A stretch of DNA of 33,130 nt, from IMG/VR virus record IMGVR_UViG_3300009152_000125, positions 1-33,130 of that record; one strand, 5' to 3'. Of the stretch, positions 1-33,130 are shown piece after piece. Each line of letters opens with the position of its first letter. The first letter of the stretch is position 1. A program made the position numbers and the translations under genes. Source of the DNA: a virus. The notes under the pieces are model-generated. The model ran no database searches, was not told the DNA's origin, and saw nothing but the letters and a program-made list of their open reading frames with translations.

Positions 1-1223
1 CGGAGAATGTTCATATCATCCTTGTATCCATCATCAGAATTGAGACGCGACACAGGAACCTTCAGGCTCTTATAAAGCTTCTTTAAGAAATATTCCAGAT
101 CTTCTAGTTTTCCGAGATTTTCACCTCCAGCGAGTCTATCAATCTTTGTTCCCTCGCTGCCCGCTCTTTTTGCAAACCAGAAATTATCAAGAATGCTTTG
201 AGGGTTAAATTTCTTAACAGCGCTACTACCCTGGGTATTGTCATATGTTTTTGAAGACCAATACTGGTTCATTAGTTTCTTGAGATACGCTTCAGCCTTA
301 GGTGGGGGCATGTTACCCACGTCCACGTTGAAAACAAGTCTCTCTGGGGCTCGAGCCAATCTGTATATAACAATAGCATCTTCAATTAAGCTTAGTTGTC
401 TGTATGCACGACGAGCATTCTCAATGAAGGGCAATCTGATTGTCTTGTTTTCGTTCCATATACCAGAGTTAATATATGTAACTTGGTTTTTATCCAAGGG
501 TACCAGTTCATAGTCCAGGATCTTCGATGGGTTCGTCTTATCGAATACAGGTTTACGTAACAAGAAGCCTTTAACCATCATATTCTGTACATTGCCAAAA
601 ATAGGATCAATAAATTCTGTTGGAATAGTAACTACACCAAGAATACCCTCTTCTTCATATTGTTTGTGGACAATGTGTTCAAAATACACTTCACCATCAG
701 TTAATAAGCTTCTGAAGTAATCCCACCCTCTGTTCTGCAGATCAAAGTAGTTAACATATTTTTGAAATTCTTTTTCCAGAGTCTCTTGATCGTCAATCTC
801 CAGATCCACATCTGGTGTTCTGAGATAGACTACCTTGCCATTTTTATCTTTGTTGATTGCTTCATCACAAATTTCATCAATAGCATCTGCAACTTCAGAG
901 AAAGCAGCCATGACTCTGTAATCACGCAAACGGGTGATCTTATCATGCTGTATGTTTGCATACATGTATTGTGTGAAATTGTTGTCCAAACCTACAATAC
1001 CAGCAGGATCAATGCTATTGAAATCTGTATTGGAGCTAATACTTTGACGAGACAGTGCTTCAGTCCGTTTGCTTCCTGTATCTTGGAAGACCTTGTATTT
1101 GGGGTTAAGCTTGTTGAGAGTATCTATGACAGTGTAGCTCTGGTATGGTAACTTGGAGTTAACATAATTCATTAAAGAACGACCAACTGTATTACCACGT
1201 CCTGTATCAGCATTATCAGCCAT
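1..1223 (-). CDS. 20: Portal vertex protein gp20 (partial)
   Basis: T4-type portal protein, the dodecameric ring at the unique capsid vertex through which DNA is packaged and to which the neck and tail attach. Translating the minus strand from the ATG at 1223 gives an unbroken frame of about 407 residues to the window edge, so the C-terminus is missing (T4 gp20 is about 520 residues). Family hallmarks seen: EDAIVIYRLARAPERLVF near residue 290, followed by VDVGNMPPPKAEAYL, then RAGSEGTKID, LAGGENLG, a LEDLEYFLKKLY stretch, and VPVSRL near the edge. The N-terminal part carries the usual ADAIDEICDEAI segment. A late-type promoter lies six bases before the ATG. The other capsid genes would be expected beyond the left edge. 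Identification is firm. Confidence 0.95.
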   Translation of the reverse strand, partial: MADNADTGRGNTVGRSLMNYVNSKLPYQSYTVIDTLNKLNPKYKVFQDTGSKRTEALSRQSISSNTDFNSIDPAGIVGLDNNFTQYMYANIQHDKITRLRDYRVMAAFSEVADAIDEICDEAINKDKNGKVVYLRTPDVDLEIDDQETLEKEFQKYVNYFDLQNRGWDYFRSLLTDGEVYFEHIVHKQYEEEGILGVVTIPTEFIDPIFGNVQNMMVKGFLLRKPVFDKTNPSKILDYELVPLDKNQVTYINSGIWNENKTIRLPFIENARRAYRQLSLIEDAIVIYRLARAPERLVFNVDVGNMPPPKAEAYLKKLMNQYWSSKTYDNTQGSSAVKKFNPQSILDNFWFAKRAGSEGTKIDRLAGGENLGKLEDLEYFLKKLYKSLKVPVSRLNSDDGYKDDMNIL

Positions 1224-1229
1224 ATCAGT

Positions 1230-1237
1230 TATTTATG
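1230..1237 (-). promoter_or_regulatory. Late-type promoter for gp20
   Basis: The minus strand reads CATAAATA, one base from the T4 late consensus TATAAATA. It ends six bases before the gp20 ATG and no Shine-Dalgarno sequence lies between. Confidence 0.6.
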
Positions 1238-1280
1238 AGAAAAAACTAAGGTTCAATTGAAAATAATGCGGTAAACATAG

Positions 1281-1308
1281 TTGATTTTTCTTAAAATTTG
1301 ATTATAAT
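1281..1308 (+). promoter_or_regulatory. Sigma70-like promoter (distal of a tandem pair)
   Basis: TTGATT at 1281-1286, a 16-base spacer, and TATAAT at 1303-1308. It points towards the DUF366-like gene. The 1224-1424 intergenic stretch otherwise holds only this promoter pair and a 23-codon hydrophobic micro-ORF that I do not call. Confidence 0.55.
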
Positions 1309-1387
1309 AAATTGTGGTTAATAAAGACGGTTCCTTATAAACATGGATAATAAGAGGAAAGGAATTTTGCTCGAAGGTTTTTTTTAC

Positions 1388-1415
1388 TTGATACTTGTTT
1401 TTTTCACTGTATAAT
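1388..1415 (+). promoter_or_regulatory. Sigma70-like promoter (proximal of a tandem pair)
   Basis: TTGATA at 1388-1393, a 16-base spacer, and a perfect TATAAT at 1410-1415. The downstream ATG at 1425 is nine bases after the -10 box, so the transcript would have almost no leader. Confidence 0.6.
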
Positions 1416-1424
1416 GCTTTATAT

Positions 1425-2018
1425 ATGATTCTAGAAAATATCTCTTGTTATGACGGAACCCTTTTGCATCATCGCTTTGCTTACAAATACTTTCGTAAGA
1501 AATGCCTGCCTATTGGTAACATAATTGCTTTCAGAGCTCCTGCCAAAGTGGAGACAGAAGGTCTCATTGATCAAGAAGATGCTCTGAGCCAAGATTTCAT
1601 TTACAGTGACGACATGATTCATTTTCTGTATGAAATTCCTTTGATCACTGAAGCCTTTGGCGCCATTTGCTTTCAAAGACTGTTCAATACTAACATGGCA
1701 AATATTCTTAGCTCCAAATATCTCAAAGCCCCCATTGAAGTGGATGGTGATGATCTCATGGTGCACAAAGAATTTACCCAGGGTGGTATCACGCAACAAA
1801 AGGGCAAGTGCAGTGTGAGCATTGTGCATGTCAAGGACAATGCTGCATTGGGTCACACAGGCATCAACATTCAAGCTGGCAAGAAGGCCCCTGCATTTGC
1901 ATTCAGCACACAATTGTCAGTTCCTGATGTGCACAACTTCATGAGTGATGTCATCAATGCATTCTATCAGATCAATGATGACATCTTCATTGCCACCACA
2001 AAGATCATCAGTCATTGA
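1425..2018 (+). CDS. DUF366-like protein
   Basis: A 197-residue soluble protein that resembles the DUF366 family, whose members are of similar length. Conserved features recalled for that family and seen here are YDG near residue 9, a FAYKYF segment, IIAFRAP near residue 34, a GLIDQEDAL stretch, and a DDMIHFLYEIP segment near residue 62. The later half contains several His and Asp residues but I cannot name catalytic ones. I chose the ATG at 1425 over a longer upstream frame because it is where DUF366 similarity begins and it lies just after a TATAAT box. Its stop overlaps the start of the gp62 gene, so the two are translationally coupled. Biochemical role unknown from this sequence. The family assignment rests on memory and should be confirmed. 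Confidence 0.6.
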   Translation: MILENISCYDGTLLHHRFAYKYFRKKCLPIGNIIAFRAPAKVETEGLIDQEDALSQDFIYSDDMIHFLYEIPLITEAFGAICFQRLFNTNMANILSSKYLKAPIEVDGDDLMVHKEFTQGGITQQKGKCSVSIVHVKDNAALGHTGINIQAGKKAPAFAFSTQLSVPDVHNFMSDVINAFYQINDDIFIATTKIISH

Positions 2019-2287
2019 ACATATTTGATGTTATCAATGGCGTGGCTTTTGACAAGAAGGCCAATCTTCTGAGTCAAGCTGAAGATGAAAAGACTTATGC
2101 ACCATATCTTGTGAACAGATGGCTGTCCATGCTGGATGGTTCTGCTGCCAGAATCGTCAATGAGACGTTGAATCGTTTTGGACATGTCTTCACACCTGCT
2201 GAACAATACAAGTTTCTTGTCAATGTTCTGCCACGGTACAAACGACAGAGAATCAATTACATCAAAAAACCCAAGACGGATGCTTGA
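2015..2287 (+). CDS. 62: Clamp-loader small subunit (gp62-like)
   Basis: Small subunit of the T4-type sliding-clamp loader, which with gp44 opens the gp45 clamp and places it on primed DNA. The 90-residue product is short, as in marine T4-like phages, and shows the family signature: an F-D-V-I-N-G start, then YAPYLVNRWLSM near residue 29, a NETLNRFG stretch, and QYKFLVNVLPRYKRQR near residue 64 followed by a basic tail. The only in-frame start after the preceding stop is TTG at 2015, overlapping the TGA of the DUF366-like gene. gp44 is not in this window. Confidence in the family is good, in the exact start moderate. Confidence 0.8.
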   Translation: MNIFDVINGVAFDKKANLLSQAEDEKTYAPYLVNRWLSMLDGSAARIVNETLNRFGHVFTPAEQYKFLVNVLPRYKRQRINYIKKPKTDA

Positions 2288-2310
2288 TTTCCAAGCATTA
2301 CCATTATAAG
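2284..2310 (+). promoter_or_regulatory. Possible weak promoter before the GroES-like gene
   Basis: TTGATT at 2284-2289 and TATAAG at 2305-2310 with a 15-base spacer, ending seven bases before the ATG at 2318. It matches less well than the other sigma70-like sites. Confidence 0.3.
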
Positions 2311-2317
2311 TGTCATT

Positions 2318-2776
2318 ATGAGCAGACCTGCCATTGATCAATTAGCAACCAAGAAGAGTCACATTGATTTGAGTTCACATTCAAAGAACACCTTCAACAG
2401 TGTTTTCATAGGATATGACTTGTGTGATTTGCTTGATGACGTGATGTTGGTGGAGTTTGTGGATGATGGTGGTTCATCCAACACCATTGTGAGAGGTGGC
2501 ATTGTTGTGCCAGTGAATGCTGAAACCAATGCATGGCGCATTGGCAAGGTGATCTTGCAAGGAAGCAGTTGCAAGCTTGTGAAGCAAGGTGATCATGTCA
2601 TGTTTCCCAACAACATGGGGGTGCCCATTTCCAACATTGAAGTGGTAGGACATGGAACAGTTCGATATGGCATTTTCTTGAATGAACAAAGAATATTCGG
2701 GGTGGTGAAGCCCCGGGAAAATAATGATAGTATCCCTGACCAGCCTAAAGCCAATACTTCAAAACGCCGCTTGTGA
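2318..2776 (+). CDS. GroES-like co-chaperonin
   Basis: A 152-residue protein with a GroES-type beta-barrel in its middle. The stretch from about residue 40 has DDVMLVEFVDDGG, then a mobile-loop-like region, IVRGGIVVPVN (compare the T-x-G-G-I-x-x-P of GroES), WRIGKVILQG, VKQGDHVMFPNN and a closing ISNIEVVG. T4 itself encodes a GroES-like protein, gp31, which replaces host GroES on GroEL so that the major capsid protein gp23 can fold. By analogy this protein would act with host GroEL in capsid folding, but that is inference. The N-terminal 35 residues and the charged C-terminal 25 extend beyond the barrel. The final 53 bases overlap the next gene. Confidence 0.7.
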   Translation: MSRPAIDQLATKKSHIDLSSHSKNTFNSVFIGYDLCDLLDDVMLVEFVDDGGSSNTIVRGGIVVPVNAETNAWRIGKVILQGSSCKLVKQGDHVMFPNNMGVPISNIEVVGHGTVRYGIFLNEQRIFGVVKPRENNDSIPDQPKANTSKRRL

Positions 2777-3101
2777 GATCAAGTTCCCACGCCGCAGACC
2801 GGTGTTGGGGCGTCCTGCATTCAGAAGAATGTTGTGTACAAATTCCAACACCATTCTCAACAGCATCGATGGCAGAATCACATTAAATTACAGACCATCC
2901 AAAGGCACTCCCAAATATGATCCCAACCAGAAAAATCTTGCCATAGTGTGGGACATTCTTATGCAAGATTATCGCTGTGTGAATTGCAATAGCTGTGAAT
3001 TGATAACCACCATACCTGCAGGTGAAGCATTCTGGAAATATTTCAAAGACAATCTAATGAAGTTATCATCTTCACAGAAAACCATGTTTATGGATTCATA
3101 A
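2724..3101 (+). CDS. SH3-barrel-like protein (possible WYL_2/DUF2693 family)
   Basis: A 125-residue protein of a type common in marine T4-like phages. After a short N-terminal helix it has a very basic segment, FPRRRPVLGRPAFRRMLCT, near residues 21-39, then LNYRP, an AIVWDILMQDYRCVN segment and an ELITTIPAGEAFW stretch. The order RRMLCT, a variable linker, VWD plus an aromatic/Arg pair and a final ILE/LITxI strand resembles the small SH3-fold proteins grouped as DUF2693/WYL_2. I know of no assigned function. The ATG lies inside the end of the GroES-like gene (53-base overlap) because no later start would keep the conserved N-terminal part. The stop overlaps the next start as TAATG. Confidence 0.55.
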   Translation: MIVSLTSLKPILQNAACEIKFPRRRPVLGRPAFRRMLCTNSNTILNSIDGRITLNYRPSKGTPKYDPNQKNLAIVWDILMQDYRCVNCNSCELITTIPAGEAFWKYFKDNLMKLSSSQKTMFMDS

Positions 3102-3448
3102 TGAAAGCCGAAAGACTAGAAAAAGAGATCAATCACTTTCTTCAACAGAAGATCTCCATTAACATCAACAATAAAACTGTGAAGACAGGCAAGCTAATTC
3201 TTTTTTGCATCAAAGACTTCTACCTGGTGTTCACTCTCGGCATTGCTCATTCCAAGAAAATATTTGAAATTCCCTACCCTTATAATTTCACAATCAAAGA
3301 CAAAGGGATTACCCTGGACTATACATTGAAATCCTTTTCATCAAACATGCAAAGCATAGATAGCTATGTGAAGCTGTTGACACCCAAGAAGCCCAACAAG
3401 TATTTTAATTCATATGCTGAAATTATTACTGTAGAAGATGGGGCTTGA
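3101..3448 (+). CDS. Conserved phage protein of unknown function
   Basis: A 115-residue protein, mixed alpha/beta, beginning with a charged helix (KAERLEKEINHFLQQK) and continuing with beta-rich KTGKLILFCIKDFYLVFTLG and a FEIPYPYNF segment. No catalytic motif or membrane segment is seen. I have the impression that proteins with a GKLILF-IKDFYL-EIPYPY pattern recur in marine phages, but I cannot name a family. Translation is probably coupled to the upstream gene through the TAATG overlap. It sits between the SH3-like gene and the bS21 homologue, in the housekeeping part of the cluster. Confidence 0.7.
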   Translation: MKAERLEKEINHFLQQKISININNKTVKTGKLILFCIKDFYLVFTLGIAHSKKIFEIPYPYNFTIKDKGITLDYTLKSFSSNMQSIDSYVKLLTPKKPNKYFNSYAEIITVEDGA

Positions 3449-3451
3449 GAA

Positions 3452-3459
3452 AGTAAATA
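3452..3459 (+). promoter_or_regulatory. Possible late-type promoter before bS21
   Basis: AGTAAATA, two changes from TATAAATA, ends four bases before the ATG at 3464. Its position matches the other late-type sites, although the match is weaker. Confidence 0.35.
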
Positions 3460-3463
3460 GATT

Positions 3464-3667
3464 ATGGGAATTAACTGTGAAGTGAAGCTGGAGAAGAGCA
3501 AAGCTTCAAATAAGCTTTATTTTGACAAGAAGCTCAAGCAATTTTCAAATGAATTCAAGAGAAGCGGTGTCATAGAGGTTCTGAAGCTGCACCGATATTA
3601 CATGAAGCCTTCCAAAAGAAAGAGACTTTCCAGGGAAATATCTGCTGCCAAGTGGAAGTATTATTGA
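3464..3667 (+). CDS. rpsU: Ribosomal protein bS21 homologue
   Basis: A 67-residue basic protein with the layout of bacterial bS21: a short beta N-terminus (NCEVKLEKS), then the conserved FDKKLKQFSNEFKRSGVIEVL helix region that corresponds to the AL-R-FKR-x-x-x-x-GI-x-E family core, the Y-x-K-P turn (RYYMKPSKRKR), and a basic helical tail. Length matches cellular bS21 (about 60-75). bS21 binds the 30S platform near the 3' end of 16S rRNA and is exchangeable on ribosomes. bS21 is the ribosomal protein most often reported in phage genomes, including marine myoviruses. It probably enters host ribosomes during infection, which is inference. The gene is directly followed by late virion genes. Confidence 0.85.
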   Translation: MGINCEVKLEKSKASNKLYFDKKLKQFSNEFKRSGVIEVLKLHRYYMKPSKRKRLSREISAAKWKYY

Positions 3668-3688
3668 TTGTCCGGATGCCTCTTTATA

Positions 3689-3696
3689 CATAAATA
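3689..3696 (+). promoter_or_regulatory. Late-type promoter for gp15
   Basis: CATAAATA ends four bases before the GTG at 3701. It begins the long late transcription unit of virion genes. Confidence 0.55.
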
Positions 3697-3700
3697 AAGA

Positions 3701-4549
3701 GTGAGACAGTATAGTTATTACTTTGAAGTCAAGGACTTGGTCCTTCAATTCTTAGCTGCTTTTGATAATGTGGTAATCAAGAGATATGACAAGAATCGCA
3801 ATCCTCTCACCACACAACAAGTAAGATATGTATACGCTCCAAAACAACGTGTTCTCTTTGATCTGGTCAATCCTGCACAAAATGTAACTCTTCCTTGCAT
3901 CAGCATTACAATCAACAGCATTTCACGCGACAACAATCGTGTCTTCAATAAGAACGCTGGTTTTTATGCACATGGTACACCAACTGAGCGAGCACCAGGC
4001 GGTCAATCCTATTATTACAAAGCACCAGTCCCAGTTAACATTGACATTTCCATGAGCATCATTGCTCGCTATCAATCAGACATGGATCAGATTCTTAGTA
4101 ACTTTGTACCTTTTAATAACCCCTACATTATCCTCAGTTGGACCATACCCAAAGAATTCAACCTTCCTTACACACAGGAGATTAGAACTGAAGTTGCGTG
4201 GAATGGTAACATCAACCTTGAGTATCCAACAGACATAAACGGTCAACAAAAAGCTCAGATTATTGCTAACACTGGCTTCACTATCAAAGGCTTTTTGTTC
4301 CCTGATCCAGAAAACCCAGTTAATAATATCTTCCGTATTGATGTGAGCATGACAGCTGTGAGTGCAGGCACACCACTTGAATATGGTGCCTACAGTACCT
4401 TAAAATCGCAGGTCATTACAGACCAGGACTCACTGTCTGCTTTCTACAATACAGATACATTCTCCGTTTCAGGCCGACCCGTTATAACTGGCGTGCAGTT
4501 ATACACCACACCAGCAAATCCCTACAACACACCCGATCCCACATCCTAA
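3701..4549 (+). CDS. 15: Tail sheath stabiliser and completion protein (gp15-like)
   Basis: Marine T4-like gp15, which caps the tail tube and sheath and joins the tail to the neck. The 282-residue frame opens with SYYFEVKDLVLQFLAAFDNV, close to the usual Y-F-Y-E...I-x-x-F-x-x-L-F-N-N start of the family, continues with Y-A-P-K-Q-R, then VTLPCISITINSISRD near residue 62, and has the PVPVNIDISMSIIARYQSD core near residue 107 with QILSNFVPFNNPYI after it. The GTG at 3701 is the only suitable start after the upstream stop, and the promoter position supports it. The C-terminal 50 residues, rich in Pro and Thr, extend beyond the recognisable part. Its stop overlaps the next ATG. Confidence 0.8.
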   Translation: MRQYSYYFEVKDLVLQFLAAFDNVVIKRYDKNRNPLTTQQVRYVYAPKQRVLFDLVNPAQNVTLPCISITINSISRDNNRVFNKNAGFYAHGTPTERAPGGQSYYYKAPVPVNIDISMSIIARYQSDMDQILSNFVPFNNPYIILSWTIPKEFNLPYTQEIRTEVAWNGNINLEYPTDINGQQKAQIIANTGFTIKGFLFPDPENPVNNIFRIDVSMTAVSAGTPLEYGAYSTLKSQVITDQDSLSAFYNTDTFSVSGRPVITGVQLYTTPANPYNTPDPTS

Positions 4550-4905
4550 TGAGTAAAATTATACCATCCTTCACAATACCTGTGAGTACTAACGATGCAA
4601 CTATCGTTTTGGAAGGCAATATGTTTAAATACCAAACAGCCAACGGACTTTACTTGAGCTCCAACAAATTTAATGGCAATGAAAAGCTATTTAATTTGTA
4701 CAGCAATACAAGGAGTGTGAGTGCGGCAAATCCACCCTTCAGTGCTTATCCTGTGGATTATTTTACTGTATTTACAAACAATACATTGAGTTTTAGATTG
4801 TCCGCTTTTAGCTACCCACAGCGGCTCGATATAATATATGCAAACCCAGCAGGCTATAGGCTAGCATCTGCAGGTAAGCGATTCTCATATATTGAGATTG
4901 TTTAA
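4549..4905 (+). CDS. Small virion-associated protein, unknown
   Basis: A 118-residue beta-rich protein with many Asn, Ser, Tyr and Phe residues, the composition of a virion or tail protein. No motif recognised. It is coupled to gp15 by a TAATG overlap and lies at the head of the adhesin cluster, so a role in the tail or as a baseplate or fibre accessory is a reasonable guess only. Confidence 0.65.
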   Translation: MSKIIPSFTIPVSTNDATIVLEGNMFKYQTANGLYLSSNKFNGNEKLFNLYSNTRSVSAANPPFSAYPVDYFTVFTNNTLSFRLSAFSYPQRLDIIYANPAGYRLASAGKRFSYIEIV

Positions 4906-4927
4906 TGTTGATTCTATACATTGGATA

Positions 4928-4935
4928 TATAAATT
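4928..4935 (+). promoter_or_regulatory. Late-type promoter variant
   Basis: TATAAATT ends seven bases before the ATG at 4943. The same TATAAATTAAC(G/A) context recurs before the minus-strand gene at 28563. Confidence 0.45.
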
Positions 4936-4942
4936 AACGTAT

Positions 4943-5107
4943 ATGGACGAAAATAAGCTTCTCGAGGTTAAAACGAAAATTGAACAACTGCTCACTGAAT
5001 ATCAGGCAGCACTTGTCCCAGTAACGCTTATTAGCGGGGACAGGGTTATGAGCCGTGTGGATATCGTTTCGACTGATGCATTAAAGAAGACCGATAATAA
5101 AGCCTAA
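4943..5107 (+). CDS. 54-residue protein, unknown
   Basis: A short protein beginning MDENKLLEVKTKIEQLL, a heptad-like helix that may form a coiled coil, followed by a beta-rich segment and a charged tail. I start it at the ATG at 4943 rather than at the upstream in-frame TTG because a late-type promoter lies directly before that ATG and would cut off the longer form. No homologue recognised. Position inside the virion cluster suggests a structural or assembly helper. Confidence 0.55.
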   Translation: MDENKLLEVKTKIEQLLTEYQAALVPVTLISGDRVMSRVDIVSTDALKKTDNKA

Positions 5108-5134
5108 TTGCTTGTTTATTCCGTAGAGCATAGA

Positions 5135-5142
5135 ACTAAATA
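5135..5142 (+). promoter_or_regulatory. Late-type promoter variant
   Basis: ACTAAATA ends five bases before the ATG at 5148. The same ACTAAATAAT arrangement precedes the minus-strand GTG at 26512, which supports it as a real variant. Confidence 0.5.
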
Positions 5143-5147
5143 ATCCT

Positions 5148-6590
5148 ATGCCATTTCGGTCGTTTAATGACTTTAGTCCAATTGACCCTATACCAACAGA
5201 CTATCTTGTTGGATTCAGGCCACTGGTTGGTGAATTTAAGGTAAATTTCTATACAATCTCCAAGATTATATCTGGTGGGTTGACGACAACCCCAAACAAT
5301 CTGTATGTTACCATAAGCGGTAATGATTTTGAATTTCGCGGACTTGGTGAAAATGAGCCATTTAAAACAATCAAAAGAGCATGTCAGGTTGCAGCTGCAA
5401 ACCCACTTAACAAATATACCATCTTTGTACGTTCTGGTGATTATTTTGAACAAAATCCTGTCTACGTGCCACCAAATTGTTCAATCATTGGAGACAATTT
5501 AAGACGGGTCAGTGTTTACCCTGTGAACCCAACGTACGATATCTTTTGGGTAACAAATGCTGATTATTTGTGGGGCATGACTTTTAGAGGACACAGATCA
5601 CCTGGTGCTGCTGTAGCGTTTCCAAACACAGATCCCCTGCAACCACAATACAATGTTGCTTTCAATTATCCGAGCTTATCTTGTACACCACCTACAAATA
5701 AGAATATACCCACCAGTCCACTTTACATTAGAACCAGCCCCTACATTCAAGGTTGTAGCTCCATCACACAATCATCCCCTGCAGGGGCAGATAACGCTGG
5801 TGCAGGTTGCAGAATAGACGGTGGACTGGTGGGTGGTTATATCAGAAGCATGGTAATGGATTCTTATACACAATTTAATGAAGGTGGAGTTGGTATACAC
5901 ATTACCAACAATGGTTATGCACAGTTGGTCAGTATTTTCACAATTGCCGCTACCTATGGTGTGCTTTGTACTGATGGTGGCAGTTGTGATGTGAATACAT
6001 CCAATTGTTCTTTTGGAAATTATGGCCTGGCAGCTTTTGGCAAATCCCCTGTTGCAGCTCTTACTGGTACCCTGACAACTAATCTTTCTGGCGGTGAGAG
6101 TGTCATTACAGTAAACAATGTTTCTACTACTTTGTTAGCAACGACACCTTCTCTAGGAATGCTGTTTGAAATACAGGGAGACAGTTCAAGTACACAATAC
6201 ATAGTTTCTTCTGCTGCTCGTGTTGGGACAAATACATTTGATGTTTATATTGAACCGCCCACAACAATTGGTGCACAAAATTTCTATGGTAGAAAAGTTT
6301 ATTTCTATATTCGAAGCAGCATTCTTGCTAGCGCAATTACGTTTGAATATGTGGGCACCGGTACAACACTTGTTTCTGCTTTACCTATTCTTGGCGGGCA
6401 AACTATTCTAGATAATGAAGTGGTGTCAAGCGGCGGTGGTGCTGTATTTTTTACTGCCACAAATCAGAGTGGTGATTTTAGAGTGGGTACTGAATTTACT
6501 ATCAAACAATCAACTGGAACCATTGAGGGTCAGACCTTTCAGAGATCCATCTTTTCACTAGTTACACCCTTCGTACTAGCTATTGAATGA
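5148..6590 (+). CDS. Virion protein with right-handed beta-helix (tail fibre/spike-like)
   Basis: A 480-residue virion protein of the pectate-lyase-like type found in marine T4-like phages. The N-terminus (PTDYLVGFRP near residue 17) matches the start of the fibre at 12834-13949 and may be a docking element. From about residue 55 it shows the repeated NNLYVTISGNDF, EPFKTIKRAC, YTIFVRSGDYFEQNPVYVPP and CSIIGDNLRR pattern that opens parallel beta-helices in spikes, followed by Gly/Asn-rich rungs up to about residue 300. The C-terminal third is a beta domain. Such proteins bind or cleave surface polysaccharide, but no catalytic residues can be assigned here. A late-type promoter lies five bases before the ATG. 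Confidence 0.75.
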   Translation: MPFRSFNDFSPIDPIPTDYLVGFRPLVGEFKVNFYTISKIISGGLTTTPNNLYVTISGNDFEFRGLGENEPFKTIKRACQVAAANPLNKYTIFVRSGDYFEQNPVYVPPNCSIIGDNLRRVSVYPVNPTYDIFWVTNADYLWGMTFRGHRSPGAAVAFPNTDPLQPQYNVAFNYPSLSCTPPTNKNIPTSPLYIRTSPYIQGCSSITQSSPAGADNAGAGCRIDGGLVGGYIRSMVMDSYTQFNEGGVGIHITNNGYAQLVSIFTIAATYGVLCTDGGSCDVNTSNCSFGNYGLAAFGKSPVAALTGTLTTNLSGGESVITVNNVSTTLLATTPSLGMLFEIQGDSSSTQYIVSSAARVGTNTFDVYIEPPTTIGAQNFYGRKVYFYIRSSILASAITFEYVGTGTTLVSALPILGGQTILDNEVVSSGGGAVFFTATNQSGDFRVGTEFTIKQSTGTIEGQTFQRSIFSLVTPFVLAIE

Positions 6591-6597
6591 ATAAATA
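6590..6597 (+). promoter_or_regulatory. Late-type promoter
   Basis: AATAAATA begins on the last base of the preceding stop codon and ends four bases before the ATG at 6602. Confidence 0.5.
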
Positions 6598-6601
6598 AAA
6601 T

Positions 6602-6955
6602 ATGGCAACAGTACCTCTCAATCTTTTCAGAAGCCTTCTAACCCCTTTATCCACAATAGGGTTAGTACCCAGTCTGTATACTGCACCAACACAGCGTGCT
6701 GCCATTATTCTGACTGCCCAAACCACAAATATTACTAATAGCTATCAAACAGTAACAGCTTCAATATCAAGTGCAACTTCCAGCACACAGACTTTCTTAG
6801 TCAGTGGATTTGCCATACCACCCAATGATGCAGCAAACATTATTCTTGGAAAAATTGTGTTAACTGAAGGCGATAAGCTTATTGCATCCTGCAGTCAGAA
6901 TAACGGTGTTCACTTGACTCTTTCTATTCTTGAAACTATTAATACGCCAGCATAA
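6602..6955 (+). CDS. Small virion-associated protein, unknown
   Basis: A 117-residue Thr/Ser/Ile-rich protein with predicted beta strands throughout (TASISSATSSTQTFLVSG, then an IILGKIVLTEGDKLIASC segment). The pattern of a mid-protein GKIVLTEGD strand followed by CSQNNGVHLTLSILE resembles small phage tail proteins that form a single beta-sandwich, but I cannot name a family. Its TAA overlaps the next ATG (TAATG), coupling it to the large fibre gene downstream, so it may be a partner of that fibre. Confidence 0.65.
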   Translation: MATVPLNLFRSLLTPLSTIGLVPSLYTAPTQRAAIILTAQTTNITNSYQTVTASISSATSSTQTFLVSGFAIPPNDAANIILGKIVLTEGDKLIASCSQNNGVHLTLSILETINTPA

Positions 6956-8829
6956 TGAACACAACACGCCCGAGTTTTATAAGCGAACGGGTGCGAGTAA
7001 ATCCACCACTAAGCGCCGACACACTTAGATATCAATATTTAAATCTACAAAACGCTGAGCCTAATTTTGGTGTACCTGCACCTGCAGCTTCTAGTGCTTT
7101 CAATACATTTGTTTTAGCAACAAATTCTATTGGTGAGCGATTCATTTTAAAAACTACTCTGTGGGATAGTTCGTACACTACACTACAGGCAAACAGCGCC
7201 AATTGGCTCACCATTCAAACAGCTGATACTCGTTATTTGAGATTAACCGGAGGCACAATAGAAGGTGATCTTCTTGTCAAGGGTGGTGTTTTTGCAACTG
7301 GCGGTCTGTCTGCTGTTAGTGCACAGTATTTTATAACTACATTAACCGGTTTAACTTCCTTAAGTGTACAGTCACTTGGTTATGAGCCTGCCTTGTTTGT
7401 TGGATCGTTTGGTGGTAATTTCTATATCGCAAAATTTACAGACACAGATTATAATGTGGATGTACTTCGTATCAACGATGCTACTGGTACTGGCAGAGGT
7501 AAGATTGGAATTAATACTAGCTTCCCAAACACAGAACTAACTGTAAATGGTAGTATTAGTACTAACAGTATCCTTTATGTGCAGAACTATACCAGTGATC
7601 AATTTGCTAGTACATATGTTTCCACAAGAACAACTTCTGCAAATTGGGATACAGTTTATTCCACAGTAAGATCTCTTTCTAATAGCTGGGAAGAATCTGC
7701 TGAAATTCTACCCACAGTAACAAATTATCTTTCCACAAACAACGTTTTGATTAAAAATTTAACCGTTACAACAGGTCTCAGCGTAAATGGAGGCCTCAGT
7801 GCAGATAGAATTTATGGCTCATTACAAAACAATATAATTGATGCGTTTGTTGGTGATGGTATTACAACCACCTTTAATTTAACACAGACTGTGGCAAGTG
7901 TTAATAATATTCTTGTTTATGTAGGAGGTATCTATCAAGATAAAGTGACATACAGCATAGCAAGTGGACCGTCACGAATTATATTCACACAGCCACCACC
8001 TGCACCAGATGTTGCATTAGAACCAAACATTGAAATAGTTTATTTACAAGCCAACCCATTATCAATTGGCACTGTGGTTGATGCATCAATTACAACACAG
8101 AAAATAGCTGATAGAGCCGTTACTTCAAGAAAACTTGATAGCAATCTGACAGTATTTGGTAGTCTGTCTGTTGTTGGTACTCTATCTGCAGCAAACTATG
8201 TTCTTACCAATTCTTCCACACCATATCAAACCTTCAATGTAACAACTGGTCAGACTGTTTTTAGTTTATTATGTGCAGCTGCATCAGTAAACGAAATACA
8301 TGTATTTGTATCCGGTGTCTATCAGAATAGAAATACATATTCTCTTACCAATCCTAATACTCTTGTGCTAACAGAGGCACCACCTACAGGTACCGATATT
8401 GTAGAAGTTGCGTATCTACGTCCTTTCCCAAGTGTGGCAATGTACCCTTCAATCAATTCAGTATTGCAAGACAGTATTGCAACAGGCGCCGTTACAACAT
8501 CAAAAATAGGGTTGGAGGCTGTAACAACATCTAAAATTGCTCCAAGTGCCATTACCGGTGATAAGCTGGCCATAGAATTTACCTTGTCTAGCAATCTCAC
8601 GGCTCTTAGCTCTTTCACAGTAACCAAATCAATGAGTGTTTTGAATACTGGTGCAAATATGGCACTGTATGTGGGTAGTTCTACAGCCAATACACTTGCA
8701 AAAATTGGCGTAAATACCAATCAACCGTCGTCAGAATTAACAATACGAGGAGCCATAAGTGCAAGCGGAGATATACGTAGCACCGTTCTAACAGAAAGAA
8801 TGGTGTCTACAGCACTTATCTTTAGCTAA
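6955..8829 (+). CDS. Long tail-fibre-like protein with a duplicated beta domain
   Basis: A 624-residue adhesin-type fibre. Residues 90-110 carry a DTRYLRLTGGTIEGDLLV segment like the repeats of T4-type and cyanophage fibres. Two KIGIN/KIGVN-type strands followed by TELTVNGSIS and SELTIRGAIS (about residues 183 and 583) match the common phage fibre repeat GNVGIGT...LTVNG. Between them lie two copies of a receptor-tip-like domain: residues about 296-365 (GDGITTTFNLTQTVASVNNI, ending IEIVYLQ) and about 426-490 (TTGQTVFSLLCAAASVNEI, ending VEVAYLRP). Each is followed by short Ala-Ile-Thr repeats such as ITTQKIADRAVTSRKL and VTTSKIAPSAITGDKL. These are typical of trimeric fibre shafts. No chaperone or peptidase tail is present. 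Confidence 0.75.
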   Translation: MNTTRPSFISERVRVNPPLSADTLRYQYLNLQNAEPNFGVPAPAASSAFNTFVLATNSIGERFILKTTLWDSSYTTLQANSANWLTIQTADTRYLRLTGGTIEGDLLVKGGVFATGGLSAVSAQYFITTLTGLTSLSVQSLGYEPALFVGSFGGNFYIAKFTDTDYNVDVLRINDATGTGRGKIGINTSFPNTELTVNGSISTNSILYVQNYTSDQFASTYVSTRTTSANWDTVYSTVRSLSNSWEESAEILPTVTNYLSTNNVLIKNLTVTTGLSVNGGLSADRIYGSLQNNIIDAFVGDGITTTFNLTQTVASVNNILVYVGGIYQDKVTYSIASGPSRIIFTQPPPAPDVALEPNIEIVYLQANPLSIGTVVDASITTQKIADRAVTSRKLDSNLTVFGSLSVVGTLSAANYVLTNSSTPYQTFNVTTGQTVFSLLCAAASVNEIHVFVSGVYQNRNTYSLTNPNTLVLTEAPPTGTDIVEVAYLRPFPSVAMYPSINSVLQDSIATGAVTTSKIGLEAVTTSKIAPSAITGDKLAIEFTLSSNLTALSSFTVTKSMSVLNTGANMALYVGSSTANTLAKIGVNTNQPSSELTIRGAISASGDIRSTVLTERMVSTALIFS

Positions 8830-8843
8830 CAATAGATGCATAT

Positions 8844-8863
8844 TATAAATATAAATATAAATA
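8844..8863 (+). promoter_or_regulatory. Triple overlapping late-type promoter
   Basis: Three copies of TATAAATA overlap by two bases each (8844, 8850, 8856), the last ending four bases before the GTG at 8868. It may set several start points or give strong expression of the 966-residue virion protein. Confidence 0.6.
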
Positions 8864-8867
8864 AAGC

Positions 8868-11768
8868 GTGAAAACCGTACTCCAAGCCACATCTGCTACA
8901 ATAGTATTCACACCTGGTGTTGCCGGCGCCGGTACACTGGATTTTACTAATTTCTTTTCCACAGCACCTTTTGTCATCAATCGATTGATGGCTGTAATCA
9001 ACCAAACAAGAAATACAATCATTTATGCAGAGGCCCAAGCAGGATTAGGATGGACAAGCTGGAACCCCTCATCACATGTTTTAACTCTTAATTCTGATAC
9101 TTCCACACATGCAGCAACTGATATATTGCAAGTAATTTACGATTCTCCTTCAACAGCAGTGGTTCCAATTGAAGAATACTTTGATCCTGTCAACAAGAGC
9201 CGTGTATCGACACCTCAATCATTAATTGATACAGACTTTGAATATGGTGTACAATCTACCAAATGGGAGACTGTGAATTTAATTAATAATCGTCCAACGG
9301 CGTTTTATGAACCAATAGTTCCAATGGATCCAGCTGCTATTACAGCAATCAACACCACAGCAGGTTCAAGAATTATTAATGTAACATGCAATAGTACCGC
9401 GAGTGGTTTCGGGGGGTTATCAGGTATAGCAATTGGTACACCAATATTTGTACAAGATACTATTGAAAACAATGCAAACGGATGGTTTGCTGTTTCCAGC
9501 GTCACAACTAACACAAGCTTTTTATATACTGCAAAAGCACCAATGCCTTCAACTGGAAACATTCTCGATTTAAACAGAACATTAATATACCCAGGTAATT
9601 TTTACACAGGTTCAGGTATTCCGTTACAAGTAACAAATGCCTTTACGAATGTAGGCACCGCAATCACGTGCACAACACAATTTGCACACGGTCTTTATAC
9701 TGGAGATCCAATTTATGTTTTAGGTACAACCACAACAAACGGTCAAGGTTCCCCAAGCGGTGCATGGGTCGTAGCTTCTACTCCTAATGCAACACAATTC
9801 ACCTTCAACGTTATCAATACACCAGGTGGTACTATTGCAAATACTGTTGGTAATGTTAATCTATTTGCACGACCCGGGGGGTACAGCATACACCGTGCTT
9901 ATGATGGCGGGGTGCAATTTAGCAGTGGTTCTGGTCAACCCAACGCACAAACAATACGACAAACACGCAAATATTTTAGATATCAATCCGGAAAAGGCGT
10001 GCAATTTAGTACAGGATCTATTTTTAGACCCTCATTTCAACTCAACACACTCAGTGCTGCAAGTCTTACACTCAATGCCACAATAAGTGGCATATGCAAA
10101 GTACCCCATGGTATGCAGCCTGGCTCACAGATATCTGTAACTGATTCTACTGATTCAGCATACAATGGAACCTATGAAGTGCGCTCCGTTCCCAATGAAC
10201 TCACCTTTACATATGCATCCTCAGGCACACCTACAAACCTACAAGCCCAAGGATTTCCAATATTTGCATCACCTGGTCCAAATTGGGGTTGCACTGTTCG
10301 CCTTGGAATGTTCGATCAACAGAACGGTCTTTTCTTTGAACACGATGGACGAGATACATACCTGGTTCGTCGAGGCAGCGTGCAGCAGATTGCCGGTACT
10401 ATAAACATAGCAACCGGTACGAATACTGTCAACGGTACGAATACATTGTTCTCCAATCAACTTACCCCAGGGGATTTTATTGTTATAAAAGGCATGAGCT
10501 ATCGCGTGCAGTCAATTGCTTCAGATACACTTCTGTATATTCTACCTGAATACAGAGGACCAACAGTAACAAACGGTATTGTTACCAAAACAATAGATAC
10601 ACGCATAAAACAGGATCAATGGAATATCGACAGACTCGATGGCACAGGGCCAAGTGGTTACATCTTGAATCCAAACAAAATGCAAATGTTTTACATTGAT
10701 TACTCTTGGTATGGTGCAGGGTTTATTAGATGGGGCATACGTGCGAACAATGGCAATGTGCACTATGTTCATAAGATGTTGAATAATAATACTAATGCTG
10801 AAGCATACATGAGATCAGGTAATTTGCCTGCAAGATACGAAGAACATAACTTCTGCCCATCAACAATATTGACACAGACTCTGAACAGCGGCGACACAAC
10901 AATTTTTGTTAGCAGCGTGTCGAGCTTTCCCCCTGCAGGCACAGTGAGAGTAACAACACCTGGCAATACTAGCTCTGCAACAATAGAATATATTCGATAC
11001 AATACAAGAAACCTAGTTACAAACACACTTACAGGCTTGTCAAGAGCACAGACCGGTGGCAATGGAGTTGCACAGACATTTACCTATGCGGTACAAGCAC
11101 CAACTCAAGTTGAACTTGTCGGTACTTCTGGTGGAACTGCTTCATCAAATGTGCCGCCAGCCATGGCCATTTCACACTGGGGATCCAGTGTCATCATGGA
11201 TGGGCGGTTTGATGATGACTTGAATTTCGTCTTTAATGCTGGTCCTCCAGGTGCACAATCTATTGGTAGTGGCGCAAGAAACGGTATCATCAGTCTCAGA
11301 CTTGCCCCAAGTGTAGATTCTGGTAGAACTGGTCTACTTGGAGTGAGAGAAATTATCAACAGAATGCAATTGAGATTACGATCCATGGATATTCTCACCA
11401 ACAGTGCCACCGTTGGCATTAGAGTTGAGGTAATCTTGAACGGTAGAATACTGGCAGGTGGCGCCACATCATGGCAAAATGTTGGTGGATCTAGCTTGGC
11501 ACAAATTGCTTATCACCCTGCGGGAGTACAAATAGTGGGCGGAGAAAGTGTATTCGGATTCTTTCATTATGGTGGATCAAGTTATCAGGACTTATCTCAG
11601 GTCAGAGAGCTCGGCAACAGTACACTCGGTGGCGGTACAGTAAATGTAGGTTCAACAACATCAGCTAATTTGTACCCTGATGGTCCTGACGTTTTAACTA
11701 TTGTTGTGTCACCTAATGCTGGAGCAAACATTCAGTCCAGACTCTCTTGGACTGAGGCACAAGCATAA
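8868..11768 (+). CDS. Large virion structural protein of marine T4-like phages
   Basis: A 966-residue structural protein. Recognisable conserved stretches, in order: EEYFDPVNKSRVSTPQSLID then FEYGVQSTKWE (about residues 104-137), GGVQFSSGSG and KGVQFSTGSIF, a GMFDQQNGLFFEHDG-YLVRRGS segment (about 483-510), GTNTLFSNQLTPGDFIVIKG, MFYIDYSWYGAGFIRWG (about 607-623) and EAYMRSGNLPARYE (about 645-658). These are hallmarks of a large virion protein repeatedly found in cyanophage and pelagiphage myoviruses. Internal repeats of a T-x-F-A-H-G-L-x-x-G-D-P-I type occur near residues 260-480. The exact place in the particle is not known to me. Start is GTG at 8868, fixed by the promoter. Confidence 0.8.
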   Translation: MKTVLQATSATIVFTPGVAGAGTLDFTNFFSTAPFVINRLMAVINQTRNTIIYAEAQAGLGWTSWNPSSHVLTLNSDTSTHAATDILQVIYDSPSTAVVPIEEYFDPVNKSRVSTPQSLIDTDFEYGVQSTKWETVNLINNRPTAFYEPIVPMDPAAITAINTTAGSRIINVTCNSTASGFGGLSGIAIGTPIFVQDTIENNANGWFAVSSVTTNTSFLYTAKAPMPSTGNILDLNRTLIYPGNFYTGSGIPLQVTNAFTNVGTAITCTTQFAHGLYTGDPIYVLGTTTTNGQGSPSGAWVVASTPNATQFTFNVINTPGGTIANTVGNVNLFARPGGYSIHRAYDGGVQFSSGSGQPNAQTIRQTRKYFRYQSGKGVQFSTGSIFRPSFQLNTLSAASLTLNATISGICKVPHGMQPGSQISVTDSTDSAYNGTYEVRSVPNELTFTYASSGTPTNLQAQGFPIFASPGPNWGCTVRLGMFDQQNGLFFEHDGRDTYLVRRGSVQQIAGTINIATGTNTVNGTNTLFSNQLTPGDFIVIKGMSYRVQSIASDTLLYILPEYRGPTVTNGIVTKTIDTRIKQDQWNIDRLDGTGPSGYILNPNKMQMFYIDYSWYGAGFIRWGIRANNGNVHYVHKMLNNNTNAEAYMRSGNLPARYEEHNFCPSTILTQTLNSGDTTIFVSSVSSFPPAGTVRVTTPGNTSSATIEYIRYNTRNLVTNTLTGLSRAQTGGNGVAQTFTYAVQAPTQVELVGTSGGTASSNVPPAMAISHWGSSVIMDGRFDDDLNFVFNAGPPGAQSIGSGARNGIISLRLAPSVDSGRTGLLGVREIINRMQLRLRSMDILTNSATVGIRVEVILNGRILAGGATSWQNVGGSSLAQIAYHPAGVQIVGGESVFGFFHYGGSSYQDLSQVRELGNSTLGGGTVNVGSTTSANLYPDGPDVLTIVVSPNAGANIQSRLSWTEAQA

Positions 11769-11771
11769 TGT

Positions 11772-12368
11772 ATGGCACTCACAACCATAGTACAAGGTTT
11801 ATTAGCGCCTAACGCAGTTACTTCAGCCACAGTTTCTGCTTATAATATACAATCGCTCAACATTGCATCCAGTGCTATTGAAACAAGACATTTGGTTTTA
11901 AGTGCAGTAGATAAATTTAACATAACATCAAATGCCATTGAGTCCAGACATGTAACAGACAATGCAATTCAAACACGCCATGTTGCAACATCTGCAATAA
12001 CTTTAACAAAATTAAATGAGTCTGTTGAAAACTACTTCACCAATGTGCAGGTTATAACATCCAATTCGACGTCTATTGCAATTGGAGCCGGCTTCGAACA
12101 AGTATACAATGGTAAAATACTACAGATACGTGAAAATGTGGGCACATGTCAAATTAATTTTACTACACCCTTTGTTGCTAAAGGGTTCAATATGACTATT
12201 GTAAATGACTCAATACATAATATTCAACTAACTTCTACATCGCTAGGACAGCCTTTGTCATTTGGCAAGATACTCTCCGGTTCTCAAGCTGGGCAGAAAC
12301 TGTACACCTCTGCCACAGTATATCGTGTTGGAGATGATCTGTTTGCAATAGGTGCTTTGAGTCAATAA
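11772..12368 (+). CDS. Fibre-like protein with SAIETRH repeats
   Basis: A 198-residue protein whose N-terminal half is a run of short repeats of the form A-I-E-T/S-R-H-x (SSAIETRHL, SNAIESRHV, DNAIQTRHV, then TSAITLTKL) between residues 35 and 85, the kind of trimeric shaft repeat seen in phage fibres and also present at 6955-8829. The C-terminal half is a beta domain (CQINFTTPFVAKGFN, then FGKILSGSQAGQKLY). It begins three bases after the previous stop and ends six bases before a convergent gene. Probably a minor fibre or fibre-tip protein. Confidence 0.7.
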   Translation: MALTTIVQGLLAPNAVTSATVSAYNIQSLNIASSAIETRHLVLSAVDKFNITSNAIESRHVTDNAIQTRHVATSAITLTKLNESVENYFTNVQVITSNSTSIAIGAGFEQVYNGKILQIRENVGTCQINFTTPFVAKGFNMTIVNDSIHNIQLTSTSLGQPLSFGKILSGSQAGQKLYTSATVYRVGDDLFAIGALSQ

Positions 12369-12374
12369 AGCTGT

Positions 12375-12656
12375 TTAAATATCTTCTAATTCAAACAAAG
12401 ATAACAAATCAATACCAAATTTCTTCTTGAAATAATCCTTGCAACTGTTGATCAATAGATTGTATTGTGTTCTATCCAGATTGTGTCTGTTCTGCAATTC
12501 CATGAATTGATTGCGCATGCGTTCTACAGCCTCCATGTCTTCACTAGCCCATGCTTCATCTATTTCTGCCAAAATCTTTTCACTCTCTTTAACAGTCCAT
12601 AGGTAAGTTTTGTTCAAAATCTCCAGTTGCTCAAGCAATGCATCAACCGACATCAT
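12375..12656 (-). CDS. Coiled-coil protein, unknown
   Basis: A 93-residue, acidic, almost entirely helical protein with heptad spacing (LLEQLEILNKTYLWTVKESEKILAEI, residues 7-32, and MRNQFMELQNRHNLDRTQYNLLINSC, residues 47-72). No homologue recognised. It overlaps the upstream 47-residue gene by ATGA, so the two are coupled. It may help assemble the fibre encoded upstream in the same inverted block, as T4 uses small helical chaperones for fibres, but that is only inference. Confidence 0.6.
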   Translation of the reverse strand: MMSVDALLEQLEILNKTYLWTVKESEKILAEIDEAWASEDMEAVERMRNQFMELQNRHNLDRTQYNLLINSCKDYFKKKFGIDLLSLFELEDI

Positions 12657-12796
12657 GTGTATTTGTAGATCTTCTTGCCTTTTTTGACGGTGTAATTTCT
12701 AATTTCTGCATTTGCTGGTGACCAAGCAATGCCATCAAAATTGGTATCATACACCTTCTTTTTTATTGGACGTGGTTTATCGCCTTTGCCTGCCAT
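12653..12796 (-). CDS. 47-residue basic protein
   Basis: Minus-strand ATG at 12796 gives MAGKGDKPRPIKKKVYDTNF and ends with a very basic tail (VKKGKKIYKY). The MAGKGDKPRP opening is common to tiny phage proteins of unknown function. The stop overlaps the next ATG, which supports it as a real gene. The short upstream sequence has TATATAAG but not a clean late motif, so it is probably read through from the fibre gene at 12834-13949. Confidence 0.65.
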   Translation of the reverse strand: MAGKGDKPRPIKKKVYDTNFDGIAWSPANAEIRNYTVKKGKKIYKYT

Positions 12797-12833
12797 ATCT
12801 TATATAGTAAATTAATATTCTTAAAAATCAACA

Positions 12834-13949
12834 TCAAACCACTTTGACAAAACCACCACTGTTCCACAGGGCACCAGTAGGCAAACCTACACTTGATGTG
12901 GGTAAATTGGACATTACAATCAAAGCACCAGTTGCTGAAACAGTGCCTACTACAGTCAATGCATTACTATTGTTATCTGTGCCAATGCCAACATTGCTGG
13001 GAATGTAAACACCGCCACCAGCACTAACTAAAAATTGTTCTGTACGAGTTGTGGAGAGTACATTTGTATCTGTACTGCCTTTCCATATCCAGGTCCTATC
13101 ATGGGCTGCATGCACATAAGTTCCTGCGGCATGGCTGTATTGTCTTGAAGCAAGCGTACTACCACCCTCAGCGTGGCTTGCAAACCCTGAAGCAATTGTA
13201 TTGAAGTTTTGTGCATGGCTGTTATTACCAGAAGCCAATGTATTTGTACCTTCTGCATGGCTTGCATCCCCTGAAGCAATTGAACCGAACCCCTCTTGCA
13301 CACTGCGCGTGCTCAACACTGTTAGAACAGTAATATTATTTGACTGCAATCTTAAACTATTTGTATCTGTTGTACCTACTATCACAGTGCCTGCATTGCC
13401 ACCATTTGCCACGTAACTTGCACTGTTGGTTTGATAAACAGAAGCAGTATTAAAAGCATTATTCCAATACGCACTATTAGTGGCAACTGTGGTTGCACTG
13501 GAAGTATTGCCCCATGCAGCACTATTCTGATACACATTAGAATATGTGCTATTCCAAGCACCGCTTAATATAGAAATACCGCTCACTTGGTTCCGTAAAG
13601 TAGCAACATAAGGCACACTCTGGAAATATGCTTCATTCCAATTGCCAGAAGCTGCAACAATATCCGATAAATTAGGTTGAATGCCCCAGAAACCGCTGAA
13701 ACTACTGACCGTGGTGTATGTGCTGTTCCATGATCCAGTATTTGGACTCATCAAGCTCACACCGTTAAAGGCATAATCATATCGGCCACTGTTGGCACGC
13801 AATGTGTCAGTTGTGTATTGATATGGTAAATTCAAAGCAGTGATGGAAGCAATGGATGTTTTTGTTTCAGAAGCATTTCTGTAGCCGACTAAAAAGTCCG
13901 TTCCTTGAGGAGTGACTGTTGTAAAAGTACCAAAATTCACGTTTGCCAT
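12834..13949 (-). CDS. Tail fibre with YadA-like head repeats
   Basis: A 371-residue trimeric-fibre protein on the opposite strand to its neighbours. The N-terminus (TPQGTDFLVGYR, residues 13-24) matches that of 5148-6590. Residues about 70-175 form repeats with a W-N-x-x-Y core (GSWNSTYTTV, GNWNEAY, GAWNSTYSNV, SAYWNNAF). Residues about 217-288 carry five copies of a 14-residue repeat of the type x-S-x-A-S-G-x-x-S-H-A-E-G (for example GDASHAEG, NNSHAQ, FASHAEG, QYSHAAG), the left-handed beta-roll of YadA heads. A GNVGIGT-type strand (NVGIGTDNN) and LTVVGTVSATG follow. A late promoter lies six bases before the ATG, back to back with the one for 13987. Confidence 0.75.
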   Translation of the reverse strand: MANVNFGTFTTVTPQGTDFLVGYRNASETKTSIASITALNLPYQYTTDTLRANSGRYDYAFNGVSLMSPNTGSWNSTYTTVSSFSGFWGIQPNLSDIVAASGNWNEAYFQSVPYVATLRNQVSGISILSGAWNSTYSNVYQNSAAWGNTSSATTVATNSAYWNNAFNTASVYQTNSASYVANGGNAGTVIVGTTDTNSLRLQSNNITVLTVLSTRSVQEGFGSIASGDASHAEGTNTLASGNNSHAQNFNTIASGFASHAEGGSTLASRQYSHAAGTYVHAAHDRTWIWKGSTDTNVLSTTRTEQFLVSAGGGVYIPSNVGIGTDNNSNALTVVGTVSATGALIVMSNLPTSSVGLPTGALWNSGGFVKVV

Positions 13950-13955
13950 ACACGT

Positions 13956-13963
13956 TATTTATG
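13956..13963 (-). promoter_or_regulatory. Late-type promoter (minus half of a divergent pair)
   Basis: The minus strand reads CATAAATA, ending six bases before the ATG at 13949. Confidence 0.6.
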
Positions 13964-13972
13964 GATAAATGT

Positions 13973-13980
13973 AATAAATA
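13973..13980 (+). promoter_or_regulatory. Late-type promoter (plus half of a divergent pair)
   Basis: AATAAATA ends six bases before the ATG at 13987. Only nine bases separate it from the minus-strand site. Confidence 0.6.
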
Positions 13981-13986
13981 ACCGAT

Positions 13987-14922
13987 ATGGCCTTACGCAA
14001 AATTCAGTCCGAAATGGTTAGCAATGTTGCTAATATAGGTTTTAATACAGGCACAGCTTTTACCAGTCTTTCTGTCGTAGGAACCCTTAATGCTGGAATA
14101 CTTTCTGCAACCACAATATTTGGCGCAATTCCAAGTGCTACTAATTTTGCTAGTGTTTATTCAACTTATAATCAACTGAGCGGTTCTTATGTAACAAATA
14201 ATTACAATGGCAATGTCACCATATTAGGCAGTCTCTCTGTGTTAGGTGATATCACCTACATTGATACAGCTGTCACAGTTACAAGTGCTTTGAGCGTCAT
14301 AAACCTTGGCACAGGACCTGCACTTGTAATAAACCAAAAAGGCTCGCAACCAATTGCTAATTTTCTGGATGATGATGTTTCAAGTCTCTACATTGCCGAT
14401 GGTGGCAATGTGGGCATCAACATAACAACCCCACTTGCCAGATTCACTGTGAATGGTGCAATCAGTTCTTCCGGCAATGTAACTGCCAAGGATATCACCA
14501 CATCAACATTTTTTATCTCTGGTGGCAAGGATCTTTCGCAGGTTATACGAGACAATTATAGCGATGTACCAACCACATACACCACATTTCATGGAGTCGC
14601 AAACAAAACTCTGCCTTATTCTTCAACACGACCTTTCTCAGCAAATTGGGATTTGAATAATTACCAATCTGCTACATTGTATCTGTCTGCAGGAAATGCG
14701 CTATTAAGAAATCCAACCAATCAAGTGGCCGGCGGTACATATGTATTATTTGTACGAACACTGTCTGGCAATGCTCTGTTGAGTTTTGATTCTTTGTATA
14801 GATTCCCAAATTCTGCCCCACCCACGGTAAGTCAAGGTCCAAGTGCTGTAGATATCTTCTCCTTCTTGAGTGATGGACAATATATGTATGGCACAACAGT
14901 CCAGAACTTCACCTGGGCATAA
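13987..14922 (+). CDS. Tail-fibre-like protein
   Basis: A 311-residue fibre protein. It shares modules with the other fibres: FTSLSVVGTLNAG near residue 26 and ILGSLSVLGDI near residue 79 (compare FGSLSVVGTLSAAN in 6955-8829), then a GNVGINITTPLARFTVNG strand pair near residues 140-160. The C-terminal third is a beta domain (GGTYVLFVRTLSGNALLSF) ending in aromatic residues, which may be the receptor-facing tip. It is separated from the giant adhesin gene by six bases, so both are likely made from the promoter at 13973. Confidence 0.7.
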   Translation: MALRKIQSEMVSNVANIGFNTGTAFTSLSVVGTLNAGILSATTIFGAIPSATNFASVYSTYNQLSGSYVTNNYNGNVTILGSLSVLGDITYIDTAVTVTSALSVINLGTGPALVINQKGSQPIANFLDDDVSSLYIADGGNVGINITTPLARFTVNGAISSSGNVTAKDITTSTFFISGGKDLSQVIRDNYSDVPTTYTTFHGVANKTLPYSSTRPFSANWDLNNYQSATLYLSAGNALLRNPTNQVAGGTYVLFVRTLSGNALLSFDSLYRFPNSAPPTVSQGPSAVDIFSFLSDGQYMYGTTVQNFTWA

Positions 14923-14928
14923 TCTTTT

Positions 14929-17900
14929 ATGGCCTGGCCGGTTATCCCGTTAGCATTCTCTGGTAGTACACCACAATTTCAGGTGTCCAGGAGTCTACGG
15001 TTTGATGGCACATCTAGTGTTCTTGCCGGCAAGAACAGATTTGAAGGCAACAGGCAAAAGTTCACCCAATCCATGTGGATCAAAAGAGCCAGGCTTGATG
15101 TGACACAGTGGTTATCCATAAATCCAAGCGCAACATATGGAGCCGGCCTCTACATTCACTCAGACAATAGATTGTGGGCTTTCATTAATTATATTGAATC
15201 TACCAACACATGGCAAGGCATTATAGCCACACAACAATCTCTTCGGGATCCAACTTCATGGTATCATATCAATCTGGCTGTTGATACTACACAAGCACTA
15301 CCACAAGACAGAATTAAACTTGCTCTAAATGGTTCCACAGTCACATCACTCATAACATCTTATCCAGGAAGTGCCGGCATATTATCATACCCTGCATTAG
15401 GCACACAAACAAATTTCAACACACAATTCGTTAGTTATGATATCAATGCCCTGGTTGGTGGACCAGGATTTAGATACATTGGAGGCTGGCCAGGGCAATA
15501 TTTTGATGGCTACATGACTGAGATAAATTATGTGGATGGTCAAGCACTGGATCCAATAGCTTTTGGCAGATATGATGAAAATGGCATGTGGGTGCCCAGA
15601 AGATACAATGGCAATTTTGGACCCAATGGTTACTATCTTCCTCTAAATGATAACTCAAGTCGTGGTGCACTTGGATTGGATGGCAATCAGCTCAATTCTG
15701 TAGATCCATTCTGGCCATTTACTGTGTTTCATTTGCAAACACGAACAGGTATTCCATTTGGGAACAACAACACCTTCATTGATTCATCCAACACTGGTGC
15801 AACCATAACACGCACGGGCAACGCTTCACAAGGCACTTTTAATCCTTATAGTTTGTTTGCCTCTGAGGCAGCAACACGTGGTGGCAGTGTGTATTTTGAT
15901 GGCAATAGTCAATTGGATGCTGGTTCAAATGCAAACTTTGCGTTTGGTACCAACAGTTATACTGTGGAGTTCTGGGTATATTCCACAGTTAACATGAACA
16001 CCTATGCAGCTGGTCAAGGCCCAGTGTTCATATGTAATGATGCAACTAACGGGTGGGGAATTTTTAACAATAGTACAGCTGGTCAGGGTATTACTTTATT
16101 TACTAGAAATATAGGCAATACCTACCCCACAGGTGTGCAGCTTCCATCCAATCGATGGAACCATATTGCTGTTTCACGATCGGCACCTGCAGGCAATGCG
16201 TTTGCGATATGGTTAAATGGTACCAGAATATTAGTCGGTGGTGATTCCACAAATTGGTCTATAACAGGTCCTTTGAAAATAGGAAACATTTCTACTGCTG
16301 GATTTAGTTTACGAGGATACATGGCTGGTCTTCGCATTTCAAACAATGAAGCAATCTATGATCCAGCAAGTACTACTATCACTGTGCCCACTGCACCCCC
16401 TACAAATATTGGCTCTCCTTCCACAGTATTTTTATTGAACGCCAATAATGCAGCCGTGTATGATGCAACAGGTTTTCACAATCTCAACACACTGAATGCT
16501 GCGGCAGCCTCACAAGCACAAACACTCTACGGCAATAGCAGTTTATTCTTGGATGGATCCACACTAGCCGCTTGTGTGAGTTCCAACATATATAATAACT
16601 ACCTTGTTAATTTTGCAGCAAATGATTTTACTGTGGAATCGTGGTTGTGGTTACAAACAGCTCCTACCGGTAGTACGCCAACTGCTCTTGGGTTCATAGC
16701 TAGTGTACATGATAACACTAGTACCAGCACATGGACTTGGTATGTAAACGTTAATAGAACGATATCTTTCTATGGTGTCGGTGGTGTTGGTCTTGCAGTC
16801 ACCAGCAATAATGCTATACCCTTGCAAACATGGGTGCATGTTGCTGTGGTTAGAAATGGAGATTTCTTAACCATTTATATCAATGGTGTGGCTGATGTAA
16901 CTACTCGCGTTGCCGGCGGAACATACACCGCCGAGAGCATTGCTTCACTAGTCATTGGAAGACGCTATCAAGGTGCTGCACCAACTGTTATAGATGCATT
17001 CAATGGTCATATATATGATCTTCGCATAACACGAGCGGCAAGGTATCTGGGCAATTTCACCCCACCCACACAAGCACTACCCACCACTGGCAGCACTCAA
17101 GGATTCTGGCCATACAACATACAGCTTGGCGGTCACAGAGAAATGGATAGCATGCTGGATGTGCCTGCCAATTGGGGTACAGATAATGGTGGCATACTCT
17201 CCGGTACCATGAGAGGTAACTATGCCACCATAAGTAACGTAAACAAAAGTGCAGGGTTCGTGGCAAGCAATGGTGGGCTTGATGTATCTAGTGCAGCGGC
17301 TGGAAATGTCTGGAGACCCGCCACAGCTACACATGCAGTGTCTTCAGGCAAGTGGTATTGGGAAGTTGCTATTAATACTAGCCCTGTAGGAAACGGCATC
17401 ATGATAGGTGTGGCCAATACCAGATGGGATGCATTTACAGAAAATCCTTCAGTTACATATCCTGGTGGTGATGCTGCATTAAATTCATGGGGTTATTATA
17501 TCAACGGAAACATGTACAGAAATAACGCAGGTACAGCTTATGGTACCTCATATACTGCCAATGATATCATAGGATTTGCTTTGGACATGGACAATGGCAC
17601 ATTTTATGCAAGCAAGAACGGTGTGTGGCAAGGCATAAACAATGCATCTAACCCAGTAGTCAGTAATCCATCCATAGGAAGAAATCCAGTTAATCAAATT
17701 TCTGGTAGAACTTTCCCGCTTACCGGTTTTCATTTTCCCGCCTTTGGGGTATATGGTGGAGACACATATTCTGTTAATTTTGGCCAGCGACCTTTTGTGT
17801 ATGCAGATGGACCTGCATTATCCGCTGGATTCAAACCAATTTGTACCACAAACATCATACCACCATTGAACAACCCCCACAGCTTCTTTGAAGCCACAAG

Positions 17901-20685
17901 CTACACTGGTGGTACCAACACCTTTAACCCTGATCCTGCTGCTGGTCAATTGGTACTGGCTCTACCCTTGGATAGCTACAACACCCATTTTGATGTGAGC
18001 AATGAAATTAGTAACAGAATTTCTCAACCCAAATCACTGTACACAACCACAGGTGTCACCTACACATCCATATCAGGTGCCGCTTTCAATGGAACCACTG
18101 GCTACATTGAACTATCTTCACATCCTGATTTTGATTTGGGCATAGCAGGCAATTGGACCATTGAATGGTATCAGTTTTGGAATGTTTTGACAGGCTTTCA
18201 AACTGTGTGGAGTAACAACTACACTACAATACCAAACTTACTAATACAATCTCAAAATAACCTGGGTAGGTATCAGCTGTACACAAATGGTGGCACATCC
18301 ATCTTGAACGAGGGCAATGCACCCACCCCCAGTCTGTGGTATCATTATGCAGTTGTGAAGAATGGCACCACATACACCATATTCCGCAATGGATCAGCAA
18401 CTGGTGTGACAACGTATAATGCTGTAACCAATGCTGGTAGTTCCACATTTCGCCCTGAAATAGGTCGTGGATCAGGTACATACTTCCTTAATGGTAACAT
18501 ACGTGATTTTAGAATATACAAAGGATGGGCCAAGTACACCACCACATTCAACCCTGCCACAGCTACAACTGCAGTGGTAGCAACCACAGGCACAGGGTTT
18601 GACAAATCCATCAATCTGGGCTTTCAACCTGATCTGGTGTGGGTCAAAGCCCGCAACATTGGCAGAACTTCTCACATACTTGTGGATTCAGTACGCGGTG
18701 GCACCAGCACACTCTCTGCCAATAGCTCTGATACAGCAACCATAAGCTCCAATAATATTACTTTTTTCCAAACTGGCTTCACTGTGGGTGGATCAGTATC
18801 AGCCAATGCAACTATCATACCTGCTGTACCAGCATTCTTTTACGGCACCGGGGAGAATACCAACGGTCAATTGGGTCTTGGAGATAATAGCGATAGAAAC
18901 CGATTTAACCCACTAACTGGCAATTGGTCACAAATGGTTGGTGGTTTAGTCCATGCCATGGCACTAAGTGCAGGTACTACCAAATGGTTTGGCACAGGAT
19001 CCGACGGCTACGGTCAATTGGGTCTTGGAAATAACCCTGGCTATAATACATATGGTGGTTCAAGTGTAAAATATAATACATTTACTGCATTAACAGGGGA
19101 TTGGTCACAAATGGCATGCGGTAAGTTCTTTACTATGGCACTAAGTGCAGGTACCAACAAATTATTTAGTACAGGTTATAATGAGTATGGTCAATTGGGA
19201 ATAGGTACTTCTGATGTTTTTGGTAGCCAAAATGTAAATCTATTCACAACACCACTCACAGGCAACTGGTCACAGGTGGTCTGTGGATTTATCCACACCA
19301 TGGCATTGAGTGCAGGTACAACTAGGTGGTTTGGCACTGGGTTTAATAATTCTGGTGCACTAGGACTGGGAGATAATAGCGATAGAAATGTATTTACATC
19401 ACTCACAGGCAATTGGTCTCAAATGGTTTGCGGTGATAGCTTTACTATGGCACAGTCAGCGGGTACAACTAGGTGGTTTGGTACTGGATCCAACCCATTT
19501 GGTGCATTAGGTCTTGGAGATGAAAGCGACAGAAATGCGTTTACACCACTCACAGGCAATTGGTCTCAAATGGTGTGTGGTGGTTACCACACCATGGCAT
19601 TGAGTGCAGGTACAACTAGGTGGTTTGGCACGGGGCGTAATGGTGTAGGTGCACTAGGACTGGGAGATAATAGCGATAGAAATGTATTTACACCACTCAC
19701 AGGCAATTGGTCTCAAATGGTGTGTGGCGGTAATCACACCATAGCGTTAAGTGCTGGTACTACCAAATGGTTTAGTACTGGGTATAATAATTCTGGTGAA
19801 TTGGGGTTAGGAGATAATAGCGATAGAAATGCATTTACACCACTAACAGGTGATTGGAGCCAGATGACAAGCGGATATGGTTTCACCATGGCATTAAGCA
19901 TTTCATCTGCAGAAAGTCAAACATTACGTACAGCTACAAACCCCTTCAACCCACAACTCAACACACCTGGTGCCACATACACTGCATATGGTTGGAAGCG
20001 CAATGCATTGGCAGGGTTTGATATTGTTACAGTTTTCAAATCTAGCGCTACCAGCCAAATATTCAGTCATAGCCTAGGCAAAAAACCAGCCATGATGATT
20101 GTGAAAAGTAATAGCTGGTTCTCTTCACCTTGGTTTGTGTATCATTCTTTTGCTAATGTCTCACCAGCAACTGTAGCTACATGCTTTGATCAAGCCGCCC
20201 CGTTTGTTTACTCTAACGGGTGGAATAATACTGAACCTACAGCAAGTCAATTTACTCTTGGAAATGTGTCGGACTGGTTTAACAGTCCATTGATTGTCTA
20301 TTTGTTTGCTGAAATACCTGGATTCAGTAGCTTTGGAAGCTACACAGGCAATGGCAGTGTAGATGGTCCATTTGTGTGGTGTGGATTCAAGCCTCGATTT
20401 GTTTTAACGAAGAAGGTTAATGGTACCAGCGATTGGCTCATCTGGGATTCTTCGCGCGGACCAACTAACCCCATCAGCCCACATTTCTCAGTGAATAATA
20501 ATGCTGCAGACAATTCAACAGCTGCACCCACATACAATGGTTACATAGATTTTACTGCAACTGGATTCAAACTAAGACTGTCAAGCCCGCCAAATGAAGC
20601 TTCAGTACCTGCAAGCATATACATGTTTGCTGCATTTGCAGATAATCCCTTTGGCAGAGTACCAGGTCAAGTACTAGCAGTATAA
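14929..20685 (+). CDS. Giant adhesin: LamG, SPRY and RCC1 propeller domains
   Basis: A 1918-residue multi-domain adhesin, presumably a tail fibre. Reading from the N-terminus: LamG-like 1 (about 18-225, with QYFDGYMTEINYVDGQAL), LamG-like 2 (about 320-485), LamG-like 3 (about 538-713), the phage-type link DVPANWGTDNGG (about 744), a SPRY-like domain (about 795-958, with VSSGKWYWEV, DIIGFALDMDNG and SVNFGQRPFVY), LamG-like 4 (about 1043-1210), a beta domain with GFQPDLVWVKARN (about 1228), seven RCC1 repeats (about 1304-1660), then the rest of that beta domain and a related copy with FKPRFVLTKK. LamG and SPRY folds commonly bind sugars or proteins, so host recognition is a fair inference. The RCC1 block appears to be inserted into another domain. 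Confidence 0.8.
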   Translation: MAWPVIPLAFSGSTPQFQVSRSLRFDGTSSVLAGKNRFEGNRQKFTQSMWIKRARLDVTQWLSINPSATYGAGLYIHSDNRLWAFINYIESTNTWQGIIATQQSLRDPTSWYHINLAVDTTQALPQDRIKLALNGSTVTSLITSYPGSAGILSYPALGTQTNFNTQFVSYDINALVGGPGFRYIGGWPGQYFDGYMTEINYVDGQALDPIAFGRYDENGMWVPRRYNGNFGPNGYYLPLNDNSSRGALGLDGNQLNSVDPFWPFTVFHLQTRTGIPFGNNNTFIDSSNTGATITRTGNASQGTFNPYSLFASEAATRGGSVYFDGNSQLDAGSNANFAFGTNSYTVEFWVYSTVNMNTYAAGQGPVFICNDATNGWGIFNNSTAGQGITLFTRNIGNTYPTGVQLPSNRWNHIAVSRSAPAGNAFAIWLNGTRILVGGDSTNWSITGPLKIGNISTAGFSLRGYMAGLRISNNEAIYDPASTTITVPTAPPTNIGSPSTVFLLNANNAAVYDATGFHNLNTLNAAAASQAQTLYGNSSLFLDGSTLAACVSSNIYNNYLVNFAANDFTVESWLWLQTAPTGSTPTALGFIASVHDNTSTSTWTWYVNVNRTISFYGVGGVGLAVTSNNAIPLQTWVHVAVVRNGDFLTIYINGVADVTTRVAGGTYTAESIASLVIGRRYQGAAPTVIDAFNGHIYDLRITRAARYLGNFTPPTQALPTTGSTQGFWPYNIQLGGHREMDSMLDVPANWGTDNGGILSGTMRGNYATISNVNKSAGFVASNGGLDVSSAAAGNVWRPATATHAVSSGKWYWEVAINTSPVGNGIMIGVANTRWDAFTENPSVTYPGGDAALNSWGYYINGNMYRNNAGTAYGTSYTANDIIGFALDMDNGTFYASKNGVWQGINNASNPVVSNPSIGRNPVNQISGRTFPLTGFHFPAFGVYGGDTYSVNFGQRPFVYADGPALSAGFKPICTTNIIPPLNNPHSFFEATSYTGGTNTFNPDPAAGQLVLALPLDSYNTHFDVSNEISNRISQPKSLYTTTGVTYTSISGAAFNGTTGYIELSSHPDFDLGIAGNWTIEWYQFWNVLTGFQTVWSNNYTTIPNLLIQSQNNLGRYQLYTNGGTSILNEGNAPTPSLWYHYAVVKNGTTYTIFRNGSATGVTTYNAVTNAGSSTFRPEIGRGSGTYFLNGNIRDFRIYKGWAKYTTTFNPATATTAVVATTGTGFDKSINLGFQPDLVWVKARNIGRTSHILVDSVRGGTSTLSANSSDTATISSNNITFFQTGFTVGGSVSANATIIPAVPAFFYGTGENTNGQLGLGDNSDRNRFNPLTGNWSQMVGGLVHAMALSAGTTKWFGTGSDGYGQLGLGNNPGYNTYGGSSVKYNTFTALTGDWSQMACGKFFTMALSAGTNKLFSTGYNEYGQLGIGTSDVFGSQNVNLFTTPLTGNWSQVVCGFIHTMALSAGTTRWFGTGFNNSGALGLGDNSDRNVFTSLTGNWSQMVCGDSFTMAQSAGTTRWFGTGSNPFGALGLGDESDRNAFTPLTGNWSQMVCGGYHTMALSAGTTRWFGTGRNGVGALGLGDNSDRNVFTPLTGNWSQMVCGGNHTIALSAGTTKWFSTGYNNSGELGLGDNSDRNAFTPLTGDWSQMTSGYGFTMALSISSAESQTLRTATNPFNPQLNTPGATYTAYGWKRNALAGFDIVTVFKSSATSQIFSHSLGKKPAMMIVKSNSWFSSPWFVYHSFANVSPATVATCFDQAAPFVYSNGWNNTEPTASQFTLGNVSDWFNSPLIVYLFAEIPGFSSFGSYTGNGSVDGPFVWCGFKPRFVLTKKVNGTSDWLIWDSSRGPTNPISPHFSVNNNAADNSTAAPTYNGYIDFTATGFKLRLSSPPNEASVPASIYMFAAFADNPFGRVPGQVLAV
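18840..19905 (+). repeat. Seven RCC1-type repeats within the giant adhesin
   Basis: Seven tandem units start near 18840, 18990, 19165, 19330, 19477, 19624 and 19771. The last four have an exact period of 147 bases (49 codons). Each unit follows F-G-T-G-x-N-x-x-G-x-L-G-L-G-D then LTGNWSQMVCGxxHTMALSAGTT. Seven is the blade number of a closed RCC1 beta-propeller. The last units are also strongly alike at the DNA level, which points to recent tandem duplication or conversion. Confidence 0.85.
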
Positions 20686-20719
20686 AAAAGGGTTTTTGTC
20701 TTGCGACAGAGGATAACCC
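20684..20719 (-). terminator. Rho-independent terminator for the minus-strand gene at 20726
   Basis: On the minus strand, GGGTT and AACCC enclose a TGTC-GCAA-GACA hairpin with a GNRA-type loop, followed by six T. The stem has an asymmetric internal loop, so strength is uncertain. It lies in the gap between convergent genes. Confidence 0.45.
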
Positions 20720-20725
20720 AAAACC

Positions 20726-20881
20726 TCACGGGTTCTTAGCAGGACGACGTTTCTTGCCGCCTCCACCACTTCCCGAGGGAAGATTGTCCGATGCTCTGAA
20801 AACTTTGTATTCGTAGTAACCATACACAGCAAAACCAACTGCAATTGCAATGCTAATCAAAATGGCAATTAATTCTCTCAC
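20726..20881 (-). CDS. 51-residue membrane protein
   Basis: Minus-strand GTG at 20881 opens VRELIAILISIAIAVGFAVYG, a single membrane helix (about residues 3-21), then a short linker, a Gly-rich stretch and a strongly basic tail (GGKKRRPAKNP). Layout (N-terminal helix, basic cytoplasmic tail) is seen in some small phage holin-like and inner-membrane proteins, but no family is recognised. It has its own sigma70-like promoter six bases upstream and a terminator just after it. Confidence 0.6.
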   Translation of the reverse strand: MRELIAILISIAIAVGFAVYGYYEYKVFRASDNLPSGSGGGGKKRRPAKNP

Positions 20882-20887
20882 AACCCT

Positions 20888-20915
20888 AGTATAAGATAAT
20901 TCTTATATAACTCAA
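20888..20915 (-). promoter_or_regulatory. Sigma70-like promoter
   Basis: On the minus strand TTGAGT (20915-20910), a 16-base spacer and TATACT (20893-20888), ending six bases before the GTG at 20881. The -35 box overlaps the stop region of the preceding gene. Confidence 0.5.
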
Positions 20916-21199
20916 GCAAATTTCTCAATTATTTCATAATCCCGTTCTAAGATATCTATGGAGCCATATGCTCTAACAAAATAACGAAATATATCAAAAG
21001 ACATTTTTATCTGACAACTTGACATCACACCTTCTTTTGTTCTCACAACGACCTCAAAAGTTTTATCTTCAATATTGTACATCTTTATAATGTGTGCAAC
21101 AGTTTCCTCTATGATAACAATAGTTTCTGGAGAATACTTTGTTTTACCAATTTTCTTCTCTTCAACCTTGAGTCGAAGAATAATGTGTGCAGGTGTCAT
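20912..21199 (-). CDS. Unknown 95-residue protein
   Basis: A soluble 95-residue protein: a beta strand opening (PAHIILRLKVEEKKIG), a helix (ETIVIIEETVAHIIKMYN), a beta pair (TFEVVVRTKEG) and a C-terminal helix. No motif recognised. Start ATG overlaps the TGA of the upstream membrane-protein gene (ATGA), so the two form a coupled pair. Confidence 0.65.
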   Translation of the reverse strand: MTPAHIILRLKVEEKKIGKTKYSPETIVIIEETVAHIIKMYNIEDKTFEVVVRTKEGVMSSCQIKMSFDIFRYFVRAYGSIDILERDYEIIEKFA

Positions 21200-21363
21200 C
21201 TGACAAATAGAAATAATATTACAGCTGCAGCAAAAGACAGCAAGGAAAGAATGCCTGGCATACTAACACCACACCGCTTTCTGTCTATGTCATTCACATA
21301 CATCAATGCAGCTGCATAGGATTCATTCAGAAAGAGCTGCTCATTCTTATGCCTCAGCCTCAT
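21196..21363 (-). CDS. 55-residue protein with C-terminal membrane anchor
   Basis: Minus-strand ATG at 21363 gives a charged N-terminal half (RLRHKNEQLFLNE) with a DIDRKRCG turn and then a hydrophobic C-terminal helix (ILSLLSFAAAVILFLFVR, residues 38-55). This is a tail-anchored layout. Stop overlaps the next gene by ATGA, and a TATATT box sits just before the ATG. Function unknown. A lysis-related or membrane-remodelling role is possible from the company of other small membrane proteins. Confidence 0.6.
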   Translation of the reverse strand: MRLRHKNEQLFLNESYAAALMYVNDIDRKRCGVSMPGILSLLSFAAAVILFLFVR

Positions 21364-21378
21364 AATATAGTTTAACTT

Positions 21379-22047
21379 CTATTTTGAGTAATCCACATCT
21401 TCTTTGGCCAAGTAGCCTCCAAGAATCTTGCTCTCAACCACAAGATTTTCCACAATTTCTTCAGTCATGGTGTCACATGTGTTCATGCAATCCACCACCA
21501 TGAATCCCAAAAACTTTTTATTCAAAGATTTGATTGCAAATATATGAAAACCTTTCACTCCACGATCATTCCAAAATGCCTTGAGAGTGGAGCTGTTATC
21601 TTGTACAATTGCAGTGTTGTGAACGCCATATTGACCATCTTCTTTCACTTTCTTCAAGATGGAAGCAAACACTGACACTGGCACATTCTGGATGACACTC
21701 AATTCACTGGAAATGCCAGGACGGCATGCTTCATATGTTAAGCTAAACTTTTGAAATTTATGAGTTTTATCTGAAGGATAAAAAGAGCCACCATTGTGAA
21801 ATTGTGCAATCCAGACCCTGTCAAAATTATATTCAGACCGAATATTCTCTATGCGCTGATCAATCATTTCATTGGCATGCAGCAATTTGAGAATTTCGTC
21901 TGTTTCTTCTTCTTCTATAACAACTTTCTTGCGAGAGAATTTTTCTGAAGCCCATGAAGCAACCACAGGACTCAACACACCTGTGATGAAAGCAGTTACA
22001 ACCAAGGTAAGATTGCGGGCAAACTCTGCATTATAGAGAAAATCCAT
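21379..22047 (-). CDS. Membrane-anchored GAF-like domain protein
   Basis: A 222-residue protein with one N-terminal membrane helix (about residues 11-33, LTLVVTAFITGVLSPVVASW), an acidic linker, a helix, and then a GAF-like domain: YNFDRVWIAQFHNGGSFYP (about 74-92), a FQKFSLTYEACRPGISS segment, VPVSVFASIL, and a closing GFHIFAIKS-LGFMVVDCMN strand pair. The DRVWIxQFHNGG core recurs in proteins of large marine phages, where it is annotated as GAF-like. GAF domains usually bind small ligands, but no ligand can be inferred. A late-type promoter precedes it. Confidence 0.6.
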   Translation of the reverse strand: MDFLYNAEFARNLTLVVTAFITGVLSPVVASWASEKFSRKKVVIEEEETDEILKLLHANEMIDQRIENIRSEYNFDRVWIAQFHNGGSFYPSDKTHKFQKFSLTYEACRPGISSELSVIQNVPVSVFASILKKVKEDGQYGVHNTAIVQDNSSTLKAFWNDRGVKGFHIFAIKSLNKKFLGFMVVDCMNTCDTMTEEIVENLVVESKILGGYLAKEDVDYSK

Positions 22048-22054
22048 ACATATT

Positions 22055-22062
22055 TATTTATA
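22055..22062 (-). promoter_or_regulatory. Late-type promoter
   Basis: A perfect TATAAATA on the minus strand, ending seven bases before the ATG at 22047. Confidence 0.65.
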
Positions 22063-22087
22063 TGGATTTAGCAAAGTAAGTTGACTG

Positions 22088-22315
22088 TTAAGCAGTTATT
22101 GTATTGAGGGGGGCTGCATTTGTAACCACACGCAGGGCCCATTGATCGTAATAGCTGTAAGCTGTTAAACCTTCACAATTGGTGCAATTCTCTGGATATT
22201 CATAGCGAATGGTAGTAACTGCAGGGTACAAAGTGCTATTGAACTTTGTCAGATTAACAAATGATTGATTGACGCGTGTTTGAAAGGTATCAACTGTTGT
22301 CCGTGTTATTGGCAT
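22088..22315 (-). CDS. Unknown 75-residue protein
   Basis: A 75-residue Thr/Asn/Tyr-rich protein with two Cys (ENCTNCEG, about residues 42-49), beta-rich, of virion-like composition. An upstream in-frame TTG would lengthen it to 84 residues, but it would run through the late promoter at 22324-22331, so I start at the ATG at 22315. No homologue recognised. Confidence 0.6.
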   Translation of the reverse strand: MPITRTTVDTFQTRVNQSFVNLTKFNSTLYPAVTTIRYEYPENCTNCEGLTAYSYYDQWALRVVTNAAPLNTITA

Positions 22316-22323
22316 AGTGTCAT

Positions 22324-22331
22324 TATTTATG
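22324..22331 (-). promoter_or_regulatory. Late-type promoter
   Basis: CATAAATA on the minus strand, eight bases before the ATG at 22315. It is back to back with the plus-strand gene at 22366, which has TTAAATA and a GGAAG ribosome site instead. Confidence 0.55.
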
Positions 22332-22365
22332 CTACCAAACAATTAAATAATGCGGAAGCCTATGT

Positions 22366-23292
22366 ATGTTTGAATCAAGAGTAGTAAAAAATCCAGAACT
22401 TGTCGAATATGGCAAGTTTGTTGAACTTAAAGATGATAGTAGATTTCCAGCAATCTCTGTAATACGTGTTTCTAATCGTGATCAAAGTAATGCCTTTCCA
22501 AATAACATAGGCCTCCCACCATTAACATCTGTGGAAGTGTATCCAAAATATGGTGTTATTACCTACCTAGCAAACACTACAGATATTGTAGTTTCACTTT
22601 CTTCAAGCAATCTAAACATTGGCGATGTGGGTCTCCTTGATCATTATACCACAGGGTTTACAACTTATGGTAGCATCATATACACCAACACAGCCCCTGG
22701 TGGTCAGCTCATGGGAGCAGTATCAGTTAAACCATATGGCACCACTACGGTTGATGGGGCCGTAAGAATAACCAACACCGCAGCAGTATCAGGATCAGTA
22801 ACTGCCACCATATTGCAACAAGTACCTGAGATCTATACCATACATAATTTTGGAATTTTTACTCACCGTGGTTGGACCATGTCTGATGATTTAATTCCCA
22901 TGATTACAATAAGAGCCAAAAGTACTGCATCTAAAACTGTAAAAATATTAGAATATGAACTGGGCAACAACAATGCCAATTCAAGCACTGTAGCTTATGT
23001 GTGGTATGAGGATACAACAATAACTGGCACAGTACCAACCTTTTCTTCTGTAAATACAGACGCTGAATATCGCTTTTACACTGATGCATATGGGAGCAAC
23101 ATCCCCAACGGGTTCACAGGTGGAACAAAAAGACACGGTGGCATTGTGATTGGTAAGAACTCTGAAGCTGAAACTGCATTGAGTAACATACCATTGTCCG
23201 CAAATGGAAAAAACTTAACTCTGTGTGTTCAAAGATTAGATAGTGCAACTAAATTAGACTTATGGATAGCAATGACAATAGGTATTTTTTAA
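22366..23292 (+). CDS. Probable virion protein, unknown
   Basis: A 308-residue beta-rich protein with virion-like composition (Thr, Asn, Ser, Gly, Tyr). Visible segments are a charged opening (VVKNPELVEYGKFVELKDDS), a GGQLMGAVSVKPYG strand, an IHNFGIFTHRGWTMSDDLIPM stretch broken by a conserved-looking HRGWTM, and a terminal KLDLWIAMTIGIF strand. Family not recognised. Unlike most late genes here it has a ribosome-site-like GGAAG seven bases before the ATG, with a TTAAATA late-like motif further up, so its transcript would have a short leader. Possibly a decoration, tail or fibre-accessory protein. Confidence 0.65.
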   Translation: MFESRVVKNPELVEYGKFVELKDDSRFPAISVIRVSNRDQSNAFPNNIGLPPLTSVEVYPKYGVITYLANTTDIVVSLSSSNLNIGDVGLLDHYTTGFTTYGSIIYTNTAPGGQLMGAVSVKPYGTTTVDGAVRITNTAAVSGSVTATILQQVPEIYTIHNFGIFTHRGWTMSDDLIPMITIRAKSTASKTVKILEYELGNNNANSSTVAYVWYEDTTITGTVPTFSSVNTDAEYRFYTDAYGSNIPNGFTGGTKRHGGIVIGKNSEAETALSNIPLSANGKNLTLCVQRLDSATKLDLWIAMTIGIF

Positions 23293-23339
23293 CATCTTCA
23301 AGCATCATGGCATGCATGAGTCTAATTGAAGCACTCTAA

Positions 23340-23558
23340 TCAAGTCTTTTCTAATTTTCCTGACAGCAAGTTAAATGCCCACCCATCTCTTCCATGGAAC
23401 GCATCATATAAATCAGTATTAAAGTTAATCAATTGTTGTGGTGTCTTGAAATTACTATTACTTGGCAGAATACTGGTCAAGGAAAATTCTTCCTTGCCAT
23501 ACAATAAATCTAAAAACGATTCGTAATAGCTAACCGTTTTGGGTTTTGAGCTCTTCAT
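23340..23558 (-). CDS. Unknown 72-residue protein
   Basis: A 72-residue protein opening KSSKPKTVSYYESFLDLLYG, then a TPQQLINFNTDLYDAFHGRDG helix pair. A GTG two codons upstream is possible, but the ATG at 23558 gives normal spacing to the late promoter. The first 29 bases overlap the end of the gene at 23530-23811, and the late promoter for this gene therefore lies inside its neighbour. No homologue recognised. Confidence 0.55.
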   Translation of the reverse strand: MKSSKPKTVSYYESFLDLLYGKEEFSLTSILPSNSNFKTPQQLINFNTDLYDAFHGRDGWAFNLLSGKLEKT

Positions 23559-23811
23559 TAACACGTTTATTTATACGGTTAAATAGCTCATAAGGAAAAT
23601 AAGAACTTTCAATTTCACGAATTTGTGCACTAAGTTTTTCCACTGCTTCCTTGGCACAACGATAATCAATGTAGACTTGGTGACCATCTCTGTGGTAGCC
23701 ATCTGGCTTGAAGGTCATCTCAATAACTGGCACTCGCTGCCCACGAGCCAACACTTTAGCAGTATTAACAATTTTATTTGTTACAGCGTTGTATTCTTTT
23801 CTTTTCGTCAT
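23530..23811 (-). CDS. Unknown 93-residue protein
   Basis: A 93-residue basic protein, helical at both ends, with a central beta stretch (VPVIEMTFKPDGYHRDGHQVYID broken by a DGYHRDGHQ turn) and a C-terminal coiled-coil-like AVEKLSAQIREIESS. No family recognised. The ATG follows AGGTG and a sigma70-like promoter, so this belongs to the non-late class although its neighbour downstream is late. Confidence 0.6.
   Translation of the reverse strand: MTKRKEYNAVTNKIVNTAKVLARGQRVPVIEMTFKPDGYHRDGHQVYIDYRCAKEAVEKLSAQIREIESSYFPYELFNRINKRVNEELKTQNG
23568..23575 (-). promoter_or_regulatory. Late-type promoter inside a coding region
   Basis: Perfect TATAAATA on the minus strand, nine bases before the ATG at 23558, within the 3' part of the 23530-23811 gene. 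Confidence 0.55.
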
Positions 23812-23817
23812 GCACCT

Positions 23818-23846
23818 AATATAGATTATTTTCTATTATAGGTCAA
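23818..23846 (-). promoter_or_regulatory. Sigma70-like promoter
   Basis: On the minus strand TTGACC (23846-23841), a 17-base spacer and TATATT (23823-23818), six bases before the ATG at 23811. Confidence 0.55.
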
Positions 23847-23852
23847 GCTATA

Positions 23853-24158
23853 TTACCAATTTTTGCAGCTAAAATATTTGGCAGTACCAGGTTTAGCAGA
23901 AGAACATTTGTGCCGAGCTCTAAAGGACTTGCGACGCTTTGGATTGGATTTCTTGATGCGTCTGTTGGGATCTCCATAATGCACCCGTTTTAACTTGCCA
24001 CCTGCACGTGTACATCTCATATATTTTTTATCTGTACGTGTTGAAGATTGTTGGCCTGTTACCTTGGTGCAACGGGCCCCTTTTTTCTCTTCAATAATAG
24101 CCTCACTGAGCTGTGAGATTTCTTCAGATAGCAGTTGCAAGTATATCCTATCGAACAT
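23853..24158 (-). CDS. Basic Cys-containing protein with SFRARHKC motif
   Basis: A 101-residue, strongly basic protein. An acidic N-terminal helix (QLLSEEISQLSEAIIEEK) is followed by KVTG and KYMRCTRAGGK segments and the C-terminal signature VHYGDPNRRIKKSNPKRR, KSFRARHKC, YFSCKNW. Proteins with GDPN-x-x-I-x-x-x-N-P-x-R-R-K-S-F-R-A-R-H-x-C...Y-W-S-C are widespread in large phages and viruses and I recall them as a DUF of unknown function (possibly DUF5872). Two Cys plus His and the basic charge suggest nucleic-acid or metal binding, which is inference. It has a late-type promoter. Confidence 0.65.
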   Translation of the reverse strand: MFDRIYLQLLSEEISQLSEAIIEEKKGARCTKVTGQQSSTRTDKKYMRCTRAGGKLKRVHYGDPNRRIKKSNPKRRKSFRARHKCSSAKPGTAKYFSCKNW

Positions 24159-24165
24159 GATAGAA

Positions 24166-24173
24166 TATTTATT
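24166..24173 (-). promoter_or_regulatory. Late-type promoter in a near-palindrome
   Basis: AATAAATA on the minus strand, seven bases before the ATG at 24158. It lies within an 18-base near-palindrome (24162-24179, arms ATAGAATAA/TTATTCTAT with one mismatch). Confidence 0.5.
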
Positions 24174-24178
24174 CTATA

Positions 24179-24394
24179 TCAAGTTGATTTAGAGAAGTTT
24201 TTAACGCAACTGCGCGCACCATTGGGTACAAAGTATTTCTTATTATTGTCCCAACATTCCTTGGTCATGACTTCAATAGCGCCAGCCGTCTTGTGCCCGT
24301 AAACCATTCTGCCATAACGATTACGAAGTTTTTCTGGTGGCAAGTTAATCTGCGGCTTCTTGAAGCCAATGGGAAAAGGTGGCTGATGGTTCAT
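24179..24394 (-). CDS. Unknown 71-residue protein
   Basis: A 71-residue protein beginning MNHQPPFPIGFKKPQINLPP, followed by a basic YGRMVYGHKTAG stretch and a C-terminal half with two Cys. I start it at the ATG at 24394, which overlaps the TGA of the upstream gene as ATGA. An ATG two codons earlier is also possible. No homologue recognised. Confidence 0.6.
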   Translation of the reverse strand: MNHQPPFPIGFKKPQINLPPEKLRNRYGRMVYGHKTAGAIEVMTKECWDNNKKYFVPNGARSCVKNFSKST

Positions 24395-24510
24395 GGGCAT
24401 CCAACAGTATAAGGCCGGTTAGTAACTGAAGCCTTGGTGACACTAGAGTAGTAAGCCAAGCAGCTTACCAACAAACACCACATCATGATCCAAAATAAGT
24501 TATCTTTCAT
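24391..24510 (-). CDS. 39-residue membrane or exported peptide
   Basis: Minus-strand ATG at 24510 gives KDNLFWIMMWCLLVSCLAYY, a single hydrophobic helix near the N-terminus, then a short polar tail with a final Cys. It could be a signal-anchor. The LVSC sequence is lipobox-like but lies far into the helix and I do not call a lipoprotein. A sigma70-like promoter precedes it and it is coupled to the downstream gene by ATGA. Confidence 0.55.
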   Translation of the reverse strand: MKDNLFWIMMWCLLVSCLAYYSSVTKASVTNRPYTVGCP

Positions 24511-24517
24511 TTGCCAT

Positions 24518-24545
24518 ATATTATATGATTCATCTCTTAGGTCAA
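24518..24545 (-). promoter_or_regulatory. Sigma70-like promoter (minus half of a divergent pair)
   Basis: On the minus strand TTGACC (24545-24540) followed by TATAAT at 14 bases or TAATAT at 16 bases. The exact -10 is ambiguous. It fires towards the 39-residue gene. Confidence 0.5.
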
Positions 24546-24558
24546 GAAAAAAAAATAC

Positions 24559-24586
24559 TTGACTGAATCCATAATTCATGCATAAT
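24559..24586 (+). promoter_or_regulatory. Sigma70-like promoter (plus half of a divergent pair)
   Basis: TTGACT (24559-24564), a 16-base spacer and CATAAT (24581-24586), six bases before the ATG at 24593. Confidence 0.6.
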
Positions 24587-24592
24587 AATGGC

Positions 24593-24907
24593 ATGATGAA
24601 TGAAAAACCTACGTGGTTCTATACGAATGCCCCCACAAAAAAAGCGGCACTCAAATTGATGCGGTCTGAGCATAAAGTTAAACTCGCTCGCCGCGTTAAT
24701 AATGCAGATGAGTTTATTGAACGAATAAAAGGTTCCAAGGGAACATGGCATCATCCTCAACTGGATAAACAGTGTTTGAATGTGTTGATTGGAGAGTTTC
24801 TAACTCAAGATCCTGATGAATATTGGAATGAATATCATCGCGTTGATGAAAGTAAACTTAACTTCTTGATGAAGAAAGCCACAAAAAAGAACTTGACCAA
24901 TTCTTAA
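24593..24907 (+). CDS. Unknown 104-residue basic protein, early class
   Basis: A 104-residue Lys-rich helical protein: TNAPTKKAALKLMRSEHKV, then ARRVNNADEFIERIKGSKG, a WHHPQLDKQCLNVLIGEFL stretch, an acidic DPDEYWNEYHRVDES turn and a basic tail. I start it at the first of two adjacent ATG codons (24593 and 24596) next to the promoter. An earlier ATG at 24578 would lie in the promoter spacer. No family recognised. It is the first gene of the early cluster that leads to the RadA-like ATPase. Confidence 0.65.
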   Translation: MMNEKPTWFYTNAPTKKAALKLMRSEHKVKLARRVNNADEFIERIKGSKGTWHHPQLDKQCLNVLIGEFLTQDPDEYWNEYHRVDESKLNFLMKKATKKNLTNS

Positions 24908-24920
24908 ATTCCTGCATAAT
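24893..24920 (+). promoter_or_regulatory. Sigma70-like promoter for the RadA-like gene
   Basis: TTGACC (24893-24898), a 16-base spacer and CATAAT (24915-24920), seven bases before the ATG at 24928. The -35 box lies in the end of the upstream gene. Confidence 0.6.
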
Positions 24921-24927
24921 ATAAACA

Positions 24928-25695
24928 ATGAAAATGAATTTAACTACTACGGACTTTGTTCCAGCGAACAAGGTAAAAATCCCTGAAATCTATTTCCACC
25001 GTCTCAAGACGGGACTGGAGGAAGTGGATGAGTTTCTGGGCGGTGCAAGTGATAAGTGTGGAGGCATTCTCCGCGGCGGTGTATACATCATTGCTGCAGG
25101 TGCAGGAACTGGCAAGAGTACCTTCTGTTTGCAATTGGCAGATGCTCTGTGTCGCAATAATGCTCGTGTTGCTTATGCTACCGGTGAAGAGAGTATTGAG
25201 CAATTGGCGTTTACATGTCGTCGTCTTGGTGTGAAGAATGTACCTGTAGCGGTGCAGACTAATATTGATGTGATTACCAAGAAGATGGAAGAGCTAGATC
25301 TCATTGTTATTGATAGCTTCCAGACTCTTACTGTGGGTAACAAGCATATGACACCTCGCAAGCGTGAATTGCATTGCATCAAAGAGCTTTGTGCAGCCGC
25401 CAAGAGAACCAGCTGTGCTGTTATTACATTGTGTCACCTTACTAAAGCAGGTGTATACAAGGGATCCACAACGGTTCTTCATGCTGTAGATGCATGCATT
25501 AATCTTACCATTGATGAAGAAGACGTTTCATTGCGTGTGTTCAGCTGGGGCAAGAACCGCTTTGGACCTGCCAATCGTGAAATGATCATTTCCATGGATC
25601 AATCTGGCTATAACTGGACACAACATCAGATTGAAAAGATTCAGCATACGTCCGACATCTTATTGAAGTGCAACAAGCTAGAGACAATCTCGTAA
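24928..25695 (+). CDS. radA: RadA/Sms-like ATPase core
   Basis: A 255-residue RecA-fold ATPase matching the central domain of RadA (Sms), which drives branch migration in recombination. Seen in order: an opening LKTGLEEVDEFLGG like RadA's GL-x-E-x-D-x-x-L-G-G, Walker A GAGTGKST (58-65), the YATGEES sensor motif (83-89, RadA YVSGEES), Walker B DLIVIDS (124-130), CHLTKAG (169-175, RadA GHVTKEG), a VLHAVD segment (RadA L-E-H-M-V-D), and the RadA-defining KNRFG (209-213). The N-terminal four-Cys zinc finger and the C-terminal Lon-like domain of full-length RadA (about 450 residues) are absent. Likely acts in phage recombination or replication. A KaiC-like alternative is less likely because of KNRFG. 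Confidence 0.88.
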   Translation: MKMNLTTTDFVPANKVKIPEIYFHRLKTGLEEVDEFLGGASDKCGGILRGGVYIIAAGAGTGKSTFCLQLADALCRNNARVAYATGEESIEQLAFTCRRLGVKNVPVAVQTNIDVITKKMEELDLIVIDSFQTLTVGNKHMTPRKRELHCIKELCAAAKRTSCAVITLCHLTKAGVYKGSTTVLHAVDACINLTIDEEDVSLRVFSWGKNRFGPANREMIISMDQSGYNWTQHQIEKIQHTSDILLKCNKLETIS

Positions 25696-25702
25696 AAAAG
25701 AG

Positions 25703-25730
25703 TTGACTTGATCTAAGTTTCAGCCATAAT
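25703..25730 (+). promoter_or_regulatory. Sigma70-like promoter
   Basis: TTGACT (25703-25708), a 16-base spacer and CATAAT (25725-25730). The next gene starts 47 bases after the -10 box, so this transcript has a real leader. Confidence 0.6.
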
Positions 25731-25764
25731 AGATGTACATTAAAGGAACAACTAACCAAATGAA

Positions 25765-25771
25765 AGGAGGT
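25765..25771 (+). promoter_or_regulatory. Strong Shine-Dalgarno site
   Basis: AGGAGGT, a near-perfect complement of the 16S rRNA tail, six bases before the ATG at 25778. It decides this start over an in-frame upstream ATG at 25733. Confidence 0.75.
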
Positions 25772-25777
25772 AAAAAT

Positions 25778-26071
25778 ATGACAACTGCAACAGAAACAAA
25801 GCGTGAAGTTACGCCGAAGCTTACTTGTATCATTACTGGTAAGTCTCGCTTGACTAATCAAGCATACTTGGAGTCCAAGGCGGGCAAAGCGGGTTCTGTC
25901 GAAGAGTATCTTCGACTTTACGTCTCGCGTCCGGCTCTCAAGCTTCTCCGTTCGGGTAAATCCGTCCAGGAGGTGCGCCAGATTCTCAATGTCACCGACT
26001 ATAATACGCCGGTGAGCACGGAGACTCTGCAGAGGGCTATCGTCGCCAACGGTAAGCACCGCTCCGAGTAA
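25778..26071 (+). CDS. Unknown 97-residue protein, likely highly expressed
   Basis: A 97-residue basic protein: KLTCIITGKSRLTNQAYL (residues 13-30, including a CIITGKSR segment), a helical EEYLRLYVSRPALKLLRSG stretch, then an EVRQILNV segment and a C-terminal helix. The CIITGKSR...NQAYL pattern reminds me of small conserved proteins in marine phages, but I cannot name it and no catalytic motif is seen. It has its own promoter, a strong Shine-Dalgarno and a strong terminator, so it is a single-gene unit. Its codons from about 25880 onward are clearly richer in G and C at third positions than those of neighbours. Confidence 0.7.
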   Translation: MTTATETKREVTPKLTCIITGKSRLTNQAYLESKAGKAGSVEEYLRLYVSRPALKLLRSGKSVQEVRQILNVTDYNTPVSTETLQRAIVANGKHRSE

Positions 26072-26091
26072 TTCGGTCTTACCTACAATAG

Positions 26092-26129
26092 ATAGGGCAA
26101 GGTTTATAGCCTTGCTCTATTTATTTTTA
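26092..26129 (+). terminator. Rho-independent terminator
   Basis: An 11-base-pair stem (ATAGGGCAAGG with CCTTGCTCTAT, one G-T wobble), a seven-base loop and the T-rich TTATTTTTA. It ends the 25778 unit. The 26130-26203 stretch beyond holds nothing I can call. Confidence 0.8.
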
Positions 26130-26203
26130 TACCCTGAATGGAAAACAAATCTCTTACGTTCAGATTATGCATCTGACCTGAAGTCCCAACAACTGACACC
26201 CAA

Positions 26204-26512
26204 TTAATTGAGGATGTAAGCTTGTTTGGCGCTTTTTCTTGCGAAATCGAGATTGAAAGAAATAGGAGCAACACAAAGCTCACGATCAAACCGCATCACA
26301 AAATCCTGAGCTTGCTCAGGCATTGATGCTCTGTACGTGGTTGTTTTTCCGTTCTTCACAGTTTTTACAACGCAAATGTCATGAAATACACTCACGCTCT
26401 TTACTGTTATGTTTTTATTTCTTTTTATGGAGCGAGCTATAGCACATTTGCTAGGATTGGATTTCTCGCCCTTCTCGATATCACTATTGATAACTCTGAG
26501 TGATAATCTCAC
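26204..26512 (-). CDS. Unknown conserved phage protein
   Basis: A 102-residue protein. From GTG at 26512 it reads VRLSLRVINSDIEKGEKSNP, then SKCAIARSIKR, a beta pair (ITVKSVSVFHDICVV), a MPEQAQDFVMRFDRE helix and a closing APISFNLDF strand. The order (DIxxGxxxNxxKCAIAxxLKR, then FDxxxxVxPxxFxL) matches a small phage/bacterial protein type that I have seen often but cannot name. I chose the GTG over an in-frame upstream start at 26665 because the extra N-terminus is low-quality and the late promoter lies directly before the GTG. Stop is followed by the terminator of the convergent gene. Confidence 0.6.
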   Translation of the reverse strand: MRLSLRVINSDIEKGEKSNPSKCAIARSIKRNKNITVKSVSVFHDICVVKTVKNGKTTTYRASMPEQAQDFVMRFDRELCVAPISFNLDFARKSAKQAYILN

Positions 26513-26517
26513 ATTAT

Positions 26518-26525
26518 TATTTAGT
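26518..26525 (-). promoter_or_regulatory. Late-type promoter variant
   Basis: ACTAAATA on the minus strand, five bases before the GTG at 26512, the same spacing and sequence as at 5135. Confidence 0.5.
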
Positions 26526-26566
26526 CGACCATAGATTAATAAAATTATGTATATATAATATACAAC

Positions 26567-26734
26567 ATGTCCGAACCTACAGCAGAAAAAGTAAAAGTGA
26601 AGAAACTCCCATGTGGTGGCCATGCCATTTATGGTGTGGACACTAAGACCAAGCAGCTCATACAATTAGGCTATATTGGTGCCAATCTACCTCTGGATGG
26701 ATTCTTACCTGCAGGCTATACTGTAGAAAAGTAA
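26567..26734 (+). CDS. Unknown 55-residue protein
   Basis: A 55-residue protein with a basic N-terminus (EKVKVKKLPCGGHAIYGVD) and a hydrophobic, Gly-rich remainder (QLIQLGYIGANLPLDGFLP). It is beta-rich, no membrane helix or motif is clear. A TATATAATA box lies just before the ATG. The length and clean frame between two promoters support it as a gene. Confidence 0.55.
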   Translation: MSEPTAEKVKVKKLPCGGHAIYGVDTKTKQLIQLGYIGANLPLDGFLPAGYTVEK

Positions 26735-26752
26735 GAAAACACCATTTAGCCG

Positions 26753-26760
26753 TATAAATA
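26753..26760 (+). promoter_or_regulatory. Late-type promoter
   Basis: A perfect TATAAATA six bases before the ATG at 26767. Confidence 0.65.
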
Positions 26761-26766
26761 ACATAT

Positions 26767-27252
26767 ATGGCCAAAGACTTCAAATTGATGGGTGAAGCCT
26801 ATTTGCAGGTACGTAAGAATTTATCTGCTCCTTCCACAGAAGTAATTGCTGAAGCAGGTGGTACTGCAACAGGGTCCGCCAATGTTGCAAAGATGCAACA
26901 ACAAACACAGCAACCCGCGCCTGCAACTAGTGCTGGTGTTGCAGCTGCAGGAGGAGAGGGACCGGGTGCCACAGCTGTTGATTCAACCAAAACAAAGACA
27001 GATTCAAAGACAGATTTTGATGCAGCTGCTACAGCTTATTTTAAATCAATGGGTGTAACTGATGCCCAAATTAAGACTTTCTTAGATAGTACACATGCAC
27101 AATTAAACGGATTCAAGGGACCACAGGCCGCTAGCGGTACACAGCAATACATGCCACAAGGCGCACAACAACCTGCTGCAGCTGCTGCACCAAACATGCT
27201 GGCACAGGCCGGGCAACGTGGAATTAACAAACCTGCATGGGCATCGAGATAA
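26767..27252 (+). CDS. Ala/Gln-rich virion or scaffold-like protein
   Basis: A 161-residue low-complexity protein. It opens [19 protein letters not shown], an amphipathic helix of a kind seen at the start of several marine T4-like structural proteins, followed by long Ala-, Gln-, Gly- and Thr-rich linkers (for example [10 protein letters not shown]) around one folded-looking helical segment ([19 protein letters not shown], about residues 84-102). The tail is Pro/Gln/Ala-rich. The composition suggests a flexible structural, tape or scaffold role, but no function is assigned. It is followed, eight bases on, by the EF-hand protein with its own late promoter. Confidence 0.6.
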
Positions 27253-27255
27253 ATA
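27248..27255 (+). promoter_or_regulatory. Late-type promoter variant overlapping a stop codon
   Basis: GATAAATA ends four bases before the ATG at 27260 and contains the TAA of the preceding gene. Confidence 0.5.
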
Positions 27256-27259
27256 TAGT

Positions 27260-27574
27260 ATGAACAAGTTTAATAATTATTTCGATACATTAGTAGAAGG
27301 TCTTGATCCTGTTGGCAAAGAAGACAAGGATATCAACAATGATGGTAAGGTTGACTCCACAGATGCATATCTTCTCAAGAGGCGTGAAGCAATTTCTTTA
27401 GCAATTTCAAAGGGCAAGGAAGAAGCTGAAGAGCAAGAGAAACAGCATGGCAATAGCATGCATAGTGATGCATTGTACATTTGGAACCATCTCTTGAATG
27501 ACAAGAAATACAATCCACGTGATGCCATGGCAGTGATCAACATGGCAAAGACAGCCTTTGAACACATGTTATAA
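27260..27574 (+). CDS. EF-hand/dockerin-like Ca-binding protein
   Basis: A 104-residue protein with a canonical calcium loop at residues 24-35: D24, N26, D28, G29, V31, D32, D35 (within [12 protein letters not shown]), followed by [10 protein letters not shown], the layout of one dockerin or EF-hand segment. The N-terminus [11 protein letters not shown] and the Lys/Glu-rich helix EEAEEQEKQ complete it. The C-terminal half is helical ([21 protein letters not shown]). I start it at the ATG at 27260 because the late promoter fixes it there. Single D-x-N-x-D-G segments occur in several T4-like prohead and structural proteins, so a virion role is likely. Confidence 0.65.
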
Positions 27575-27758
27575 AGGTGTCACGATAGAGAGAGACCCAA
27601 GTACGCGGAATCTAGAATCTGCTGTATTGAATCAACTGGCCAGTATTGTTGCACCCTCCCCGCTACCACAAAATACTAAAGCAGCTCTGCCAATGGTGAG
27701 CTTAGAAGATGCTCTAAAAGAATTAATTGAACTAGAAAAAACAAGCCAGAGGAATTGA
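27558..27758 (+). CDS. Unknown 66-residue protein with TTG start
   Basis: A 66-residue protein overlapping the end of the EF-hand gene by 17 bases. The only good start after the previous stop in this frame is TTG at 27558 (TTGAACACAT, similar to the TTGAACATAT that begins gp62). It reads [20 protein letters not shown], then a helix-rich region ending [15 protein letters not shown]. It could be a +1-frame extension of the EF-hand protein by frameshifting rather than a separate gene. No homologue recognised. Its end contains the stem of the minus-strand terminator at 27744. Confidence 0.45.
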
Positions 27759-27768
27759 ACCTCTGGCT
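27744..27768 (-). terminator. Rho-independent terminator with tRNA-T-arm-like loop
   Basis: A perfect nine-base-pair stem (AGCCAGAGG with CCTCTGGCT) and a seven-base loop, followed on the minus strand by TGTTTTTT. It serves the exported-protein gene that ends at 27778. The minus-strand arm reads GAGGTTCAATTCCTC, like a tRNA T-arm, but no tRNA body adjoins it. Confidence 0.7.
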
Positions 27769-27777
27769 CATCTTTAC

Positions 27778-28074
27778 TCAGCGAAAGTCGCCGAGATCAC
27801 GGTCAAGTGTGTATTCAGCCGGAGCTTGTACAAGCACTTTCCAAGTGTCCTGAGCCACACCTGCCATGGCAGTGAAGGGGGATGTTGCGGCAAAGCCAAC
27901 AAATCCCACCGCAGTACCCACAAAGGTAACAGGGCGAACGAGTACAACGTCCACAGCTGCAAGAGCAGCTCCAGAAGCAGAAACGTCACCACCATCGTCT
28001 TGGGTACCTGCATCTGCAAGAGATACAGCGCACATGGCAAACAGAGCTACAAGAGCGCTCATTAGTTTGTTCAT
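27778..28074 (-). CDS. Exported/inner-membrane protein of proteobacterial type
   Basis: A 98-residue protein with a clear N-terminal signal peptide (KLMSALVALFAMCAVSLADA, about residues 3-22, cleavage likely after ADA), a polar Asp/Gly stretch, and a hydrophobic segment rich in Gly, Val and Phe (about residues 45-68). The core VRPVTFVGTAVGFVGF, SPFTAMAGVAQDTWKVLV and the ending PAEYTLDRDLGDF match a small family common in proteobacteria (ARP-x-G-x-x-x-T-x-x-G-T...P-F...LV-x-P-A-x-x-T-x-x-R-x-L-G-D). It is sometimes annotated as a multidrug-transporter fragment, which I do not endorse. ATG at 28074 fixed by a late promoter. Looks like a host-derived gene used late. Confidence 0.65.
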   Translation of the reverse strand: MNKLMSALVALFAMCAVSLADAGTQDDGGDVSASGAALAAVDVVLVRPVTFVGTAVGFVGFAATSPFTAMAGVAQDTWKVLVQAPAEYTLDRDLGDFR

Positions 28075-28079
28075 ATATG

Positions 28080-28087
28080 TATTTATA
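28080..28087 (-). promoter_or_regulatory. Late-type promoter (minus half of a divergent pair)
   Basis: A perfect TATAAATA on the minus strand, five bases before the ATG at 28074. Confidence 0.65.
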
Positions 28088-28109
28088 GCGTATTTTATGT
28101 AGTAATCAA

Positions 28110-28117
28110 CATAAATA
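28110..28117 (+). promoter_or_regulatory. Late-type promoter (plus half of a divergent pair)
   Basis: CATAAATA, seven bases before the GTG at 28125. Confidence 0.5.
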
Positions 28118-28124
28118 TATTGTC

Positions 28125-28298
28125 GTGGATACAAAAAATTATTTTGTCATTCAGAAGAAGATCAAAGACATTTGGGAAGATTGGGTCGAGTTCAACGAAA
28201 GTGTATCATTAGATGAAGTACTGGGTGTCTTTAACACCAAAGATAAAACACAGCATCAATTAGTCAAGCGTACAGACAAGACTATCAAGGTAAGCTGA
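28125..28298 (+). CDS. Unknown 57-residue protein
   Basis: A 57-residue charged helical protein (DTKNYFVIQKKIKDIWEDW, then VEFNESVSLDEVLGV) starting at GTG. The promoter position, and the absence of stop codons until it meets a convergent gene with a 14-base overlap, support it. No homologue recognised. Confidence 0.5.
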   Translation: MDTKNYFVIQKKIKDIWEDWVEFNESVSLDEVLGVFNTKDKTQHQLVKRTDKTIKVS

Positions 28299-28563
28299 CA
28301 TTTATCTCACCGGTGAGCTTGTAAACATAGAGCTGATCTATGGTGATTGACTCTCTCTTCAGATCATAAAAATTTACCAATTTGCCAGTTTCGAGCACCA
28401 CTGTATCACAGGCAGTCTTTTCATCCTTGCTCTTGCCAATCTTCATATAGACATCTGTCTTGCAATTGTTAGGATCATTAAAAGAGAATATGTCCCCGGC
28501 TTTAAGATCTTGGAATGCAAACTTGTTGTCTTTTTTTTCTGGCTGTACAAAGGTTACTTTCAT
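28285..28563 (-). CDS. Unknown 92-residue beta-rich protein
   Basis: A 92-residue protein with FAFQDLKAGDIFSFND (about residues 14-29), VYMKIGKSKDE, VVLETGKLVNFYD and a final LYVYKLTGEINVSL. The pattern F-x-D-L-x-x-G-D-x-F-x-F...VYMKI...A-V-x-L-x-T-G-x-L is a small beta-barrel type seen frequently in T4-like phages, function unknown to me. The convergent overlap with the previous gene is 14 bases. Confidence 0.6.
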   Translation of the reverse strand: MKVTFVQPEKKDNKFAFQDLKAGDIFSFNDPNNCKTDVYMKIGKSKDEKTACDTVVLETGKLVNFYDLKRESITIDQLYVYKLTGEINVSLP

Positions 28564-28568
28564 GTGTT

Positions 28569-28576
28569 AATTTATC
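28569..28576 (-). promoter_or_regulatory. Late-type promoter variant
   Basis: GATAAATT on the minus strand, five bases before the ATG at 28563. Compare TATAAATT at 4928. Confidence 0.4.
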
Positions 28577-28600
28577 TCAATTATTAAATTATCAAATAAG

Positions 28601-28628
28601 TTGATTTAAGAAAGTCTTATATTATAAT
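28601..28628 (+). promoter_or_regulatory. Sigma70-like promoter
   Basis: TTGATT (28601-28606), a 16-base spacer and TATAAT (28623-28628), eight bases before the ATG at 28637. Both hexamers are identical to those at 1281-1308. Confidence 0.6.
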
Positions 28629-28636
28629 AATGGATT

Positions 28637-29311
28637 ATGGGAATGTTTGATGATGTTATTGTTGAAGGTCTCAAGCTTGAGACCCCAAAGAAACTGCAAA
28701 AATACTTTGAGGATTCTAACGCAGATCTTCCCAAAGAATTTCAGACCAAGGATTTAAATAATTGTCTTTCAACTTATACTATTGATAGCAAAGGACAGAT
28801 CTACCTAACAGAATATAAACCCACTGGTAAAAAAGTACCCTATATTTCGCTATCTCTAGGCTGGACTGACAGACGATCATTTCTAGAGAAGCTGTTTCTT
28901 AAGCAAATACACAGAAAGCATGCTTTGCCAAAGTTTACAGAAGAACGCAAAGCCGTAAAAACAAAGACCAATTTAACCCAAACATTTGAAATCTATACAT
29001 ATAAAGAGGTTGGCGGTTGTTATGTGGATGTAGTTTATGCTGTGACAGCTGTATCAGGTAAGGTTAAAAGCATCAAATTGGCCAGCTGGAACATTGAGGA
29101 TGCAAAAGTTGCTGCAAAGCGACATGCCAGTGAGGCTGAATTTAATAAAAACATGGAAGATAGTTTTCTGAAAAGAAAGACTTTTCAGAACAAATGGTAC
29201 TACCCTCTTATAAAAGAAACATACAATCCTTTTGTTTTCTTTACCCGAATGCTCATACAAAAAGCCTGCCACAAGATTATTGATTGGTCCAATCGCTGGC
29301 ACGGTGTGTAA
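28637..29311 (+). CDS. Unknown phage protein (MGMFDxV type)
   Basis: A 224-residue protein opening MGMFDDVIVEG, with EFQTKDLNNCLSTYTID and GQIYLTEYKP segments near residues 39-66. The order MGMFD...FQTKDL...YTI...DG is typical of a small phage protein family of unknown role. The second part has a long basic region (about residues 85-125), a beta stretch (GCYVDVVYAVTAVSG) and a C-terminal hydrophobic, aromatic segment that is not a clean membrane helix. The stop is two bases before the TTG of the carbamoyltransferase, so the two are co-transcribed. Confidence 0.65.
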   Translation: MGMFDDVIVEGLKLETPKKLQKYFEDSNADLPKEFQTKDLNNCLSTYTIDSKGQIYLTEYKPTGKKVPYISLSLGWTDRRSFLEKLFLKQIHRKHALPKFTEERKAVKTKTNLTQTFEIYTYKEVGGCYVDVVYAVTAVSGKVKSIKLASWNIEDAKVAAKRHASEAEFNKNMEDSFLKRKTFQNKWYYPLIKETYNPFVFFTRMLIQKACHKIIDWSNRWHGV

Positions 29312-29313
29312 GG

Positions 29314-30816
29314 TTGAAATTTCTAGGCCTCAGGCTCTGCGATCACGATTCAAATATCACTTACACTGACGGTCAGACTGTTAGATATTTAAAATCAGAA
29401 AGACTTCATCAAGTGAAGCATCATGGTTATGGTGATTTTCACAGCTGGATGCAAGATGTAAAGCATTGGAATATCGATTTTGATAATTTAGATGCAGCTG
29501 CAATATGTATAGATGCATACCGTGGTAACAATTTGATCGTTAAAGATGATCTCATACATCAAGAGCGTCCTGCTAATTCAAAGATTCTCGATTTTCTTAA
29601 ATGCCCTGTGTATATTGTTGACCACCATTATGCACATGCTCTTAGCGTATGGCCTGCTGTAGATCCTTCCACAATCAAGACACATTTTGTATTTGATGGA
29701 TTCGGTGATTTAGATAAAACGTTCAGTGTATTTGCAGATGGTAGGTATGTAACATACGGCAAGCGACCACAACAAGAATCTTTTGGCATCCTGCTTGCTA
29801 CGTACGGTCGCAAGCTACTCATTGATGGACACTTTAGTGATGTTTGCGGCAAGGTGATGGGTCTCAAGTCCTATGGTGCAGTCAATGAAGCCTTTCTTAG
29901 AGACCACGATGGGTTATCTCTGCTGGAGATAGATAGGATTTTTAATATACAAGCATGGCTACCTTACATGAATACTGTGCATGCTTTTCAAAATGATCGT
30001 GACCGCTTAGCATCCATGCATGCCTGGGTGGAGAAGAAATATGAAGAGTTCTTTCTACAATATGCTAAGCCTGCAGATCGAATTTCTTTCACTGGTGGCG
30101 TGGCACAGAATACTGTTATTAACGGACGACTCAAGAAAATTTTTCCTAATTTGTTCATACCACCCCATACACCAGACGAAGGATTGTCACTTGGATGTGT
30201 AGAGTTCTTGAGACAAAGATACGAACAGCCACATTTTGATAATAGCGGATTTCCATTCTGGCAAGATGATATTGCACCAACTACTCAACCTACAGATGCT
30301 ACCATCAAACGAGTAGCTGAATTGCTCGCTCAAAATAAAATTGTAGGGTGGTTTCAAGGCAAAGGCGAGATTGGTCCTAGAGCACTTGGCAATAGATCTA
30401 TTCTCATGAATGCTACAGTGGCAGGCGGCAAGAATATTATTAACCATAAAGTTAAACACCGTGAACCGTACAGACCATTTGGAGCAAGTGTCTTAGAAGA
30501 GCATAAGGAAGAGTTTTTTGATTGCAATTTTTCTACACCTTATATGTTGCACGTGGTCGATGTGCACAATAAAGTTATACCTGCAGTAACACATGTTGAT
30601 TCAACATGCCGCATTCAAACTGTTGATCAAAAGCATTCCACCTATTACCAGCTAATAGACGGCTTCAGACATCTCACCGGACTACCGTTGGTGTTAAACA
30701 CATCACTCAACATACAAGGTAAACCTATTGCTTCTAAATCTGAAGATGCTATTACTCTATTCAAAGAGAGTGCCATGGATGCACTTTGCATTGGTAATGA
30801 ACTGTTTATAAAATAA
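29314..30816 (+). CDS. Carbamoyltransferase, NodU/CmcH family
   Basis: A 500-residue O-carbamoyltransferase using carbamoyl phosphate and ATP. The N-terminal ASKHA-fold domain has CDHDSN at the start, DHHYAHALS (about residues 107-115, the conserved His set), FDGFGDLD, VMGLKSYG and FTGGVAQNTVING with PHTPDEGLSLG. The C-terminal YrdC-like domain has GKGEIGPRALGNRSI, HREPYRPFGASVL and LVLNTSLNIQGKPI. All main family motifs are present. A longer frame exists upstream, but the homologous start KFLGLRLCDHDSN is the TTG at 29314. Members of this family in phages have been linked to base modification (5-carbamoyloxymethylcytosine). Here the substrate is unknown. Confidence 0.92.
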   Translation: MKFLGLRLCDHDSNITYTDGQTVRYLKSERLHQVKHHGYGDFHSWMQDVKHWNIDFDNLDAAAICIDAYRGNNLIVKDDLIHQERPANSKILDFLKCPVYIVDHHYAHALSVWPAVDPSTIKTHFVFDGFGDLDKTFSVFADGRYVTYGKRPQQESFGILLATYGRKLLIDGHFSDVCGKVMGLKSYGAVNEAFLRDHDGLSLLEIDRIFNIQAWLPYMNTVHAFQNDRDRLASMHAWVEKKYEEFFLQYAKPADRISFTGGVAQNTVINGRLKKIFPNLFIPPHTPDEGLSLGCVEFLRQRYEQPHFDNSGFPFWQDDIAPTTQPTDATIKRVAELLAQNKIVGWFQGKGEIGPRALGNRSILMNATVAGGKNIINHKVKHREPYRPFGASVLEEHKEEFFDCNFSTPYMLHVVDVHNKVIPAVTHVDSTCRIQTVDQKHSTYYQLIDGFRHLTGLPLVLNTSLNIQGKPIASKSEDAITLFKESAMDALCIGNELFIK

Positions 30817-30819
30817 TAG

Positions 30820-30850
30820 TTGCACCATTATAAAAAGCATTTATTATAAT
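30820..30850 (+). promoter_or_regulatory. Possible sigma70-like promoter
   Basis: TTGCAC (30820-30825) and TATTAT (30842-30847) 16 bases apart, or TATAAT at 30845-30850 with a 19-base spacer. It drives the small-gene operon starting at 30862, with GAGG as a weak ribosome site. Confidence 0.4.
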
Positions 30851-30861
30851 AATAGAGGACT

Positions 30862-31023
30862 ATGACAAGTACAATCAAAGTACAGCATGATGCAGAAACT
30901 GATTCTCTTTTCATAGAGCTTCCCGATGACCTTCTCGAGAAGGTTGGGTGGACTATTGGAGACAATATCGAATGGACCGACAACAAAGATGGTTCATTCA
31001 TACTAACAAAGGAGAAAAAATAA
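30862..31023 (+). CDS. AbrB/MazE-like small protein
   Basis: A 53-residue protein whose second half reads ELPDDLLEKVGWTIGDNIEW, then KDGSFILTK, the swapped-hairpin AbrB/MazE layout (P-x-x-x-L-x-x-L-G-x-x-x-G-D-x-x-x-W...I-x-L). Such proteins bind DNA as dimers and serve as regulators or antitoxins. Whether this one does is inference, and no toxin partner of a known family is visible next to it. The stop overlaps the next ATG as TAATG, and this gene begins an operon of small overlapping genes. Confidence 0.6.
   Translation: MTSTIKVQHDAETDSLFIELPDDLLEKVGWTIGDNIEWTDNKDGSFILTKEKK
31008..31014 (+). promoter_or_regulatory. Shine-Dalgarno site
   Basis: AAAGGAG, eight bases before the ATG at 31023. 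It decides that start against an upstream in-frame start at 30948. Confidence 0.65.
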
Positions 31024-31268
31024 TGACAAATCTAAAGAAACAAGAAGTCGCACTCTATACTACAGGCGGAATTGCGGTAACAGCCATGTGCTTAATATCA
31101 GGTAACCCATTGAAATTTCTAGGAATGCTACTGGCTTATGCTGCAGTTGTTGGAACTATGTATGGAGTATACAAAGCGGTTATCTATCTTTTGAATAAGA
31201 TTTACCCTGAAAACAAGACACAAACAAAAGGGGCAACAAAAACATATACGGCCGACTACAAGATATGA
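31023..31268 (+). CDS. 81-residue membrane protein
   Basis: Two membrane helices (about residues 10-27, ALYTTGGIAVTAMCLISG, and about 31-57, FLGMLLAYAAVVGTMYGVY) joined by a very short turn, then a polar, Lys-rich tail. Short N-terminus with several Lys and the basic tail suggest both ends are cytoplasmic. Unknown function. Overlaps the next gene by ATGA. Confidence 0.65.
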   Translation: MTNLKKQEVALYTTGGIAVTAMCLISGNPLKFLGMLLAYAAVVGTMYGVYKAVIYLLNKIYPENKTQTKGATKTYTADYKI

Positions 31269-31501
31269 AATTAGGTTTTGAGATATCACACATACAGAAG
31301 CACCTAAATTCATACATCATACATTTTATTTGTCCAGATATCAGAGTTGGTTATCTAGAGAATCATTACATTGATGAAAAGTGGTTCGGTATAAAGTTCA
31401 CTATTAAGAATGATATTCATTTTGAGCGCTATGACTTTGGGTGGGTTTTTAGTTTTGTAGTTCTTGGCTTTGGAATAAAAATTAATAAAATAGATATATG
31501 A
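31265..31501 (+). CDS. Unknown 78-residue protein
   Basis: A 78-residue aromatic-rich beta protein (IHFICPDIRVGYLENHYIDE broken by an Asp/Arg turn, then EKWFGIKFTIKND) ending in a hydrophobic GWVFSFVVLGFGIKI segment. This ending resembles that of the gene at 32238, so they may be distant paralogues. No family recognised. ATGA overlaps on both sides. Confidence 0.6.
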   Translation: MKLGFEISHIQKHLNSYIIHFICPDIRVGYLENHYIDEKWFGIKFTIKNDIHFERYDFGWVFSFVVLGFGIKINKIDI

Positions 31502-32058
31502 AAAATACAGAAGAAGTAGATCTACGGGTAAAGAGAATAGTAGGTAAATGGTTTGATGAGCCCGTATTCTCGAAAAATAAGTACATAGAGGCATTGTATT
31601 TTTTCTTCTGGAAATGGTACTACAGACTTACTTCTGGGGTTTATTATAAAATTAAGTACGCTACACAGCGTTTGTTCAGAGGATATGATGATCTAGATAT
31701 ATGGAATGCTGCATGGTATATTGCCAGAAAAGCTATTCCTGTCCTCAAGGTAATGAGAGACAGATTTCATGGCACAAGTATCAAATGGCATAGAGAAGAT
31801 AGATTTGGCGATATAGAAGTGCTAACAGCAGATGAAGTGTATGCAGGGTCAAAAGAACCTGGGTATGAAGGTCCAAATGCACTGACGGAAGATGAATGGC
31901 GAACCATTCTTGACGATATCATATTTGCATTTCAATGGCAGATAGATTTTGATTCTCATGATAGGACTGTTAGTGATGAGGAATTCAAAGCAGGCGAAAA
32001 AAGACAAAAGAGAGGCTTGCAGTTGTTTAGCATTTATTATAGAATGCTTTGGGATTGA
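31498..32058 (+). CDS. Conserved marine phage protein, unknown
   Basis: A 186-residue protein. A helical N-terminal part rich in Trp, Tyr and Phe (ALYFFFWKWYYRLTSGVYY, about residues 32-50) precedes the conserved-looking RGYDDLDIWNAAWYIARKAIPVL (broken at RGYDD), an ALTEDEWRTILDDIIFAFQW segment (about 128-147) and a final GLQLFSIYYRMLWD. The same pattern (RGYDDxDxWN...L...DEW...LDxxIxAF...G..LF..YYxxLW) is a recurrent phage protein of unknown function. Acidic turns and aromatic clusters but no catalytic motif. Confidence 0.7.
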   Translation: MKNTEEVDLRVKRIVGKWFDEPVFSKNKYIEALYFFFWKWYYRLTSGVYYKIKYATQRLFRGYDDLDIWNAAWYIARKAIPVLKVMRDRFHGTSIKWHREDRFGDIEVLTADEVYAGSKEPGYEGPNALTEDEWRTILDDIIFAFQWQIDFDSHDRTVSDEEFKAGEKRQKRGLQLFSIYYRMLWD

Positions 32059-32069
32059 TTTGTATTAAA

Positions 32070-32075
32070 AAGGAG
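32070..32075 (+). promoter_or_regulatory. Shine-Dalgarno site, long spacing
   Basis: AAGGAG, 13 bases before the ATG at 32089, longer than the usual 5-9. Confidence 0.45.
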
Positions 32076-32088
32076 ATATATTACACAT

Positions 32089-32241
32089 ATGAACAATAAA
32101 TTTAAAAGTGAGCTCTATAGTATTTTACGCAAGCATGATGTAAATCTTGATGAATGTTATGATATTCTGGATGAAATGTTTTATGAAACATATAACAGTA
32201 GCCGAATGTCTGTGCATGTAACAAAAGGTAATTCTGAATGA
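32089..32241 (+). CDS. Unknown 50-residue protein
   Basis: A 50-residue charged protein (NNKFKSELYSILRKHDVNLD, then ECYDILDEMFYETYN), two helices around a short turn, no motif. It overlaps the next gene by ATGA and has its own ribosome site, which supports it as a gene. Confidence 0.6.
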   Translation: MNNKFKSELYSILRKHDVNLDECYDILDEMFYETYNSSRMSVHVTKGNSE

Positions 32242-32489
32242 TCATACAATTCGGAAAAGGAGATCAGAGTGCATATGGTGCATGGGACAATCACCCTGGA
32301 GTCATTGTCAGCAGACCTTATTTTAAGATAGTGCTGAATAACGGACTGGGATTCTATATCTTAAACGCATTAAGGTTTCATTTATTTCCAAAATTTCATG
32401 GCACATTTCATAAAACATTTTGGGAATTCGGTGTTAGTTTTATTGGATGGACATTTGAAATAATGTGGAACAAGGCATTTAAAGCATGA
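32238..32489 (+). CDS. Unknown 83-residue protein
   Basis: An 83-residue Phe/His/Trp-rich protein. HPGVIVSRPYFKIVLNNGLG and ALRFHLFPKFHGTFHKTFWE precede the hydrophobic end GVSFIGWTFEIMW. It looks related in layout to the product of 31265. No membrane helix long enough to be certain, no family known. ATGA overlaps on both sides. Confidence 0.6.
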   Translation: MIIQFGKGDQSAYGAWDNHPGVIVSRPYFKIVLNNGLGFYILNALRFHLFPKFHGTFHKTFWEFGVSFIGWTFEIMWNKAFKA

Positions 32490-32758
32490 GCGATGTTGAG
32501 TATCAGTTACAACCAGTCAAACCCAAACACTATTCAAGGCGCAAGCGTCAGCGCATGCTTGATGAAACTACATGGCGAGAAAATCCTTTAAAAAATCAAT
32601 GGGTACACAAAGATTATAAATGCTACTACATTGTTATTACAGAGCATACCAAGGGATGCTTTACTGCAACATGTTCAGGCGCGATGGTAGGCAAATTTAC
32701 TACACTTAGCGAAGCCAAGAGCCAATGCCTCAAGTTTTGTGATGATATACAACAATGA
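32486..32758 (+). CDS. Unknown 90-residue protein
   Basis: A 90-residue protein with a basic first half (KPKHYSRRKRQRMLDETTW) followed by a small beta domain (CYYIVITEHTKGCFTATCSG) and a C-terminal helix. Several Cys residues but not in an obvious zinc pattern. The basic arm may bind nucleic acid. Start overlaps the previous stop (ATGA), and its own stop overlaps the start of the 26-codon gene. Confidence 0.6.
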   Translation: MSDVEYQLQPVKPKHYSRRKRQRMLDETTWRENPLKNQWVHKDYKCYYIVITEHTKGCFTATCSGAMVGKFTTLSEAKSQCLKFCDDIQQ

Positions 32759-32835
32759 GTATTTCCTCTATTCTAATTTGTATTGCAGTAATATGCTATG
32801 TACTTTATTTGATTGAGCGGTTTCGACTCAAATAA
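32755..32835 (+). CDS. 26-residue membrane peptide
   Basis: A very short frame, MSISSILICIAVICYVLYLI then ERFRLK: a single membrane helix and a basic end. It is coupled by ATGA to the upstream gene and its 3' end overlaps the convergent gene by 31 bases. The ATGA chain and helix-plus-basic-tail layout make it likely real, but at this size chance cannot be excluded. Confidence 0.4.
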   Translation: MSISSILICIAVICYVLYLIERFRLK

Positions 32836-33089
32836 TCATAACCTCTTCGAACAAGATCTTCCTTTTGTTTGCGCTGTCTTCTCTCAAGAACAGTTACAAA
32901 AGCTGCAATTGAAATAGGGAAAAAGAATCTTAAGAAGAACTGCATATGATCTTCTCTTGTTAAGAGATCAAAGTATTTGGTGTAAACTTCATGAACACCT
33001 AGCAGCGTCATAGACATAGCAGGTGTGAATAAGATCCAGAAAGCTAGATTGTATGTCTTGCTGAAATGTTGCTTTATTTTTTCAACCAC
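32805..33089 (-). CDS. 94-residue membrane protein
   Basis: A 94-residue protein with two hydrophobic segments (AFWILFTPAMSMTLLGVHEV, about residues 16-35, and FFLRFFFPISIAAFVTVL, about 51-68) and a very basic tail (ERRQRKQKEDLVRRGYD). Two helices plus a charged tail could fit a holin, but that is only a possibility. Start is GTG at 33089 because the upstream ATG is out of frame, and a late-type motif lies four bases before it. Confidence 0.6.
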   Translation of the reverse strand: MVEKIKQHFSKTYNLAFWILFTPAMSMTLLGVHEVYTKYFDLLTREDHMQFFLRFFFPISIAAFVTVLERRQRKQKEDLVRRGYDYLSRNRSIK

Positions 33090-33093
33090 CCAT

Positions 33094-33101
33094 TATTTAG
33101 C
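33094..33101 (-). promoter_or_regulatory. Late-type promoter variant
   Basis: GCTAAATA on the minus strand, four bases before the GTG at 33089. It contains the stop codon of the gene entering from the right. Confidence 0.4.
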
Positions 33102-33130
33102 GTGGTGTGGCGTTATCTAGATACTTCTTA
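33097..33130 (-). CDS. C-terminal end of a gene entering from the right edge
   Basis: Only the last ten codons and the stop (KKYLDNATPR then TAA) are visible. It is the one minus-strand frame that stays open to the window edge. Too short to identify. Confidence 0.3.
   Translation of the reverse strand, partial: KKYLDNATPR

Follow-up and report, generated by a model that had tools for sequence, protein, structure and literature searches.

The ribosomal protein bS21 is the commonest ribosomal protein encoded by viruses. That of the marine T4-like phage HTVC008M enters E. coli ribosomes, and such ribosomes yield about 5% of the control GFP, for which Mizuno et al. (2019, PMC6375957) suggested that incompatibility or a lack of factors could be responsible. 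Chen et al. (2022, PMC9723584), who studied freshwater Bacteroidetes phages (clades a-e), proposed that in late infection phage bS21 gives preference to phage transcripts. Ribosomes of F. johnsoniae that lack bS21 initiate more on mRNA with a strong Shine-Dalgarno (SD) sequence and less on mRNA without SD (2023, PMC9976891). We found no earlier work in the open-access literature that ties phage bS21 to a property of phage mRNA or links it to leaderless phage mRNA. Phage bS21 itself is already known, and the new part of our analysis is its pairing with predicted leaderless mRNA.

The window analysed here is an IMG/VR virus record of 33,130 bases, a fragment of a T4-like myovirus. The gp20 portal, gp15 and NATAAATA late promoters place it among the T4-like phages; a homologue of the late sigma factor gp55 was detected in the relative G007 (E 1e-19) and none was found in the 33-kb window fragment. 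Relatives of the window phage were collected via the protein h2724. Features are given with coordinates, strand and evidence.

3..1223 (-): gp20 portal, cut by the window end (Pfam Portal_T4, 2.4e-79)
1237-1230 (-): CATAAATA late-promoter motif, 6 nt before the gp20 start (motif match)
1388..1415 (+): sigma70-like promoter TTGATA-N16-TATAAT, 9 nt upstream of the ATG of DUF366 (sequence)
1425..2018 (+): DUF366 protein, opens the conserved block (Pfam 7.8e-23; synteny)
2015..2287 (+): DNA polymerase clamp loader subunit (phrog_225, 7.1e-9)
2318..2776 (+): GroES-like co-chaperonin (phrog_3188, 5.7e-6)
2724..3101 (+): h2724, clade-specific protein (no isolate match)
3101..3448 (+): h3101, hypothetical protein directly upstream of bS21 (synteny)
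3452..3459 (+): AGTAAATA, putative late-promoter-like element, 4 nt upstream of the ATG of bS21 (sequence comparison)
3464..3667 (+): bS21 homologue, 67 aa (Pfam, PHROG)
3689..3696 (+): CATAAATA late-promoter motif, 4 nt upstream of gp15 (motif match)
3701..4549 (+): tail sheath stabiliser gp15, with GTG as start codon (Pfam T4-gp15_tss, 1.2e-19; phrog_227)
8844..8863 (+): three overlapping TATAAATA boxes with a 6-base period, of which the third precedes the virion gene start (8868) by 4 nt
8868..11768 (+): virion structural protein, 966 aa (phrog_5838, 4.3e-261)
22055..22062 (-): TATAAATA, 7 nt upstream of the gene at 21379-22047 (-)
26753..26760 (+): TATAAATA, 6 nt upstream of the gene at 26767

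The gp20 gene on the minus strand is followed by DUF366, the clamp loader subunit, the GroES-like protein, two hypothetical proteins, bS21, gp15 and tail and virion genes, and the same block including bS21 is present in four longer contigs (G001, G003, G005 and G007). This agrees with the initial annotation, which had located bS21 just before the late virion genes. KW(K/R)xY-type bS21 genes also occur at other genome positions, namely as L280 (G070), L281 (G055) and G050:11695-11889, and the gene has therefore moved within the clade. In relatives without bS21 at this place (e.g. L238 and L262) the gap between h3101 and gp15 is often filled by a segment of about 1.7 kb.

The open frame at 3464-3667 had been read as a full-length bS21 homologue. 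Its identity was confirmed by matches to Pfam Ribosomal_S21 (PF01165; E 2.4e-7, 30.8 bits, above the gathering cut-off of 27) and to PHROG 21469 'ribosomal protein S21', while 'full-length' is fair with the qualification that S21 homology spans residues 20-57, with about 8 additional N-terminal residues and a short C-terminus. Because its score falls just under the NCBIfam TIGR00030 equivalog cut-off (28.0 vs 28.95 bits), we regard it as a divergent S21-family protein and not as a called equivalog. It is the single S21 of the whole record, and more than 20 other IMG/VR contigs encode a bS21 at the same position, the family sharing an invariant C-terminal K-W-(K/R)-x-Y signature. Synonymous differences to the relatives are near saturation (pS 0.63-0.98) and pN is low (0.11-0.26), which argues for purifying selection and thus for a maintained protein. 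A search for bacterial relatives of the window-type bS21 found none. The AlphaFold model consists of three helices at poor confidence (pLDDT 59.5), and from this weak model no PDB fold match was obtained. Gapless alignment pairs Tyr54 of F. johnsoniae bS21 with A62, in a column that is variable and not aromatic across the family; the invariant Trp64 lies two residues beyond it. Judging from these comparisons, this uncultured clade of T4-like phages has a genuine and conserved bS21 of its own, which belongs to a diverged type.

How does this locus compare with the described systems? HTVC008M likewise is a T4-like myovirus with a phage-borne bS21 and late promoters placed for leaderless mRNA, but its bS21 is host-like (65.7 Pfam bits vs about 30 in the window) and its remaining genome uses SD (31-36%). 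The phages of Chen et al. (PMC9723584) are also large aquatic myoviruses with bS21 near structural genes, and the idea put forward for them is the same late preference for phage mRNA. Their bS21 is, however, no more than about five genes away from TerL, portal, protease and MCP, and its residue 54 is aromatic, whereas the window combines gp15 with the DUF366/clamp-loader/GroES block, a variable Tyr54 column and promoters that are not of the Bacteroidetes type. Host bS21 of F. johnsoniae belongs to the same protein family with the same expected site on the 30S platform; unlike the window gene, its rpsU is autoregulated through a strong SD (PMC9976891), and Bacteroidetes bS21 lacks the KW(K/R)xY C-terminus. 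The bS21 of G067 comes from the same phage clade as the window but is a separate, bacterial-type protein. In the jumbo phages L203 (PA5oct, 18764-20183) and L321 (Salicola phage SCTP-2), bS21 adjoins clpX, with clpS nearby; if a protease were to act on host bS21, this would agree with a speculation in PMC9976891.

Late promoters of the window are placed unusually close to genes when compared with T4. An ORF start lies 3-8 nt downstream of 15 of the 18 NATAAATA motifs, while such placements averaged 0.22 and never exceeded 2 in 200 dinucleotide shuffles; the motif evidence for leader-poor late genes had thus been understated in the initial annotation. The same spacing was found for 49 of 102 motifs in G007 (4 of 102 in the reversed sequence), whereas the distance between motif and start peaks at 21-32 nt in T4 and at 15-26 nt in S-CRM01. 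The T4 late promoter is an 8-bp box that starts at -13, roughly one helical turn upstream of +1 (PMC2988020); where the start codon follows the box by 5 nt, it therefore coincides with +1, leaving no leader. Promoter spacing thus predicts that many late mRNAs of the window phage have their 5′ end at the start codon or no more than about 3 nt away from it, and such mRNAs would be leaderless. Some relatives have TATAAATA, CATAAATA or GATAAATA at the position of AGTAAATA before bS21, which suggests that the gene carries a late-promoter-like element of its own and would be made at least partly late. Elsewhere in the window, a 37-nt gap (13950-13986) between the diverging genes 12834-13949 (-) and 13987-14922 (+) holds an ATAAATA box facing each way, and would act as back-to-back late promoters.

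SD sequences are rare in these genomes. A strong SD was found at 1 of 30 window ORFs of at least 100 aa and at none of the 17 of at least 150 aa, in line with the SD poverty claimed for them; the share is 0-9% across the bS21 contigs of the clade, and five of six family bS21 leaders checked are without strong SD. The accompanying expectation that phages with bS21 have a lower share of SD starts fails. With starts chosen heuristically, and with Melnitz and PA5oct represented by 40 kb each, the share was 36% in HTVC008M, 37% in Melnitz and 25% in both Mosig and PA5oct, vs 34% in T4, 22% in C48C1, 7% in S-CRM01 and 37% in G021, all without bS21. On the basis of these four bS21 phages we rejected the idea that bS21 generally goes with low SD use.

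Does bS21 then track leaderless architecture itself? Matches to TATAAATA-N3-8-ATG were compared with a reversed control in isolates. The marine T4-like isolates with bS21 showed an excess (HTVC008M 9 vs 1, Mosig 6 vs 0, Melnitz 4 vs 1; sum 19 vs 2), the gap being exactly 5 nt at seven annotated starts of HTVC008M; Mosig and Melnitz have many leadered late promoters as well. No excess of leaderless placement was seen in ten isolates without bS21, with 7 matches vs 11 in the control (T4 3/5, S-CRM01 0/0, C48C1 2/0, P-SSM2 0/2, Syn9 0/0, KVP40 1/0, phiM12 0/1, Cr30 1/0, S-PM2 0/3 and Microcystis phage MaAM05 0/0). The 248-kb relative G021, in which no bS21 was found, has SD at 62 of 162 starts and no leaderless peak. 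The jumbo phages PA5oct (tested with ATAAATA-N4-7-ATG) and Salicola SCTP-2 encode bS21 and gave no excess over the control, though the T4-type motif may not be theirs. Among the phage records, AGRM01000002.1 is a genome contig of Salmonella enterica subsp. houtenae, probably a curation slip.

Within the clade the picture is less clear. Twelve representatives with bS21 at gp15 have 42 of 87 motifs in leaderless placement, and 24 in which none was seen have 61 of 173; partial records such as G049, G064 and G069 show the placement without a bS21 having been found. Three of eight long records without bS21 at gp15 carry one elsewhere (G055, G067 and G070), about as expected if most genomes had one copy, and so does the shorter G050. 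Absence from partial records therefore proves little, and the within-clade test is not clean. HTVC008M, Mosig and Melnitz are moreover mutually related, so that the correlation has few independent points. The correlation between bS21 and leader architecture thus stands among isolates but is blurred by clade contigs that show the placement without bS21 at the locus: judging from these sequences, bS21 appears to track leaderless architecture in broad terms.

A further pattern concerns sigma70-type promoters (TTGAY-N16-19-YATWRT). These lie 3-8 nt before starts in 27 of 48 cases in G007, 12 of 28 in G005 and 9 of 28 in G003 (0 of 18 in the reversed control), and in the window they lie a few nt before start codons at 1388, 24559, 24893 and 28601 (+). 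Such placement was not seen in HTVC008M, Mosig, S-CRM01 or G021. By analogy with T4-type biology these would be the early promoters, and early mRNAs of the family are predicted from their position to be leaderless as well. The host would then read leaderless mRNA before late bS21 appears, and leaderless initiation could not wait for bS21; no other observation speaks as strongly against a late switch. Since the promoter at 1388-1415 lies ahead of the operon whose final gene is bS21, this protein may be made early too.

The initial annotation drew on the role of bS21 in hiding the anti-SD sequence of Bacteroidetes ribosomes, a premise that is unproven for this phage. Bacteroidetes-type promoters (TTTG / TAnnTTTG) are not enriched in G007 (12 vs 7 in the reversed control), one of the 12 having an ORF start within 60 nt, and TTGAY/YATWRT promoters are abundant instead; the Tyr54 position, aromatic in the anti-SD-occluding bS21 of Bacteroidia, is not aromatic in the window protein, as described above. 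A Bacteroidetes host had been suggested by the bacterial-type bS21 of the clade member G067 (IMGVR_UViG_3300007512_001664), for which 31 of 33 genome hits are titled Bacteroidetes/Bacteroidales and which has Phe at position 54, and was then weakened by the promoter type. A cyanobacterial host was rejected, psbA being absent from every clade record searched and present in S-CRM01. Neither the clade marker h2724 nor P0001 was matched in isolate phages, and none of the isolates falls within the clade.

The reading we tentatively favour, at somewhat less than even odds, is that the phage protein is incorporated into the 30S subunit and supports SD-independent initiation. Its observed basis consists of the bS21 homology and conservation, the absence of SD and the promoter-to-start spacing. 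Made at least partly late in infection, phage bS21 would, by analogy with HTVC008M bS21, enter the host 30S at the platform by the 3′ end of 16S rRNA, replacing or adding to host bS21. Subunits carrying it would be kept in a state that initiates without SD pairing, and we infer an effect on mRNA choice in favour of phage mRNAs, which are without SD sites and in many cases have a predicted 5′ end at or near the start codon. The proposal that bS21 tunes ribosomes in this way is partly supported, by the SD-poor late genes with their predicted leaderless mRNAs, by the late-promoter-like element at bS21 and by the comparison of isolates, but is weakened by the leaderless placement of early promoters and by an SD share that is not lower in bS21 phages. 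The data fit a supporting role, in which ribosomes are held SD-independent, better than a late on/off switch.

Nearly as likely is a supply of bS21 without any selectivity for mRNA, in which the phage copy of this protein, one of the least tightly bound of the 30S subunit, keeps ribosomes replete once host expression stops. bS21 is exchangeable between ribosomes and required for normal initiation (PMC6375957, PMC9976891), it also occurs in phages with ordinary SD use, and the lack of a strong SD in most checked family leaders would let the phage gene escape autoregulation of the Bacteroidota rpsU type, if the host has such control. The host is, however, not known to belong to the Bacteroidota, and simple supply does not need the divergence from bacterial bS21 seen in the 8 extra N-terminal residues and the invariant KW(K/R)xY end.

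Considerably less probable is a leaderless architecture shaped by adaptation to a host in which leaderless mRNA is translated well, with bS21 unrelated and both features common in phages of aquatic hosts. The like placement of early and late promoters, the sharing of this architecture by clade members without bS21 at the locus and the mutual relatedness of the bS21 isolates with leaderless late genes would all fit, but the ten bS21-less isolates show no such excess, and HTVC008M uses SD at about a third of its genes despite its leaderless-placed late promoters, so that host preference alone does not explain this phage. An action outside the ribosome, whether in RNA binding, as part of the virion or as a decoy for some host factor, appears improbable. 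The divergent ends of the window protein would be consistent with it, and virion packaging was raised as a possibility by Chen et al. 2022 (PMC9723584), but the S21-matching residues 20-57 are well conserved and the bS21 of another phage does enter ribosomes (PMC6375957).

For phage bS21 in general, a T4-like clade with promoters at the start codon offers a concrete mRNA feature against which its function can be tested. The leaderless link is also a possible reason for the low GFP activity of ribosomes with HTVC008M bS21, although, as the authors of that study noted, this bS21 and E. coli ribosomes may simply be incompatible. More speculatively, and rather doubtful at present, phage bS21 and leaderless late mRNA could form one strategy in aquatic T4-like phages, by which ribosomes with phage bS21 drop SD-led host mRNA and accept a 5′-terminal AUG, with bS21 acquired more than once; the KW(K/R)xY and bacterial types in the window's clade and the host-like type in marine phages would be the products of such repeated acquisition. 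If this is true, the ribosome itself would be retuned to phage messages.
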